A stretch of DNA of 57,262 bases from a bacterium. Its GTDB lineage: Bacteria > Elusimicrobiota > Elusimicrobia > Elusimicrobiales > UBA9959. Positions 1 through 57,262 of the stretch are shown here, one piece after another. The notes under the pieces are model-generated. The model was not told the DNA's origin. It searched no databases and was given only the letters and a program-made list of their open reading frames with translations. The stretch's first letter is position 1. Each line of letters begins with the position of its first letter. The translations under genes and the position numbers were made by a program. The stretch spans positions 1-57,262 of the forward strand of contig JAJZRA010000006.1 in NCBI GenBank assembly GCA_021847485.1, in the 5' to 3' direction.

Positions 1-2281
1 TCACCCGGGACATACGGTCGTAATCGTAGGTCTTGGCCTGGCCCAGCGGGTTGGTGGTGCCGGTCAGGCGGCCGTACTTGTCGTAAGCGAAACGCCAGCT
101 GTTGCCCTTTGGGTCGGTAAGCGCCGAGAGCTGCGAGCCGCCGCAGGAAGGGCACGCCCCGTCGCCGTAGGCGAATTTGGTGACGAAGCCGAGCGGGTTG
201 GTGACCGACGTGACATTGCCGCTGAGGTCGTAGCTAAAGGTGGTATTGCGCCCGAGCGGGTCCGTAAGCTGCGTCACTTGCAGGTCCGCGTCGCGCTTGT
301 ATCGCGTTATCCGGCCAAGCGGGTCCTCGCTCCTGGTGAGCCCCATGGTGTATTCATACTTGTAAGTGGAACCCAGCGCGTCGCGCAGCTCCAGCATATG
401 GCCGGCCTTGTCGTAGGCCATGCTGGTCTTGTTGCCGAGGGCGTCCCTGGTCTTTGTGAGGTTGCCGTAGCCGTCGTAGTCCAGTTCGGTGGCGCGGCCG
501 AGGGCGTCGGTTATTTTTACGGGCCGCGAGTAATAGTCCGTGTGGTCGCCGGAGGCGTCGCGGTACTGCATCTTGACCTGGTACTGGATGGTGGACGCCG
601 CGCCGAGCGCGTCGGTAATACGTTCCGGGTCGCCGTTGGCGTTGCGCAGGTACCTGGTGATGCGGCCGAGCTGGTCAGTGCTCGAGGCTATATTTGAGTT
701 GGCGTCGTAGGCCAGCGAGGCTTTGCCGCCCAGCGCGTCGGTCACGGAGGCGATCAGCCTGTTGCCGTTCTCGTTGCGGTAGGTGTAGACGGTCCGGGAG
801 CCGAAGGCGTCGGTTATGACGGTCCGGGAAGAGGCGTCGTTATAGTAATGTTCCAGGCGGTTCACGCCGCCCTCGGATTCGGAGGTCAGTACGCGGCCGG
901 TATCGTCGTAGGTGTAGCGCTCCTCGGCCAGCGCGCCGTTCTTGGCCGCGCGCAGGAAGCCGGCGGCGTCGTAGGAGAAGGTCTTCCGGTAGCCGTCCGG
1001 CCCGGTCACGCCGGTGGCATGGCCGTTCCCGTCGTAGGTGAAGACGGTCTTCTTGCCGGTCTGGTCGGTTATAGCAAGGGGCAGGCCGCGCGCGTCGCGC
1101 TCGAAGGCGAAATAGCGGCCGTGTATGTCCGTTATGCGTGCCAGGCCGTTGGGACCGTAATCGTAGGTAAGCCAGCTGCCGTCGTCCGCGTTGTAGCGGC
1201 TGGGCCGCCACGTGCCGCTGGAAGAGGCGGCCGAGAACTCTATAACGTCGCCGTCGGCGGTCTCCACGCGGTAGCCGCGCCCGCCTTTGATATCGCCGTA
1301 GACCAGCCGCTCCGCGGCGCCGAGCGGCGGGCGGTAATAAGAGTCGCCCTTCTCCCGGATCTCGCCGTACGGCCGGAAAGTCCAGCGGGTGTTGGAGCTG
1401 TCGGTGTATACCGCGCGCCCGTCGGCAAAGCGCTCCACCTTCATGGCGTCAGCCTCGTACTGGCCGCCGAAGAGCGAGCTGTAGCGCAGGCTGTAGCCCG
1501 GGGCGACGGAAGCGCACTTTTCGCAGCCGTCCTGGAGCGAGAGCTCGTTGCTTTCCACCATCCCCACATTGCCGGCGTTGACGCCTATTACCGGGTCGTA
1601 CTGTTTCAGGTCGGCCGGGTCTATTACGCCCTGCTCATACTCTGATTGCGCTTTGCTTACGGGTTCGTTACCGTACTCGGCGAAAGGCGAGACCGGCTGG
1701 GAATCTTTTGCCTTGTTCCCCGCAAGGAGGGCATAGGCCTTTTCCAGCGAGCGCGCGAAGGGATTGTCCGGCCAGACCGCTATGCCGGCGCCCTTGGCTA
1801 TGGCGTTGCGCGCCAGGTAAGAGCGCCACCGCTCCAGCGCGTCGTCGCGCCAGCTCTCGAAGTCGGAGCCGTAATGCCCGGAGAAGAACGCGGAGCCGTC
1901 CTCGGCCGCGAAAGGGTCTATCCGGGTGAACGGCGACGGCGTGAAAGCGCCCCCCTCGAACCAGGAGCCCGTATAGAGCGAGTCCCCGCCCCCGCCGCCG
2001 CTGCAGGACGCGCTCAGCAGGTAGCCGGCCGTATAAGCGCAACTCGTCGCTGGGGCATTTATCTGACACATCTCTCCATCCATCATGGCCTTGTAGGCCA
2101 GACAGTCGGAATACGACATGTCGGCGGTGGTAAAAGTGTACGTGATCTCGCAGCTGGCCATCGATGGGAACACGAACCCCGCCACCCGGCAGCTGCCGTT
2201 AAGTGTGGAGGCGCCGGCTTGCCCCGCAGCCAGCAGCAGCGCGGCCAGGAACAGTGAATATTTTATGCGCGGGGGTCTCAT
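1..2281 (-). CDS. RHS/YD-repeat secreted protein, 3' end outside window
   Basis: The reading frame starts at an ATG (2281-2279) and stays open for 760 codons to the window edge, so the C-terminus is missing. The N-terminus is a signal peptide (basic start, then a Leu/Ala-rich core ending near AGQAGA). About 400 residues of non-repetitive, Cys-containing extracellular sequence follow. From about residue 360 there are repeated YD units of the form G-x-x-x-x-x-TDALGR or YDxxGRLT, typical of RHS proteins that form a hollow shell around a C-terminal toxin or effector. One repeat carries a GACPSCGG motif. The start codon overlaps the stop of the upstream gene (ATGA), indicating translational coupling. 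The cargo domain, if any, cannot be seen. Family assignment is firm; the role is inferred. Confidence 0.9.
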   Translation of the reverse strand, partial: MRPPRIKYSLFLAALLLAAGQAGASTLNGSCRVAGFVFPSMASCEITYTFTTADMSYSDCLAYKAMMDGEMCQINAPATSCAYTAGYLLSASCSGGGGGDSLYTGSWFEGGAFTPSPFTRIDPFAAEDGSAFFSGHYGSDFESWRDDALERWRSYLARNAIAKGAGIAVWPDNPFARSLEKAYALLAGNKAKDSQPVSPFAEYGNEPVSKAQSEYEQGVIDPADLKQYDPVIGVNAGNVGMVESNELSLQDGCEKCASVAPGYSLRYSSLFGGQYEADAMKVERFADGRAVYTDSSNTRWTFRPYGEIREKGDSYYRPPLGAAERLVYGDIKGGRGYRVETADGDVIEFSAASSSGTWRPSRYNADDGSWLTYDYGPNGLARITDIHGRYFAFERDARGLPLAITDQTGKKTVFTYDGNGHATGVTGPDGYRKTFSYDAAGFLRAAKNGALAEERYTYDDTGRVLTSESEGGVNRLEHYYNDASSRTVITDAFGSRTVYTYRNENGNRLIASVTDALGGKASLAYDANSNIASSTDQLGRITRYLRNANGDPERITDALGAASTIQYQVKMQYRDASGDHTDYYSRPVKITDALGRATELDYDGYGNLTKTRDALGNKTSMAYDKAGHMLELRDALGSTYKYEYTMGLTRSEDPLGRITRYKRDADLQVTQLTDPLGRNTTFSYDLSGNVTSVTNPLGFVTKFAYGDGACPSCGGSQLSALTDPKGNSWRFAYDKYGRLTGTTNPLGQAKTYDYDRMSRV

Positions 2282-3006
2282 TTGCTTATGTACACCGTAT
2301 AGCCGGCCAGCAGCGCCACGCGGCCTCTCTCGCCGTAATTCAGGCTAAGGTCGAAGCTGCCGCCGGGGAGATAGATATTTATGCCGCCCACCGCGGAGGG
2401 CGAGATGTGGCTGTAGCCGGTGTAGCTCACGCGGTCCAGCTGGAGCCCCAGATTTAGGCCGGCGTGCCTGGTATAAGGATAGAGCGCCCGGCCGGTTAAC
2501 CCTATGGTGGTCATGGCGGAATCGTCGGCGTCGGTGAGGCTGCTGCGGGAAATGCTAAGGGCCGCGTCGTAGCGGTTCTTGAAAAGGGTGGTGCCTAGCC
2601 GGCCGGTCCAGCCGTTGGACGGCGAATCCCCGCCCCGCACGAACTGCCCGCCCGCGTAGCCGAACCAGCGCCCGGCCGTGCGCTCGTGGCGGGTGTAGCG
2701 CAGCTGCGAGCGCGACCAGGTGTCCGCCAGCGTGGCGCTGCCGCCGGCCACCGTCCAGAGTTCGCCGTTGCCGCGGTATTCCACCACGGCCAGCCGCGTG
2801 CCGGGATAAGCTGCGGTCCGGCCTTCCACCGCGGCTTTGCGCTCGGACCCTTTCAGACCGAGGTAGGGCTCTGCGGCTTCCAGCCGCAGCAGTCCGCCCG
2901 GCCCGGGCCGCGCTCCGGAGAACGCCCCGGTGGACGCCGTCTGCGCGCCCGCCGGGACCGCGCCCAGCAGCGCAGCCAACGCCAGCGCGCGTCCCAAAGC
3001 CCTCAT
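2278..3006 (-). CDS. secreted beta-barrel-like protein, RHS operon
   Basis: This 242-residue protein has a clear signal peptide (cleavage near AGAQ-TAS, about residue 22). The mature part consists of short alternating hydrophobic/polar strands rich in Gly, Tyr and Arg, as in outer-membrane beta-barrels. It ends in LLAGYTVYISK, which resembles the end of the next gene upstream (LGYTVYFGGSK); an aromatic-rich last strand is typical of proteins assembled by the BAM complex. The gene overlaps its neighbours at both ends by four bases (ATGA). I do not recognise a named family. A role in surface display or export of the RHS protein is only a guess from the operon. Confidence 0.75.
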   Translation of the reverse strand: MRALGRALALAALLGAVPAGAQTASTGAFSGARPGPGGLLRLEAAEPYLGLKGSERKAAVEGRTAAYPGTRLAVVEYRGNGELWTVAGGSATLADTWSRSQLRYTRHERTAGRWFGYAGGQFVRGGDSPSNGWTGRLGTTLFKNRYDAALSISRSSLTDADDSAMTTIGLTGRALYPYTRHAGLNLGLQLDRVSYTGYSHISPSAVGGINIYLPGGSFDLSLNYGERGRVALLAGYTVYISK

Positions 3007-4127
3007 TTGCTCCCCCCGAAGTAGACCGTGTACCCGAGCGACAGCGTCCTGCTGCCGTGGAACGGCCCGCTGAGCGCGAAATCCAGGTAGAGGTCCAGCG
3101 AGCCGGACCAGGTGAAATAGCTCAAGCCAGGGGAAAGCAGGAAAGTCGTGTTGTGGTCCGGGGCGGGCACGCGCTCCAGCTTGGCCGCCATGGTCCAGTT
3201 CAGCGGCAGGAAGCTCAGCGCCCGGTTGTAGCGGCCGCTCACGCCCAGCGTCAGGCCGTTATAGTCGCTCTCGTCGTTGCCGCCGGAGAGCCCGAAGTTG
3301 GCCGCCACGTCCACGCGCTCGCTCAGGAACCGCCCCAGCCTGCCGTTGAGCGAGGTGAGAGTGGAACCTTCGGAGCGCGTGACGTTGCCGCCGAGATATG
3401 CGAGGTAGCGCCCCTTCAGGGACGGCTTGGGCTCGCCGGGCTTGAACGGCGGCCGCTTCTCCAGATCGGAAATATAGGCCTGCGCCACGGCCCTGCGTTC
3501 CGGAGAGGCGCTAAGCGCCAGGTCCTTCCGGGCCTCCAGCGCGGCGGACTTGTAGGCGCCGAGCTTTTCCAGGCAGACGGCGTAGCCGGCGTGGCAGCGG
3601 GCGTTATCCTTGAACCTGGCGCAGAGCCTGTCGTAGAGCACCGCGCTTTCGGCATAGCGCTTCTGCGCCATCAGCAGGCCTATGGCCGCGGAGGCCTGCT
3701 CGAAATTCCCCGAAGAGAAAGCCACCTCCAGCGGCGGCAGCTTAAGCGGCCCGCCTTTCAGCCAGCCGGGCACCGGGGCGGCCCCCTCCGCCGACGCGTC
3801 CTCAAGACCCGCGGCGTTGAGCAGCTCGCCCAGGTAGAAGCGCACTTCGGCGTTCAGGGGGTCGGTTATCAGCGCGCGGTCTATATTGTAGAGCGCGGCC
3901 TCGCCCAGGCCGGCATAGGCCAGCGCGTAGCCGTATTCGGCCATGATAGGGGCCGCGTCGCTGGTACGGGCGGCGGCGATGTATTTTATAAGCGCCTGCT
4001 GCGGCGTGGTGGTGGAGGAAAGGACCGCCGCGCGGGCGGCGGACAGGGCCTTGTCAGGCGCGGCATTGCAGACCTGCGGTAAGAAAAAAAGCGCGGCAAG
4101 AAGCAGAAACCGTGAAGTTCTCATCAT
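3003..4127 (-). CDS. secreted TPR-like plus beta-barrel protein
   Basis: The protein has 374 residues. It starts with a signal peptide (MMRTSRFLLLAALFFLPQ, cleavage near CNAAP). Residues of about 30-215 are Ala-rich helical pairs resembling TPR or Sel1 units. Residues of about 240-374 are beta-strand-like and end in LGYTVYFGGSK, like the next protein downstream. The second of the two consecutive ATG codons (4124) is better spaced from the AGGGG upstream, so the true start may be one codon later. It is the first gene of the three-gene RHS operon; a possible -10 lies near 4166-4171. No named family is recognised. Confidence 0.75.
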   Translation of the reverse strand: MMRTSRFLLLAALFFLPQVCNAAPDKALSAARAAVLSSTTTPQQALIKYIAAARTSDAAPIMAEYGYALAYAGLGEAALYNIDRALITDPLNAEVRFYLGELLNAAGLEDASAEGAAPVPGWLKGGPLKLPPLEVAFSSGNFEQASAAIGLLMAQKRYAESAVLYDRLCARFKDNARCHAGYAVCLEKLGAYKSAALEARKDLALSASPERRAVAQAYISDLEKRPPFKPGEPKPSLKGRYLAYLGGNVTRSEGSTLTSLNGRLGRFLSERVDVAANFGLSGGNDESDYNGLTLGVSGRYNRALSFLPLNWTMAAKLERVPAPDHNTTFLLSPGLSYFTWSGSLDLYLDFALSGPFHGSRTLSLGYTVYFGGSK

Positions 4128-4203
4128 CCCCTGAAGCTAACCCATGTAACCCGTTGCTGTTAAGAATAGTATGAAATTTACGACGGGCGCTTCAAGCGGG
4201 CGT

Positions 4204-4231
4204 GAAAAAGGCCGCCCGGGGGCGGCCTTTT
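4204..4231 (-). terminator. intrinsic terminator after the P-loop NTPase gene
   Basis: A ten-base inverted repeat (4207-4216 with 4221-4230) with a four-base loop is followed on the minus strand by a run of U. It lies about 30 bases past the stop codon of the minus-strand gene at 4261. Confidence 0.8.
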
Positions 4232-4260
4232 CCTGGCGGCTTAAGGCGCCGCGGCGCGGG

Positions 4261-4878
4261 TCAGGCCGCGGCTTTTTCTTTGGGGGCACCGGCGTGCTTG
4301 AGGGCCTCGAGGGTCTCGTTGACGATCAGGTCGGCCCATTCCTTGCGCAGCTCGGTGGTCGGGGGCGGCAGCGTGCGGTGCTCCACGTTCAGCTCGCCCA
4401 GCAGCGTGTTGAGCCGGTCGAAGATGTCCTGCTGGAACTCGCGGCTCTGCGCGTCGCGGATGCCGTCGTCCATCAGCTCGCCCACCATCGGCAGCTTGTA
4501 GATGGCGTCGTAAGGGAACTTCTCGGAGTAGGAGCGCAGGAAGTCGCGCAGGAAGGGCTGCGCGCCGCAGCGGCGCTCCAGGTAGGCCAGGTTGTCGAAG
4601 ACGGAGCGGTCGCAGACCACCACCTGGTAGCCGCGCAGCGCGCCGCGCAGCTCCTCGGTGATGTGCTGCATCATGATGTAAAGCTGGGCCGGCAGCGTGG
4701 TGGACTCGTTTATCGGGATGCCCTGCTCGAAAGCGGCCGCCGCGATCTCGGAGAAGACCTTCACCTTGACGCCGCGCTTCTTGAGCTCGGCGGCCACCTC
4801 GTAGCACAGCGTGGTCTTGCCGGTGCCGTGGGTGGAGATGAGCGAGATCTTGTAGGGCCGCTTTTTCGTGTGGGGCAT
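4261..4878 (-). CDS. P-loop NTPase, AAA_28/NadR-like
   Basis: The 205-residue protein has an N-terminal P-loop (STHGTGKTT, about residues 15-23) and a central VVVCDRSVFDN segment that looks like a Walker B plus a substrate-binding Arg. This layout matches the AAA_28/NadR-kinase and deoxynucleoside-kinase-like group, which phosphorylate small molecules. The exact substrate cannot be read from sequence. The start is supported by GGAG eight bases upstream, and a TATAGT-like -10 lies near 4906-4911. It is transcribed divergently from the secreted protein at 5072 and has its own terminator, so it is monocistronic. Confidence 0.8.
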   Translation of the reverse strand: MPHTKKRPYKISLISTHGTGKTTLCYEVAAELKKRGVKVKVFSEIAAAAFEQGIPINESTTLPAQLYIMMQHITEELRGALRGYQVVVCDRSVFDNLAYLERRCGAQPFLRDFLRSYSEKFPYDAIYKLPMVGELMDDGIRDAQSREFQQDIFDRLNTLLGELNVEHRTLPPPTTELRKEWADLIVNETLEALKHAGAPKEKAAA

Positions 4879-5071
4879 TTGGTACTCCGTAAAATCTTGA
4901 TTTCCACTATACTACCCTATTTTGGCGCGCGCGGCAAAAAGCCCGGCGTGGGAGGGGCCGGCCGGGCCGGAAGGCCCAGAAAGGCCCGGGGCGTTTAACC
5001 GGGCCCTCCCCGGTCCTCCGGCCCAACCGCCCGGGGCCGCCGCGCCCTACAATATACTGTTGAGGAAACGA

Positions 5072-6487
5072 ATGAACATAAAACTCCCGCTCATAATGCT
5101 GCTCGGTCTCGCCGGCGCCGCCGGCGCCGCGGACTTCGGCGACCTCGCCGTGACCGCCGCCTCCCTCAAAGAAAAAGCCTCCCTCGAGGACCTCAGGATC
5201 ACACCCGAGATCTCGGACATCCTGGCCTCCGCCGAAAAGGACGGCCGCTGGTACGGCGCCGACTCCCGCAAGGCGAAGATGCACTTCGAGACCTACCTGC
5301 TCTACAGGCTGCCGCCCGGCCAGTCCGCCGCGGGGCTGCTGTCCAACCCCTCCCAGAAGAGGAAGGTGCTGGAGACCATAGACCTGCAGCTGCAGCACAT
5401 GTACGGCGCCTTCACCACCCACCCCGGCTTCGTGGACAACCCGGGCATCCCCTCCGGAGACTACAAAGTGACGCTGCTCGGCGCGGCGCAGTCCTCCGGC
5501 GGCTACGCCAAGGTCAGCTACGCCTACGACGACCAGGTGGTGTTCTCCAGCAGGCTCTTTCGCGGCGGCGGCCCCGCCACGATAGATTTCGTGCTGCCCC
5601 GGGACCCGGTGACGATCTATTCCAAGGGCTTCCCCACGGCGCACTCCCGCGTGAACCGCTGCACCGACGAGCATTACAACAGCGAGGGCGATTTCTGGTA
5701 TTTCTGGAACCCCTACCAGGACGGCTGCCCGATAACCGGCTCCGACCTGGTCGGCATCCGCACCACGCTGACGCCGCTGCCGATGACCGCCTCCACCTAC
5801 CCCGAGTATTCGAAGCTCTACGGGGACAACGGCAACGGCGACGTACTGCAGGTCAGCTTCCTCGTAGGCGTGGACGCCAATTTCCAGAACGGCGACCTCG
5901 GCAAGACCACTTTCAACAACGCCTTCGCGCTGCTGCGGGGCGCCGGCTTCCGCGTCACCGTGGACGAGCCGCGCCGCAAGCAGCTGGTCTACAACGGCCC
6001 CAAGAAGGCCCACGTGCAGATGCTGCTGCTGGACCCGGACAGCGCGGAGTTCGCGAGCGAGGCCGTAAAGGCGATGAAGGGTTCCGACATCTTCCTCTAC
6101 GACGGGCATTCCGGCCTGGGCGGCTACCTGAGCCCCGACAGGCTGCAGGAGGACTCCGGCCAGGCGCTGGAGCTGCCGAAGAAGAAATACCAGATCTTCG
6201 TGTTCCAGGGCTGTTCCACGTACGCCTACTACAACACGGCTTTCTTCAACCTGAAGAAGGGCTCTTCGGACCCGAAGGGCACCAGGAACCTGGACATCGT
6301 CACCACCGGCATAGGCGCGGCCTTCGAGGTGGGCGCCAAGGTGGACGCGGCCTTCCTGACCAGCGTGACGATGGGCCAGCGCCCGTCGTGGCAGACGATC
6401 ATGAACAGGGTGCGCCAGGCCGAAGGCCGGGACTCGGCCCTCTCCCACGTGAACGGCGACGAGGACAACCCTACTTCGCCGAACTGA
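5072..6487 (+). CDS. secreted protein with clan-CD-like His/Cys pair
   Basis: I place the start at 5072, where GAGGAAACG precedes ATG and a signal peptide follows ([19 protein letters not shown]); the frame is open further upstream but with Pro/Gly-rich, shadow-like sequence. The product has 471 residues. Near the C-terminus, [10 protein letters not shown] (His346) is followed 35 residues later by [10 protein letters not shown] (Cys381). A hydrophobic strand ending in GHxG and a second strand ending in a small residue plus Cys is the pattern of clan CD cysteine peptidases (caspase, legumain and gingipain relatives). A TACAAT -10 candidate lies at 5048-5053. The N-terminal 300 residues are unrecognised. 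The peptidase call is inference from two motifs. Its end overlaps the convergent macro-domain gene by 17 bases. Confidence 0.8.
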
Positions 6488-6974
6488 GCAGTTCCTTATA
6501 AAGGTCCAGGTCGGACCGGGAGAAACAGCAGAAGATTATCTCGATGGAGGCGCCCGCGCGGGCGGTAAAGTCCCGCGCGGCGGCCACCGCTATCCCCGCG
6601 GCTTCGCGGGCGGGATAGCCGTAGACGCCCGTGCTGATGCACGGGAAGGCTATGGACTTAAGGCCCTTCGAGCGGGCGAGCTCGAGGGAGTTCAGGTAGC
6701 AGTTCCGCAGCAGCTCGGCCTCCCCCTTCCCCCCGCCCCGCCAGACGGGGCCCACCGTATGGATGACGTACCTGGCCGGCAGCGCGTAGCCTCCGGTGAG
6801 CTTGGCCTCGCCGGTGCGGCAGCCGCCCAGGCCGCGGCACTCCTCCAGCAGGCCGGGGCCCGCCGCCCGGTGGATGGCGCCGTCCACGCCGCCGCCGCCG
6901 AGCAGCGTGCTATTGGCCGCGTTCACCACGGCGTCCACATCCAAGCCGGTGATATCCCCCTGTACGGCTTTCAT
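6471..6974 (-). CDS. macro-domain ADP-ribose hydrolase
   Basis: The whole 167-residue protein is one macro domain. [19 protein letters not shown] (residues 6-24), [15 protein letters not shown] and the HTVGP and STGVYGYP segments are the ADP-ribose-binding signatures of the YmdB/MacroD type. Such enzymes hydrolyse O-acetyl-ADP-ribose or remove ADP-ribose from proteins. It lies 14 bases downstream of the flavoprotein gene and is probably co-transcribed with it. A candidate ADP-ribosyltransferase is encoded 9 kb away at 15993, but no direct link is shown. Confidence 0.92.
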
Positions 6975-6988
6975 TAACCCCGGGCGGC

Positions 6989-7648
6989 TCAGGAGAGCCA
7001 GCCCTTCTCCCGGTAATAATGGTATTCGCCGTCCCAGTCGTCCTTGCGGCGTTTCACGATCTCGGCGAAATAGCGGCGGCGCGTCTCGATCTCGGCCAGC
7101 TGCTCCGGGTAGGCGGTCTTCGCGGAGATGTCCGCGGCGAGCTTGGCGCCCAGCGCGAAGGCTTCTTTAAGCTGCTCCTCCGTGGGCGCGGGGCCGCAGG
7201 ACACCGAGCCGCTGGACTGCGCGCCGCACAGGCGGCCGTAGGCGGCCAGGTAGTCGCAGACCGGCTGGTTGTGGCCGCTGCCGGAAGTCACCACCCCGGC
7301 CGTGTACTTGCCGAGGAAGCGCTGGCAGTGGATATGGTTGGAAGTGCGGTCCATCAGCGCCTTGAGCGGCGCGGTCACCTGGTTGATGTAGTTGGGAGTG
7401 GCGAAGACGAGGCCGTCGGCGTTGAGCATCTTAAGGATGATGTGGTGCGCGTCGTCCTTGAGCGGGCAGGTCATCGTGCCGCGGTGGCAGGCCTCGCAGG
7501 CGTGGCAGAAGCTTATCTTCTTGCCGGCCAGCTGGACGGTCTCGACCTCGGCGCCGGCGGCGCGGGCGCCTTTGAGCACCTCGGAGGCCAGCGTGAAGGT
7601 GGCGCTCTTCTCGGCGCGGGGGCTGGAGGAGATCAGGAGTATGTTCAT
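6989..7648 (-). CDS. iron-sulfur flavoprotein / NADPH-dependent FMN reductase
   Basis: This 219-residue flavodoxin-fold protein begins [11 protein letters not shown], the phosphate-binding loop of the NADPH-dependent FMN reductase family. A cysteine cluster ([15 protein letters not shown], about residues 47-61) matches iron-sulfur flavoproteins that pass electrons between FMN and a cluster. [19 protein letters not shown] is the second FMN-binding loop. A TATACT hexamer at 7655-7660 lies only six bases before the ATG, so the gene probably has its own leaderless transcript, although addB ends just upstream. Confidence 0.88.
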
Positions 7649-7693
7649 GGGGAAAGTATATAAAATCCCGCGCGGTCCGGCGCGCCCGGAGAA

Positions 7694-10483
7694 CTACTCC
7701 ACCCACTGGCGGCCGCACAGCGTCCGGAACGGGCAGCCCCGGCAGGGGCGCTCGTCGGGCGGAGGGCCGAACGGGCGGTTTTCGTCCAGGATCTCCTCTA
7801 TCAGGGCGGTGACGGCGCCCTTGTAGGCGGCGAAGGCGGCCGCCTTGTCCGCCGGCTTGCCGCGGCGCTCGTCGAAGAGCGCCTGCTCCTCTATGGTCTC
7901 TTTGCCCAGCAGCATCAGCGACGCGTCCATGGCGGACACGTCCGTCCTGCCGTTCATGGCCATGTAGGCCAGGACGTAGAAAGGCAGCTGCACCGACTTA
8001 AGCGTGGCAGGCCAGTCCGCCCGCGCGGCCGGGTCGAAGCGGCGGCCGGGGACCGCGGCCGAAGAGCCGGTCTTGTAATCCAGGATATGCACGGTGCCGC
8101 CGCGCAGGTCCACGCGGTCGGCGTAGCCCTTCAGCCGCACCGGGCCGTAGCGCGTGGGCAGCTCCGCCTTCAGCCCGGTCTCGCAGGCCAGCACGGTCAC
8201 GCCGGGGAGGCGGGCGCGGTGGTAGTCCAGGACGTCGCGCAGGCGGCGCTCCACCTGGCGCTTTATCAGGTACTCGAAACCGGAGGCGTGGCCTTTAAGC
8301 ATCTCGTCGAAGACGCCGCGCGCGGCGGCCTCCATAGCGGCGTAATCCGCCTCCTTTATCTCCAGCGGGGCCCCGACCCTGTCCTTAAAGAACCGCTCCA
8401 GCGCGGCGTGCACCAGCGCGCCTATGTCGCGCTGCTCCACCTCGCCGCCCGCCTCCTCCTTCTCTCGCAGGCGCAGCGCGTACTGGTAGTAGAAGCGCAG
8501 GCCGCATTTCAGGTAGGCGTCTATCGCCGACGGCGAGAATTCCAGCCGGCGCAGGGCCGCCGCGAGGGCCGGCGTCTTGGCGGCCGGGGCCGGGTCCTTC
8601 TGCGAGAAGTCCACGCGCAGGTGCACCTCGTGCGCGTCGGGCCGGCCGCCGCGGCGCTCTATGTCCCAGGCCAGCCGCTCGACGAAAGGGCTGCGTTCCT
8701 GCTCGGCCGAGTCCTTGTAGAAGATATGCGCCTCGCGCGCGCCGTTGAGCAGCGCTCCGAAATGGTAACGGGCCAGCCTTTCGCGCGTCTTATAGGTGGA
8801 CAGCCCCAGCCCTTCGCGCACGGAATGCGGCAGGATGGTGTCCTCCTTGCGGGCGGCCGGCAGCACGTCGGCGTTGGCGTCGAGGAAGAAGACCCTGTCG
8901 AACTTGAGGCCGCGCGTCTCCAGGAAGCCGAGCACCTGCAGGCCGCCCAGCGGCGTGCCCGGGAACGGGTAGTCCGCCCCCTGCAGGAAGGTCTTGAGCA
9001 GCTTGAAATAGGCGGCCGGGCCGGCCAGCCGCTCCCCTGCCAGCCGGCTGTTCTTCAGCTCCAGCACGCGCTCTATGGCCTTCTCGGCGAACGGCGCCCA
9101 GTAGGGATGCAGCGGCGCGGTGCCGCCGGCCGAGACGTGCGAGACGAAGGCCAGCAGCTTGCCGGCGAAGTCGGCCGTGTCGCGGATCTCCTCGAACGGC
9201 CTGATCAGCGCGGCGTGCGCGGCGGCCAGGTGGGCCTTGACGGCCCCGGGCCCCGCGCCGCCCTCGCCCAGCCTCGCGGCCGCCAGCGCGGCCAGCCCGT
9301 CGTCGCCCTCTATCTCCTCCAGGCGGACGTACTTGTCTATACGCGCGGAGAGGCGCTCCTCCGCGGTCTGGAAGATCACGCGGCTGGGTTCGGCCGCGCC
9401 GTCCAGGTAGAGGTTCTTGACGTAAGGGTGGAAGACGAAGCGCAGGTAGTCCGGCACGAAGTAGCCGGCCGGGCCCCGCCTGTCGAGCAGGTCGCCCAGC
9501 GCGTCGAGCAGCGAGTAGAGCGGCGTGGCCGCCAGGGGATAGCCCATCGAGACGTTGTATTCCCCGGCGGCGGGCAGCACGTTCTCGAGCAGCGGGAACA
9601 GCGCGCGGGCCTCCGGCAGCACTATCACGTCGCGCGGGCCGGGGTCCTTCAGCGCCCGCGCCAGGCTGAAGATCTCTCCGTGGGCGTCGGGCGCCTTATA
9701 GAAATGCAGCTCCGGCCGGGCCTCGCGTTCGGCCGCCAGCGCCTGCAGGCCGCCGCCCAGGAACCCGAACTGCGCCGCCAGCCCCGGCCCCGGCTCCAGC
9801 AGCACGTGCGCGCCGCGCCCGGCGAGGTCCCGCAGGATGCCCCGCTCGGCCGCGGTCAGCGCGAAGAACCCGGCGAAGACCACGCGCTCGTACTTCGCGG
9901 CGTCGAACTCCGCGATCCGCGCGGCCACCCCGGCGTACTTCATCGCGCGCGTCAGCAGCCCCTCGCGGCGGGCGGCGGCGTAGAAATCCCCGTAGAGCCG
10001 GCTGAGGCCCTCCAGCTTGCGCAGGAAGGAATCGGTCTTCAGGTCCCCGGGCAGGATGGAATCGTAGGCCGCCAGGTCGGCCGGCGTCTTGAGCTCGATG
10101 GCCAGCTCCTCGAAGTCGCCGATCAGCTTGAACGCCCACGGCAGCACCGCGTCGAGCGGCAGCTCGCCGGGGTCGCGGCCTATCACCCCGCAGAGCCCCG
10201 CTTTCAGCCTGTCGTAGAGCAGCCAGGCCAGGTCCAGGCGGGAGGCCTCGCGCCCTTTCACGCCGAGTTCGGCGGCGGCCAGGTCCACGAAGCCGTCCAT
10301 CGAGGTTATCAGCGGGGAGCGCAGCGCCCCGCCCTTCTTTTCCGCCAGGTAACGGCGCAGGAAATGTCCCGGCCGCTTGCCGGGAAAGACCGCGGCGCAG
10401 CGCTCCGGCGCGCCGGAGGCCAGCAGCAGGTCCCCGGTCTTCTCGGCCAGGCTTTCGCGCGGATCGATTACGGTAAGGTTCAA
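7694..10483 (-). CDS. addB: AddB-like nuclease subunit, PD-(D/E)XK
   Basis: The 929-residue protein has a degenerate helicase-like N-terminal half and a C-terminal RecB-type nuclease. Visible marks are LKFDRVFFLDANADVLP (helicase motif region), FSPSAIDAYLKCGLRFYYQYALRLRE (start of the nuclease domain with the first Cys), GYADRVDL, HILDYKTGS (catalytic Asp and Lys) and CRGCPFRTLC at the end. One upstream Cys plus three C-terminal Cys form the Fe-S cluster of AddB. AddAB processes double-strand ends for RecA loading. The start is TTG; the frame begins 24 bases after the preceding gene. The partner addA is at 22668, about 12 kb away rather than adjacent. Confidence 0.88.
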   Translation of the reverse strand: MNLTVIDPRESLAEKTGDLLLASGAPERCAAVFPGKRPGHFLRRYLAEKKGGALRSPLITSMDGFVDLAAAELGVKGREASRLDLAWLLYDRLKAGLCGVIGRDPGELPLDAVLPWAFKLIGDFEELAIELKTPADLAAYDSILPGDLKTDSFLRKLEGLSRLYGDFYAAARREGLLTRAMKYAGVAARIAEFDAAKYERVVFAGFFALTAAERGILRDLAGRGAHVLLEPGPGLAAQFGFLGGGLQALAAEREARPELHFYKAPDAHGEIFSLARALKDPGPRDVIVLPEARALFPLLENVLPAAGEYNVSMGYPLAATPLYSLLDALGDLLDRRGPAGYFVPDYLRFVFHPYVKNLYLDGAAEPSRVIFQTAEERLSARIDKYVRLEEIEGDDGLAALAAARLGEGGAGPGAVKAHLAAAHAALIRPFEEIRDTADFAGKLLAFVSHVSAGGTAPLHPYWAPFAEKAIERVLELKNSRLAGERLAGPAAYFKLLKTFLQGADYPFPGTPLGGLQVLGFLETRGLKFDRVFFLDANADVLPAARKEDTILPHSVREGLGLSTYKTRERLARYHFGALLNGAREAHIFYKDSAEQERSPFVERLAWDIERRGGRPDAHEVHLRVDFSQKDPAPAAKTPALAAALRRLEFSPSAIDAYLKCGLRFYYQYALRLREKEEAGGEVEQRDIGALVHAALERFFKDRVGAPLEIKEADYAAMEAAARGVFDEMLKGHASGFEYLIKRQVERRLRDVLDYHRARLPGVTVLACETGLKAELPTRYGPVRLKGYADRVDLRGGTVHILDYKTGSSAAVPGRRFDPAARADWPATLKSVQLPFYVLAYMAMNGRTDVSAMDASLMLLGKETIEEQALFDERRGKPADKAAAFAAYKGAVTALIEEILDENRPFGPPPDERPCRGCPFRTLCGRQWVE

Positions 10484-10507
10484 TTGCGGCCTGCCTTCGG
10501 GGCGCGC

Positions 10508-11368
10508 CTACGTAACGGCGCGGCCAGCCAGCGATTTAAGGTAAACCTTGCCAGCCGGCCAGAAAGCGGCGGCGCAAGAGGCGGCTATCGGAGTCAGCAG
10601 CGTGCCCAGCGTGCGGTTCCAGAACGGGTAGTTCTCGTCGGCCAGGTGCAGCAGGCCGGCGGAGGTCACCAGGAACAGCACCGGCGAGAGCCAGACCTCG
10701 CGCGGCAGGGCGGCCAGCAGGCTGTGCCCGGAAGGGATGGAGAGCAGCACGGAGGCGGAAAGGCCCCAGATGACGAAATTGCAGGCAGCGAACAGCGCGC
10801 CGGCCAGCGTCATCCCCAGCGTATAGCGCTTGAGGAGCAGCAGCAGGAAGGACAGCAGCACGGCTGCGGACGGGGCCAGCCAGAGGGCGTAGGCCGCGCC
10901 GGCCTGGTGGCCGGCGTAGAAGTCCAGCAGGCGGCCGCGGTAATCGCTGAAGGTCTGGAAACGCGGGCCCTGCGCGTTCCTAAGCCGGCCTATTATCCCT
11001 GCCGCTTTTACCGCGCGGCCGCGCGGTCCGCCGCCGGCCAGGCCGGCCGCGCGGGTGAGCGCGTTGGAACGGAACTTCAGCCGGGGCGCGGCGTCGCGCA
11101 TCAGCCCGGCCTCCTCGGCCGAAAGGCCCTGCGGGGCGGCCGGCGGGGTTTCACCGGCGGCCAGCCGCTGCAGATCGGCCACGGCGGAGCCGAGGCCCGC
11201 CAGTTCCCGTCCCAATTCGCGGGAGTTCTCGCCGCGGCTTGCCGACGGAAGCGGAAGGGCCTGGCCGAAGCCTCCGGGCTCGGAGAGCCCGCCGAGCAGA
11301 CCGGGCAGTCCGGAAGCGCCGCCGGCCAGGCCGGCCAGCAGGACGAACTTAATCAGGCTTTTTCCCAT
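10508..11368 (-). CDS. uncharacterised multi-pass membrane protein
   Basis: The 286-residue product begins with a short hydrophobic segment that could be a signal peptide. A polar stretch of about 130 residues with a RHS-free, Leu/Ala-rich helical character follows. Residues of about 150-275 contain four or five hydrophobic helices (for example AAVLLSFLLLLLKRY and LSPVLFLVTSAGLLHLA). I recognise no family. The gene overlaps the end of the P-II-like gene by 20 bases and is followed closely by addB, so it belongs to the same operon. Confidence 0.65.
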   Translation of the reverse strand: MGKSLIKFVLLAGLAGGASGLPGLLGGLSEPGGFGQALPLPSASRGENSRELGRELAGLGSAVADLQRLAAGETPPAAPQGLSAEEAGLMRDAAPRLKFRSNALTRAAGLAGGGPRGRAVKAAGIIGRLRNAQGPRFQTFSDYRGRLLDFYAGHQAGAAYALWLAPSAAVLLSFLLLLLKRYTLGMTLAGALFAACNFVIWGLSASVLLSIPSGHSLLAALPREVWLSPVLFLVTSAGLLHLADENYPFWNRTLGTLLTPIAASCAAAFWPAGKVYLKSLAGRAVT

Positions 11369-11684
11369 CTCCGCCCTCGTAATAGCCCACGACCCGGCCT
11401 ATGGTCTGGATGTACGCGAAACCCTTGCCCGGCTTATCGAGCTCCACGGCTTTTACTATCGCGTCCAGGATGCGGTCCGCCTTATCTTTGGTAGTGGCTA
11501 TCAGGATTATCTGCTTCTCGGCCTCGATGAACATACCGAAGACGCTGACTTTCTGGCGCACGCCGGTGCCCCGCCCATAGAAGCTCGTTACCCCCGGCGC
11601 CCCTGCCGCGAGAGCCGCGTCTATGGCCTTGCCGCCGTCCTTTCGCTGCACCACTACCGTTATCAGTTCCATGCTTTCAGGCAT
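11349..11684 (-). CDS. P-II-like regulatory protein
   Basis: I choose the ATG at 11684, preceded by GGGGAGGATT; the frame extends 15 codons upstream without a better site. The 111-residue product is one ferredoxin-like P-II domain: ITVVVQRKDGGKAIDAALA, then FYGRGTGV and a C-terminal AYIQTIGRVVGYYEG. P-II proteins sense nucleotides and 2-oxoglutarate and bind transporters or enzymes. The usual uridylylated T-loop Tyr context is not obvious, so it may be a P-II-like variant. The gene beside it encodes a membrane protein, a possible partner. Family call is fairly sure, function inferred. Confidence 0.75.
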   Translation of the reverse strand: MPESMELITVVVQRKDGGKAIDAALAAGAPGVTSFYGRGTGVRQKVSVFGMFIEAEKQIILIATTKDKADRILDAIVKAVELDKPGKGFAYIQTIGRVVGYYEGGDGKKPD

Positions 11685-11707
11685 AATCCTCCCCTCCGTT
11701 CCGGATC

Positions 11708-12439
11708 TCAGCGTCCGGGAACACCCCAAAGCTCCAGCGCGGCGCGCTCCTCCTCCGGGGATGAGACCTTCTTGAACTTCGCGCCGGCCACGCCGTGCAC
11801 CCGCGCCTTGCAGGCGTCCCAGGTGGCGTGGCGCTCCAGCGCGCCGTTCACGTAGCTCAGATAGACAGCCGGGCCCTTGGGGCCGGGCCTATGGGAGGAG
11901 GCGGTCTTCGGCTTGGGCTGGTGCAGGTGCTCCGGGCCGGGCTCGGCCAGGGAATAGCCGCAGCCCACCGCGGGGCCGTCGTGCAGCTTGGGGCGCTGCC
12001 CCTTGGAGAAGGCCACCGCTATCTCGTCGCAGCGCTCGTTGATCTCGTGCCCGGCGTGCCCTTTGACGTGGCCCCAGGCCAGCCGCCCCTTGCGGGCCTG
12101 CGCCAGCGCGTCGAGCCGCTCCCAGAGGTCGCGGTTGACCACGGGCTGGCCGGCGGCGGTCGTCCAGCCTTTGCGCTTCCAGCCGTGGATCCAGGCTTTT
12201 ATGCCGTTAACCAGCAGGCCCGAGTCCGTGTAAAGCTTTACCGGTTCCGGGCAGCCTTCCACGGCGGAGAGCGCGGCTATCGCCGCCGCCATCTCCATGC
12301 GGTTGTTGGTGGTGCTCCGCTCGCCGCCGCCCAGCTCGCGCAGCGTGCCGTCGGGATAGATCAGGACGGCGGCCCAGCCGCCGGGCCCCGGGTTGCCGGA
12401 GCAGGCTCCGTCGCAATAGATGTAGATAGTTCTTTCCAT
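11708..12439 (-). CDS. rnhA: ribonuclease HI with C-terminal viroplasmin-like domain
   Basis: Residues 1-150 are RNase HI, which cleaves RNA in RNA:DNA hybrids. The four acidic catalytic residues sit in YCDGACSGNPGPGGW, NNRMEM, YTDSG and NERCDEIA. After a Pro/His-rich linker, residues of about 190-235 (YLSYVNGALERHATWDACKA, then GAKFKKVSS) match the viroplasmin/RNase H N-terminal hybrid-binding domain, here placed at the C-terminus instead of the N-terminus. That domain binds RNA:DNA hybrid and raises processivity in eukaryotic RNase H1. The gene lies three bases after the DUF2752 gene in a tight operon. Confidence 0.93.
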   Translation of the reverse strand: MERTIYIYCDGACSGNPGPGGWAAVLIYPDGTLRELGGGERSTTNNRMEMAAAIAALSAVEGCPEPVKLYTDSGLLVNGIKAWIHGWKRKGWTTAAGQPVVNRDLWERLDALAQARKGRLAWGHVKGHAGHEINERCDEIAVAFSKGQRPKLHDGPAVGCGYSLAEPGPEHLHQPKPKTASSHRPGPKGPAVYLSYVNGALERHATWDACKARVHGVAGAKFKKVSSPEEERAALELWGVPGR

Positions 12440-12442
12440 AGA

Positions 12443-12844
12443 TCAACGCAGGTACGGCAGCAGCCTGGCCGTCCAGAAGACCAGCACCCCGGCCAGCGCC
12501 GGGTAGACCACCCTGTCCGAGCTCAGCGCGCGCGGCACCCGCCCGGCGGCGTACAGCGCCGTCAGCGCGGCCAGCGGGAAGACCAGCGGGTTGAAGGCCC
12601 AGGCGGCGCGCAGGTCCAGCCGGCCCAGCGCCAGGAAGGCGCGCGTCATGCCGCAGCCCGGGCAGGGCAGCCCGGTAACGGCGTGGAAAGCGCACAGCGG
12701 CGCGCCGGGCAGGCGCGCGGCCAGCTCCACGCCGGCCAGGTGCAGCAGGCCGCCGGCGGCGGAGACCGCCAGCACGGCCCAGGCCGCGGCGCGCAGGGCG
12801 GCCTCAGACCGGCTGCTGGTGCGGGTAGAACTTATTGAGCTCAT
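12443..12844 (-). CDS. DUF2752 membrane protein
   Basis: The 133-residue protein has three hydrophobic helices and the CPGCGMTRA motif (about residues 60-68) that defines DUF2752. Its function is unknown. The chosen ATG overlaps the preceding DUF4234 gene by 41 bases, which is long; a downstream GTG is possible. It is next to DUF4234 and rnhA in one operon. Confidence 0.75.
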   Translation of the reverse strand: MSSISSTRTSSRSEAALRAAAWAVLAVSAAGGLLHLAGVELAARLPGAPLCAFHAVTGLPCPGCGMTRAFLALGRLDLRAAWAFNPLVFPLAALTALYAAGRVPRALSSDRVVYPALAGVLVFWTARLLPYLR

Positions 12845-13166
12845 GCTGGTGTATGGCGTCCACTATTATGCTCATGCCGAAGATGGACAGCAGCAGGCTG
12901 ACCGTCGGCAGGTGCTCGTAGGGCGGCTGGGAGCGCATACGCTGGATCTCCACGATAACGCCGCCCATCCGGTACTGGTAATAGACGAAATAGATGCCGC
13001 AGGTGACCAGCGACAGCAGGAAGACCGTGGCGGGCTCGAACTCCCGGCGCCCCGCCAGCTCGTTGCAGGTCTCCATCTGGTGCCAGTTCCAGAACAGGTT
13101 GTAGATGCCGCAGGTGATAATAGTGAAGATTATCCCTTCGGCAACGCTCTTGTATCCTACCCTCAT
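12804..13166 (-). CDS. DUF4234 membrane protein
   Basis: The 120-residue protein matches DUF4234: an N-terminal helix IIFTIITCGIYNLFWNWHQ, a second helix with the repeated TCGIYFVYYQY pattern and a third hydrophobic segment. The function of the family is unknown. The start is supported by GGAGGGAAG directly upstream, and a TAAGAT -10 candidate lies about 30 bases further. It heads the operon that runs through rnhA to addB. Confidence 0.8.
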   Translation of the reverse strand: MRVGYKSVAEGIIFTIITCGIYNLFWNWHQMETCNELAGRREFEPATVFLLSLVTCGIYFVYYQYRMGGVIVEIQRMRSQPPYEHLPTVSLLLSIFGMSIIVDAIHQHELNKFYPHQQPV

Positions 13167-13230
13167 CTTCCCTCCGTAAAGTCGGTTTCCGCGGAACGAT
13201 AATCTTACAAAATAAGGAGCGCCGCCCTTA

Positions 13231-15078
13231 TCACTCGGGCAGGTCCCGCTTGCCGGCGATGGCGTCCAGGAAGAAAGCGCCGTACTTCTTAACGCGCTTC
13301 TCGCCCATGCCCTTTACGTCCAGCATGGCCTCGGGCGTGGCCGGCCTGTGCGCGGCCAGTTCCACCAGCGTGGAGTCGTGGCAGATCACGTACGGCGCCA
13401 CGCCGGCCTTGTCCGCGAGGGCCCGGCGCACGGCCCGCAGCCGCCCGAAAAGCTCCTCGCCGGCCTCGTCCAGCGCGCCGCCTGCGAGTTTGAGCGCCTT
13501 CGGCTTCTTCTTGTCCTTGGCCGGCTTCACCGGCAGGCCCAGGCGCACCTCGCCCCGGTCCTGGCAGAGCGCGCGGCCCTCGGCGGTGATGCGCAGCAGC
13601 GGGTATTCCTCGTCCTCGGTGACCTCCAGGTAGTCCTGCACTATCAGCTGGTCCATCCACGAACGCACCGCGGGCTCCCCCGCCTCTTTCAGGATGCCGA
13701 AAACTTTCAGCTGGTCGTGGCCGTTGGCGGCCACCCGCTCGCCGGGCCTGCCCAGCAGCAGGTTGACCACGTAGCCAGTGCCGTAGCGCCCTTCGCAGCG
13801 CCACGCGGCGCTCAGGATCTTCTTGGCGGTCAGGCGGGCCTCCTCTTCAGGGAGGCCCTTGGTCTCGCCGAGGCAGACGTCGCAGGCGCCGCAGCCCTCC
13901 TCCGCCTGCGCCGCGCCGGCGGCCGGGTACGGCTCGCCGAAATGCGACGCCAGCAGCGAGTGCCGGCACACCGGCGACACGGCGTAGCGGCCGATGTCCT
14001 TCAATTGTTTCTCCAGCGCGCGCTGGCGCTCGGCCGAGAGGTGCAGGTCCTTCTTGGCGAGCCACCGGTGCATGGCCAGGTCCGACGCGGCGAAGAGCAG
14101 CGTGCATTCCGCCGGCAGGCCGTCGCGGCCGGCGCGGCCGCTCTCCTGCTGGTAATGCTCCACCGAGCGCGGCGTGTTGGCGTGCACCACGTAGCGCACG
14201 TTGGAGCGGTCTATGCCCATGCCGAAGGCTATCGTGGCCACTATCACGTCCAGCCGCTCGTTGACGAAATCGTCCTGCGCCCGGCGGCGCTCCTCGGCGC
14301 CGAGGCCGGCGTGGTAGGGCGCGCAGGACAGGCCCTCCTCCTTGAGCTTGGCGGCCAGGCGCTCCACGTCCTTGCGGGTCTGGGCGTACACTATGCCGCC
14401 CTCGCCGGGGTGGCGGCGCACGGCCTCGAGCACCTGCTTGACCTGGTCGCGGCGCGGAAAAGCGCGGTAGATGAGGTTGGGCCTGTCCGGATGGCCTATA
14501 AGGATCTCGGGAGAGCGCAGGCCGAGCCTGCCCAGTATATCCTCGCGCACGGCCGGCGTGGCCGTGGCGGTAAGCGCCATGCGCGCGGCCTTGGGGAACA
14601 GGTCCAGCGCCTCGGTAAGGCGGCGGTACTCGGGGCGGAACTCGTGCCCCCAGTGCGACACGCAGTGGGCCTCGTCCACGGCGGCCAGCACGAGGCGTTC
14701 CCCTATAAGGGAATAGATGTCCCCCGCCAGCAGCCGCTCCGGGCTGACGTAGAGCAGCTCGGTGCGGCCCGCGGCGAGGTTGGCGTACACCTCGCGCTTT
14801 GGCCCGGCCTTGAGATTGGAATGCAGCGCGTCGGCGGCCAGCCCGGCCTCGCGCGCGGCGGCCACCTGGTCGTCCATCAGCGCTATCAGCGGCGAGACCA
14901 CCAGCACCAGCCCGCGCCCCGCGGCCGCCGGCAGCTGGTAGCAGAGGCTTTTGCCGCCGCCGGTAGGCAGCACCACCAGGCAGTCGCGCCCGGCGAAGGC
15001 GGCCTCTATGGCCTCCCGCTGCAGCGGCTTGAAGGCGTCGTAGCCCCAGCGTTTTTTGAGGATCTCTTCAGGCTTCAC
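13231..15078 (-). CDS. recQ: RecQ family DNA helicase
   Basis: I place the start at GTG 15078 (VKPEEILKKRWGY), because the longer frame would translate through the palindromic repeat and promoter. The 615-residue product has the full RecQ plan: Walker A LPTGGGKSLCYQLPA, DEAHC box, QESGRAGRDG motif VI, a zinc-binding RQC region (GCGACDVC) and a C-terminal HRDC domain (MLDVKGMGEKRVKKYG). RecQ unwinds recombination and replication intermediates 3' to 5'. A TATACT -10 ends seven bases before the GTG, so the mRNA is probably leaderless, and the 20-bp palindrome lies nine bases upstream of that -10. Confidence 0.93.
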   Translation of the reverse strand: MKPEEILKKRWGYDAFKPLQREAIEAAFAGRDCLVVLPTGGGKSLCYQLPAAAGRGLVLVVSPLIALMDDQVAAAREAGLAADALHSNLKAGPKREVYANLAAGRTELLYVSPERLLAGDIYSLIGERLVLAAVDEAHCVSHWGHEFRPEYRRLTEALDLFPKAARMALTATATPAVREDILGRLGLRSPEILIGHPDRPNLIYRAFPRRDQVKQVLEAVRRHPGEGGIVYAQTRKDVERLAAKLKEEGLSCAPYHAGLGAEERRRAQDDFVNERLDVIVATIAFGMGIDRSNVRYVVHANTPRSVEHYQQESGRAGRDGLPAECTLLFAASDLAMHRWLAKKDLHLSAERQRALEKQLKDIGRYAVSPVCRHSLLASHFGEPYPAAGAAQAEEGCGACDVCLGETKGLPEEEARLTAKKILSAAWRCEGRYGTGYVVNLLLGRPGERVAANGHDQLKVFGILKEAGEPAVRSWMDQLIVQDYLEVTEDEEYPLLRITAEGRALCQDRGEVRLGLPVKPAKDKKKPKALKLAGGALDEAGEELFGRLRAVRRALADKAGVAPYVICHDSTLVELAAHRPATPEAMLDVKGMGEKRVKKYGAFFLDAIAGKRDLPE

Positions 15079-15085
15079 AAGAGAT

Positions 15086-15091
15086 AGTATA
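15086..15091 (-). promoter_or_regulatory. -10 of recQ promoter (TATACT)
   Basis: TATACT on the minus strand lies seven bases before the recQ GTG, so transcription would start at or near the start codon. No TTGACA-like -35 is present; the expected -35 position falls inside the palindrome at 15101-15120. Confidence 0.65.
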
Positions 15092-15100
15092 GCACGGCGA

Positions 15101-15120
15101 CCCGACAGCGTAGTGTCGGG
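15101..15120 (-). repeat. 20-bp interrupted palindrome, copy 1
   Basis: On the minus strand it reads CCCGACACTACGCTGTCGGG: seven-base arms around a six-base centre. It is identical to the copies at 25814, 26746 and 33245. A -10 hexamer follows after exactly nine bases. Confidence 0.92.
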
Positions 15121-15152
15121 TAAAAGACCGGGGAAAGGGCGCCCATGGGCCC

Positions 15153-15180
15153 TTGACACTTTTCCTGCGCCGCTTAAACT
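15153..15180 (+). promoter_or_regulatory. possible promoter before the amidase remnant
   Basis: A perfect TTGACA (15153-15158) is followed after 16 bases by TAAACT (15175-15180). The ATG of the remnant is at 15192. The -10 is weak, so this may be a leftover. Confidence 0.4.
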
Positions 15181-15191
15181 GTAGATATGCT

Positions 15192-15452
15192 ATGAAGACG
15201 CTGGCCGCCGGCATGCGCGACGGCCTCGCCGGGACCCTGAAGCAGAAAGGCGTGTACGGCGACTCCCGCACCGCGGTGGGCTCGCGGCAGGGCGCGCTGA
15301 CCTGTTCGATCTTTTCCCGCATCCCCACCGTGACGATAGAGATGGCGGTGCTCACCAGCAAGAGCGACGCCGCCTTCATCAAGAGCGAGGCCGGCCAGGA
15401 GAAGATGGCCGCCGCTATAGCGGCCGGGATACAGCGCTACAGGATCCCCTGA
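15192..15452 (+). pseudogene. C-terminal remnant of an N-acetylmuramoyl-L-alanine amidase
   Basis: The 86-residue frame looks like the last third of an Amidase_3 domain: RIPTVTIEMAVLTSKSDAAF corresponds to the usual IPAVLVELGFLSNPEDE region with its catalytic Glu, and QEKMAAAIAAGIQRY to the closing helix. The N-terminal part with the zinc-binding His-Glu-His residues is absent; only 70 bases separate the ATG from the palindrome beside recQ. It could therefore not be a normal zinc amidase. It is either a decayed gene or a small protein reusing the fold. A good intrinsic terminator follows, so the unit may still be transcribed. Confidence 0.6.
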
Positions 15453-15472
15453 AGAACGCTAAAGGGAAAAGA

Positions 15473-15501
15473 AAAGCCGCCCGGAGGCGGCTTTCTTTTT
15501 T
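15473..15501. terminator. bidirectional intrinsic terminator
   Basis: A nine-base stem (15473-15481 with 15486-15494), loop CGGA, has T-rich flanks on both strands. It serves the plus-strand remnant and the minus-strand gene at 15516. Confidence 0.8.
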
Positions 15502-15515
15502 GCGCCGCGGCGCCG

Positions 15516-15863
15516 TTACTGCCCGCCCATCGCGTCGGGGCCGCCCATATCGTCCTGCCTGCCGGGGCGGCCGGCCGGGGGCTTGCGCAACCGCAGCTCC
15601 GCCACCACCTTCATCTCGGCCGGGTTTATCTTGTAGAGCGTAGGCCCCGACAGCACGTAGATGTGCTTCTCGAAGACCACCATCGCGCCGCCGCCCGTCA
15701 TGCCGGGCATCATGCCCATCATAGGCCGGTTCATCCCGCCCATCGGCCCCTGGCCCTGCGGCCTGGGATCGTCCATATTAGTGTCCATCTGCGCCCGCAG
15801 GTAGTAGCCGCCGCCCAGCAGCAGCCCGGCCAGCAGTATACCGAACGTCATGTTCCTCTTCAT
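15516..15863 (-). CDS. Met-rich secreted small protein
   Basis: The 115-residue protein starts with a hydrophobic signal or anchor (MTFGILLAGLLLGGGYYL). A Gly/Met-rich stretch (GPMGGMNRPMMGMMPGMTGGG) follows, then a beta-like segment (MVVFEKHIYVLSGPTLYKIN) resembling one PQQ-propeller blade, and a polar tail. Met-rich segments in exported proteins often bind copper or silver, but nothing here proves it. AGGAGG six bases before the ATG is a strong ribosome site, and a TAGAAT -10 lies at 15918-15923. Confidence 0.7.
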   Translation of the reverse strand: MKRNMTFGILLAGLLLGGGYYLRAQMDTNMDDPRPQGQGPMGGMNRPMMGMMPGMTGGGAMVVFEKHIYVLSGPTLYKINPAEMKVVAELRLRKPPAGRPGRQDDMGGPDAMGGQ

Positions 15864-15947
15864 CGCAAGCCTCCTAACCTTCCGTCAAATCCGCGGGGCG
15901 CGGGCCCCGCAACCGAGATTCTACTTAAAAAGGCGCGGGCGGGGCAT

Positions 15948-15970
15948 AAAAAAACCGCCCGGGAGGGCGG
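15948..15970 (-). terminator. intrinsic terminator after the ADP-ribosyltransferase gene
   Basis: The stem CCGCCC/GGGCGG (15955-15960 with 15965-15970) is followed on the minus strand by seven U. Confidence 0.75.
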
Positions 15971-15992
15971 CCTGCCGCGGGCGGGACGGCCG

Positions 15993-16799
15993 TCAGTCGG
16001 CCGGGGAGAAGGAAGCCCAGAAGGCGGCGGCGGCCGGGCGCACGGCGGTCTCGCAGGAGGCGGCGCAGAGCTGCACCAGGTAGAGGTCGTACTTGCCGCC
16101 GGGGCGGGCGGCCATTACGCGGAAGCGGCGGCCGTGCGGCAGGATGGCCTCGTCCTCGCCCTGGTCCACCAGGATGGCGCGCTCGGGGCGCGTGAAGTAG
16201 AGCGCGAAGACGGCGCGGCGGGACGGCTTCTCCTCCCGGCCGTCCATCTCCACGGCGAAATGGTAGGCCACCTTGAAAGAAGCCGTGGCAGAGACGTAGC
16301 CTTTGTCGACGAACTCCTCGCCGGGGGTATAGGGTTCGTTGTCCCGGTAGCCCAGGCCCAGGCCGCGCAGCAGCACCGCGTCCTCCGGCAGGGCCGGCAC
16401 GCGCGCGAAGATATTGTCCATGCGGGCGACTATGACCCTGGCGTCCTCGGGGCCGGTGCCGCTCCAGTCGTAGGGGGCGGGATAATAGCGCAGGTAGCCG
16501 TTGATCTCGGTATAGATCGGGTCTTCCTGGCTGGTATAGGCGTCCAGGTCGGAGACCTCCTCCGCCGTGGAGCCGAAGAGGTCCGGCGACGGGTAACCGA
16601 GCGACTTATAGAGGGTCCCGAAATCGTATAGGCGCGCCGGGGCCGGCGCGGCGGCGGCGCGCGGCGCTTCGGGCGCGTCCGCGAGCGCCAGCCCGGCCGA
16701 CGGGGCGTCGAAAGAGAAGCCGGAGGCCCGGGCGAGGCCGGGCCCGGAGGCCAGGGCGGCCGCCAGGGCAAGGAGGAATATCTTCGACGGAACTTTCAC
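15993..16799 (-). CDS. candidate secreted mono-ADP-ribosyltransferase
   Basis: The 268-residue product has a signal peptide (cleavage near residue 25). The rest fits the R-S-E layout of ADP-ribosyltransferase exoenzymes: an Arg after a hydrophobic strand (AVLLRGLG, Arg145), a PGEEFVDKGYVSATASF segment (Ser170-Ala-Thr172, in place of STS) and an ARTT-like loop ending in EDEAILPHGRRFRV (Glu215 and Glu217). A Glu-x-Glu pair is typical of arginine-modifying enzymes. The start is GTG; TATAAT ends eight bases before it, so the mRNA is probably leaderless. It is monocistronic. The motif order and spacing are seen directly; activity is inferred. Confidence 0.75.
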   Translation of the reverse strand: MKVPSKIFLLALAAALASGPGLARASGFSFDAPSAGLALADAPEAPRAAAAPAPARLYDFGTLYKSLGYPSPDLFGSTAEEVSDLDAYTSQEDPIYTEINGYLRYYPAPYDWSGTGPEDARVIVARMDNIFARVPALPEDAVLLRGLGLGYRDNEPYTPGEEFVDKGYVSATASFKVAYHFAVEMDGREEKPSRRAVFALYFTRPERAILVDQGEDEAILPHGRRFRVMAARPGGKYDLYLVQLCAASCETAVRPAAAAFWASFSPAD

Positions 16800-16871
16800 G
16801 TATTGAAATTATAGCCCCCGCGCCGGGGAAGCGCAGGGGCCTTTGGGACCAGGGCGGCGGCGTCTTTGGGC

Positions 16872-18203
16872 CTAGGCCGCTTCCGGGGCCGGCGCGGCCC
16901 CGGCTTCGCCGTCGCTCTCCCTGGTGTCCACCAGCAGGGCCGGCAGCAGCGGCACCGCTATCAGCGCCAGCAGCGTGGTGCCGGCGTTGACCCAGACCAG
17001 GTTCTTGAAGGTCATGTGGTACTTCTCGTAGAGCCCGGAGCCGACCAGGTCGGAGACCAGCAGGCCCCAGTTCCAGACGCTGACTATTATCGAATAGCCG
17101 ACGGCCTCGCTGCCTTTGGGGGTGGCCCGCGCGGCCAGGTCGTAGAGCGGCAGCTGGGCCAGGCTGACGGCGAAGGCGTAGACTATCTCTATCACCAGCG
17201 CGGAGCGCCTGTCGTTATAGCCGAGGTACAGCAGCGCCAGGGCCGACGTGAAGAACACGCAGGCGTAGAGCAGCTGCCGCAGCGTGAAGCGCCGGCAGAA
17301 ATAGACGTAGAAGAGCGCGCCGACGGCGCCGGCCACGGCCGAGCAGAGGCTGATGAGCCCGATGAACTTCTCGCTGAAGTGCAGGGCGTCGGTCTGGTAG
17401 AACATCAGCGGCGTGTAGAAGCCCGGCGCGAACTGCACCAGGAACAGCAGCCCCGCGGCGAACCACAGGCTCTTCGCCTTCATCGCTATCTTGAGCTGCG
17501 CCCAGATGCCGCGCAGCACCTTGGGGTCGCGCCTGGCGGTGGGCTTCTCCTTGTAGAGGAACAGCACTACGAAGAACAGCAGGAACAGCGGCACGGCCGC
17601 GGTCAGCGCCGAGACGCCGAGCGTCATCGCGGCGAGCACCGCGCCGAGCGGCACGCCGAGGCTGGCGATGTTCATCGCCAGCACGCGCACCGAGCTCAGC
17701 TTGCCGGTCACGCCGAAGGTCTGCCCCCCTTCCACCAGGATGCCGCCGCTTATCGTGCTGACGAACACCAGCGCGACGTTCATCATCATCGTCATGATCA
17801 GCAGCGGCAGGAACCTGACCGGCACCACGGTCACGGCCAGCCACAGCAGGCCGGCCAGCAGGCTGCTGAAGAGCAGGTAGTGGCGGCGGCGCGTGCCGAA
17901 GAGCGGCACCGCGTCGGAGATGATGCCGGCCAGGATCTTGATGTTCCACGGCATGTTGGCCAGCTGCATGAACAGCGCCACCCGCAGCGGCCCTTCGCCC
18001 AGCTTGTCCTTGAGCAGGAACCGCAGCGGGTAGAGGCCCAGCACGCCCGCCTGCGCGAACGTGCTGACGAAGATGCCGCAGCCGACGATGAGCGCGATAT
18101 TGAAGTACGGCGCCTTGAAGATGCGGTGGAAGCGCCCCAGCGGCGGCGTCACGTGCTCGCCCGCGGCGGGGATGGTAACCTGGCTGGTGGAGGTCTCGGT
18201 CAT
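16872..18203 (-). CDS. MFS / BT1-like transporter
   Basis: The 443-residue protein has about twelve hydrophobic helices. LANMPWNIKILAGIISDAVPLFGTRRRHYLLF, read as the loop after helix 2, closely resembles the folate-biopterin transporter (BT1) group, where PW, K, G, SD and an RRR motif are conserved. Substrate is unknown. It begins 24 bases after the RecD-like gene with AAGGACACC before the ATG, so the two may be co-transcribed. Confidence 0.82.
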   Translation of the reverse strand: MTETSTSQVTIPAAGEHVTPPLGRFHRIFKAPYFNIALIVGCGIFVSTFAQAGVLGLYPLRFLLKDKLGEGPLRVALFMQLANMPWNIKILAGIISDAVPLFGTRRRHYLLFSSLLAGLLWLAVTVVPVRFLPLLIMTMMMNVALVFVSTISGGILVEGGQTFGVTGKLSSVRVLAMNIASLGVPLGAVLAAMTLGVSALTAAVPLFLLFFVVLFLYKEKPTARRDPKVLRGIWAQLKIAMKAKSLWFAAGLLFLVQFAPGFYTPLMFYQTDALHFSEKFIGLISLCSAVAGAVGALFYVYFCRRFTLRQLLYACVFFTSALALLYLGYNDRRSALVIEIVYAFAVSLAQLPLYDLAARATPKGSEAVGYSIIVSVWNWGLLVSDLVGSGLYEKYHMTFKNLVWVNAGTTLLALIAVPLLPALLVDTRESDGEAGAAPAPEAA

Positions 18204-18227
18204 GGTGTCCTTATCGAACGTCCTTGT

Positions 18228-19388
18228 CTAGCCGAACAGGTACAGCTCCTCTTCGGCGCGGGTGACGCCGGTATAGAGCCAGCGGCGCCACATATCGTCG
18301 TCCATCTTCGGGAAGCGCTCCTCGAACATCACCACGCGGCGGGCCTGGCCGCCCTGCGCCTTGTGCACGGTCAGCGCGTAGCCGAAGTCGAACAGGTCGC
18401 CCTGCATGGCGAGCTTCCTGTCCTTGGTGAAATTGACGCCCGTCTTCGCGCCGAACTGCGGCGCGTAGATCAGCCCGTCGTAGGGGCGCTCGCGGTCGTC
18501 CAGCTCGATCTCGGCCTCGTACCAGTCGTCGTTGTAACGGGCCAGGCGGGTCACGGTGCCGAGCATGCCGTTGTAGACGGCCTTCTTGTGGTTGTTGCGC
18601 AGGCAGATCACGCGGTCGCCGGAGGCGGGCCGCGCCCCCTCGAAGCCGCGCGCCGCCCGCACGAACTGGTTTATCCTGTTGCGCGTGGTATTGTAGCCGC
18701 AGAGGATCAGCGTCTCCGGGGTCCAGCCCTCGAGCAGCTCGCCGGTGCGCTCCTGCGCGTCCGGGTCGTCCTTGAGGTACTTCACCACGCCGGGGCCGTA
18801 GCGCTCCGGCGGCACCAGCCCCGACGTGCGCGCGAACTCCGAGACCCGGATGATCGGGTTGCCGGCCGCCTGGCGGTGGATCTGCGTCAGCAGCAGCTCC
18901 GGCCGCTGCATCAGGTTGAAGGCCCCGGCGATAGGCGGCAGCTGGCCGTGGTCGCCGACGGCGACGATCGGGATATTGTAGGAGCACAGGTCGGCCCAGA
19001 TGAGGCCGTCCACCATGGACGCCTCGTCGACCACGATCAGGTCCCGCTCCAGCTCTTCCTTGCGGGCCCAGCCGGCGATCTGGCCGGCCTCGTTCTCGAG
19101 CGGGGTGTAGATGAGGCCGTGGATGGTGCTGACCGAGTCCCGCGCCGCGAGCGCGCCGGCCTCCTTCAGTTTGTTCTTGAGGTTCTGCGCCGCCTTGCCG
19201 GTGTAGCTGCAGAAGCCTACGCGCAGGGCCTTGTTGAGACTGGCCAGCTCGCCCTTGAGGACGGCTATGAGCGTGGTCTTGCCGGTGCCGGCGTAGCCGC
19301 CCAGCGTGATATAGGGGCGCCTGGCCGGGTCCTTATACCAAGCCAGCAGGCGCGCGAGCGCTTTTTCCTGGTCCTGCGAGAGCTCCAC
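18228..19388 (-). CDS. RecD-like / Dda-like SF1B helicase
   Basis: The 386-residue protein has a Walker A GGYAGTGKTTL (about residues 30-40), Walker B VVDEASMV, motif III VGDHGQLPPI, and C-terminal VHKAQGGQARRVV and YTGVTRAEEELYL. This is the RecD2/Dda arrangement without the long N-terminal extension of RecD2. Such enzymes move 5' to 3' on DNA. The start is GTG; TAAAAT ends six bases before it, so a leaderless transcript is likely. Confidence 0.88.
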   Translation of the reverse strand: MELSQDQEKALARLLAWYKDPARRPYITLGGYAGTGKTTLIAVLKGELASLNKALRVGFCSYTGKAAQNLKNKLKEAGALAARDSVSTIHGLIYTPLENEAGQIAGWARKEELERDLIVVDEASMVDGLIWADLCSYNIPIVAVGDHGQLPPIAGAFNLMQRPELLLTQIHRQAAGNPIIRVSEFARTSGLVPPERYGPGVVKYLKDDPDAQERTGELLEGWTPETLILCGYNTTRNRINQFVRAARGFEGARPASGDRVICLRNNHKKAVYNGMLGTVTRLARYNDDWYEAEIELDDRERPYDGLIYAPQFGAKTGVNFTKDRKLAMQGDLFDFGYALTVHKAQGGQARRVVMFEERFPKMDDDMWRRWLYTGVTRAEEELYLFG

Positions 19389-19616
19389 GGTTAAATTTTA
19401 CCTTTTAACGCGCGGGGACGGGAAAAATAGCGGAAAGACAACGATTTTTTAGGGGCCGAAGGGCCCTTGAAAAACACGTATACCGGAGCTAAAGTATAAT
19501 CGGACCCCGCCCAAGTATAAGCCACTCGGAGCGCGGGATCCGGAGAGGGCAGGCCATCCCGGCCTGCCCCTTCATTTAGCGATAATAGCCCGCCGTTCCC
19601 CCCTCCGGGTCCCGGC
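19389..19616. other. intergenic region with -10-like sites and a hairpin
   Basis: No coding signal is seen. A plus-strand TATAAT lies near 19495-19500 and the minus strand has two TATACT boxes in the same area. A nine-base hairpin with arms GGGCAGGCC/GGCCTGCCC occurs at about 19547-19570 but has only a weak T stretch. A short untranslated transcript is possible but not supported further. Confidence 0.35.
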
Positions 19617-20294
19617 TCAGCGCCGGCGCCGGCCCAGGATCCGGAGTATCCTCAGGAAGAGGTTGATGATGTCCATGTACAGCGCGGCGGCGCTGTCCAC
19701 GGCGTTGTCGAGCGTCTTGGGGATGTTGTTGGCGCGGCCCCAGTCGTAGCCTATATAGCCGCAGAAGATCAGGACCACTACCCAGTCGAGGATGCCGCGC
19801 TGCTTGTGCAGGATGAAGATATCCACCAGCTCGATCACGATGACCAGCAGCAGCGCCATGGTCAGCGCGGTATGGATGCGCCTGAAGAACTCCGGGAACA
19901 GCGAGCCCATGACCATCATGCCGACCGTCACCATGCCGGTGATCCGGACGGCCTCCAGCACCAGCGCGGGGTCGTAGCGGGCCACCACCACGTTCAGCAC
20001 GAGGCCGAAAGGCACCACGACGAAGTTGTAGCCGATGAAGCTGACCAGCGGGTCCTTCGACTTGTTGAAAAGGTAGACCCCGAACAGGCACGACGCGAAA
20101 TAGCCCAGCAGGAACAGGCGCACGTCCACCCCGGTTATCGCGGAGACCGGGATGTTCTTGACCATCCACCAGTTCACCGCGAAGCCCCAGCACAACGTCA
20201 GGCCCATGGCCAGGTTGTAGAGGCCGTCGCTCAGTATCTCTCCGTCCGCCGCGGTGCGGCTGAACACGTCGCTCTCGAGCAGGTCGCTTCCCAT
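19617..20294 (-). CDS. BI-1/YccA-like membrane protein
   Basis: The 225-residue protein has about seven hydrophobic helices. The C-terminal part (YDWGRANNIPKTLDNAVDSA, then LYMDIINLFLRILRILG) is the signature of the Bax-inhibitor-1/YccA family, whose members are ion-leak channels or protease-associated proteins. TAGAAT ends six bases before the ATG, again a leaderless arrangement. It stands alone, divergent from the secretin gene. Confidence 0.8.
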   Translation of the reverse strand: MGSDLLESDVFSRTAADGEILSDGLYNLAMGLTLCWGFAVNWWMVKNIPVSAITGVDVRLFLLGYFASCLFGVYLFNKSKDPLVSFIGYNFVVVPFGLVLNVVVARYDPALVLEAVRITGMVTVGMMVMGSLFPEFFRRIHTALTMALLLVIVIELVDIFILHKQRGILDWVVVLIFCGYIGYDWGRANNIPKTLDNAVDSAAALYMDIINLFLRILRILGRRRR

Positions 20295-20395
20295 GACCTT
20301 ATTCTACAACAAAGCGCGCCGTTTTTTGGGGCGTCCCGCCTTATTTGCTACGATTTAGACCCCGGCTTTCGACTTCGGCGGGAAAAGGTTAACAG

Positions 20396-21853
20396 ATGAA
20401 CGACAAAGAACGCGCGACCCCGAGACCTTTCAGGACCTGGCAGAAAGCGGCGCTGCTGCTGGCGCTGCTGCTGCCGGCCGGCTGCCATACCGGCACGCTC
20501 AGGAAGGACAAGGACCTCGCCTCGCTGCTGTCGGACCTGGCCGAGCGCAACAAGGCCATCGAGGAAGAGCGGCACGCCCGCGCGGCCGAGGAGTTCAGGG
20601 CCTTCAGCGTGGACCGTTCCACGGCCGGCGTCCTGGCCACCTTCGACCTGGTGGACGCTCCCGCCGACACGGCCTTCCTGCGCCTGATGAGCGCTTCCGG
20701 CATGCGCTACCGGATGGGCGACGTGGCGCTGCCCGGCCGCGTCACCCTCAAGGCGGACAGGCTGCCCGTCCTCGCCGCCGCCCGCCTGCTGGTAAAGCCG
20801 TTCGGCGCCGACGCCAGCATGCGCGGCGACACGCTGTTCCTGGACTACGTGCCCGTGCCCCCGCCCCAGCCGGCCGCCGCGGATTCCCCCGTGGTCACGC
20901 GCAGCTTCGCGCTGAAGTACATCTCCACCGACACCGCGGTGGGGATGCTGACCGACATGTTCCCCGAGCCGCGCTCCCTCGTGATAGGCAAGGTGCCGGA
21001 CCTCCGCAGCGTCTACCTGTCCGGCCCGAAGGACGCCGTACAGCGCGCCACCGACCTGCTGCTGCGGGCCGACCGGGACCCCGGCGCGGTGCAGATAGAC
21101 GCCCTGATCATAGGCGTCAACTCCAGCGATTACGAGGAGTTCAACTCGCAGTTCAGCAACATCTCCAACGGCCGCATCTCCAACGGCAAGCTCAACGTCT
21201 GGGCCCTGCAGGAGAGCTCGCTGGAATTCACCTACGACAAGCGCCTGGCCGTCAACTCGCCGCTGGCCTTCAGCACGGTCATGAACATGCTCTTCCAGCA
21301 GCAGAAGGCGCGCGTGATAGCCCGCCCCTTCATCACCACGATGAGCGGCGAAGAGGCGGACATGCACATCGGCGAGAACCGCTTCGTCGTGGTGCAGCAG
21401 GTCTCCGCGGGCGCCGCGGTCTACTCCCCCCAGGCCATCGAGTCCGGCGTAGAGTTCCATATAACGCCGATGGTCCTGGGCGAGAGGATGATCCGGCTGA
21501 ACATAGACATGTCCAACAGGCAGTTCGTGCCCACGCAGGCCAACGTGGACCTGCTGGTGGACAACAGCAGCGCCAGGACCGTGCTGACGCTGCAGGACGG
21601 CCAGACCGCCATCATCGGCGGCCTCAAGATGAAGAGCGTCGCCAGCGCCAACGCCGGCCTCCCCTGGTTCAGGCGCATACCTATACTGAACCTGCTGACC
21701 GCCGCCCACGAGGAGGACCAGAGCGGGCAGGAGGTCTTCTTCTATATCACTCCGCACATAGTCCGGCCCGGCATGGACAACCTGCCGGACCACCCGGACG
21801 CCTTCAGCATAGACACCGCCGGCCTGTTCACGCCGCTCGAGAAGCTGCAGTAA
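20396..21853 (+). CDS. lipoprotein secretin (type II/IV pilus-like)
   Basis: The 485-residue protein has a signal peptide with lipobox LPAGC (Cys30). Residues of about 75-150 look like a secretin/TonB short N-terminal domain (N0). Residues of about 165-230 (FALKYISTDTAVGML, YLSGPKDAVQRATDLL) form an N1-type domain. From about 270 to 460 the secretin barrel region includes ARPFITTMSGEEADMHIGE, VEFHITPMV, DGQTAIIGGL and FFYITPHIV. Secretins form outer-membrane channels for type II secretion, pili or phage-like export. No inner-membrane partners are nearby, so the system it serves is unknown. Confidence 0.9.
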   Translation: MNDKERATPRPFRTWQKAALLLALLLPAGCHTGTLRKDKDLASLLSDLAERNKAIEEERHARAAEEFRAFSVDRSTAGVLATFDLVDAPADTAFLRLMSASGMRYRMGDVALPGRVTLKADRLPVLAAARLLVKPFGADASMRGDTLFLDYVPVPPPQPAAADSPVVTRSFALKYISTDTAVGMLTDMFPEPRSLVIGKVPDLRSVYLSGPKDAVQRATDLLLRADRDPGAVQIDALIIGVNSSDYEEFNSQFSNISNGRISNGKLNVWALQESSLEFTYDKRLAVNSPLAFSTVMNMLFQQQKARVIARPFITTMSGEEADMHIGENRFVVVQQVSAGAAVYSPQAIESGVEFHITPMVLGERMIRLNIDMSNRQFVPTQANVDLLVDNSSARTVLTLQDGQTAIIGGLKMKSVASANAGLPWFRRIPILNLLTAAHEEDQSGQEVFFYITPHIVRPGMDNLPDHPDAFSIDTAGLFTPLEKLQ

Positions 21854-21869
21854 CGGACCCGCGCGGAAG

Positions 21870-21909
21870 AAAAAGGAGAAGGCCGCCCGACGGGCGGCCT
21901 TCTCCTTTT
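21870..21909. terminator. strong bidirectional terminator
   Basis: A 14-base perfect stem (21875-21888 with 21892-21905) is flanked by A-rich sequence on the left and T-rich on the right. It separates the secretin gene from the convergent histidine kinase. Confidence 0.88.
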
Positions 21910-21926
21910 CCGGCCCGGGGCGCCGC

Positions 21927-22613
21927 TTACTTGAGCCGCGGCAGGGCCAGGGTGACCCTGGCGCCGCCGCCGGGGACGTTCTCCGCCGTCAGGGCGCCGC
22001 CGTGCAGCTCCGCGAACTTGCGCGCCACGTTGAGGCCCAGCCCTATGCCGCGCGGCTTGGTGGTATAGAAAGCCTCGAAAGGTTTGTCGCAATCGCCGCC
22101 GGCGAAGCCGGGGCCGGAGTCGCTCACCGAGATCCGCGCCGTGGAGCCGTCGCTGGAGCAGGCCACGGTCACCGCGCCGCCGGCCGGCATGGCCTGCGCT
22201 GCGTTGAGCAGCGCCTGGCGCAGGGCGTAGAGGACGGCGTCCTTGTCCGCGTCCACCCTGGGGTCGGCAGGGTCTGGTTCGGTCTTCACGGAAACCTCCG
22301 GCGGCAAGGGGCAGGCGGCCGCGGCCTCCCCGGCCAGGGAATTGAGCGGGAGCGGCACGCGCTGCAGCTCACGCGCGCGGGTGAAGGCGAGCATCTCCTC
22401 TATGACCTCGTTGCTGTGCCGGACCTCCCCCTCGATGATCCCTATGTGCTTGACGATCTTCGGGTCGAGGGCGGCGCCCCCGGCCGAGAGCTTGGTCTTT
22501 ATGAAGTAGAGCGAGTTCGAGATGATGGCGAGCGGGTTGCGGATCTCGTGGCTGACCACGCTCGACATCCGCTTCAGCAGGTCCGGCTTCTCTTTGGTTT
22601 CTGGCTTGTTCAT
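21927..22613 (-). CDS. cytosolic sensor histidine kinase
   Basis: The 228-residue protein consists only of HisKA (VVSHEIRNPLAII, phospho-accepting His near residue 22) and HATPase domains (N box QALLNAAQAM, G1 VSDSGPGF, G2 GIGLGLNVARK). There is no sensor or membrane segment, so signal input must come from a partner. A stand-alone receiver domain is encoded 3.2 kb away at 25845, on the other side of addA; the two may form a pair, which is inference. A TAGAAT lies nine bases before the ATG. Confidence 0.9.
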   Translation of the reverse strand: MNKPETKEKPDLLKRMSSVVSHEIRNPLAIISNSLYFIKTKLSAGGAALDPKIVKHIGIIEGEVRHSNEVIEEMLAFTRARELQRVPLPLNSLAGEAAAACPLPPEVSVKTEPDPADPRVDADKDAVLYALRQALLNAAQAMPAGGAVTVACSSDGSTARISVSDSGPGFAGGDCDKPFEAFYTTKPRGIGLGLNVARKFAELHGGALTAENVPGGGARVTLALPRLK

Positions 22614-22667
22614 GGCACTGATATTCTACGCTATTTCCGCCGCCCGTAAAACAGCCCGCCCGGCCCC

Positions 22668-25600
22668 TCAGCGGCCCGGCACGGGGACCAGCTTGTTCAG
22701 GTCCACGTAGGCCAGGACGGCTTTGGCCGGCTTTTTGTACACCGCGGAGACGATGTCCAGGTAGTTGCGCATCTGGGCGGCGTACCTGGCGGTGTTCTCG
22801 CCGCCGGTCTTAAAGTCGACGACGGTCACAACGCCGGGGTCCACGAGGACGCGGTCCATGCGGAAGAGCGCGCCGCTCCCGTCTATGAACTCGGCCTCGG
22901 TCAGGACCGCGCGGCCGGGGGCCTGCGCGAATAGCGGCGCGGCCGCCGGCGAGCGCAGGAAGGCCAGCAGCCCCCTGAGCACCGAGGCCCGGTCGAAGCG
23001 GAACGGGAAGCCCGGGGCGAGCTCGTCGTAAGCGGCGGCGAGCGCCGCCTCCAGGCCGGCCGGCAGCTCCGGGAAGCGGGCGAGGATGGCGTGCGCCAGC
23101 TCGCCTTCGGCCTCCGCGCGGTAGCTGCCGTAGGTGGGCTTGAGCGCCTCGAAGCGGTCCTCGGCGCGCCGGCCGGCGGGCGCCACCGTCACCGGCTCGG
23201 AGGGCGGCCCGGCCGCGGGGCGGGCCGGCGCCGGCGCGCCGGCCTCGAAGTTCTCGAAGATGTCCAGCAGCTTCGGTTCGCCGGGCGTCCTGCGGGCCCT
23301 GCGCACCACCAGCGTGTGCAGCTCGTGGCGGGCGCGGGTGGCCACCACGTAGAGCAGATTGCGCTCCTGCACGGCGGCGTCGGCCTTGCGGGCCCCGTAG
23401 ACCGGGCGCAGCTTCGCGGACGCCTCGGCCGCGGCCTTGGTGATGTGGTAGACCCTGATGGCGCCGTCCTTCTCCTCGAAGTACATGGGCTCGCCGGGGT
23501 CGCGCTCCTCGTACTGCAGGTTTATGACCACCGAGAAGCCCAGGCCCTTGCTCTTGTGGAAGGTCATCACGCGCACGGCGTCCAGGTATTCGGGCAGGGC
23601 TATGGCGAAGACCCTGGCCTTGTCCTCGTCCTCGCCGGCCGCGTACTCGGCGAAGGCGCGCGGGCTGGTGACGCCTTCGGCCTCCAGCGAGGCCACCGCG
23701 TCCAGGAAACGCGCGAGGAAGGCCTGCTCGGAAGGGAAGTTCTCGAAGACCCGGAACGAGCGGCACACCAGCGCCGCCAGCTCGTAGAGCGGCAGGTAGC
23801 CCACCTTGCGGAAGGACTCGTCGAGGTGCCGCTCCCAGTGGCGGCCGTACTTCGGGCTGTTGCGGAAGGCCGCGTAGAGCAGGCCGCGCGGGTCCGCGGC
23901 GCGGGCGGCGAGGATGAAATCCGAGAGCTCCTCCCGCCCGAGCCCGGTAAGCCGGGAAAAGATGCCGCCGGTGAGGAACTCGGCGAAAGCGAGGTCGTCG
24001 GACGGCGTCTCGAGGAACCTGAACCACGCCAGCAGCTCGGCCACCGCCCTGCGCTTGCGGATGTCGAGCGAGCTCAGCGAAGCGGCCGGCACGCCGGCCT
24101 CGGTGAGCCACTCGATCACGGGCTCTATGTGCTTGTTCTTGCCTACGAGGACCGCGATCTCGCCCAGCGGGTAGCGCCCGCGCGCGGCGGCGACGGCGCG
24201 GAGCAGCCATTCCCTGCGGGGGGCGGGGTCGTCCGCGTCCCCGGGCTCCAGCACTTCGGTGCGCACGTAGCCGGCCCGCTCGCGCCCGGGCCTGACGGCC
24301 TGCGAATAGGTGGTCAGCTCGGTGATGTCCCCGCCTATCAGCTCCGGCGCGTCCTTGAGCCTGCCCTTGAAGAGCCCGTCCACGTAGGCCAGCACCTCGC
24401 CGTCGGAGCGGTAGTTCACCGGTAGGCTGGCGTACTTGAGCTCCCCGCCCAGCGGCGCCAGGTCCAGGCAGGCGGCCTCCGGCTTGCGGCCCTCGGCCTT
24501 GTCCAGCAGGTCGCGCATGATCCGGTAGTCGGCGTTGCGGAACATGTAGATGGCCTGCTTGATGTCCCCGACGACGAACAGCGACCCGCTCTTGGCGAGC
24601 CCCTCCTCCACCAGCGGGCGGATGACGTCCCACTGCAGGCGGTTGGTGTCCTGGAACTCGTCTATCAGGAAATGGCCGATGCGCTCGCCGAGCTTCAGGT
24701 AGACCTCGGGGACGTTGCGCGCGCCTATATAGGCCGCCAGGCGCTTGGCGATGTCGCTGATGTGGATCACGTCGTTCTTGCCGCGCTTGACGCGCTCGAG
24801 CTCCGCCTTGAAGCGGTCGTAGATGCCTATGTAAGGGTGGTAGTAGGCCGCCGCCTGCAGTTCCATCAGCTCGGTGACCCGGGCGTTGAGGCGGTCGCGG
24901 TCCCGCTCCCAGCCGGCGGGCAGCCTGGCGCGGCGCGCGCCGTTGAAGACGCCGTAGTCCGGCTTGTAGGCGGCGAGGAAGTCCGTGGGGCTGGCGGCTT
25001 CCAGCGCGGCGAGGGCCTTCTCCTTGAAGAGCGCCGGCCCGCCGCAGCGCTTCACCAGCGCGGCGCAGTCCGCGGCGAGCTCCCCGAACTTCTCCCTGAG
25101 CAGGGCCTCGTAGTCGCCGGGCGGGGAGGCCAGCGCCCCCTCGGTCTTGCCCTCCTGGTTCAGGAAGCCGTCGAAGTATTCCTTCACACGGGGGATCGGG
25201 TTCCACGGGTAGCTGCCGGTCTTGGGCAGCACGGCGAGGAACCTGTCCACGGCCGCGGCCGGCAGGTCCCCGCTGCCGACGCGCGCGAAGAGGGCGTAGA
25301 GCGCCAGGTCTATCAGCGCGTCGTAGGCCATCGTGATGCGGGGGTTGAGCGGCAGCTTCAGTTCGTCGGCGCTCGCGGTCATCACGCGCGCGAGGAAGCT
25401 GTCTATGGTCTGGATGTGGAAGTCCGAGTAATTGTCTATGACGCGCTCGACCAGCTCGCGGGCGCGGCGGTGGGCCTCGTCGCGGGTCAGCGAGACCAGC
25501 CGCAGGGTCTCGTCCATCTCGGGGCAGTCCCTGTCGAGCGCCAGCTTCTTGAGCCAGCCGAGGACGCGCCCCTTCATCTCCTTGGCGGCGTTGTTGGTGA

Positions 25601-25790
25601 ACGTGATGGCGAGGAGGCCGGAAAGCTCGTTGCCCGGCACCTTCTCCGACAGCAGGAACTGCACGTAGCGCTGCGTGAGCGTGTAGGTCTTGCCGGAGCC
25701 CGCGCTGGCGCTGATGAGCAGGGCGTGCGGGAACCGGAGGTCCCTGTCCCCCTCCAGCACGTGCCTGGTTCCGGGCGCGCTCTCGGCCAT
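22668..25790 (-). CDS. addA: AddA-like UvrD helicase-nuclease
   Basis: The 1040-residue protein is a UvrD/RecB-type helicase with a C-terminal nuclease. Visible are Walker A SASAGSGKTYTLTQRY (about residues 28-43), IDEFQDTNRLQW (Walker B), VGDIKQAIYMFRNAD (motif III), VMTFHKSKGLGF (motif V region) and YVVATRARHEL (motif VI). At the C-terminus, FRMDRVLVDPGVVTVVDFKTG followed by a YxxQ helix is the RecB nuclease core. It should pair with AddB at 7694. TATAAT ends eight bases before the ATG (leaderless), preceded after nine bases by the 20-bp palindrome. Confidence 0.9.
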   Translation of the reverse strand: MAESAPGTRHVLEGDRDLRFPHALLISASAGSGKTYTLTQRYVQFLLSEKVPGNELSGLLAITFTNNAAKEMKGRVLGWLKKLALDRDCPEMDETLRLVSLTRDEAHRRARELVERVIDNYSDFHIQTIDSFLARVMTASADELKLPLNPRITMAYDALIDLALYALFARVGSGDLPAAAVDRFLAVLPKTGSYPWNPIPRVKEYFDGFLNQEGKTEGALASPPGDYEALLREKFGELAADCAALVKRCGGPALFKEKALAALEAASPTDFLAAYKPDYGVFNGARRARLPAGWERDRDRLNARVTELMELQAAAYYHPYIGIYDRFKAELERVKRGKNDVIHISDIAKRLAAYIGARNVPEVYLKLGERIGHFLIDEFQDTNRLQWDVIRPLVEEGLAKSGSLFVVGDIKQAIYMFRNADYRIMRDLLDKAEGRKPEAACLDLAPLGGELKYASLPVNYRSDGEVLAYVDGLFKGRLKDAPELIGGDITELTTYSQAVRPGRERAGYVRTEVLEPGDADDPAPRREWLLRAVAAARGRYPLGEIAVLVGKNKHIEPVIEWLTEAGVPAASLSSLDIRKRRAVAELLAWFRFLETPSDDLAFAEFLTGGIFSRLTGLGREELSDFILAARAADPRGLLYAAFRNSPKYGRHWERHLDESFRKVGYLPLYELAALVCRSFRVFENFPSEQAFLARFLDAVASLEAEGVTSPRAFAEYAAGEDEDKARVFAIALPEYLDAVRVMTFHKSKGLGFSVVINLQYEERDPGEPMYFEEKDGAIRVYHITKAAAEASAKLRPVYGARKADAAVQERNLLYVVATRARHELHTLVVRRARRTPGEPKLLDIFENFEAGAPAPARPAAGPPSEPVTVAPAGRRAEDRFEALKPTYGSYRAEAEGELAHAILARFPELPAGLEAALAAAYDELAPGFPFRFDRASVLRGLLAFLRSPAAAPLFAQAPGRAVLTEAEFIDGSGALFRMDRVLVDPGVVTVVDFKTGGENTARYAAQMRNYLDIVSAVYKKPAKAVLAYVDLNKLVPVPGR

Positions 25791-25798
25791 ATACGGTA

Positions 25799-25804
25799 AT
25801 TATA
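25799..25804 (-). promoter_or_regulatory. -10 of addA promoter (TATAAT)
   Basis: A perfect TATAAT on the minus strand lies eight bases before the addA ATG and nine bases downstream of palindrome copy 2. No -35 consensus is seen. Confidence 0.7.
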
Positions 25805-25813
25805 GACAATAAT

Positions 25814-25833
25814 CCCGACAGCGTAGTGTCGGG
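25814..25833 (-). repeat. 20-bp interrupted palindrome, copy 2
   Basis: Identical to copies 1, 3 and 4. It lies between addA and the receiver-domain gene, oriented like copy 1 relative to the downstream -10. Confidence 0.92.
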
Positions 25834-25844
25834 GACCGCGCCCC

Positions 25845-26207
25845 TCAGAAGAGGCTTGCCATGAGCCCCGGCAGCGCCAGCAGGGGCCTGTCCTTGAAGA
25901 CCAGCATGTCCGGCCGGTGAGGGCCGTACATGTAGTCGGCGGCGGCGCGGTCCGCGGTGAAGACGATGACCGGCGTCTTGACGCCGCCGTCCCGCTCGCG
26001 GATGGCGGCGCAGACCATGTCCCCGGTGCCGTCGCCGAGGTTGAAGTCCACCACGGCGCAGTCCACGGGATTGTCCCGCAGCATGTCCAGGGCCTCGCGG
26101 CAGGAACCGGCCGGCAGCACGGCATAGCCGCAGCTGCGGAACAGGCGGCACAGCAGCCGCCTCCAAACGCTTTCGTCGTCCACTATGAGAATCGTCTTTT
26201 CCGGCAT
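25845..26207 (-). CDS. stand-alone response-regulator receiver domain
   Basis: The 120-residue protein is a single CheY-like domain: TILIVDDESVW (acidic pocket), VVDFNLGDG (phospho-accepting Asp near residue 55), VIVFTAD (Thr) and VFKDRPL (Lys). There is no output domain. It is followed by the addA promoter region and ends just 12 bases from palindrome copy 2. The cytosolic histidine kinase at 21927 is a possible donor. Confidence 0.9.
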   Translation of the reverse strand: MPEKTILIVDDESVWRRLLCRLFRSCGYAVLPAGSCREALDMLRDNPVDCAVVDFNLGDGTGDMVCAAIRERDGGVKTPVIVFTADRAAADYMYGPHRPDMLVFKDRPLLALPGLMASLF

Positions 26208-26300
26208 CGCCCCGCCTCCCCCGCTTTCGCGGACCGCGCGGCCTTACCCGTGCTTTCCCCTCCTTAAAACTTATAAAATATCCGCCGGCAAGTCAATCTA

Positions 26301-26325
26301 CAGGGTTTTAAAACGTAAAACCCTG
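26301..26325. promoter_or_regulatory. perfect inverted repeat, candidate operator of the XRE gene
   Basis: CAGGGTTTTA and TAAAACCCTG form a ten-base perfect inverted repeat around AAACG. It sits 50 bases before the ATG of the HTH gene and 25 bases after a TATAAA-like site. The AT-rich centre and position suit an autoregulatory operator. Confidence 0.5.
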
Positions 26326-26375
26326 GGGTCTCTAGAAAGCGGCCATGACACATTGCGAGAATATAAGGCATCACG

Positions 26376-26726
26376 ATGAAGAACGACATCTACTCCGCCC
26401 TGGGCGCCGCCGTCCGCGCTCACCGCAACAGGCTGGCCTGGTCCCAGGAAGAGCTGGGCGAGCGCTCCGGCCTCCACCCCAGCTACATAGGCCAGATAGA
26501 GCGCGGCACCAAGAAGATAAGCCTGCTGACCCTGCAGAAGATAGCTTCGGCCCTGCGGGTGAGGATCTCCGCGCTGCTGCAGGAGCGCCCGCCCAAGGCC
26601 GCCCCGGCCACGTGGGAGAACCGCATCCTCGGCATCATCAAGGGCCGCCCGGAGGAGCAGCAGAAGCGCACCTATCTGATCCTGCGCGAGGCGCTGCGCC
26701 CCTACTCCAGGCGCCCCCGGCCCTGA
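26376..26726 (+). CDS. XRE-family transcriptional regulator
   Basis: The 116-residue protein carries an N-terminal Cro/C1-type helix-turn-helix (residues 8-65: RNRLAWSQEELGERSGLHPS, YIGQIERGTKKISLLTLQKI). The C-terminal 45 residues are basic and of unknown role. An AAGG lies upstream of the ATG. A perfect inverted repeat at 26301-26325 may be its operator. The gene is divergent from the receiver-domain gene. Confidence 0.88.
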   Translation: MKNDIYSALGAAVRAHRNRLAWSQEELGERSGLHPSYIGQIERGTKKISLLTLQKIASALRVRISALLQERPPKAAPATWENRILGIIKGRPEEQQKRTYLILREALRPYSRRPRP

Positions 26727-26745
26727 GAATAGCGTAGCAGACCGT

Positions 26746-26765
26746 CCCGACAGCGTAGTGTCGGG
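26746..26765 (-). repeat. 20-bp interrupted palindrome, copy 3
   Basis: Identical to the other three copies, 19 bases after the XRE stop codon. Nine bases away on the minus strand there is only a poor -10 (TACGCT), which would point into the XRE gene. Confidence 0.92.
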
Positions 26766-26771
26766 AAAGAG

Positions 26772-26798
26772 AAAGCCCCCGCCGCCGGGGGCTTTTTT
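26772..26798. terminator. bidirectional intrinsic terminator
   Basis: Stem AAAGCCCCC/GGGGGCTTT (26772-26780 with 26787-26795) with T run on the plus strand and a T-rich flank on the minus strand. It serves the XRE gene and the acvB operon. Confidence 0.85.
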
Positions 26799-26808
26799 GA
26801 TGTCCGGG

Positions 26809-28167
26809 TCAGCGGATCTCGCCCAGGATGCGGGAGGCGATGTCGGCGTAGGCGCCGCCGAAGTGGTGGCCCCCGCCGAGCTTCACCACGGCGTATTTGG
26901 CCGGGTCCAGCCGTTCGCAGAGGTTGCCCTTGTCGGCCTTGCCGTAGAAGCACAGCACCGGAGAGGAAGTCCAGGCCTCCAGCTCCGGCTGGATGGGTTC
27001 GCCGGTGTCGCCGCCGCCCAGCCAGTCCCTGAGCTTGAACTCGAACTCGGCCTTGCGGGCCGGCCCGAGCAGCGCGAGCAGCGCCACCTTGTCCTTGAGC
27101 TCCGGCGGCAGGCGGTTGGCCGCGAAAGGCACGGTGTCCGCGCCGCGGGAATAGCCTACCAGGATCACCTTGTCCTTGCCCCAGGCCTTGGAGTAATGGT
27201 CCACGATGCGCGCCACGTCGGCGGCTATGCCTTCGGGCTTGCGCGGCGTCCAGAAATACTTGAGGGCGTCCAGCCCCACCACCGGCACGCCGTCCTTCAC
27301 CAGCGCGCCGGCCACCTCGCGGTCGATGCCGGCCCAGCCGCCGTCCCCGGAAATGATCAGCGCGAAATAGGGCCTGTCGCTCTTCACCGGCAGCTGCACC
27401 AGCGGCAGGTCGGCCACGGCGGCGGGCGGCGCGGTGCTGACCTCGGGCGCGGCCAGCCGCCTGAAAGTTTCCCTGAACTGCGGCGCCCAGTTCTTCTCCA
27501 CGCCGAAGCCGTGCCCCACCTTGGGCAGCAGCACGATGTCGCCGCCGCGCACGTCCTTGACGAAAGCCTCGGTGGCGGCGGGGTCGCAGACCTTGTCGAT
27601 AAGCCCCTGGAAGGCCACCCACCTCGCCGTCAGGGCCGCCGGCCGGTAGACGAACCCCTGCTCCTTAGTGCCTTTGACGTGCTCCAGGCCCGCGCCGCGG
27701 CACAGCGGCTTAGGGGTATCGAGGTCGGGGCAGAAGCCCAGGCTGACGGCGCCGCGGAAAGTGTTCGGCGGCGCCTGCGCCAGCAGCGCGTAGGCCAGCG
27801 TGGCCCCCGACGAATAGCCTACCAGCATAGGCCGGATATAGCCGGGCAGGCCCAGGTCCTTCTGCGCGTACTGGCTGAGGGCCTCGAAGTCGGCCGCGCT
27901 GTACCAGCAGTCGCCCCCGGCGCCGCGCATGGTCCTGAAGTACCTAACGATGTCCACGCCGAGCACCAGCGTATCCTGCGCCTCCAGCATGCGCGCCATG
28001 TCCACCACGCCCAGGTTCCAGCCGCCGTCGCCGGAAATGAAGACGGCGACATGCTCTATCTTCTCCGGCCGGTAGACGGCCACCCGGCCGAAAGGCGGCA
28101 GGGTCAGCGAGGTCTCCGCGGCCGCCAGCGGCGCGGCGCAGAGCAGGCACAGCAGCAGTGTCCTCAT
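26809..28167 (-). CDS. acvB: AcvB/VirJ-type aminoacyl-phosphatidylglycerol hydrolase
   Basis: I start at the ATG (28167) that overlaps the mprF stop (ATGA) and begins a signal peptide (MRTLLLCLLCAAPLAAAET). The 452-residue product contains two alpha/beta-hydrolase VirJ domains: residues of about 45-205 with ISGDGGWNLG and VGYSSGA, and about 235-452 with ISGDGGWAGID, the catalytic GYSRGAD and a GGGHHFGG His. In alphaproteobacteria, AcvB removes the amino acid from lysyl-phosphatidylglycerol in the periplasm. The coupling to mprF matches the lpiA-acvB operon known there. Confidence 0.9.
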   Translation of the reverse strand: MRTLLLCLLCAAPLAAAETSLTLPPFGRVAVYRPEKIEHVAVFISGDGGWNLGVVDMARMLEAQDTLVLGVDIVRYFRTMRGAGGDCWYSAADFEALSQYAQKDLGLPGYIRPMLVGYSSGATLAYALLAQAPPNTFRGAVSLGFCPDLDTPKPLCRGAGLEHVKGTKEQGFVYRPAALTARWVAFQGLIDKVCDPAATEAFVKDVRGGDIVLLPKVGHGFGVEKNWAPQFRETFRRLAAPEVSTAPPAAVADLPLVQLPVKSDRPYFALIISGDGGWAGIDREVAGALVKDGVPVVGLDALKYFWTPRKPEGIAADVARIVDHYSKAWGKDKVILVGYSRGADTVPFAANRLPPELKDKVALLALLGPARKAEFEFKLRDWLGGGDTGEPIQPELEAWTSSPVLCFYGKADKGNLCERLDPAKYAVVKLGGGHHFGGAYADIASRILGEIR

Positions 28168-30683
28168 CTTGAAACGGCTCCTTTGATGCCGCCCGAGACG
28201 AGCGCGGTCACGTCCAGCAGGATGCCCGGCAGCGCGAGGCCGCCCGGGGAGGCCAGGTAGCGCGGCTCCCACTGCGGGGAGAATTTCTCCTTGTAGGTGC
28301 GCAGGCCCTGGAAATTGTAGAAGTTCTCGCCGTGGCGGTAGAGGAAGCTGCCGACCTTGCTGCCCAGCGGCGCGAGCGCGTGCCCGTGGATGCCGGACAA
28401 CGGCGCCATGCCCAGGTTGAAGCGCGCGTAGCCGCGCTCCTTCCCCCAGAGCATCAGTTTCGTGAACAGGTAATCCATCACGCCGTTCGGCGAGCCGGGC
28501 AGGTAGCGCATCAGGTCCAGCGACAGCTCGGAGCGGCAGGTCCAGACGTTGGCGAAGGCCAGGACGGCGCCTTCCTTCTTAACTACGGCGCACGGGAAGC
28601 GGCGGATATAGTCCTCGCTGAAGAAGCCGAGCGAGAAGCCCTTCTCCCGGGTCTTCTTCTCGGCGAGCCAGCCGTCGGACACGCGGCGCAGCTCCGGCAG
28701 GGAGGCGGCCGCCGCCTCCGGCGGCAGCACTTCGAACGTGAAACCGTCCTTCTCCACTTTCGTCACGGTCTGCCGCAGGCTCTTGCGCGCGCCGCCCTCC
28801 AGCGAAAAGTCCGCCAGCGGCACCCGGCCCTCCTCCCCGAGCTTCAGGAAGGTCATCCCCAGGTCGGCGAAAGCGGCCAGGTCGGAGGCGGGCACCTCGT
28901 AGAAGACCGGGCGGGCGCCGTGCTCGTCGCACAGCTCCGCGAAGCGCCACAGCAGCTCGGCGCGCTCGGCGGCGGGCCCGACGGGACCGCCCATGCAGAC
29001 GCGGCTGGAGCCGCGGCCGGCGTACATCAGGAAGGCGTTGCCCTTCTCGCTGAAGAGCAGGTGCTTGTCGCCCAGCACGGCGAGCCACGCGCCGGAATCG
29101 TCCGAAGCGGCGGCTATCGCGGCGGCGCGGTCCAGGTCGGCGGCGGAGGGCCGCGCCGGCAGGGCCCGGGCCGGGCGCAGCAGGCGGCTCAGCGCGTAGA
29201 GCAGCGCCACCAGCGACGCGCCTACGCTGGCGCGCAGGAAGCGCGGCGCGTTATGCGCCAGCGCGAACCGCCACCACAGCGAGCCGGAGTACTCTACGTG
29301 CTTGAACGAGAAGAAGCCCAGCCAGATGGAGGAGGCCACGCCGATGCCTACTGCGGCGGCCCAGCCGGGGCTGAAGCTCTCGGCGAAGAACGAGGCCTTG
29401 CGGTAGAACTCCCGGCGCGCGCCGAGCAGGGCGGCCAGCATCAGCGCCAGCAGCGCGGCTTCCTCGAAGTCGAGGCCCTTGAGCAGCGACAGCACCACGC
29501 CCGCCGCCAGCAGGTAGACGGCGGCGTGCCAGGCCGCGTCGAGCCGGCGCTGCAGCCCCCGCCCGATGACGAGCAGAGCCGCCCCGCCGAGGCTGGCGAG
29601 GAAATGCGAGGCCTCCAGCACGCCGAGCGGGAGCAGCCCGCCCAGCAGCAGCAGGCGGGAGTGCACGCCGGGGGTCGCCCCGGAGAAGAGCAGGATCAGG
29701 CCGCCCACGAAGACCATGACCGACATGCCCTGCGGCACCAGGCCGGGAGCGTAGCGCAGGAAGGCTCCGGCGCGGCGGTAGGCCTCGTGCAGGCCAAGGT
29801 AGAAAGAGGCGATCAGCAGCGGGAGAAGATAATAGACCGCGCGGTAGGCCAGCAGCGCGCCCATCACCTGCGGGGCCGGCGCGCTGGCGCCGGCGAACAG
29901 CAGGATTACCGTCTCGAAAACGCCCAGCCCGCCCGGCACCTGGCTGAGCAGGCCGGCCACCTGCGCCAGCATGAAGACGGCGAGCAGGTCCCAGTAGCCG
30001 TAGCCGCCGGCCGGCAGCAGGGCGTAGAGCACCCCGGCGGCGGCGCACCAGTCTGCGGCCGCCACGGCCAGCTGCAGCAGCGCCAGGCGCGGCGCCGGCA
30101 GCGACAGCGCCAGGCCTTTAAAGGAGACTGAGCGGCGCGCCCGGCAAGCGGCCAGGTAGAGCAGGGCGGCGCCGGCCATCAACGCCCCCAATACCCTCAC
30201 GGAGGCCAGCGGGAGCGTCACTCCGGGAGGCAGCGCCGGAGGGTGCAGCAGGAAGACGGAGCCCCCCAGCGACAGGATGCCGAGCCAGAAAGTGACGAAA
30301 CCGAAGCCGATGATATGCGCGATGTCCAGCGAGGAGAGGCCGTAGGCGGAATAGAGGCGAAGCCGGATCGAGCCCCCGGAAAGGGCCGCCATCCCGACGT
30401 TATTGCTGAAGGCGTAGGCGGTGAACGAGGCGGCCGCCACCTTGTGGTAGGCGAGCCTGCGCCCTATGTAGCGGAAGGCCAGCAGGTCGTAGAGGGTCAG
30501 GATGGAATAGTTGAGCCCGGTGAGCCCCAGGGCCGCGGCCACCTTCCAGAAAGGCAGCGCCGCGAACTCGGCCGCTATCTGCCGGTAGGTGTAGAGCCGC
30601 AGTTCGTGGCGCAGCACCAGCAGCGCGGCCGCGAACAGAGCCAGGCTGAAGATCGGGGCCAGGTATTTCAGCGTTCTTTTCAT
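28164..30683 (-). CDS. mprF: MprF phosphatidylglycerol lysyltransferase / flippase
   Basis: The 839-residue product has an N-terminal flippase part with about twelve or more hydrophobic helices (residues 1-510). The C-terminal cytosolic DUF2156 aminoacyltransferase follows (GGPVGP, then RKSLRQTVTKVEKDGFTFEV, CRSELSLDLMRYLPGSPNGV and YARFNLGMAPLSG). It attaches an amino acid, usually Lys or Ala, from tRNA to phosphatidylglycerol and flips the product, making the surface less negative. I prefer the ATG at 30683: a second ATG six codons upstream lies inside a TAGAAT -10 (30700-30705). It is coupled to acvB. Confidence 0.9.
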   Translation of the reverse strand: MKRTLKYLAPIFSLALFAAALLVLRHELRLYTYRQIAAEFAALPFWKVAAALGLTGLNYSILTLYDLLAFRYIGRRLAYHKVAAASFTAYAFSNNVGMAALSGGSIRLRLYSAYGLSSLDIAHIIGFGFVTFWLGILSLGGSVFLLHPPALPPGVTLPLASVRVLGALMAGAALLYLAACRARRSVSFKGLALSLPAPRLALLQLAVAAADWCAAAGVLYALLPAGGYGYWDLLAVFMLAQVAGLLSQVPGGLGVFETVILLFAGASAPAPQVMGALLAYRAVYYLLPLLIASFYLGLHEAYRRAGAFLRYAPGLVPQGMSVMVFVGGLILLFSGATPGVHSRLLLLGGLLPLGVLEASHFLASLGGAALLVIGRGLQRRLDAAWHAAVYLLAAGVVLSLLKGLDFEEAALLALMLAALLGARREFYRKASFFAESFSPGWAAAVGIGVASSIWLGFFSFKHVEYSGSLWWRFALAHNAPRFLRASVGASLVALLYALSRLLRPARALPARPSAADLDRAAAIAAASDDSGAWLAVLGDKHLLFSEKGNAFLMYAGRGSSRVCMGGPVGPAAERAELLWRFAELCDEHGARPVFYEVPASDLAAFADLGMTFLKLGEEGRVPLADFSLEGGARKSLRQTVTKVEKDGFTFEVLPPEAAAASLPELRRVSDGWLAEKKTREKGFSLGFFSEDYIRRFPCAVVKKEGAVLAFANVWTCRSELSLDLMRYLPGSPNGVMDYLFTKLMLWGKERGYARFNLGMAPLSGIHGHALAPLGSKVGSFLYRHGENFYNFQGLRTYKEKFSPQWEPRYLASPGGLALPGILLDVTALVSGGIKGAVSR

Positions 30684-30762
30684 TATAAACCCGGAAGACA
30701 TTCTATAATAAAGAGCGCCGGCGCGGGAGGGGCGGCGGATTTACACGGCCCCGCGCTACCGC

Positions 30763-30768
30763 TATAAT
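30763..30768 (+). promoter_or_regulatory. -10 of TPR gene promoter (TATAAT)
   Basis: A perfect TATAAT lies 19 bases before the chosen ATG at 30788. An ATG that overlaps this hexamer would be upstream of the transcript and is rejected as the start. Confidence 0.6.
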
Positions 30769-30787
30769 GATTATCCACGGAAAGACG

Positions 30788-31570
30788 ATGGATAAAGAGC
30801 TCAATTATTTGCTGACGGAGGCCGCCAGGGCCGGGGAAAGAGGTTCTCCTCTCGGGGCCGCCGCCCTCTACGGGCGCGCGCTCAAGCGCGACCCCCGCAG
30901 TTACCGGGCCTGGGTGGGCCTTGCCGTAAGTTACGCCGACATGGGCCTGCCGGCCAAGGCGGAGAAGGCGGCGCGCAAAGCCCTGACCCTGGACCCTGGC
31001 ATAGCCCACGCCTGGCAGATCCTCTCCGAGTTGCGGCTTAAGGCGGGCGATCCGGCCGGCGCGCGGGACCTGGCCGCCAGGGCCTCCCTGGCTAACCCTG
31101 CCAGCCATATACCGGATTACGTATCCGCTCTGATCCGTCTGCGCGGCGGGGACCGCCGCGGGGCCCGCAAATATTTAGAGGCGGCCCTGGCCAAGGAGCC
31201 GGCCTTCACCCCGGCCCACGCGGAGCTTATAGGCCTGGCCGCTGCGGCCCGCGACGCGGCCGGGCTGCTGAAGGCGGCCGCCAAGGCCGTCCGAGACTGC
31301 CCTCCCGCGGGGCTGCGGCAGCTGCTGGGCGCGCTGCGCCAGGCGCTGCTGACAGGCCCGGCCAGGCCGTGGGCCCTGGCCGCCGCCGGCCGCCTGGAAG
31401 CCAGGCTGGCGTCCGTCCTGTCGGAGAGGGGCGGAGCGTTACCCGCGGATTTTTCGCGTGAGCTGGCCGCCCGCCGGGCCGGTAAAGACTCCCGGGAAAA
31501 GGCCCGCCCCCCCGATGCGCCAGGCCGGAGCTACCGGGCGGCGCGTAGGAAAAAAGAGAGCCCCCTCTAA
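30788..31570 (+). CDS. TPR-repeat protein
   Basis: The 260-residue protein (starting MDKELNYLLTEAA) has TPR-like helix pairs in residues of about 5-130 (AALYGRALKRDPRSYRAWVGLA, then A-x-x-A-L-x-x-P repeats) and a further helical half. There is no signal peptide, so it is cytosolic. GGAAAGACG precedes the ATG. The stop codon lies inside the loop of the downstream terminator. No specific role is apparent; TPRs mediate protein contacts. Confidence 0.82.
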   Translation: MDKELNYLLTEAARAGERGSPLGAAALYGRALKRDPRSYRAWVGLAVSYADMGLPAKAEKAARKALTLDPGIAHAWQILSELRLKAGDPAGARDLAARASLANPASHIPDYVSALIRLRGGDRRGARKYLEAALAKEPAFTPAHAELIGLAAAARDAAGLLKAAAKAVRDCPPAGLRQLLGALRQALLTGPARPWALAAAGRLEARLASVLSERGGALPADFSRELAARRAGKDSREKARPPDAPGRSYRAARRKKESPL

Positions 31571-31588
31571 AGGGGGCTCTTTCTTTTC
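31549..31588. terminator. bidirectional terminator between TPR gene and candidate RNA
   Basis: A ten-base stem AGAGCCCCCT/AGGGGGCTCT (31557-31566 with 31571-31580) has AAAAAA on the left and TTCTTTT on the right, so it can stop transcripts from both sides. The TPR stop codon TAA is in the loop. Confidence 0.88.
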
Positions 31589-31933
31589 GGCCGGAAGGCC
31601 GTACTCTAGTTTGTACCGCGACTGCGACCGCGTAAGGGCGGGGCGGGAACACTGGCGCCGAAAGCGCCGGAACCGCGCGCGCCGACCGGGAGCGGGACGC
31701 CGCCTGAAGAGGCGGGGGCCGCCGAACCGGAACCCCGGGCCGCGCCGCCGAAGGGGCGGGAGACGGACCGGGAACGCCCGGGGAGCGGACGGACGGGACT
31801 GCCACGACTCCGGGGCCGCAAGACCGCCGGACACCCGCCGCCGAAACCACCGGGGGAACCGCGCCGGACCGGGGCCGAACCCCGAACCGCACTGCCAACC
31901 GCGCTGCCGGCGCAACTCAAAGACCAGGACTAC
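31553..31933 (-). ncRNA. candidate structured RNA, A-depleted
   Basis: This stretch has no credible protein gene. On the minus strand it is about 78% G+C, with roughly 58 U but only 9 A in the 300 bases 31621-31920 (hand count). The lack of A removes stop codons in all three frames, which explains the overlapping open frames. The transcript strand has many short perfect hairpins: GGCGC-TTTCG-GCGCC, CCGCCT-CTTC-AGGCGG and several GGUUCGG-like loops. A TTGACA-17-TATACT promoter precedes it and a strong terminator follows, giving a unit of about 380 nt. It does not show RNase P, tmRNA, SRP or 6S signatures I could recognise. Confidence 0.5.
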
Positions 31934-31939
31934 ACTTGA

Positions 31940-31968
31940 AGTATAACAGACGTTCCTTGACTTGTCAA
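31940..31968 (-). promoter_or_regulatory. near-consensus sigma70 promoter with UP-like element
   Basis: On the minus strand TTGACA (31968-31963) and TATACT (31945-31940) are separated by exactly 17 bases. Directly upstream, 31976-31993 is a run of A and T resembling an UP element. This is the best consensus promoter seen in the window. Confidence 0.85.
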
Positions 31969-32072
31969 GGGGGTCTTCAAAAATTTTTTAAAGCTCCCCG
32001 GTCCGGTCATTTTCACGTCGGAGAGAATGGACCGGCCGCGGAAAAGAACGCTGGCCTCCCCCCGACCGCGGC

Positions 32073-32258
32073 TCAGCAACACCTTTTCGCGGCGGGCGTT
32101 CTTTTGGCGCGGAGGACGCCCCGCGCGCGCAGGCGGACCCGCCCGACCGCGCCCGCGGGCGCGCCCAGGGAATGCGCGCAGCCCGAGGCGCAGAGCGCGT
32201 AAGCCGTATCGCCCCTGACGTTGCGCGCGAAGACCATTTTCCTTATATAGCCGTCCAT
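32073..32258 (-). CDS. possible small protein, weak
   Basis: A 61-codon frame begins ATGGACGGC after AAGGGGGGAATT, a fair ribosome site. The product (MDGYIRKMVFARNVRGDTAY, then CASGCAHSLG and a basic tail) has no recognisable family. The second half is in very GC-rich sequence where open frames arise by chance. The rest of 31934-32367 shows the promoter above and a hairpin at 32279-32311 without a U run. Confidence 0.25.
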   Translation of the reverse strand: MDGYIRKMVFARNVRGDTAYALCASGCAHSLGAPAGAVGRVRLRARGVLRAKRTPAAKRCC

Positions 32259-32367
32259 AATTCCCCCCTTTTAGCCGGGGCCGGCCCGCCCGAAGGGGCG
32301 GAGGACCGGCCGTATGCCTTACGCGGCCTACGGAGCAATTATTCTGCCGGGGAAAGCCGGCAGGGCG

Positions 32368-33207
32368 TTATTTTACGGTAAAATCTTCCAGCTTGGCGAA
32401 GTTGTAGCCGCGGCGGCGCAGCTCGGGCACGGCCAGCTCCAGAGCCTGTTTCTCCGGCCATTCCGGATGGTTGAAGTGCATTATCACCACGGCCCCGTGG
32501 CGCGCCCCGGCCAGGATGTTGCGGCTCATCTTCCTCGCCGACAGGCGCATGGCGTCGCCCGCCAGGATGTCGTAGCTGACGACCTCCATGCCGAGCCGGG
32601 CCGCGACCTTGCGCGAGAGGTCGTCGGTGTAGGCCGTAGCCGAGCGGAAGAAGACAGGGCGCCGGCCGGTAAGGTTGGCTATCTTGCGCGCGCCCAGCTC
32701 CATCTCGTCCACCACGTCGCCGAGGTCCCGCGTGCCGTGCACGCCGTACTTCGTCCTGCCCTCGGTGGAGCAGAGGCGGTGCATCAGGCCGTGGTTCTCT
32801 ATCTCGAACAGCGGGTCTTTGGACAGCTTCTCGAATGTTCCGCGGTTCTTCTCTATCCAGATGCCGGTGACGAAGAGGGTCGCCGGGATCTTCTCTTTGC
32901 GCAGGTAGTCTATCAGCGCGGCGTTATAGCCGCTGTGGCGGCCCCCGCAGGCGTCGAAGGTGAGCGCTATCACCTTCTGGTCGAGGCTCTTATCCTCGTC
33001 CTTGCGCCGGTAACGGACGAACTCGCTGAACCGGCCGGCCTTGGCCCTGGCGAACTCGGCCATGATGCGCTTCTTGAAGGCGAGGTAGTCGGGGGTGTAG
33101 TAGGAGACGAGGGCGTTGCGCTCGTCCCCCCTCGGCCGGGCGGCGAGCGGCGCCGCGGCCAGTAACGCCGGGACCAGCGCGATGAGGAACGCCGCTTTTC
33201 TCGCCAT
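32368..33207 (-). CDS. polysaccharide deacetylase family protein
   Basis: The start is ATG 33207 with a signal peptide (MARKAAFLIALVPALLAAAP); TAGAAT at 33215-33220 ends seven bases upstream, so the mRNA is likely leaderless. The 279-residue product carries the NodB domain: VIALTFDACGG (catalytic Asp), IENHGLMHRL (metal-binding His pair) and VVIMHFN near the end. Such enzymes remove N-acetyl groups from chitin, peptidoglycan or other glycans outside the cytoplasm. The usual second Asp of TFDDG is replaced (TFDACG), as in one known subgroup. Confidence 0.88.
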   Translation of the reverse strand: MARKAAFLIALVPALLAAAPLAARPRGDERNALVSYYTPDYLAFKKRIMAEFARAKAGRFSEFVRYRRKDEDKSLDQKVIALTFDACGGRHSGYNAALIDYLRKEKIPATLFVTGIWIEKNRGTFEKLSKDPLFEIENHGLMHRLCSTEGRTKYGVHGTRDLGDVVDEMELGARKIANLTGRRPVFFRSATAYTDDLSRKVAARLGMEVVSYDILAGDAMRLSARKMSRNILAGARHGAVVIMHFNHPEWPEKQALELAVPELRRRGYNFAKLEDFTVK

Positions 33208-33244
33208 GCCGGATATTCTAGAAAATTCCGGGGGTCCAGTGGGG

Positions 33245-33264
33245 CCCGACACTACGCTGTCGGG
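33245..33264 (+). repeat. 20-bp interrupted palindrome, copy 4
   Basis: It reads CCCGACACTACGCTGTCGGG on the plus strand, inverted relative to the other copies. The next -10 (TATGAT) again starts after exactly nine bases, and points to the small gene at 33306. Confidence 0.92.
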
Positions 33265-33273
33265 TTGGTCTGC

Positions 33274-33279
33274 TATGAT
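33274..33279 (+). promoter_or_regulatory. -10 of the 33306 gene (TATGAT)
   Basis: TATGAT lies nine bases after palindrome copy 4 and 26 bases before the ATG. There is no consensus -35; the palindrome occupies that position. Confidence 0.55.
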
Positions 33280-33305
33280 ATTGGCGCTGAGGCAAGGGGG
33301 GGCTT

Positions 33306-33599
33306 ATGAGATGGAAAGTGGACGAATGGCTGAACGGGGGCTACCGCGCGCGCCGGGCCGGGACGCCGGCGGCCTTCATCTACCGGTCGCTGCGCTGGCC
33401 GGACTTCTACCTGGGCGGCGGGCCGGCCTACGAGGTGCGCTACGGAGGCGCGGCCGTGGCGCTTATAAGGCTGGAAGGCAAGGGGGCGACGGTGCGGCAA
33501 CTGCCTGCGGCCGGGGATTTCCCGGAACTGGGCGAGCTGGACCTGGCGGAGCTGGCGCTATGGCTCTGCAAGCTGCGGGGAGCGCGGTCCCTGAACTGA
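33306..33599 (+). CDS. small uncharacterised protein
   Basis: The 97-residue protein has no signal peptide or membrane helix. It is Trp/Tyr-rich at the N-terminus (MRWKVDEWLNGGYRARR, then WPDFYLGGG) and ends in a Leu-rich helix. A GGGGGG run precedes the ATG. I recognise no family. It is one of three genes with the palindrome promoter, with recQ and addA, so a DNA-related role is possible but unproven. Confidence 0.6.
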   Translation: MRWKVDEWLNGGYRARRAGTPAAFIYRSLRWPDFYLGGGPAYEVRYGGAAVALIRLEGKGATVRQLPAAGDFPELGELDLAELALWLCKLRGARSLN

Positions 33600-33611
33600 C
33601 CCGTGCCGGCG

Positions 33612-34574
33612 CTAGCGCCCCGCCACGGAGACTTTCCTCTCCCCTTTGACGCCGCCGGCCTCGGTAAGGCCCTCCACGTAAGCGTTGTACCGCGTCTGCA
33701 CCGGCTTACCGGGGCCGAGGCCGCCGGGGGCGAGGACGCTCTTTACGAAGCCGGAGTTCACGGGGAAAGCGGTCACCAGGTAGGCGCGCTTGAGGGCGGA
33801 ATCGTAGACGGAATAGACCAGCAGGTGAGTGTTGCCGCCGGCCGGCGCCTTGAACGGCACCAGGTCGGTGCGCAGCGCTACCTTGCGCCCGCCGGCCAGC
33901 GAGACCTCCTCGGTCAGCCTGGAGCGCTTCACCGGGCGCGAAGCGTAGGCCCGCGCGGCGGCGCCGCAATAAGGCAGCATGCGCGCGAGCAGGCCGGAGG
34001 CCGCGGGATCGTCCTTCAGGGCTATGCCGCCGGCCACGCAAGTGACGTTGGCCAGCAGCGTGCCTTCGGCCGGGGCCGGGCCGAGAAGCCCGCGCGGCAG
34101 GCCCAGGCCCTGCTCTATGTCGGGGCGCACCCAGCGGGCGCGCTTGAAGCCGAACTTGGTCGGCAGCAGGCTGAAGAGGTAGCCGTAGGTATGCTCCATG
34201 CCGGCGTGCGCGTAGCGCCCGCGCGGCTGGGGCGCGCCCAGCCTGGAGGCGAGGAAAGAAAGCACGCCCGGCTCCACTATGGTGCCGCGGGCCAGCTCGT
34301 CGAAATTTATGCTTTCGCCCCAGAGCCGCAGCACCGGGGTGGGCCTGTCGGCGTCCAGCTGCCGGAGCAGGCCGGGGGCGTAGGCGGCGAAGACCGGCTC
34401 CAGCGCCTCGTGGCGGTCAGCCTTCTCATCCAGCAGGCGCGCCACGCCGGCCCAGGGGCAGTCCTCGGCGGTCTCGGCGGCGGCCGCGCCGGGCGCGGCC
34501 TTGGCGGGACAGTCCGGGACCGCGGCGGGGGCGGCCGCGGGGCACAGCAGCAGCGCCAGCAGCAGCGCGCGCAT
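33612..34574 (-). CDS. secreted protein of unknown function
   Basis: The 320-residue product has a signal peptide (MRALLLALLLCPAAAPA). The mature part has Cys pairs (VPDCPAK, EDCPW, VTCVAGG, LPYCG) suggesting disulfides, and no recognised domain. Its ATG overlaps the stop of the preceding lipoprotein gene (TGATG), so they are translated together. Confidence 0.7.
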   Translation of the reverse strand: MRALLLALLLCPAAAPAAVPDCPAKAAPGAAAAETAEDCPWAGVARLLDEKADRHEALEPVFAAYAPGLLRQLDADRPTPVLRLWGESINFDELARGTIVEPGVLSFLASRLGAPQPRGRYAHAGMEHTYGYLFSLLPTKFGFKRARWVRPDIEQGLGLPRGLLGPAPAEGTLLANVTCVAGGIALKDDPAASGLLARMLPYCGAAARAYASRPVKRSRLTEEVSLAGGRKVALRTDLVPFKAPAGGNTHLLVYSVYDSALKRAYLVTAFPVNSGFVKSVLAPGGLGPGKPVQTRYNAYVEGLTEAGGVKGERKVSVAGR

Positions 34575-34879
34575 CAGGCCAGTCTCCGGAAATCCGCGCG
34601 GCTCACGGTATAATAGCGCGTCCCGCAGGGGTAGCCGGGGTAGGGGCCGCAGGAGCCGTCGCCGTTCTTGGCCGGGGCGGTGCTGGTGTTAACGGAATTG
34701 GCGATATCCTGCAGGGTCTGGGGCTTGGGCTGCGTCTCGGCCGCCTTCTGGGACCTGAAGCAGGCCGCCAGCGAGGCCAGGCCGAAAGCCAGCAGTCCCA
34801 GCACGCCGAACCTGGCGATCCTGTTGACCTCCGGCCTGTTCAGGCCGGCCTTGGTCCCGAGCTCGTAAAGTTTTTTCAT
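34574..34879 (-). CDS. putative lipoprotein
   Basis: The 101-residue protein has a 24-residue basic leader, a hydrophobic helix (FGVLGLLAFGLASLAAC) and a LAAC lipobox-like end, then a polar, Pro/Thr-rich tail with a Cys pair (GSCGPYPGYPCG). GAGGGGAGGAGCC precedes the ATG. A TAGAAT lies near 34904-34909. The leader is long for a lipoprotein, so a membrane anchor is the alternative. Function unknown. Confidence 0.65.
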   Translation of the reverse strand: MKKLYELGTKAGLNRPEVNRIARFGVLGLLAFGLASLAACFRSQKAAETQPKPQTLQDIANSVNTSTAPAKNGDGSCGPYPGYPCGTRYYTVSRADFRRLA

Positions 34880-34924
34880 GGCTCCTCCCCTCGCTACCTG
34901 GAAATTCTAGACAATTTCGGCGGA

Positions 34925-34960
34925 GAAAAAAAGACCGGCGCCCGTATGAGCGGGCGCCGG
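34925..34960 (-). terminator. intrinsic terminator after the small lipoprotein gene
   Basis: A ten-base stem CCGGCGCCCG/CGGGCGCCGG (34935-34944 with 34951-34960) is followed on the minus strand by seven U. Confidence 0.85.
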
Positions 34961-34978
34961 CCGTTATGCGAGGAAGGC

Positions 34979-35164
34979 TTACTTGCCCTTCTTCTCGGTG
35001 GCCGGGGCCGGGGTGGCGGCCGGGGTAGCGGCCGGGGCGGCGGTCTCGACGGCGGTGCCGGCGACCTGCTCGGTGGCGGCAGGGGCGGCGGCCTCCTGCT
35101 TCTTGCAGGCGACGGCGAAGGTCAGGGCGACGACGGGCAGCGCGAACAGTACTATCTTCTTCAT
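34979..35164 (-). CDS. small Ala/Pro-rich lipoprotein
   Basis: The start is ATG 35164 (MKKIVLFALPVVALTFAVAC), with AGGAGAAACC upstream. The 61-residue product has a lipobox (FAVAC, Cys20), then an Ala/Pro/Thr-rich unstructured tail ending in KKGK. Such tails are seen in envelope spacers. A nine-base hairpin (35187-35195 with 35202-35210) lies in the leader and may stabilise the mRNA. TATAAT at 35274-35279 could be its promoter. Confidence 0.7.
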   Translation of the reverse strand: MKKIVLFALPVVALTFAVACKKQEAAAPAATEQVAGTAVETAAPAATPAATPAPATEKKGK

Positions 35165-35228
35165 TTCTTGGTTTCTCCTATGATTTCCGGCCGCCTTAAG
35201 CGGCGGCCGGCTAAATACCGAAATCTTC

Positions 35229-35256
35229 AAAAAAGGGACGGACCGCGGTCCGCCCC
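35229..35256 (-). terminator. intrinsic terminator after the UbiUV-like operon
   Basis: A ten-base stem GGGGCGGACC/GGTCCGTCCC (minus strand) is followed by six U. It ends the operon running from tlyA to the methyltransferase. Confidence 0.85.
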
Positions 35257-35306
35257 TGCCCAACGCCTAAAGATTATAATATTTCCCCCCGTCGTGGCAA
35301 ATGGCC

Positions 35307-36281
35307 TCAGGCGCCGCGGGCCCGCAGGGCCGCGGCCCGCAGCGACCAGGCCAGCGCGGTGGCGGCCGTAAAGACCTCCGGCGCGCCTTCGGCCGGCCCC
35401 GGGCCGGGCGGCTCGGCGGCGCCGGCCAGCGCGGCCGCGGTCAGGGCGCGGCCTGCGGCCAGGGCGGCGGCGAAGGCCTCGTCGCGCCCCGCGCCGCGCT
35501 CCAGCCCGGCCGCGTAAGCGGCGGCCAGCCGGCCCTGCAGCCGCCACGAGACCAGCCGCGCGCAGGCGGCCGCCTCCGGAGAAGGGCGTTCTTCGTTCTC
35601 CTGCTCCAGCGCGAACCAGGCCAGGGCGGCCGGGGCGCTGACCAGCGCCTCCTCCAGCGCGGCGGCCGGGGCGCCCGCCGCGCCGGTGAGCGTCCTTACG
35701 GTCCGTTCCAGGCCGGCGGCGCAGAGCTCGTCGGCCGGCACGGCCAGCCCCTCGTCGAGCAGGCGCCGCCTGAAGGCGCAGGCCAGCGCGGCCCGCTCCC
35801 CTTCGCGCCTGACGGCCCGCACGCGCAGCGCCGGCCGGTGCGGCTGGCAGAGGAACTCCTCCGGCGGGGCCGCGTCGAAGCCGGCCTCGTCGAGCAGTTC
35901 GAGCAGCAGGTCCTTGGGGAAGCAGTAGACGTGGCCCATCCCCGGCGTTTCCGAGCCGTAGACCCAGCCGAGGGCGGCCTCGCGCGCCGCGGCGTCCCCG
36001 GCGAGGAAGATCTCGAAGGTCCGCTCGATATGCGGGGTCTCCAGCAGCAGGGCGCCGCCCGGCGCCAGCACGCGGCGGCATTCGGACAGGAAATACTTGG
36101 CCTTGAAGAAGCCGAGGTGCTCTATCAGGTGCGCCGCGCGCGCCTCGGAGACGGAGCCGGCCGGGAAGTCCAGGTCGTGGGCTGGCATCAGCCGGTCCGC
36201 GGCCGAATCGGGGGCGGCGTCCAGGTTGAGCCAGCCGTCGAGGCGCTCGTAGCCGCAGCCGAGGTTCAGTTTATACTTCAT
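35307..36281 (-). CDS. SAM-dependent methyltransferase, last gene of the UbiUV-like operon
   Basis: Residues 1-110 are a class I methyltransferase: YKLNLGCGYE (SAM loop), LNLDAA, HDLDF, LIEHLGF and RVLAPGGALLLETP. From residue of about 160 the protein is an Ala-rich helical extension of unknown role. Its start overlaps the end of the second UbiV-like gene by 11 bases, so they are co-translated. The substrate is not evident; a small molecule processed by the operon is plausible. Confidence 0.85.
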   Translation of the reverse strand: MKYKLNLGCGYERLDGWLNLDAAPDSAADRLMPAHDLDFPAGSVSEARAAHLIEHLGFFKAKYFLSECRRVLAPGGALLLETPHIERTFEIFLAGDAAAREAALGWVYGSETPGMGHVYCFPKDLLLELLDEAGFDAAPPEEFLCQPHRPALRVRAVRREGERAALACAFRRRLLDEGLAVPADELCAAGLERTVRTLTGAAGAPAAALEEALVSAPAALAWFALEQENEERPSPEAAACARLVSWRLQGRLAAAYAAGLERGAGRDEAFAAALAAGRALTAAALAGAAEPPGPGPAEGAPEVFTAATALAWSLRAAALRARGA

Positions 36282-36954
36282 TCTTCGCCGCCGGCGGAGT
36301 GAAGACGTTGCGGGCTGCCGCCCCGCGCGGCCCCTGCCCTTTTACGAAATAGGCGCAGCCGCGCAGCCACAGCGGCTTCGGCACGCGCGGGCTGACGAAG
36401 CGGCGGGCCCGCCCCAGGCAGGAGCGCCCGCAGCTCTCCGCCCACCTGTTCTCCCACGGGCAGAAGCGCGTGACGGTGGCGTAGCGGAACGGGTAATGCC
36501 AGGAGAGGGGCAGCCCGTAAGGCTCGAGCCGGCCGATAACGGCCGCGTCGTCCACCTCGAAGCCGGAGATCCGGTACCTGGCCAGGAAGCCGCGCGCGTA
36601 GTCCTCCGGCATGATCTTCACGCGGTGCGCCAGGATGCGCCCGCAGGAGACCTTTATCCCGCGGCGGCGGCGCAGCGTCTCCAGCAGGCCCAGGTCATTG
36701 GCGATCACCTCCAGCCCGCCGCCGCGGGAGAGGACGGGCAGCAGCTTCTTCACCCGGCCGAGGGCCGCTTCGGTGAGCAGCCCGGTGGCGAGCGTTATCC
36801 TGCCTTTGAAGGCCCGCCTCAGCGCGGCCGCCTCAGCCGGGGACGGCAGCAGGTTGGCGCAGAATTCAGAGCCGGCCACGACGGCGCTCAGCCCGCGCGG
36901 CAGCGCGCCGACGGCCTCCGGCGAACAGGTCTCCAGGGCTAACGCCTTTTCCAT
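36271..36954 (-). CDS. UbiV-like U32-family Fe-S protein, copy 2
   Basis: The start is ATG 36954, preceded by GAGGAACGC; the product has 227 residues. It parallels the UbiV plan: a strand ending in VVAGSEFCANL (first Cys), ALGRVKKLLP, LEVIANDLGLLETL, and RFCPWENRWAESCGRSC with three more Cys. UbiV binds a 4Fe-4S cluster with four Cys in the same order and works with UbiU in O2-independent hydroxylation. It overlaps copy 2 of the UbiU-like gene by 16 bases. It is a paralogue of the gene at 37781 (shared RFCPWE, CG, CLG and EFCxN). The family placement is by pattern, not by search. Confidence 0.75.
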   Translation of the reverse strand: MEKALALETCSPEAVGALPRGLSAVVAGSEFCANLLPSPAEAAALRRAFKGRITLATGLLTEAALGRVKKLLPVLSRGGGLEVIANDLGLLETLRRRRGIKVSCGRILAHRVKIMPEDYARGFLARYRISGFEVDDAAVIGRLEPYGLPLSWHYPFRYATVTRFCPWENRWAESCGRSCLGRARRFVSPRVPKPLWLRGCAYFVKGQGPRGAAARNVFTPPAAKNEV

Positions 36955-37784
36955 GCGTTCCTCGCGTGCCGCGACACCGTGAAATAGAGCTGTTCCCCCA
37001 GCCTGGCGAACTCCTCCCGGTCGCGGACCTTCTCCAGCAGCTTCGTCATGATCCTGGCGAATTTGAAGACCTCGAGTTCCTCGGAGAAATCGTTCATGCG
37101 GATGATCTTGAGGTACTGCGCGCCGCTGTGGTGGAAGCCGTGCACCGCGCGCATCTTCTCCCGCGCCGGGGCCTCCGGCATGCGGTAGCGGCCGCCGGGA
37201 CCCCTGTAGGGGAACCGGCAGGTCTGGTCCCTGTGCGTCAGGTTCCACAGGCGGCAGGCCGGGTCCACGTTGGCGCAGCAGAAATCGGCGTGGAAGAAAA
37301 CCTCCGTCTCGAGACCGTAGGGGTTGGCTATCAGCGGCGCGGCCTCGGAAGGCAGCAGGTGGAAAGGCAGCACCACGCGCGACGCGCCCAGCTCGCGGTA
37401 GCGCTTCATCGCCGGCAGGTTGAAGCAGAGCGCCAGGCTGCTGACCGTCAGCCGGGCCTTAAGGCCGAGGCCGCAGAGGGCCTCCAGCATCGGGGTCTCG
37501 CGCACGATGCAGGCGCCCAGGCCGGCCTCGTCCAGTTCCTCGGCGGCGGAAAGCGTCCTGCGGGCCCTGGCCCCGAAGGAAGGCTGGTTGACGAGCAGCG
37601 AGAAGCGGCGGCCCATCCCGGCGGCGAGGACCACGGCCGCCTTGAGCTCGTCCATGGTCTGGAAGGACTGCGCCGGCAGGCGGTGGTTGGGCACCGCGGC
37701 GAGGCCGCCGTAGAGTTCGTCGGCCCCGAGGCGCAGCATCGTCTCGGCCTCGCGGTAGGTCTTAACGCCGACTACCGTCTTCAC
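36939..37784 (-). CDS. UbiU-like U32-family Fe-S protein, copy 2
   Basis: The start is GTG 37784, whose GTGA overlaps the stop of the UbiV-like gene upstream. The 281-residue product begins KTVVGVKTYREAETMLRLGADELYGG and is a U32-type TIM-barrel. The hallmark is EVFFHADFCCANVDPACRL followed by CRFPY: four Cys in the place where U32 proteins bind an Fe-S cluster. It is a clear paralogue of the gene at 38485. U32 enzymes include UbiU, RlhA and TrhP, which hydroxylate or modify substrates without O2. Substrate unknown. Confidence 0.78.
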   Translation of the reverse strand: MKTVVGVKTYREAETMLRLGADELYGGLAAVPNHRLPAQSFQTMDELKAAVVLAAGMGRRFSLLVNQPSFGARARRTLSAAEELDEAGLGACIVRETPMLEALCGLGLKARLTVSSLALCFNLPAMKRYRELGASRVVLPFHLLPSEAAPLIANPYGLETEVFFHADFCCANVDPACRLWNLTHRDQTCRFPYRGPGGRYRMPEAPAREKMRAVHGFHHSGAQYLKIIRMNDFSEELEVFKFARIMTKLLEKVRDREEFARLGEQLYFTVSRHARNAWKRR

Positions 37785-38488
37785 GCGGCCTCCGGGGCGG
37801 GCAGCGGCTCGCCGACCAGCCGGTCTATCGCCGGGTGGCGGGGCGGCCGGCCGGTCCTGACGCCGTAGGCCTGCCCCTTGAGCAGCAGCGGGGCCGGCAG
37901 GCGCGGGTGCTCGAGCTTCCTGACGGCGCCCAGGCAGGCGTAGCCGCAGGGCCCCTGCCAGCGCCGCTCCCAAGGGCAGAAGCGCGTGACCGAAAGATAG
38001 CGGAAAGGGGTGTGGAAAGAATACTTCAGGCCGAAGCCCTCGAAACGCGGCAGCAGCGCGGGGTCGTCGAGCTCAACGCGGCGCACGCCGTGCTCCTTCA
38101 GGAAGCCGCGGGCGAAACCGCGGGGCATCACCTTGACCCGGTGCATGAAGACGCGCCCCAGCGAAGGGCGCACGCTCCGGGCCCAGCGGGCGCGGGCCGC
38201 GTGCAGCAGGCCGAGGTCGTTGACGACCAGCTCCAGCGGCCGGCGGGGCGAGGCGTGGGCTTCGACTATCTCCTCCACCGAGTCGAAGGCGGCGTCGGTC
38301 AGCAGCGGCGTCACCAGGACCACGCGGCCGCCGAAAGCGTCCACGGCGCAGGCGAAATCGTCGGGGGACGGCACGAGGTTCTGGCAGAACTCGTCGCCGA
38401 GGTAGAGCAGGTCCAGGCCCCGGCGCGCCCGCGCGGGCGCGGCCCGGAAGGCCGGGGCGGACAGCTGCAGCGCCTTCTCCGCGGTCAT
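37781..38488 (-). CDS. UbiV-like U32-family Fe-S protein, copy 1
   Basis: The 235-residue product has LLYLGDEFCQNLVPSPDDF (first Cys, residue 35), LELVVNDLGLLHAARAR and SVTRFCPWERRW, then PCGYACLG. E. coli UbiV has its first cluster Cys after the same VIYLGEAVC pattern and three further Cys spaced x12 and x3; here the spacing is x9 and x3. The ATG overlaps the stop of the UbiU-like gene by four bases (ATGA). It is shorter than UbiV (about 290 residues), lacking much of the C-terminus. Confidence 0.75.
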   Translation of the reverse strand: MTAEKALQLSAPAFRAAPARARRGLDLLYLGDEFCQNLVPSPDDFACAVDAFGGRVVLVTPLLTDAAFDSVEEIVEAHASPRRPLELVVNDLGLLHAARARWARSVRPSLGRVFMHRVKVMPRGFARGFLKEHGVRRVELDDPALLPRFEGFGLKYSFHTPFRYLSVTRFCPWERRWQGPCGYACLGAVRKLEHPRLPAPLLLKGQAYGVRTGRPPRHPAIDRLVGEPLPAPEAA

Positions 38489-39324
38489 CCGCCGGTCCTC
38501 CCGCCGTGGCGGCTCACCGAGAAATAGAGCTTCTCCCCGAGCTTGCGGAACTCCCCGCGGGAGACGCCCTTCTCCAGCAGGGCCAGCATGACCCGGGCCT
38601 CCTTAAGCACTTCCTGCTGGTCCCTGAAATCGTTCACGCGGATGATCTTGAGGTATTTCACCCCGGCGTGGAAGGTGTCGTAGACCTGGTCCAGCTTCTG
38701 CGGCACGTCGGCCTCGGGCATGCGGTGCGGCCGCCCGCCGCAGGTGTACGGGAAGCGGCAGACCTGGAAGGCCTTCAGCCAGCCGTCCAGCCGGCAGGCC
38801 GGGTCCATGTTGGGACAGCAGAAGTCGGCGTGGAAGAAGGCCTCGGTCTCCATGCCGTAACGGTTGTTCACCAGGCGCCCGGCCTCGGAAGGCTGCAGGT
38901 GGAAGGGCAGGATCACGCGCTTCACGCCCAGCCCCCGGTAATAGTCCAGCGCGCGGGAATTGAAGACGAGCGACAGGCTGCTTATTATGAAGTCGGCCTT
39001 CACGCCGCGCGCGCGCAGGTAGTGCAGCAGCGGCAGCTCGCGGATGATGACCGGCACCCGGCAGGCCTTCAGGATGGCCTTCACGCGGGCGGCCACGGAC
39101 GGGTAGCTGTCCTCGAAGCAGGCTTCGTTGACCGCCAGCAGCGCGCGTTTGCCCCGGGCGCGGGCCATGAGGGCGATGCGCACGAACTCGGCGTCGTCCT
39201 TCAGGCACTGGTCCTCGTCGCGGTGGTTGGGCAGGCCGGGCACGCCGCAGTAGACCTCGGCCGCGCCGTTGGCGAGCAGCCACTCGGCTTCTTCGTAAGC
39301 TTTGGAGCCCGCCACTATCAGCAT
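38485..39324 (-). CDS. UbiU-like U32-family Fe-S protein, copy 1
   Basis: The 279-residue product begins MLIVAGSKAYEEAEWLLANG and has EAFFHADFCCPNMDPACRL and VCRFPYTCGG, the same four-Cys pattern as copy 2. It is shorter than UbiU (about 330 residues) and lacks the extra C-terminal region. TAGAAT at 39331-39336 lies six bases before the ATG, giving the pair its own leaderless promoter inside the operon. Downstream genes overlap one another by 4-16 bases. Confidence 0.78.
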   Translation of the reverse strand: MLIVAGSKAYEEAEWLLANGAAEVYCGVPGLPNHRDEDQCLKDDAEFVRIALMARARGKRALLAVNEACFEDSYPSVAARVKAILKACRVPVIIRELPLLHYLRARGVKADFIISSLSLVFNSRALDYYRGLGVKRVILPFHLQPSEAGRLVNNRYGMETEAFFHADFCCPNMDPACRLDGWLKAFQVCRFPYTCGGRPHRMPEADVPQKLDQVYDTFHAGVKYLKIIRVNDFRDQQEVLKEARVMLALLEKGVSRGEFRKLGEKLYFSVSRHGGRTGG

Positions 39325-39330
39325 AGGGAT

Positions 39331-39336
39331 ATTCTA
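39331..39336 (-). promoter_or_regulatory. internal -10 before the first UbiU-like gene
   Basis: TAGAAT on the minus strand lies six bases before the ATG at 39324, between the radical SAM gene and the UbiU-like gene. Confidence 0.6.
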
Positions 39337-39343
39337 TGAAAAA

Positions 39344-40492
39344 TCAGCCGCGCCTGCCGGAGAAGATCCGGCCCAGGCGGCCCAGCCCGCGCGGGACGCC
39401 GAGCCCCGCCAGCCTCAGCCGCAGCCGGCCGAACGGGGAGGCCAGTTCCTCCCTGAACAGCTCCCGCTCGACGCTGCGGAAGCAGTAGGGATCGTTGTGC
39501 AGGCGGCCGGTCTTCATCAGCGACATCTCGCTGCAGCCGCCGCCGCACGCGGAAACGTGCTCGCAGGCGGCGCATTCCGGGCCGGCCTGGTCCGGCGTGA
39601 AGGCCCGGGCGTAGCGGAAGGCGGCCGGGTCGTTCCAGATGGCGGCGAAGGCGCGCTCCCGCACGTTCCCTTCCACGAACGCCTCGTCGTTGATGGCGAG
39701 GCAGCCCAGCACGCCGCCGTCGCTCCTGACCCCGGCCACCGAGACGCCGGCCTGGCAGCCTTCCCACTTTTCGTAGAGCGAAACGTTCTTGAGCAGCAGC
39801 GAATGGTAGCCCAGGTCGTGGGCGCCTATCACCGGCAGGACCTCCGGGGGGTACTCCCTGCGGCAGGCTTCGACGAAAAGGCCGACGGAATAGAACTCCT
39901 CCTTGTCGAGCAGCAGGCCGCGCGAGAAGCGCCCTCCCTCCGCGCCCGCCGTCTGCACCTGCCAGGCGATGCCCCGCCCCTTCAGCAGGTCCCTCAGGGC
40001 CGGCAGTTCCTTTATATTCAGCCGGTGGACGGTGGTGATGACGCTGACCGGCAGGCCCTCTTCCAGGCAGCGCGCTATGAAGGCGGAGGCCTTGGCGAAA
40101 GCGCCGGGCACGCCGCGGATCCGGTCGTGCAGGCCGGGGTCGGCCGCGTCGAGGCTTACGGCCACGGCCCGAGGCGAGAGGGCTTTCAGGCGGGCGAAGA
40201 CGTCCTCCCCGCCCACGGTGCCGTTGGTGATGACCGAGAGCTCCATGCCGAGCTCCCGCACCCGGGACGCGATAGCGAAGAAATCCTTCCGCAACAGCGG
40301 TTCGCCCCCCATCAGCGCCACGCCGCGCACGCCGGCCCGCGCGAAGTCGGCGCAGAGCGCCAGCGCCTCCTCCGGGGACAGCTCGGCCGCGCGCCGGCCG
40401 CCGGCGGTGGAGCCGCAGTGCAGGCACTTGAGGTTGCAGGCCAGGGTCAGCTCCCAGACCACGCAGGCGGGAGTTAAATTCCTATTTTCCAC
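39344..40492 (-). CDS. radical SAM/SPASM enzyme
   Basis: The 382-residue protein has the radical SAM motif CNLKCLHC (about residues 19-26), the GGEPL loop and a C-terminal SPASM-like Cys cluster (CAACEHVSACGGGC, then PYC). SPASM enzymes often modify peptides or cofactors. The start is GTG 40492, overlapping tlyA by 11 bases with no clear ribosome site, so translation is coupled. It sits directly before two UbiU/UbiV-like pairs, suggesting one pathway. Confidence 0.88.
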   Translation of the reverse strand: MENRNLTPACVVWELTLACNLKCLHCGSTAGGRRAAELSPEEALALCADFARAGVRGVALMGGEPLLRKDFFAIASRVRELGMELSVITNGTVGGEDVFARLKALSPRAVAVSLDAADPGLHDRIRGVPGAFAKASAFIARCLEEGLPVSVITTVHRLNIKELPALRDLLKGRGIAWQVQTAGAEGGRFSRGLLLDKEEFYSVGLFVEACRREYPPEVLPVIGAHDLGYHSLLLKNVSLYEKWEGCQAGVSVAGVRSDGGVLGCLAINDEAFVEGNVRERAFAAIWNDPAAFRYARAFTPDQAGPECAACEHVSACGGGCSEMSLMKTGRLHNDPYCFRSVERELFREELASPFGRLRLRLAGLGVPRGLGRLGRIFSGRRG

Positions 40493-41222
40493 TTTTTTTG
40501 AGATGCCACAGGAACTCCAGGTTCCCCTTGGCCCCCTTTATAGGGGAATCCGCGAGCCCCAGCTCGGTCACGCCGGGCAGGCTCTCCGCGAGGAAAGCCC
40601 TCATTCCGTCCATCACCTTCAGGCGGGTCTCCTCGTCCTTGACGATGCCGCGCCGCAGGTCCTGCGGCTGCAGCTCGAACTGGGGCTTCACCAGCGCGAG
40701 GATCTCGCCGCCCGGGGCCAGCGCGTCCGCCACCGGGCCCAGGATCAGCTTGAGCGAGATGAAAGAGACGTCTATCGCGCAGAGGTCCGGCTTTTCCGGG
40801 AAGGCGTCCGGCTTTAGAAAGCGCGCGTTGGTGCGCGGCATGAAGACGACGCGCGGGTCGCTCTTGATCCGCTCGTGGATCTGGCCCTCGCCCACGTCCA
40901 CGGCGTAGACCCGGGCCGCGCCGGCCTGCAGGAAGCAGTCGGTGAAGCCGCCGGTGGCCACGCCGACGTCCAGGCAGACGCGCCCCTTAGCCGCCACGCC
41001 GAAAGCGTCCAGCGCCCCCTTGAGCTTCAGCCCGCCGCGCGAGACGTAGGGGCACTCGTCGCGGACCAGCGCCAGCTCGTCGTCGTCCTTCACCGGCTGG
41101 CCGGCCTTGTCGGCCGGCCGGCCGTTGACGGTGACCAGCCCGGCCATGATCGCGCGCAGGGCCTTCTCGCGGGTCTCGAAAAGGCCGCGCTCCACGCAGG
41201 CCACGTCCAGGCGCGTCTTCAT
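40482..41222 (-). CDS. tlyA: TlyA-family rRNA 2'-O-methyltransferase
   Basis: The 246-residue protein has an N-terminal S4 RNA-binding domain (KTRLDVACVERGLFETREKA, then VTVNGRPADK) and an FtsJ-type methyltransferase (CLDVGVATGGFTDCFLQAGA, IDVSFISL, LVKPQFE). TlyA methylates cytidines of 16S and 23S rRNA. A TAACAT lies six bases before the ATG. It overlaps the radical SAM gene, so it may be first in the UbiUV-like operon or merely fused to it. Confidence 0.9.
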   Translation of the reverse strand: MKTRLDVACVERGLFETREKALRAIMAGLVTVNGRPADKAGQPVKDDDELALVRDECPYVSRGGLKLKGALDAFGVAAKGRVCLDVGVATGGFTDCFLQAGAARVYAVDVGEGQIHERIKSDPRVVFMPRTNARFLKPDAFPEKPDLCAIDVSFISLKLILGPVADALAPGGEILALVKPQFELQPQDLRRGIVKDEETRLKVMDGMRAFLAESLPGVTELGLADSPIKGAKGNLEFLWHLKKSGK

Positions 41223-41235
41223 ACCGATATGTTAC

Positions 41236-41273
41236 AAAAAAGCGGGAGGGCCCTCCCATAAAGGGCCCTCCCG
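41236..41273 (-). terminator. intrinsic terminator after the DUF2267 gene
   Basis: An eleven-base stem (41243-41253 with 41263-41273) is followed on the minus strand by GC and six U, 17 bases after the stop at 41290. Confidence 0.85.
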
Positions 41274-41289
41274 TCGAGGCGCGGCGCGC

Positions 41290-41934
41290 CTAGCTGGCCC
41301 GGGCGGTCTCCTCCCAGAGCTCGCGCAGCTTCTCGGGGAAGTTCCGGCGCACGTCCTTGATCTCCCCCGCGGAGACGTGGTGCTCCAGCACCCGGATGAC
41401 GCCCCGCGTGACGCGCAGCGGGTCCATGCCGGGCGGCAGCTGCTCCCCGACGTGGTCGAGGAACTCGTCCATCGTCTTCATCTTCAGCGGCTTGTCCATA
41501 GGCGTCCAGCCGCTGTAGTAGAGGCCGAGGATCATTATGGGCAGCTGCGCGGCGAACTCGGCGCCCTCGCGCACCGGCAGCCTGTCGCGTACGGCGTGCA
41601 GGACGGCCCGCAGCGCGCGGTACGCGTCGTTCGGGTTGCTCATCCCCAGCTCCAGTTCTATCTCCTTGAGCCAGTGCCTGGTCTTGGCGAGCGCCTTGTC
41701 GAACAGATGCGCCTGGGAGGCGTCCGTTATCGTCTGCGGCCATTCCCGCGTGATGCGCTCGGCCTCCTCCCAGTCGCCCTGCTGCGTGCCGGGCCTGTTG
41801 CCGCGGTTAAGGTAGATCTGGTGAGCCACCTGCCGCGTGGCCTCCTCCAGGTCCCCGCTGCGCAGGTAGTCCGTGTAGGCGTGCGTATAGGCGTGTCTCG
41901 CCAGAGTGCTTACCCTCATGTTCTTGTTCATCAT
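41290..41934 (-). CDS. DUF2934-DUF2267 protein
   Basis: The 214-residue protein has a short DUF2934-like part (residues of about 15-60: AYTDYLRSGDL, RGNRPGTQQGDWEEAERI) and a DUF2267 domain (about 75-205: AYRALRAVLHAVRDRLPVRE, LPIMILGLYYSGWTP, TRGVIRVLEHHVSAGE). Both are of unknown function; DUF2267 proteins are often linked to stress or envelope genes. GGGGG precedes the ATG. A structured leader lies directly upstream. Confidence 0.85.
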   Translation of the reverse strand: MMNKNMRVSTLARHAYTHAYTDYLRSGDLEEATRQVAHQIYLNRGNRPGTQQGDWEEAERITREWPQTITDASQAHLFDKALAKTRHWLKEIELELGMSNPNDAYRALRAVLHAVRDRLPVREGAEFAAQLPIMILGLYYSGWTPMDKPLKMKTMDEFLDHVGEQLPPGMDPLRVTRGVIRVLEHHVSAGEIKDVRRNFPEKLRELWEETARAS

Positions 41935-41943
41935 TCCCCCTGT

Positions 41944-42019
41944 TAAGGCGACGAGGCCGCCGCGCCTGCTGGGCGCGGTGCCGGGTGCCTTACCTTAGTC
42001 TTTGGGACATCGCTGTCCC
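41944..42019 (-). promoter_or_regulatory. structured 5' leader of the DUF2267 gene
   Basis: On the minus strand a GGGACA-GCGA-TGTCCC hairpin (GNRA loop) is followed by an outer stem TAAGGC/GCCTTA that encloses CCGCGCC-CAGCA-GGCGCGG. The ribosome site follows within a few bases. It matches no riboswitch I recognise. Confidence 0.4.
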
Positions 42020-42067
42020 CCCAACCCCATACTACAAAATTCTGCCGGGAATGCAATAGGCTCCCGG

Positions 42068-45000
42068 TCAAGCGGCCGGGGAGCCGGGAGGGGCCGCGCC
42101 GTCGGCCGCGCGGAAGGCCTTATCTATCTCCGCGTCGCGGCCGCGCCGCTCCAGGCCGGCCAGCAGGCTGTAGGCGCAGGGCACCACCAGCAGCGTCAGC
42201 AGCGTGGAGAACAGGACGCCGCCGATCACGACCAGCGCCATCGGCACGCGCGTCTCCGCGCCGGGCCCCAGACCCAGCGCCGGCGGGACCGCCGCGGCGA
42301 CGGTGGCGAACGAGGTCATCAGGATGGGCCGCAGGCGCACCGGGCAGGCGTCCAGCAGGGCCTCCCGCGGCGCCATGCCGGCTTTCCGCCTGGAGTTGGC
42401 GAAGTCGACCAGCAGGATGGAGTTCTTCTTCACTATGCCCATCAGCAGGATGATGCCTATCATGCTGTAGATGTTGAGCGACTGCCCGCCCGCGAGCAGC
42501 GCGAGGAACGCGCCGGTCACGCTGAAAGGCAGCGCGAGCAGCACGGTGAAAGGATGGACGAAGCTGTTGAACTGCGAGGCCAGCACCATATAGGCCACGA
42601 AGATGCCCAGCACCAGCGCGAACAGCAGGCTGCGGAAGGATTCCTGGAAGGTCTCGGACCCGCCCGAGAAGACCAGCCGGTAGCCGGGAGGCAGCACGCC
42701 GGCCGCTATGCGCCGCACCTCGGCGAGCGCCTCGGCCTGCGAGACCCCCTGCGCCGGATTGGCGAAGATGCTGATCGCGCGCTCGCGGTTGCGCCGCGAG
42801 ATGGAGAGCAGCGCCGGCTTCTCCGTCATCGTCACCACCTCGCGCAGCGGGACGACCTCCCCGGCGTCGTTGCGCACCCAGATCCGGTCCACGTCCGCAG
42901 GCCGCGCGCGGTCCCTGCCGGTCAGCCGCACGCGGATGTCGTAGCGCTTGCCGCCCTTGGTGTACTTGCCGACGCGCACGCCGCCTATCATGGCGTTCAC
43001 CGCGTCGGCTATCGCCGCCACGCTGACGCCGCGCGCGGCGGCCTTCGCCCTGTCGGGGACGATGCGCAGCTCCGGCATGCCGGTCAGGTAGTCGGTGTCC
43101 ACGTCGGTCATCTTGCCGGAGGCCTTCATCGCGTCCATGAGGCTGCCGCTGAGAGCGCCCAGCTTGTCCCAGTCCGGACCGCGGACCGTGAACTCCACCG
43201 GGAAGCCGCGCTGCGCGGTGAAGCCGGAGAGCGACAGGTCCTGCATCACGGCGCGCTGCATGCCGGGGATGGCGTTGAAGGCCGCGCGGGCGGCGGCCAT
43301 GAACTGCCGCTGCGTCGGGCGCCGCCCCCCCGGGACCAGCGGCCGGCGCTCGGAAGGCGGCTTCAGCGTGACGAACATCATCGCCGAGTTGATCTGCCCG
43401 CCGCCGAAGCCGCCCACGGCGGAGAAATAGGTGGCCACGTCCGGCTGCGCCATGCACCAGGCCTCGGCCTTCTTCACGACGGCGTCGGTGAACTCTATGG
43501 ACGAGCCGATCGGCGTCTCCATGCGCACCAGGAACTGGCTCTGGTCCTGCGGCGGCACGAACTCCTTAGGGATCAGCGGCAGCAGCGCCAGCGAGCCCGC
43601 GAAGACGAGCGCCGCGCCGCCGAGCACTTTCCAGCGGTTCTCCAGCGCCGGGCGCAGCGCGCGCAGGTAGAGGGCCCTGACCTTCTCCATCAGCCGGTCC
43701 ATCGCCCTGGCGATCCAGAGCGTGCGCTCGGCGTCGACGAACTCGGAGCAGCGCATCGGCGTCAGCGTCACGGCCTCCAGCAGCGACAGCGCGACGGCGG
43801 CCGCCATCGTGACGCCGAACTGGTAGAAGAACCGGCCGACGATGCCTTTCATGAAGACCACCGGCAGGAAGATGGCGAGGATGGCCGCGGAGGAGGCCAC
43901 CGCCGGGAAGGTTATCTCCCGCGCGCCGATGATGGCGGCCGTTATCCGGCCGTACCCCTTCTCGTTGTAGCGGATGATGTTCTCCAGCATCATGATCGCG
44001 TCGTCGACCACGATGCCTATGGCCAGCGACAGGCCCAGCAGCGTGAACGTGTTGAGCGTGAAACCCATGAAGTACAGGACCAGGAACGCGCCCACGATGG
44101 ACGTGGGGATGGCCAGCAGCACGTTGAGCGTGGACGACCAGGAGCCGAGGAACAGCCAGCAGACGGCCGAGGTCAGCAGCACCGACAGCAGCAGCGTGAA
44201 GTCCAGCTCGCGGGCGGCCTGCTCGATGAAGCGCGTGGAATCGTTGACGATCGTGAGCGTCATGCCCGGAGGCAGGGTCTTCTGCAGCTCGGCCACCCGG
44301 GCGCGGACCAGCAGGGCCGTGGCCACGGCGTTGGCGCCGCGCTGCTTGCGGATGCCTATGCCCACCGCCTGCCTGCCGTCCGTCCTGGAGATGCGGCGCA
44401 CGTCGTCCAGGCCGTCCTCCACGGTGCCGACGTCGCCTATCGTGAAGCGCTTCCAGATCGGCAGGCCGGAGCGGCTCTGGATGGCGATCCTGGCGAACTC
44501 CGCCGGGGTGGCGGCCTCGCCCATCACGCGCACGTTGATGTCCCTGGGCCCGGTGTCGATGTCGCCGGCCGGCAGCTCCAGGTGCTGCGTCTGGACGGCG
44601 TTGATCACGTCCTCTACGGTCAGCTGGTCGCGGCGCATCTTGCCCTCGTCCAGCCAGACCCGCAGGTTCGGGTCCACGTAGCCGCCGAGGAAGATATCCC
44701 CCACCCCGGAGATGGTGGTGAAGCGGTCCTTGAGATAGCCGTCGGTGTAGGACATCAGGTCCTTCAGCGGCCTGGTGCCCGAGAGGGCTATCCACATTAT
44801 CGGCTGGTCCTCGGGATTGGTCTTGGTGACGACCGGCGGGTCTATGTCCTTGGGCAGGTTGCGCTGGGCCTGCGCTATCCTGGTCTGGGCTTCCTGCAGC
44901 GCCGTATCTATGTCGCGCCCCAGGTGGAACTCCATCGTCACGGTGGACTGGCCGTCCGTGGAGACCGAGGAGACCTCCTTGAGGCCCTCGATGCCCATGA

Positions 45001-45211
45001 CCGCGTCCTCGACGATGTCGGTGACCTGGGTCTCGATGACCTCGGGCGCGGCGTTCTCCAGCGTGATGGTGGCGGTGACCACGGGGAAGTCCACGTCGGG
45101 CAGCAGGCTGATGCCCATCGAACGGAAGCCGAGCCAGCCGAAGACCAGCAGGCCCGCCATGATCATCCAGGCGAAGACCGGCCGCCTGATAGAAAGGTCT
45201 GAAAAGGTCAT
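42068..45211 (-). CDS. RND-family efflux transporter (HAE1/AcrB-like)
   Basis: The 1047-residue protein is full length for the inner-membrane RND pump: helix 1 (IRRPVFAWMIMAGLLVFGWL), a periplasmic pore domain with FPVVTATITLENAAPEVIET, helices 2-6 with GIVVDDAIMMLENIIRY (the proton-relay Asp pair), a second pore domain and a final helix block. It exports drugs or lipids with proton influx. No membrane-fusion protein or outer-membrane channel gene is adjacent, so partners must lie elsewhere. It follows xseB by 30 bases. Confidence 0.93.
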   Translation of the reverse strand: MTFSDLSIRRPVFAWMIMAGLLVFGWLGFRSMGISLLPDVDFPVVTATITLENAAPEVIETQVTDIVEDAVMGIEGLKEVSSVSTDGQSTVTMEFHLGRDIDTALQEAQTRIAQAQRNLPKDIDPPVVTKTNPEDQPIMWIALSGTRPLKDLMSYTDGYLKDRFTTISGVGDIFLGGYVDPNLRVWLDEGKMRRDQLTVEDVINAVQTQHLELPAGDIDTGPRDINVRVMGEAATPAEFARIAIQSRSGLPIWKRFTIGDVGTVEDGLDDVRRISRTDGRQAVGIGIRKQRGANAVATALLVRARVAELQKTLPPGMTLTIVNDSTRFIEQAARELDFTLLLSVLLTSAVCWLFLGSWSSTLNVLLAIPTSIVGAFLVLYFMGFTLNTFTLLGLSLAIGIVVDDAIMMLENIIRYNEKGYGRITAAIIGAREITFPAVASSAAILAIFLPVVFMKGIVGRFFYQFGVTMAAAVALSLLEAVTLTPMRCSEFVDAERTLWIARAMDRLMEKVRALYLRALRPALENRWKVLGGAALVFAGSLALLPLIPKEFVPPQDQSQFLVRMETPIGSSIEFTDAVVKKAEAWCMAQPDVATYFSAVGGFGGGQINSAMMFVTLKPPSERRPLVPGGRRPTQRQFMAAARAAFNAIPGMQRAVMQDLSLSGFTAQRGFPVEFTVRGPDWDKLGALSGSLMDAMKASGKMTDVDTDYLTGMPELRIVPDRAKAAARGVSVAAIADAVNAMIGGVRVGKYTKGGKRYDIRVRLTGRDRARPADVDRIWVRNDAGEVVPLREVVTMTEKPALLSISRRNRERAISIFANPAQGVSQAEALAEVRRIAAGVLPPGYRLVFSGGSETFQESFRSLLFALVLGIFVAYMVLASQFNSFVHPFTVLLALPFSVTGAFLALLAGGQSLNIYSMIGIILLMGIVKKNSILLVDFANSRRKAGMAPREALLDACPVRLRPILMTSFATVAAAVPPALGLGPGAETRVPMALVVIGGVLFSTLLTLLVVPCAYSLLAGLERRGRDAEIDKAFRAADGAAPPGSPAA

Positions 45212-45241
45212 GTCCCCCCGGCCCCCCGGCGCCGGACCAGC

Positions 45242-45490
45242 TTACTTCCCGCGGTCCTCGTCCTCGAACTCCTCGAGCTTCAGCTTGCCCTCGGCGTCCT
45301 TCTTGAGCACCTCGATCTTGCGCTTAACTTCCTCGAGCTTCACGGAGAGCTCCTTGGAGATGGCGACGCCCTCCTCGAAGAGGGTCAGCGACTCCTCGAT
45401 GGGGGTCGCCTCGTCCTCGAGCTTCGCCACTATCTCCTCGAGCTTACCGAGCTTCTCCTCGAAACCGCCGTTCGCTTTTTTGGTCACCAT
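45242..45490 (-). CDS. xseB: exodeoxyribonuclease VII small subunit
   Basis: The 82-residue protein has the XseB core KLGKLEEIVAKLEDEATPIE followed by SLTLFEEGV. XseB binds several copies to XseA and the complex degrades single-stranded DNA in both directions. Its ATG overlaps the xseA stop by seven bases (ATGGTGA). Confidence 0.93.
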   Translation of the reverse strand: MVTKKANGGFEEKLGKLEEIVAKLEDEATPIEESLTLFEEGVAISKELSVKLEEVKRKIEVLKKDAEGKLKLEEFEDEDRGK

Positions 45491-46758
45491 AAAGTCTCCT
45501 GTTGCGGCCCCTGGCCGCCCTTTTCGGTCTTCCCGGCCGGCCGGCGGGGCCTGTCGGCCGCGCCTCCGCCTATCACTTCCGCCTCGGCGCGCCCTTCCGC
45601 GAACTGCAGGCTCAGCCTGTCGCCGGGGGCGAGCGAGGCGGCCGTCTTTACGGCCTTGCCTCTGGCGTCCTTCACCACCGCGTAGCCTTTCTTGAGAGGG
45701 AACAGCGGGCTCAGCGCGTTGAGCTTGGCCGACTGCAGGTTCAGGCGCTCCCCCGCCCGGCGCGCGCGTTCCGCGGAAGCGGCGAACAGGCTCTCCACCG
45801 CGTCGTCGAGCCGCCTGGTCGGCCGCTCGAGCAGCGAGAGCGGGTTGGTAAGCATGCGGCTGCGGGCCAGGCGCAGGAACCTGCCGTAGAGGTTCTCGTA
45901 GTAGATGCGCAGGCTCTGCAGCAGCCGCTTCTCTAGCTGCGCTATGTGCGCGGCGAGTTCCACCTTGCTCTTGACCACCAGCTCGGCCGCGGCGCTGGGC
46001 GTCGGCGCCCGCAGGTCAGCGACGAAGTCGGCTATCGTAAAATCGGTCTCGTGGCCTACGCAGGAGATGACGGGGATCCCGGAGTTGGCTATCGCGCGGG
46101 CCACTATCTCCTCGTTGAAGGACCACAGGTCCTCCATGGACCCGCCGCCGCGGCCCACGAGCAGCACGTCGATATCCGGGAAGTTCTCGTTAAGGTCTAT
46201 GACGGCGTTGGCGATCTCCTCGGCGGAGCCGGGGCCCTGCACCTTCACCGGGGCGATGATGATGTGCATGTTGGCGTAGCGGCGCTTTAAAATGGAAAGG
46301 ATGTCGCGTATGGCGGCGCCGGTAGGAGAGGTGACCACGCCTATCTTCTGCGGCAGCGCGGGGATAGGGCGCTTCCTCGACGGGTCGAACAGGCCCTCGG
46401 CGGCGAGCTTTTTCTTGAGCTGCTCGAAGGCCAGCTGCAGCGGGCCGATGCCGGCCGGCTCTATGGCCTTGGCCATCAGCTGGTACTTGCTCTGCTTGTC
46501 GTACGTCGTGATGTTGCCGCGCACGCGCACCAGCAGGCCGTTGGCCAGCTCGAACTTGAGCCCCTGCGCGAAACCGCGGAACATCACGCCGGAGATGTTG
46601 GACGTCGCGTCCTTCAGGTCGAAGTAGGTGTGGCCGAGCGACGAGACCTTGAGGCCCGAGATCTCGCCCTCCACCCACAGCTCGCGGAAATTGGTCTCGA
46701 GCAGGTACTTGATGCCCTGGCTGAGCTCGCTTACGGTATAAACCTTGGGGGAGGTCAT
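45484..46758 (-). CDS. xseA: exodeoxyribonuclease VII large subunit
   Basis: The 424-residue protein has an N-terminal OB fold (VSELSQGIKYLLETNFRELW), the nuclease domain with GVVTSPTGAAIRDIL, DVLLVGRGGGSMEDLWSFNEE and SCVGHETDFTIADFVADLRAPTPSAAAE, and a C-terminal coiled coil. Length is slightly short of E. coli XseA (about 456). It is coupled to xseB; rarA ends 25 bases upstream. Confidence 0.95.
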   Translation of the reverse strand: MTSPKVYTVSELSQGIKYLLETNFRELWVEGEISGLKVSSLGHTYFDLKDATSNISGVMFRGFAQGLKFELANGLLVRVRGNITTYDKQSKYQLMAKAIEPAGIGPLQLAFEQLKKKLAAEGLFDPSRKRPIPALPQKIGVVTSPTGAAIRDILSILKRRYANMHIIIAPVKVQGPGSAEEIANAVIDLNENFPDIDVLLVGRGGGSMEDLWSFNEEIVARAIANSGIPVISCVGHETDFTIADFVADLRAPTPSAAAELVVKSKVELAAHIAQLEKRLLQSLRIYYENLYGRFLRLARSRMLTNPLSLLERPTRRLDDAVESLFAASAERARRAGERLNLQSAKLNALSPLFPLKKGYAVVKDARGKAVKTAASLAPGDRLSLQFAEGRAEAEVIGGGAADRPRRPAGKTEKGGQGPQQETLW

Positions 46759-46783
46759 TTCTCTGGCCTATGGCTGTGCCGCA

Positions 46784-48142
46784 TCAAGAGCTATGCTCCT
46801 CAGTGCGGTCCCCCCGCAGGCGCTTCAAGCGCTTGCCGATCTCTATCTCGAAGCCCTGGTCCGTGGGCTCGTAGAAGCGCGCCGGGTCCGGCATATACTG
46901 CTGCTTCACGTAATGCCCTTCGAAATCGTGGGGATACTTGTAGCCCTTGCCGTGGCCCAGCGCCTCGCCGTCCTTGCTGGCGTCGCGCAGGTGCATGGGG
47001 ACTTCGCGCTCCACGCCGTTCTTCACTTCCTGCTGGGCCGCGTTCACGGCCATGTAGGAAGCGTTGGACTTGGGCGAACAGGCCACGTAGATGGCCGCCT
47101 GCGCGAGGATTATGCGCGCCTCCGGCATGCCCAGCACCTCGGCGGAATTGAAGGCGCTCTGCGCCAGCACCAGGGCCATCGGGTTGGCGTTGCCGACGTC
47201 CTCGCTGGCGCAGATAAGGATGCGCCGCGCGACGAAGCGCGGGTCCTCGCCGGCCTCGAGCATCTTGGCCAGCCAGTACACCGCGGCGTCCGGGTCGGAG
47301 CCGCGCATGCTCTTGATGAAAGCGGAGATATGGTCGTAATGCTCGTCCGAGCTGCGGTCGTAGCGGAGGCTCCTGCGCTGGATGCTCTCGCGGGCCACGG
47401 CCTCGTCTATGCGGCGCACGCCGTCCGCGCCGGGCTTGGTGGTAACGGCGGCCAGTTCCACCGCGTTCAAGAGCCGGCGGGCGTCGCCCGAGCAGTTGTC
47501 GATCAGGTATTTCTTGGCGCCGGGCGTGAACTCGGGTTTCAGGTTCGCGAGGCCCTCGGGGTGGGTGACGGCCCGGTCGAAGATGTCGGAGAGGTGCCCG
47601 GCCTTGAGCGGCTTGAACTCCACCACGATGAAGCGCGACAGCAGCGCCTGGTTGATGTAGAAGAAAGGGTTCTCGGTGGTCATCCCTATCAGGATGATCT
47701 CGCCCTTCTCCACGCTGGGCAGCAGCACGTCCTGCTGCGTGCGGTTGAAATGATGTATCTCGTCGAGGACCAGCAGCACGCGCTGGCGGGCGGCCAGGCC
47801 GGAGCCCAGGCCCTTGGAGTATTCAATTATCTTCCTGAGGTCCGGCACGCCGGCCAGCACGGCGTTCAGCTCGAACACCTTGGCGTTGGCGCGGCCGGCC
47901 ACGTAGCGCGCGAGCGCCGTCTTGCCGCAGCCGGGCGGGCCGTAGAACACGGCGGACTTGAGCGTGTCGGCCTCGATGGCGCGGCGCAGCAGCTTGCCCT
48001 CGCCGAGTATGTCCTCCTGGCCCGAGAACTCGCCGAGCTCCCTGGGCGCCAGGCGCGCGGCCAGCGGCTGGTAAGCCGCCCCGCCCCCCGCCTCCGGCTT
48101 CTCATCGAATAATGGGGTCAGGTCTTGATTCTTGACATCCAT
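46784..48142 (-). CDS. rarA: replication-associated recombination protein RarA
   Basis: The 452-residue protein is a RarA/MgsA/WRNIP1 AAA ATPase: Walker A FYGPPGCGKTALARYVAG, LLVLDEIHHFNRTQQDVLLP and GMTTENPFF, then a C-terminal region with RRSLRYDRSSDEHYDHISAF and KGYKYPHDFEGHYVKQQYMP. It acts at stalled replication forks. The first ten codons (MDVKNQDLTP) are encoded by the left arm of the inverted repeat at 48113-48202, so the annotated start may be newly acquired. Confidence 0.92.
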   Translation of the reverse strand: MDVKNQDLTPLFDEKPEAGGGAAYQPLAARLAPRELGEFSGQEDILGEGKLLRRAIEADTLKSAVFYGPPGCGKTALARYVAGRANAKVFELNAVLAGVPDLRKIIEYSKGLGSGLAARQRVLLVLDEIHHFNRTQQDVLLPSVEKGEIILIGMTTENPFFYINQALLSRFIVVEFKPLKAGHLSDIFDRAVTHPEGLANLKPEFTPGAKKYLIDNCSGDARRLLNAVELAAVTTKPGADGVRRIDEAVARESIQRRSLRYDRSSDEHYDHISAFIKSMRGSDPDAAVYWLAKMLEAGEDPRFVARRILICASEDVGNANPMALVLAQSAFNSAEVLGMPEARIILAQAAIYVACSPKSNASYMAVNAAQQEVKNGVEREVPMHLRDASKDGEALGHGKGYKYPHDFEGHYVKQQYMPDPARFYEPTDQGFEIEIGKRLKRLRGDRTEEHSS

Positions 48143-48202
48143 AAGTTCACTTCATTTTCACCAAGATCCGGTCCCGATGTCAAGAATCAAGACCTGACCC
48201 CA
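48113..48202. repeat. 26-bp perfect inverted repeat, REP/RAYT-like
   Basis: Arms at 48113-48138 and 48177-48202 are perfect reverse complements (TGGGGTCAGGTCTTGATTCT and continuing), separated by 38 bases. A GGGGTCAGGTCTTGA-type motif is familiar to me as a dispersed repeat beside IS200-like (RAYT) transposases; no transposase is present. The left arm enters the rarA coding sequence and the right arm ends six bases before the zapA stop. Confidence 0.8.
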
Positions 48203-48207
48203 GAAAG

Positions 48208-48501
48208 TTATTTCTCGCCCAGGGTTTTCGCGAGTTTCGCCACCATTTCCTCTACCTTGCGGCCGTCGGCCTCGCGGTTGGTCTCGGAGCGCTGCTTGAG
48301 GTTGTGCAGTTCCACGGCGAAATCGTAGGCGGCGAGGATGGCCAGCTTGGAGGTGTCCACGACGTTGAGGCTCTCCTCGATGTGCTTTATCTTCTCCTCT
48401 ATCAGGTTGACGATGCCGTTCAGCTCCAGCTCGGTCAGGCCGTCCACCGCCGGGAACTTTATCAGGCGGCCGCGGACCCTGGCCTCGAATTCGTTAGCCA
48501 T
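48208..48501 (-). CDS. zapA: cell division protein ZapA
   Basis: I start at ATG 48501, five bases after the upstream gene. The 97-residue protein has the ZapA core (RLIKFPAVDGL, then VVDTSKLAILAAYDFAVELHNLKQ) and a helical C-terminus. ZapA binds FtsZ and cross-links its filaments. It is a typical neighbour of the ZapB-like coiled coil. Confidence 0.88.
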   Translation of the reverse strand: MANEFEARVRGRLIKFPAVDGLTELELNGIVNLIEEKIKHIEESLNVVDTSKLAILAAYDFAVELHNLKQRSETNREADGRKVEEMVAKLAKTLGEK

Positions 48502-48506
48502 ACCCC

Positions 48507-48770
48507 CTACTCCTCCCCGTCCTCGAACAGGCCGGGCTGCAGGTCGTTGACCTTCTCGATCCTGTCGCAGATGCGCTCCAGGCGCCTGCGGACCCTGGCC
48601 TTGAAATCGGCGAGCTCCCTGGCGGCCGCCGTGCCGGAGGCGGCCTTGGCGCGCGCGGCTTCCAGCAGCTTTACCTGCCCCTTGAGGACCTCGTTCTCCT
48701 CTTTCAGCCGCGCTATCAGCTCCGAAGCGCCGTCCACCAGCTCTTCCAGGCGCTTGATGCGGTTGTGCAT
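48507..48770 (-). CDS. ZapB-like coiled-coil protein
   Basis: The 87-residue protein is almost entirely one coiled coil with heptad Leu/Ile (IKRLEELVDGASELIARLKE, EENEVLKGQVKLLEAARAKA) and an acidic end. Position directly before zapA suggests a ZapB-like division factor. TATAAT at 48777-48782 ends six bases before the ATG, so the transcript is likely leaderless. Confidence 0.7.
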   Translation of the reverse strand: MHNRIKRLEELVDGASELIARLKEENEVLKGQVKLLEAARAKAASGTAAARELADFKARVRRRLERICDRIEKVNDLQPGLFEDGEE

Positions 48771-48925
48771 ATCCCAATTATACAGAATCTAGAAAATTTA
48801 TAGGAATTTTTCGGTACCGAGGGCCCAGGCCCGAGGGGGCCCTCCGGCCGCGGAATCGGGGGACCTAGGACCTTTGTGCCGCCCTTTTTAAGAAGGAATA
48901 ATATATACGGAAGACAGGAGGACCC

Positions 48926-49951
48926 ATGAAGATAATGACCAGGACTTTATCCTTACTCGCCGCCGCGGCGGTACTGCTGCCGCAGCTGGCCGGCGCCGCC
49001 CAGAAGAGCATCTACGGAGACGACGACCGGCTGGACTATTTCGAGGCCTCCCCGGCCATGCGCTCCCTGGCCGACTCCGTGGTCTCCCTCTGGCCCTCCA
49101 AGCAGGTGACCCTCGAGAACGGCGAATACAAGCTGCGCACCATAGGCTTCGGCGACGCCCTCAACCTCTGCCCCGGCGAGAAGTTCAGGGAGCAGCCGAT
49201 AGGCGCTTTCTGCTCCGGCACGCTGGTGGGCGACGACATCATCATGACCGCCGGCCACTGCATAACCGACGATAAGTCCTGCGCCGACGCCCGCTTCGTC
49301 TTCGGCTACAACATCGACAGCGACGGCGGCGCGGCCCGCACCTCGGTCCCCGCCAAGGACGTCTATACCTGCAAGCGCATCATCAAGCGCGACCTCGACC
49401 GCCAGGCCGACGGCCTCGTCAACACCGGCATCGTCATCATCGGCGCCCTGCTCGGCAAGCAGCCCGGCCCCGACTACGCTCTGGTCCAGCTCGACCGCAA
49501 GGTGGAGGGCCGCAGGCCGCTGGCCGTGGACCGCTCCAACGACCTCAAGGTCGGCGACCGCATCTTCGTCATCGGCCACCCCGTGGGCCTGCCGGTCAAG
49601 GTGGCGGGCAACGCCTCGGTGCGCAACACCGAGCCCAAGGCCTTCTTCCTGACCGACCTCGACACCTTCGGCGGCAACTCCGGCTCCGCGGTCTTCAACG
49701 CCCGCACGCGGAAGATCGAGGGCATCCTGGTGCGCGGCGGCACCGACTTCGTGGACACCGCGGCCGGCTGCAAGGCCCAGCTCAAGATCGGCCAGAACGA
49801 GGGCAAGGGCGAGGCCGTCACCAAGATCTCGGTGCTGCGCAAGTACATTCCCGAGACCGGCGCCGCCAGGTCCTTCGGCGACAGCGTGGGCATCCGGGTG
49901 GACGAGGTGCCGCCCGCCTCCGAGGAGCTCGCCGCGAAGATAGCCTTCTGA
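48926..49951 (+). CDS. secreted trypsin-like serine protease
   Basis: The 341-residue protein has a signal peptide (cleavage near AGAA, residue of about 25) and a chymotrypsin-fold domain. The triad is His111 in TAGHC, Asp183 in GPDYALVQLD and Ser252 in GGNSGSAV. Several Cys could form disulfides. It resembles the glutamyl-endopeptidase (S1B) group. AGGAGG precedes the ATG. It is followed by an intrinsic terminator, so it is monocistronic. Confidence 0.9.
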   Translation: MKIMTRTLSLLAAAAVLLPQLAGAAQKSIYGDDDRLDYFEASPAMRSLADSVVSLWPSKQVTLENGEYKLRTIGFGDALNLCPGEKFREQPIGAFCSGTLVGDDIIMTAGHCITDDKSCADARFVFGYNIDSDGGAARTSVPAKDVYTCKRIIKRDLDRQADGLVNTGIVIIGALLGKQPGPDYALVQLDRKVEGRRPLAVDRSNDLKVGDRIFVIGHPVGLPVKVAGNASVRNTEPKAFFLTDLDTFGGNSGSAVFNARTRKIEGILVRGGTDFVDTAAGCKAQLKIGQNEGKGEAVTKISVLRKYIPETGAARSFGDSVGIRVDEVPPASEELAAKIAF

Positions 49952-49967
49952 CGGACCGCTCCGGTAC

Positions 49968-50000
49968 GGAAAGGCCCCGCCCCCGCGGGGCCTTTCCATT
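49968..50000 (+). terminator. intrinsic terminator after the protease gene
   Basis: Stem GGAAAGGCCCC/GGGGCCTTTCC (49968-49978 with 49987-49997), followed by a short T-rich stretch. Confidence 0.75.
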
Positions 50001-50055
50001 TGCGGCGGCGCCCGGAAAAATATTATCTTATCCCCAGGTTAGGGGGATACGAAAA

Positions 50056-50460
50056 ATGAAGACAGCGCTCATAGCGGCGGCCTTGGCCGCCTTCGCGTGC
50101 CTTGGCGCCTGCGACACCAAGGCCCCGGCGGCTTCCGCCGCGGAGAACGGCCTGAGGAAGGACCTGGAGCCCGTAGCCGAGGTGCTGCGGTTCACGGAGA
50201 CCGGCAGTTACGACAGGCAGCTGCCGGGCGGCCGCGGCCTGGTCGTCAAGTTCGAAAGCGAGGTCAAATGGCTTACGCTGGAGGAATCCGCGCGCGCCCG
50301 CGGCGGCGACATGCAGGCCTACGTCGGGAAGGCCGCCTACCTGGCGTCCCGGCTGGGCAGCGGACCCAAGGCGGGCCGGCGCGAGCTGATAAAGGGGGCG
50401 ATGCTGCTGACCAAGACCGACGTGGGCTGGGTCTACGACGGCCTGGCCGACAGCAGGTAG
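50056..50460 (+). CDS. uncharacterised lipoprotein
   Basis: The 134-residue product has a signal with lipobox LGAC (Cys19) and a mature domain rich in charged residues without a known family (VEVLRF-like strand, KFESEVKWLTLEES, KGAMLLTKTDVGWVYDGL). A GGGGGATACG precedes the ATG. The end lies ten bases from the convergent pirin gene. Confidence 0.7.
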   Translation: MKTALIAAALAAFACLGACDTKAPAASAAENGLRKDLEPVAEVLRFTETGSYDRQLPGGRGLVVKFESEVKWLTLEESARARGGDMQAYVGKAAYLASRLGSGPKAGRRELIKGAMLLTKTDVGWVYDGLADSR

Positions 50461-50469
50461 CGGCCCGGC

Positions 50470-51309
50470 CTATTTCCTGATGAAGGTGCCTTCGCGGTAC
50501 TCGTCGAAGGCCAGCTTCAGCTCGGCCTCGGTGTTCATCACGATGGGGCCGCGCCAGGCTACGGGTTCCTTCAGCGGCTTCCCGGCCATCAGCATGAAGC
50601 GAAGTCCCGCGGGCGAAGCGGAACAGGCCAGCTTCTCCCCCGGTCCAAGCACCGCGGCCCGGCCGGGCCCCAGCTCCTCTCCGCCGCCGAAGCGGCCTTT
50701 CCCCTCGAAAACGCAGCAGATCACGTTATCGCCCGGGCGGGTATCCAGCTCGAAGCCGGCGCCGGCTTCCGCCTTGACGTCCAGGAACCACGGGTCTATT
50801 ATTATCTCCTCGGCCGGCCCCTTCGCCCCGCCGAACTCCCCGCAGATCACCCTGGCGCTGTAGCCGGGGCCCTTTACCTCGGGGATGCTTTCCGCCCGGA
50901 TGTCGCGATAGCGCGGGCTGGTCATCTTGTGCCTGCGGGGCAGGTTGGTCCAGAGCTGGAAGCCGCGCATGGTCCCCTCGTAGGCCTGCGGCATTTCCTG
51001 GTGCACTATGCCGGAGCCCGCGGTCATCCACTGCACCTGGCCGCCGCGGATGACGCCGGAATTGCCCAGCGAGTCGCCGTGCTCCACCACGCCTTCCAGC
51101 ATGTAGGTGACCGTCTCGATGCCGCGGTGCGGATGCCACGGGAAGCCGGCGATGTAGTCGGCGGGATTGGAGGAGCCGAAGTTATCCAGCAGCAGGAAAG
51201 GATCGGTCAGCTCCGTATCGCCGAAACCGAAGATGCGCCTGAGCTTGACGCCGGCGCCCTCCAGCACCCAGTCGCCTTCCAGTACGGCGGAGATCTTGCG
51301 TGTTTTCAT
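50470..51309 (-). CDS. pirin family protein
   Basis: The start is ATG 51309 (MKTRKISAVLEGDWVLEG). The 279-residue bicupin has the metal-binding set: FPWHPHRGIETVTYMLEG (two His), SLGNSGVIRGGQVQWMTAGSGI and HQEMP with Glu. Pirins include quercetin 2,3-dioxygenases and redox-responsive regulators. A TATAAG-like -10 lies about 30 bases upstream. Confidence 0.92.
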   Translation of the reverse strand: MKTRKISAVLEGDWVLEGAGVKLRRIFGFGDTELTDPFLLLDNFGSSNPADYIAGFPWHPHRGIETVTYMLEGVVEHGDSLGNSGVIRGGQVQWMTAGSGIVHQEMPQAYEGTMRGFQLWTNLPRRHKMTSPRYRDIRAESIPEVKGPGYSARVICGEFGGAKGPAEEIIIDPWFLDVKAEAGAGFELDTRPGDNVICCVFEGKGRFGGGEELGPGRAAVLGPGEKLACSASPAGLRFMLMAGKPLKEPVAWRGPIVMNTEAELKLAFDEYREGTFIRK

Positions 51310-51387
51310 GGCAGGCCGCCCCCTCGCGGCAAGTATCTTATAACAAATGCCGGCCGCCGCGGCAAGGCGCCGCAATACCGGCGAGAA

Positions 51388-51417
51388 TAAAAAAGGCCGG
51401 GAGCGCTCCCGGCCTTT
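51388..51417 (-). terminator. intrinsic terminator after the TSCPD gene
   Basis: A thirteen-base stem AAAGGCCGGGAGC/GCTCCCGGCCTTT (51392-51404 with 51405-51417) with a U run on the minus strand. Confidence 0.85.
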
Positions 51418-51435
51418 CTCTTCGGTTCGAAAAGC

Positions 51436-51693
51436 TCAGCCGGCCTTGGCCAGCCTCTCCAGCACCCGCGCCAGCTGGTCCGAGCAGGAGGTGGGCTTGT
51501 CGCCGCAGGTGATGCCTTTGAGCTTGCGGGCGGCCTCCGCCACCGGCATCCCCTCCAGCAGCAGCGCCAGCGCCGTCAGGTTGCCCGGGCAGCCCCGGTA
51601 GAACTTCACGTCCCTGAGGCGGCCCCCCTCCACGCGGAAAGAGACCTCCTTGGAACAAACGCCTTCGAGTTTGTGCTTATTGATAGGGGACAT
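51436..51693 (-). CDS. TSCPD domain protein
   Basis: The 85-residue protein has the TSCPD domain seen at the C-terminus of some ribonucleotide reductases: VKFYRGCPGNLTALALLLEG, then GITCGDKPTSCSDQLARVLE, with Cys that may bind metal. It occurs alone here. It follows pheT by 42 bases and shares its orientation, so it is probably the last gene of the infC-pheT transcript. Confidence 0.82.
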   Translation of the reverse strand: MSPINKHKLEGVCSKEVSFRVEGGRLRDVKFYRGCPGNLTALALLLEGMPVAEAARKLKGITCGDKPTSCSDQLARVLERLAKAG

Positions 51694-51735
51694 AACACCC
51701 GTTCCGGGGCATGGCCGCGGCCCGGCCCGGCGTTC

Positions 51736-54123
51736 TCAGGCGCGCAGCTTCGCGCCGAAGCTCCTTGCCAGCTTGTCCTGGATGGCCGTCATGCGCGCGC
51801 CGACCTCGGCGTCGTTCAGGGTCTTCTCCATCGAGGAGAAGGTGAAGCGGACCGTCAGGCTGCGCTGTCCGGCCGGGATGTTCTTGCCCTTGTAGACGTC
51901 CACGAGCCTCGCGCTGGCCAGGTCCTGCACGCCGGAGAAGGAGCGCTCTAGCTCCCCCCACTCGTGCTTTTCGTCGAGCACCACCGAGAGGTCCCGCCAG
52001 CTCTGCGGGAACTGCGAGACCGGCTTGACCTTGACGACCTTCTGCCAGAACTCGGTCTTGCCGGCCTGGGCCAGGCAGGAGAGCGGGACCTCGAACAGGA
52101 AGACGGCGTCGTCCTTGAGGTCGGCCGCGGCGGCGGCCTCGCGCGAAAGCTTGCCGAGGTAGCCGGCGCAGCTGCCGCCCAGTTTCATCTCCAGGCAGAG
52201 CCCGGGCTGGTAGTAGGCCGGGGCCTTGCGGGGCTTCTCGTAGCGGAAACCGCCCTTGCCGGAGAACAGCCGGGCCAGCACGCCTTTAAGGTGGTAAAAG
52301 TCGGCCTTGGCGGCGCCGCCCCGCCACGAGCCCCCTTCGGGATACTCCCCGTACATCAGGCCGGCGCAATAGACCTCCTCGGCCTTGCCGCCGTCGCGGC
52401 GGGCGTAGGCGGTGCCGGCCTCGAAGACCAGCACGGTCTCGCGGCCGCGGTTGAGGTTGTAGCGCAGCGTCTTCAGCAGGCCCGGCAGCAGCGCCGGCCG
52501 CAGGTACTGGAAGTCGGAGGACAGCGGGTTCTTAACCTCGAGCGCGGTCTCCGGCGCCGCGCCGCAGACCTTCAGTTCCTTCGCCGAGACGAAATCGTAG
52601 TTATAGACCTCGCTGAAGCCCAGCGCGGCCAGCCCCTGCTTAAGCTCGGCGGCGGCCGTCCACTGCGGCGTCACGGCCGAGGGCAGCATCGGCATGCGCG
52701 TCACCGGCGGGATCACGTCGTAGCCGATGTAGCGCGCGACCTCCTCGGCCACGTCGTTTATCATCTCTATGTCCTGCCGGTAGGACGGGGCCTCGAACTG
52801 CCACGGCTTGCCGTCCCTGAGGCGGGGCTGCAGGGCCTTCAGGCAGGCCTCGATCTCGCCGTCGGCGATCCCGGTGCCCAGTATCGCGTTGATCCTGGCC
52901 GGGGCCACCTCTATCACGGGCGGCCGGTACTTCACCGGGCAGTTGTCGGAGATCTGCTCCACCCTGGCGCCCGGCGCGGCCTCCAGTATCAGGGCGGCCA
53001 GCCGCCTGGCCGCCTTCAGCGGCAGCTCGGGGTCGGTGCCGCGCTCGAAGCGGTAGGAGGACTCGCTCTTGAGGCCGGTGGTCTTGGAGGCCTGCCGCAC
53101 GGTCGGGGCGTGGAAGCGCGCCGACTCGATGAGGATCATGTCGGTATCGTCGGAAACGGCGGTGTCGGCGCCGCCCATCACGCCGGCCAGCGCGGCCGGG
53201 CGGGACGCGTCCGCGATCACCATCATGCCCGGGTCCAGCTTGAGGTCCTGGCCGTCCAGCGTCTTGAGCATCTCGCCGGGCAGCGCGCGGCGGACGATGA
53301 TCTTCGGGCCGCCGAGCTTCGCCACGTCGAAGCAGTGCGTCGGCTGGCCGAGCTCGTACATAACGTAGTTGGAGCCGTCTATAAGGAGGTTGCCCTTCGG
53401 ATTGGAGCCCATCGCGCGCAGGCGCGCGGCCATCCACTCCGGGGTCCGGGCGCCTTTCACGCCTTTCATCACTACGGCGCCGTAGCGCGGGCACAGGTCG
53501 GGGACCTTGATCTCCACCGGCACGGCCTCGCCGCGGGCCTCGCCCTGGAAGACCGGGGCTTCCTTCAGCTTGAGCCCGTAGAAGACGCACAGTTCGCGCG
53601 CCAGCGCGTAGTGCGAGAGACAGTAGCCCTGGTTGGGCAGCATCTCCACCTCGAGCGCGTGGTCGGCCTTCGGGAAAAGGGTCATCGCGTCGGCGCCGAG
53701 CGGCGCGTCGGCGGGCAGCACGAGGATGCCGGAATTGTCGTAGCCCTCGAGGCCGAGTTCCCCGGCGGAGCAGATCATGCCCTCGCTCTCCACGCCGCGG
53801 ATCCTGGCCTTCTTCAGCTCGCCCTCGGCGAGCATGGCGCCCACCTTGGCGAAGGGGATCAGCTGGCCGACGGCGATGTTCTTGGCGCCGCAGACCACGC
53901 GCATCACGCCCTTGCCGTCGTTGACGTCCACGAGCGAGAGCTTGTCGGCGTTCGGGTGCCTGTCGATCTTCTCGATGCGGCCGACGCAGACGCCGGTGAA
54001 GGCCGCGCCGGTGCGGTGCAGCTCCTCCACCTTCAGGCCGATGCGGCCGAGCTTGGCCGCGGCCTCCTCGGGCGAAGGCGGGTTCTCGATGAAATCGGAC
54101 AGCCAGGAATAAAGTATCTTCAT
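51736..54123 (-). CDS. pheT: phenylalanyl-tRNA synthetase beta subunit
   Basis: The 795-residue protein is full length. It has an N-terminal tRNA-binding EMAP-like domain (RTGAAFTGVCVGRIEKIDRH, then VCGAKNI), the B3/B4 editing region (ELPLKAARRLA follows GLKSESSYRFERGTDP), B5 and the core, and a C-terminal FDX-ACB domain (SQFPQSWRDLSVVL). Together with PheS it charges tRNA-Phe. A branched RNA structure lies between pheS and pheT. Confidence 0.96.
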   Translation of the reverse strand: MKILYSWLSDFIENPPSPEEAAAKLGRIGLKVEELHRTGAAFTGVCVGRIEKIDRHPNADKLSLVDVNDGKGVMRVVCGAKNIAVGQLIPFAKVGAMLAEGELKKARIRGVESEGMICSAGELGLEGYDNSGILVLPADAPLGADAMTLFPKADHALEVEMLPNQGYCLSHYALARELCVFYGLKLKEAPVFQGEARGEAVPVEIKVPDLCPRYGAVVMKGVKGARTPEWMAARLRAMGSNPKGNLLIDGSNYVMYELGQPTHCFDVAKLGGPKIIVRRALPGEMLKTLDGQDLKLDPGMMVIADASRPAALAGVMGGADTAVSDDTDMILIESARFHAPTVRQASKTTGLKSESSYRFERGTDPELPLKAARRLAALILEAAPGARVEQISDNCPVKYRPPVIEVAPARINAILGTGIADGEIEACLKALQPRLRDGKPWQFEAPSYRQDIEMINDVAEEVARYIGYDVIPPVTRMPMLPSAVTPQWTAAAELKQGLAALGFSEVYNYDFVSAKELKVCGAAPETALEVKNPLSSDFQYLRPALLPGLLKTLRYNLNRGRETVLVFEAGTAYARRDGGKAEEVYCAGLMYGEYPEGGSWRGGAAKADFYHLKGVLARLFSGKGGFRYEKPRKAPAYYQPGLCLEMKLGGSCAGYLGKLSREAAAAADLKDDAVFLFEVPLSCLAQAGKTEFWQKVVKVKPVSQFPQSWRDLSVVLDEKHEWGELERSFSGVQDLASARLVDVYKGKNIPAGQRSLTVRFTFSSMEKTLNDAEVGARMTAIQDKLARSFGAKLRA

Positions 54124-54165
54124 TGCCGTGAACTCTCTCTTTTGCTTCAGATACGCGGTTTCGAC

Positions 54166-54282
54166 GGGGATATCGGGTCGGGAAAAGCCTCCGGAGGCCC
54201 GAGCTTGCGTAAGCGCGAGGGCCGAGGCAGGCAGGCGCGCGCACGGTGTGCGCGACGCCGGTTTTACCGGCCCGGTATCCCC
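54166..54282 (-). ncRNA. branched RNA structure between pheS and pheT
   Basis: On the minus strand a 12-base outer helix (54282-54271 with 54177-54166, one C/A mismatch) encloses at least four hairpins: GCCGG-TAAAA-CCGGC, GCGCAC-ACC-GTGCGC, a longer GGCCC...GGGCC stem with inner GCTT/AAGC, and a CCTCCGGAGG palindrome. It starts 15 bases after the pheS stop and ends 42 bases before the pheT ATG. It is either a cis-regulatory element or a small inserted element. No coding potential is seen. Confidence 0.5.
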
Positions 54283-54297
54283 GGCGAAACTCCCCGC

Positions 54298-55347
<1,050 letters not shown>

Positions 55348-55357
55348 GGAGCGGTCC

Positions 55358-55723
55358 TTATTTCGCCGGCTTGCCGGCGGCCTTTTTCGCTATCTCGGCT
55401 AACTGCTTGAAAGACTGGGGATCGCGGATGGCTATCTCGGACAGCATCTTCCTGTTCAGGGTGATGTTGGCCTTGTGCAGCCCGTCCATGAACCTGCTGT
55501 AGGACAGGCCCTCCTCGCGGGCGGCCGCGTTCAGGCGCACGATCCACAGCTGGCGGATGTCGCCCTTCTTGTCGCGGCGGTGGATGTAGGCGGTGGTCAG
55601 CGACTTCTTGACCTGCTGGGTCGCCTGGCGCAGGCGGTTGCCCTTGTTGCCGTAATAGCCCTTGGAGAGCTTTAAAATCCTCTTCTTGCGTTTGTTGCGA
55701 GCTACACTGTATTTTATTCTCAT
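55358..55723 (-). CDS. rplT: 50S ribosomal protein L20
   Basis: The 121-residue protein is a complete L20, with the basic N-terminus (MRIKYSVARNKRKKRILKLS) and YYGNKGNRLRQATQQVKKSL. L20 binds 23S rRNA early in assembly and, in many bacteria, represses its own operon. It sits in the conserved infC-rpmI-rplT order. Confidence 0.97.
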   Translation of the reverse strand: MRIKYSVARNKRKKRILKLSKGYYGNKGNRLRQATQQVKKSLTTAYIHRRDKKGDIRQLWIVRLNAAAREEGLSYSRFMDGLHKANITLNRKMLSEIAIRDPQSFKQLAEIAKKAAGKPAK

Positions 55724-55768
55724 GGCGCTGCTCCGTCCCGTCGTGCGGGGCGGCTCCTTTAGTTGTTC

Positions 55769-55972
55769 TTATTCGTAGGGCAGGTACTTCTTCAGTACGC
55801 GGCCTTCGGCGGAATTCTTCTCCTCCACCTTCGCGGTGCGCAGCGTGCGGCCGCGCTTGGACGACATCGGCGTCAGCAGGTGGCGCAGGCCGGACTTCCG
55901 GTGCAGGAACTTGCCGGAGGCGGTCTTCTTAAATCTCTTCTTGGCTCCGCTGTGGGATTTCATTTTGGGCAT
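55769..55972 (-). CDS. rpmI: 50S ribosomal protein L35
   Basis: The 67-residue protein has the L35 signature [20 protein letters not shown] and the RHLLT segment. It is the second gene of the infC operon, 54 bases after infC. Confidence 0.96.
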
Positions 55973-56026
55973 AGTTTTATCTCTCTTGTCCGGTTATTAT
56001 ATAACTTTCAGGGGCGCGTTGGGAAG

Positions 56027-56623
56027 TCAGGCCCCCTGGGGCGGCTGCGGCGCGGGCTGGGCCTGCGGCTTCGGGGCGCCTGCGGCGGGGGCCGCCGGCT
56101 TGCCGCCGTGGGCAGGGGCGAGCATGATGCTCATCCTGTTGCCCATCAGCTGCGGCTTGCCTTCCACCACGCCCACCGCGGACAGGTTGTCGCGGATGGA
56201 CAGCAGGATCTCCTCGCCGAGGTTCTTGTGCTGGTTCTCGCGGCCGCGGAACACCACGGTCACGCGCACCTTGTTGTGCTCCTTGAGGAACTCCTCGATG
56301 TGCTTGATCTTGGTCTGCAGGTCGTGGCTGGCGATGCGCGGGTTCAGGCGGATCTCCTTGAGGGAGCCAGCCTTCTGCTTCTTGCGGTTCTCGCGGTCCT
56401 GCTTCTCCTTCTCGTAGAGGAACTTGTTGAAGTCCATCACCTTGCAGACGGGAGGATTGGCCTGCGGGGAGATCTCCACCAGGTCGAGGTTGGCGCCCTT
56501 GGCCATCGCCACGGCCTCGGCGAGCGGCCTTACGCCCAGCATGGTCCCGTGCATATCGATGAGGCGCACCTGCGGGGACGTGATGAAACGGTTGATCCTG
56601 ATTCTCTTATCTTGGTGGTACAA
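56027..56623 (-). CDS. infC: translation initiation factor IF-3
   Basis: The 198-residue protein has both IF-3 domains joined by a linker (INRFITSPQVRLIDMHGTML, then QANPPVCKVMDFNKFLYEKE and KEIRLNPRIASHDLQTKIKH). A Pro/Ala-rich extension of about 25 residues follows the conserved end. The start codon is TTG (56623) with AGGAGG nine bases upstream; a rare start is typical of infC, because IF-3 rejects it and so limits its own synthesis. A TAAAAT lies near 56683-56688. Confidence 0.95.
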   Translation of the reverse strand: MYHQDKRIRINRFITSPQVRLIDMHGTMLGVRPLAEAVAMAKGANLDLVEISPQANPPVCKVMDFNKFLYEKEKQDRENRKKQKAGSLKEIRLNPRIASHDLQTKIKHIEEFLKEHNKVRVTVVFRGRENQHKNLGEEILLSIRDNLSAVGVVEGKPQLMGNRMSIMLAPAHGGKPAAPAAGAPKPQAQPAPQPPQGA

Positions 56624-56724
56624 ACTCTTCCTCCTGTGACTGCGAAAGAACGGGGCCGGAGCGCGGTCCAGTTAAGGCTATATTTTACCTTTTTTAAGCC
56701 CCCCGGGAACAGCGGGGGGCGGGG

Positions 56725-57262
56725 CTAGGCCGGAAAGCGCAGCTTATAGACCAGCAGGGCCAGGTACTCGTTGAGAGCGGCCCTGGCCTCCAGGCTCCCC
56801 CCCGGCAGGTAATCCGTGAGGTCGCGGCGGGCGCCCGGCATGGCCCTGCGGGCCACCGGGAACGGGGTTATCTCCGCGAAGCCGGCGTGCCGGAACAGCA
56901 GCACGGCGCGCGGCATATGGTAGGCGAAGGTCACGAGTATTATCCGCTTATAGCCCTTGGCATCACAAAGTTTCTTCACCTCGGAGGCGCTTTCGATGGT
57001 GTCCCGGGCCGAGGTCTCGGGGATGAGCGCCTTGCGCGGCAGACCGTACTCCTCCAGCCAGGCGGCCGCGCGTTCGGCCTCGGGCGCCCCGGTGAAAGGG
57101 GCCCCGCCGGAGATGATGACGGGCAGCCCGGTCCTCTTCCGCAGCAGCGCCGCGGCGGCGGCGCGCTCGAGCGTATGCGGGTAGAGGTTCTCGGCGGCGG
57201 AATAGGCGTCCGGCCAGTCGCGCGAGCCGGCGCAGAGCATCACTATGGCGTCCCCCTCCGGC
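56725..57262 (-). CDS. YdcF/ElyC/SanA-like DUF218 protein, 5' end outside window
   Basis: The frame is open to the right edge and continues upstream (PEGDAIVMLCAGSRDW), matching the usual ADAIVVLGGG start of DUF218, so the start is missing. Visible marks are GLPVIISGGAPFTG, ALIPETSARDTIESA and ILVTFAYHMPRAVLLFRHAG. These proteins are membrane-linked and affect envelope synthesis. A hairpin at 56698-56720 lies just past the stop but lacks a U run. Confidence 0.85.
   Translation of the reverse strand, partial: PEGDAIVMLCAGSRDWPDAYSAAENLYPHTLERAAAAALLRKRTGLPVIISGGAPFTGAPEAERAAAWLEEYGLPRKALIPETSARDTIESASEVKKLCDAKGYKRIILVTFAYHMPRAVLLFRHAGFAEITPFPVARRAMPGARRDLTDYLPGGSLEARAALNEYLALLVYKLRFPA

What the first reader, a model, noticed from the sequence alone, without database searches (positions are those of the whole stretch)
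35307..41222. Duplicated UbiU/UbiV-like pair in one operon with radical SAM-SPASM and methyltransferase genes
Two tandem pairs (38485/37781 and 36939/36271) each encode a UbiU-like protein with an FCCxNxDPAC...CRFPY cluster and a UbiV-like protein with EFCxN, RFCPWE and CGxxC. Genes overlap by 4-16 bases, and a methyltransferase closes the unit before a terminator. UbiU/UbiV carry out O2-independent hydroxylation in ubiquinone synthesis, but these proteins are shorter, duplicated and linked to a SPASM enzyme. I infer a new anaerobic modification pathway of unknown substrate, possibly a quinone, cofactor, peptide or RNA (tlyA overlaps the first gene).
Basis: partly seen in the sequence, partly recalled or inferred. 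Interest (0 to 1): 0.85.

Follow-up and report, generated by a model that had tools for sequence, protein, structure and literature searches.

The report
Doubled UbiU/UbiV-like hydroxylase pair, Elusimicrobia
An uncultured Elusimicrobia genome carries, side by side, two copies of a protein pair distantly related to bacterial enzymes that add hydroxyl groups without oxygen; relatives of the pair lie among radical-SAM enzyme genes and, in a few other bacteria, appear where an oxygen-using enzyme would be expected among the genes for a protein-derived quinone, which makes a testable guess at their job possible.

Summary
The window (an Elusimicrobia MAG) encodes, in one tight minus-strand run, TlyA, a SPASM radical SAM enzyme (RS), U1-V1-U2-V2 and a methyltransferase (MT). 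U1/U2 are U32/UbiU homologues. V1/V2 match no Pfam or NCBIfam model, but profile comparison aligns them with UbiV, all four Fe-S cysteines in register. The V1 model is confident (pLDDT 94).

The inferred single pathway is only partly supported: RS-MT lies without the pairs in 15 of 20 further RS loci, and two genomes keep the four-gene set but lack RS and a close MT. Downstream lies a separate, conserved lipoprotein-like gene ending in CGPYPGYPCGTRYYTV, a possible partner of RS/MT.

What generalises is the U-V pair: U and V trees mirror each other, pairs were tandemly duplicated probably three times, and 29 of 39 V clusters have a radical SAM gene within 5 kb. In three qhp (quinohemoprotein amine dehydrogenase) loci of other phyla a V-U pair is present and the O2-dependent tryptophan hydroxylase QhpG is not seen.

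Best reading: O2-independent, probably prephenate-using ring hydroxylases recruited as tailoring enzymes. The substrate here is unknown.

The parts
40482..41222 (-). tlyA, rRNA 2'-O-methyltransferase family; in the same stretch as RS in 11 of 20 further RS loci, not specific to the pairs
   Evidence: TIGR00478 221 bits over cut-off 185.8; synteny
39344..40492 (-). RS: radical SAM / SPASM enzyme
   Evidence: PF04055 94.5 bits, PF13186 33.4 bits; NCBIfam best TIGR03913 186 bits, far under its cut-off 591.75
38485..39324 (-). U1: UbiU-like U32 protein; candidate cluster ligands C169/C170, C177, C189
   Evidence: PF01136 34.4 bits; family profile vs UbiU 99.8%, E 3.7e-30; model pLDDT 82.7 overall but under 50 at 166-183 and 185-191, the cysteine region
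37781..38488 (-). V1: UbiV-like partner; candidate 4Fe-4S ligands C35, C171, C181, C185
   Evidence: no HMM match; profile vs UbiV 90.1%, E 1.6e-6 with four Cys in register; model pLDDT 94
36939..37784 (-). U2: second UbiU-like protein, GTG start overlapping the V1 stop by 4 bases
   Evidence: PF01136 37.1 bits; start codon checked
36271..36954 (-). V2: second UbiV-like partner
   Evidence: no HMM match; 46% identical to V1
35307..36281 (-). MT: class I SAM methyltransferase with a long C-terminal part; conserved partner of RS
   Evidence: PF08241 22.3 bits, cut-off 21.2; beside RS without the pairs in relatives
35234..35257 (-). terminator-like hairpin with T run after MT
   Evidence: the class is not above chance
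34979..35164 (-). small lipoprotein-like ORF downstream of MT, probable start at the inner ATG (35164); a promoter-like site (35300-35273) lies between MT and it, so it is probably a separate unit
   Evidence: tblastn hits in 16 of 26 related loci; promoter-like site
34574..34879 (-). 101-aa lipoprotein/precursor-like ORF with conserved C-terminal CGPYPGYPCGTRYYTV; possible substrate of RS/MT, but behind another terminator-like hairpin (34962-34933), so not in the same transcript as MT by that sign
   Evidence: found in 19 of 26 related loci; hairpin

Best explanation
Each U-V pair is a heterodimeric Fe-S enzyme of the U32 family that works like UbiU/UbiV: it puts a hydroxyl group on an aromatic ring without O2, probably taking the oxygen from prephenate. 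In Elusimicrobia such pairs serve as tailoring modules recruited again and again into radical-SAM-rich biosynthetic loci. In this operon a pair was duplicated in tandem, so that two pairs could carry out two successive or position-specific hydroxylations of one product, and the set came to lie between RS and MT of an older operon. The substrate is unknown; a peptide-borne or small aromatic group is favoured over ubiquinone or RNA. Shown here: homology, cysteine conservation, pairing, duplication, presence of RS-MT without the set, radical-SAM neighbourhood. Inferred: Fe-S cluster, heterodimer, hydroxylation, prephenate use, substrate class, direction of the insertion.
For: U family vs UbiU 99.8%, E 3.7e-30. 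V family vs UbiV 90.1%, E 1.6e-6, C35/C171/C181/C185 on UbiV C39/C180/C193/C197, the ligands proven by mutation (PMC6747719 passages). V C35 and C171 in 57 of 57, C181 and C185 in 55 of 57 each, all four in 54 of 57; U C177 and C189 in 57 of 57, C170 in 36 of 57. Mirror trees r 0.85, 0 of 2000 permutations as high. The copies of each of three tandem sets group together: UFBoot 83/84 (T1), 78/81 (T2 with the G007 pair), 100/100 (T3) for U/V. Radical SAM within 5 kb of 29 of 39 V clusters, against at most 13.5% of the own genome. qhp loci: V-U and no QhpG in L053, L056, L061; QhpG-like flavoprotein and no V-U in L163, L164; neither in L165. QhpG dihydroxylates tryptophan with O2 (PMC7876137 passages). 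One CM_2-type chorismate mutase in the genome, on the contig of the second set; prephenate dehydratase found in 0 of 61 genomes and prephenate dehydrogenase not in the own genome, while the control genomes score 14 of 14 for both. Prephenate as O donor in anaerobic ubiquinone synthesis: passage in review PMC11574389.
Against: No chemistry is shown. V gives no Foldseek hit at E <= 1e-3, only weak TIM-barrel matches, is shorter than UbiV, and its profile gave only 8.3% against the single E. coli UbiV sequence. UbiU's third ligand (C193) has no counterpart in U1; the fourth ligand is a guess (C169, present in 16 of 57), and the U1 model is poor just there. The genome also has a long U32 protein scoring best with TrhP that could be what prephenate is for. 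Support for the T1 and T2 groupings is moderate (78-84), and one half of T3 is not a clade in the V tree. The 39 V clusters come from related genomes and not every match was fetched; the radical-SAM profiles were home-made. The qhp comparison rests on six loci, three of them found because they carry V; only the stretches, not the genomes, were searched for QhpG.
Confidence: 0.62

Rival explanations
1. The pairs, RS and MT form one pathway on one substrate, possibly the 101-aa lipoprotein-like product: RS cross-links or otherwise alters its CGPYPGYPCGTRYYTV end, the U-V pairs hydroxylate tyrosines, MT methylates.
For: Pairs lie between RS and MT in 4 genomes (G000, G012, G025, G021), with overlapping genes in the window. 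The 101-aa ORF keeps its C-terminal Cys and Tyr residues almost unchanged in 20 sequences. In qhp loci a SPASM enzyme and a V-U pair occur together with a peptide substrate.
Against: RS-MT occurs without the pairs in 15 of 20 further loci, and the 101-aa ORF in 19 of 26 loci, with and without pairs, its end looking the same. G030 and G005 keep the pairs, lack RS and a close MT, and show no 101-aa ORF in the stretch; but four stretches with RS do not show it either (L147, L149, L151, L158; L151 ends soon after MT). A promoter-like site and two terminator-like hairpins separate the ORF from MT. Confidence lowered from 0.15 to 0.13 for that last point.
Confidence: 0.13
2. The pairs hydroxylate an isoprenoid quinone, as UbiUV do.
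For: Closest characterised relatives. The genome has two UbiA-type matches over the cut-off.
Against: Scores far under the UbiU cut-off and none to UbiV for the V family. The best UbiA match resembles MenA (under the cut-offs, gene cut by the contig start), so a naphthoquinone is likelier. No SCP2 (UbiT) domain among the 7 proteins scanned. Several diverged pairs per genome beside radical SAM, aminotransferase and deacetylase genes.
Confidence: 0.08
3. RNA hydroxylases like TrhP or RlhA, linked to TlyA.
For: U also scores weakly with the TrhP model (26 of 26 members).
Against: TrhP and RlhA act without a V partner (recalled); TlyA-RS occurs without pairs; a separate long U32 protein scoring best with TrhP is present.
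Confidence: 0.06
4. The pairs tailor a sugar or surface-polysaccharide building block.
For: Orthologues of the second set in G030, G021 and G005 lie with radical SAM genes; in G005 and G030 also with a DegT aminotransferase and a DUF3473 polysaccharide deacetylase, in G005 with SDR and methyltransferase.
Against: Known U32 hydroxylases act on rings or bases; none of the 7 operon proteins scanned is a sugar enzyme.
Confidence: 0.09

Closest known systems
UbiU/UbiV of the O2-independent ubiquinone pathway (E. coli; PMC6747719, passages seen)
   Same: U32-type U plus distant V partner, adjacent genes, V cysteine pattern C-Xn-C-X9-C-X3-C against C-Xn-C-X12-C-X3-C, three of four U ligands in U1
   Different: Far under the family cut-offs, V about 60 residues shorter, UbiU third ligand missing, two pairs in tandem, no UbiT domain among the 7 operon proteins scanned
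V-U pairs in qhp (quinohemoprotein amine dehydrogenase) loci of Aneurinibacillus, a Nitrospinota MAG and a Syntrophobacteraceae MAG (L061, L053, L056)
   Same: Same V and U families (V 32% to L053 over 172 columns, U 26% to L061 over 182), SPASM-type radical SAM gene in the same locus
   Different: Longer proteins, V before U, single pair, qhp genes present; no QhpA or QhpC in the window operon
TrhP and RlhA (U32 RNA hydroxylases)
   Same: U32 family, prephenate dependence reported (PMC11574389 passages)
   Different: Longer single proteins without a V partner (recalled); weak score of U to TrhP
QhpG, FAD-dependent tryptophan dihydroxylase (PMC7876137, passages seen)
   Same: Perhaps the same step in qhp loci
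   Different: Flavoprotein that needs O2; no relation to U32 seen

Membership tests
U32 family (PF01136) | match over the curated cut-off | tested here: met
   U1 34.4 and U2 37.1 bits, cut-off 22.4; V1 and V2 do not match
UbiU (NF047963) | score over 440 bits | tested here: not met
   37.7 and 27.6 bits
UbiV (NF047965) | score over 275 bits | tested here: not met
   0 of 28 V family members match any NCBIfam model at E <= 0.01
UbiV | four cluster cysteines C-Xn-C-X12-C-X3-C | tested here: met
   all four in register, spacing X9/X3; the cluster itself is not testable here
UbiU | four ligands C169, C176, C193, C232 | tested here: not met
   C170, C177, C189 of U1 correspond to three; no counterpart of C193
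UbiU-UbiV system | UbiT (SCP2) nearby | tested here: not met
   no SCP2 domain among the 7 operon proteins scanned; rest of the genome not searched
UbiU-UbiV system | heterodimer of U and V | not testable with these tools
   only indirect: adjacency and mirrored trees
UbiU-UbiV system | O2-independent hydroxylation with prephenate as O donor | not testable with these tools
   genome context only
qhp system | QhpA, QhpC and QhpD in the locus | tested here: not met
   no operon protein scored as QhpA or QhpC; for RS only the best 25 of 77 matches were shown and QhpD was not among them

The most novel reading that the evidence does not exclude
The V-U family is a general class of O2-independent hydroxylases for aromatic residues of radical-SAM-modified peptides and small molecules: in some bacteria it replaces QhpG in making cysteine tryptophylquinone, and in Elusimicrobia it has been duplicated into four-gene sets that put two hydroxyl groups on one product, fed by a chorismate mutase kept to supply prephenate as oxygen donor.
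Probability: 0.35. Interest if true: 0.88.

Novelty: new variant of a known kind. Interest (0 to 1): 0.68.

Why it matters
The characterised U32 hydroxylases act in anaerobic ubiquinone synthesis and RNA modification, and their mechanism is open (PMC11574389 passages). A family of small, repeatedly duplicated pairs apparently outside both would widen that chemistry. The qhp loci offer a test with a defined peptide substrate and a known product, whereas UbiUV substrates are hydrophobic and not commercial (PMC6747719 passage). It would also say how tryptophylquinone could be made without O2.

Tried and rejected
Nitrogenase-like neighbours: the 468/279/469 aa genes beside the pair in L052 looked like NifDKH by length; Pfam says B12-binding radical SAM for the 468 and 469 aa proteins and nothing for the 279 aa one, with a methyltransferase and a phosphodiesterase family protein beside them. 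Rejected.

UVUV + RS + MT as one conserved unit: rejected as the default.

Solved structures: sequence search with the U profile gave only 5d88 at E 0.9 and with the V profile one unrelated weak hit; the 101-aa ORF gave none. Foldseek on U1 found the U32 structure 5d88 at rank 2, E 4.5e-6, among many other TIM barrels, so it supports the fold, not the function. Foldseek on V1 was uninformative.

Literature: Elusimicrobia with radical SAM clusters, U32 with biosynthetic clusters, U32 hydroxylases since 2023, QHNDH with U32 (8 papers listed, the term U32 in none) and qhp genes. I saw the listed rows only (8 of 37, 10 of 38, 1 of 1, 10 of 28, 20 of 35, 8 of 8, 10 of 30) and passages of six papers; none of these dealt with these pairs. 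Only openly licensed PMC papers are searchable. The qhpX of PMC5023235 is a plasmid-table entry in the passages seen.

Correction: an earlier count said 14 radical SAM matches on contig C43; one search lists 12.

Rows set aside: duplicate copies of the same loci from two collections were skipped; G025's second pair was missed by the gene caller and is not in the trees; low-GC loci were poorly served by the home-made gene caller (L058, L059, L061, L092, L096, L097 show few genes).
Full report
What is there. The window is contig C118 of a 2.2 Mb, 83% complete genome of the Elusimicrobia; the nearest named records are Elusimicrobia MAGs. On the minus strand TlyA, RS (radical SAM/SPASM), U1, V1, U2, V2 and MT follow each other with overlaps of 4-16 bases except a 19-base gap between RS and U1. 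The same genome has a second U-V-U-V set on contig C101 (U3V3U4V4) and a single long U32 protein that scores best with TrhP, under that model's cut-off.

Are V1 and V2 U32-type proteins? No HMM in Pfam or NCBIfam recognises them (0 of 28 family members in NCBIfam). A profile of 28 V sequences against a profile of 9 UbiV sequences (E. coli K-12 and eight plasmid records) gives 90.1% and E 1.6e-6 over 157 columns, with V1 C35, C171, C181 and C185 on UbiV C39, C180, C193 and C197. Against UbiU the same profile gives 74.7%, E 2.6e-5, over a shorter stretch; against single E. coli sequences it gave only 8.3% (UbiV) and 5.2% (UbiU). Those four UbiV cysteines were shown to bind the cluster (PMC6747719, passages). 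AlphaFold gives a confident model (pLDDT 94), but Foldseek finds only weak TIM-barrel matches. I take V as a distant, shortened UbiV-type U32 protein. U is clear: 99.8%, E 3.7e-30 to UbiU. Of UbiU's four ligands C170, C177 and C189 of U1 correspond to C169, C176 and C232; C193 has no counterpart, and C169 next to C170 may stand in. In the family C177 and C189 are in 57 of 57, C170 in 36 and C169 in 16. The U1 model (pLDDT 82.7) is under 50 in just this region.

Do U and V work as pairs? 38 of 39 V clusters examined have an adjacent U (the one without lies at a contig end). In 57 adjacent pairs the U and V trees correlate with r 0.85, and none of 2000 permutations reached that (relatedness of genomes contributes). 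Within each tandem set the two kinds of copies group together in both trees: T1 (this operon) with UFBoot 83 (U) and 84 (V), T2 (C101 type, together with a single pair of G007 that falls on the U3/V3 side) 78 and 81, T3 (L046, L099-L101) 100 and 100, though one half of T3 is not a clade in the V tree. So a pair was duplicated as a unit probably three times. T1 is in 7 of 81 genomes and T2 in 6 of these 7 (my reading).

Is the link to RS and MT real? RS is found in at least 30 of 81 genomes, the own one included, the others at 57-81% identity. Of 20 further RS loci fetched, 15 show RS beside MT, 11 hold TlyA, and none shows a U or V gene. G000, G012, G025 and G021 have RS-UVUV-MT. G029 has RS and MT side by side on one contig and the set on another. 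G030 and G005 keep the set but have no RS orthologue (none at E <= 1e-30 in G030, a 31% match in G005) and no close MT (34% over 155 residues in G030, none in G005); in G030 TlyA overlaps U1. In the RS tree the carriers do not form one clade: G021 pairs with G027, which lacks T1 (support values were not printed). The set was therefore put into, or lost from, an older operon; co-transcription is likely, obligatory dependence is not.

A possible partner for RS and MT. Two genes downstream of MT lies a 101-aa ORF with a lipoprotein-like N-terminus, a variable linker and the C-terminal CGPYPGYPCGTRYYTV, almost unchanged in 20 aligned sequences. It was found in 19 of 26 related loci; not in L066 (G030), L070 (G005) and L072, which have no RS, nor in L147, L149, L151 and L158, which do (L151 ends soon after MT). 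A promoter-like site and two terminator-like hairpins lie between MT and this ORF, so it is probably transcribed apart. The two best NCBIfam matches of RS are peptide-maturase models, the next are heme-pathway ones, all under their cut-offs. It is a candidate substrate of RS/MT, no more; whether the U-V pairs touch it is open.

What surrounds the family? 29 of 39 V clusters have at least one radical SAM gene within 5 kb, 20 at least two and 12 at least three; at most 13.5% of the own genome lies that near one (own genome 49 matches). Without the six T1 rows it is 25 of 33. The clusters are those fetched, not every match. In G014 two pairs lie among eight radical SAM genes. T2 orthologues in G005 and G030 sit with a DegT aminotransferase and a DUF3473 polysaccharide deacetylase, in G005 also with SDR and methyltransferase genes, and the related single pair of G007 is followed by a B12-binding radical SAM gene.

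The qhp loci. Three loci outside Elusimicrobia hold a V-U pair with quinohemoprotein amine dehydrogenase genes: L061 (Aneurinibacillus thermoaerophilus), L053 (Nitrospinota MAG) and L056 (Syntrophobacteraceae MAG). QhpA and QhpC pass their NCBIfam cut-offs in L061 and L053; QhpB (105 and 173 bits, cut-off 223), QhpD (446, 414 and, in L056, 372; cut-off 453) and QhpE in L053 (162.9, cut-off 165) are best matches just or clearly under theirs. QhpA, QhpC and QhpB of L056 are my reading of its ORFs. An ABC transporter gene follows in all three. QhpG, the FAD enzyme that dihydroxylates the peptidyl tryptophan with O2 (PMC7876137, passages), is not found in these three stretches by tblastn with two QhpG-like flavoproteins. 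Those two come from Leisingera and Paracoccus qhp loci (L164, L163), which have no U or V; I call them QhpG-like from their place and FAD/Trp_halogenase matches. A Novosphingobium locus (L165) shows neither. The first three were found because they carry V, so only their lack of QhpG is informative. In the plasmid collection the Aneurinibacillus V matches 1 record (Roseburia), while QhpD-like proteins are in 47. The simplest reading is that V-U does QhpG's step without O2. None of the 8 papers returned contains the term U32.

Oxygen donor. Prephenate is reported as O donor in anaerobic ubiquinone synthesis (review PMC11574389, passage). The own genome has one CM_2-type chorismate mutase, about 7 kb from the second set, among genes that I read by eye as shikimate-pathway genes. 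Prephenate dehydratase was found in 0 of 61 genomes, 46 of them high quality, and prephenate dehydrogenase not in the own genome, the only one searched; the 14 control genomes all score for both. So prephenate is probably made and has no recognised amino-acid use; the long U32 protein and the U-V pairs are possible users. Unrecognised dehydratases are not excluded.

Verdict. Real, conserved and interesting, but not a new pathway defined by this operon. It is a new variant of the U32 hydroxylase kind, with a testable function in qhp loci. The substrate in Elusimicrobia remains unknown.

Noticed in passing
window 34574-34879 (-): 101-aa lipoprotein/precursor-like ORF with almost invariant C-terminus CGPYPGYPCGTRYYTV near RS/MT in 19 of 26 related loci.
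   Followed up: partly
L061:3300-12221, L053:50-12628, L056:509-9423: qhp loci of three phyla with a V-U pair and no QhpG seen in the stretch.
   Followed up: partly
G000 contig C43 (L119, L120) and C5 (L121): Radical SAM superclusters: 12 matches within 24 kb on C43 and 6 within 9 kb on C5.
   Followed up: no
L006:5983-12366: Genes read by eye as shikimate-pathway genes, with the only CM_2-type chorismate mutase, beside the second U-V-U-V set; prephenate dehydratase in 0 of 61 genomes.
   Followed up: partly
L160:6054-12449: MfnB-like and isopentenyl phosphate kinase-like proteins (under cut-offs), polyprenyl synthase-like protein, a UbiA-type match and two radical SAM genes together.
   Followed up: no
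L058:1942-3882 and L059: Desulfosporosinus V-U pairs related to those of the qhp loci but without QhpD in the stretch.
   Followed up: no
L115:327-2774: V domain inside an 815-aa ORF in G025.
   Followed up: no
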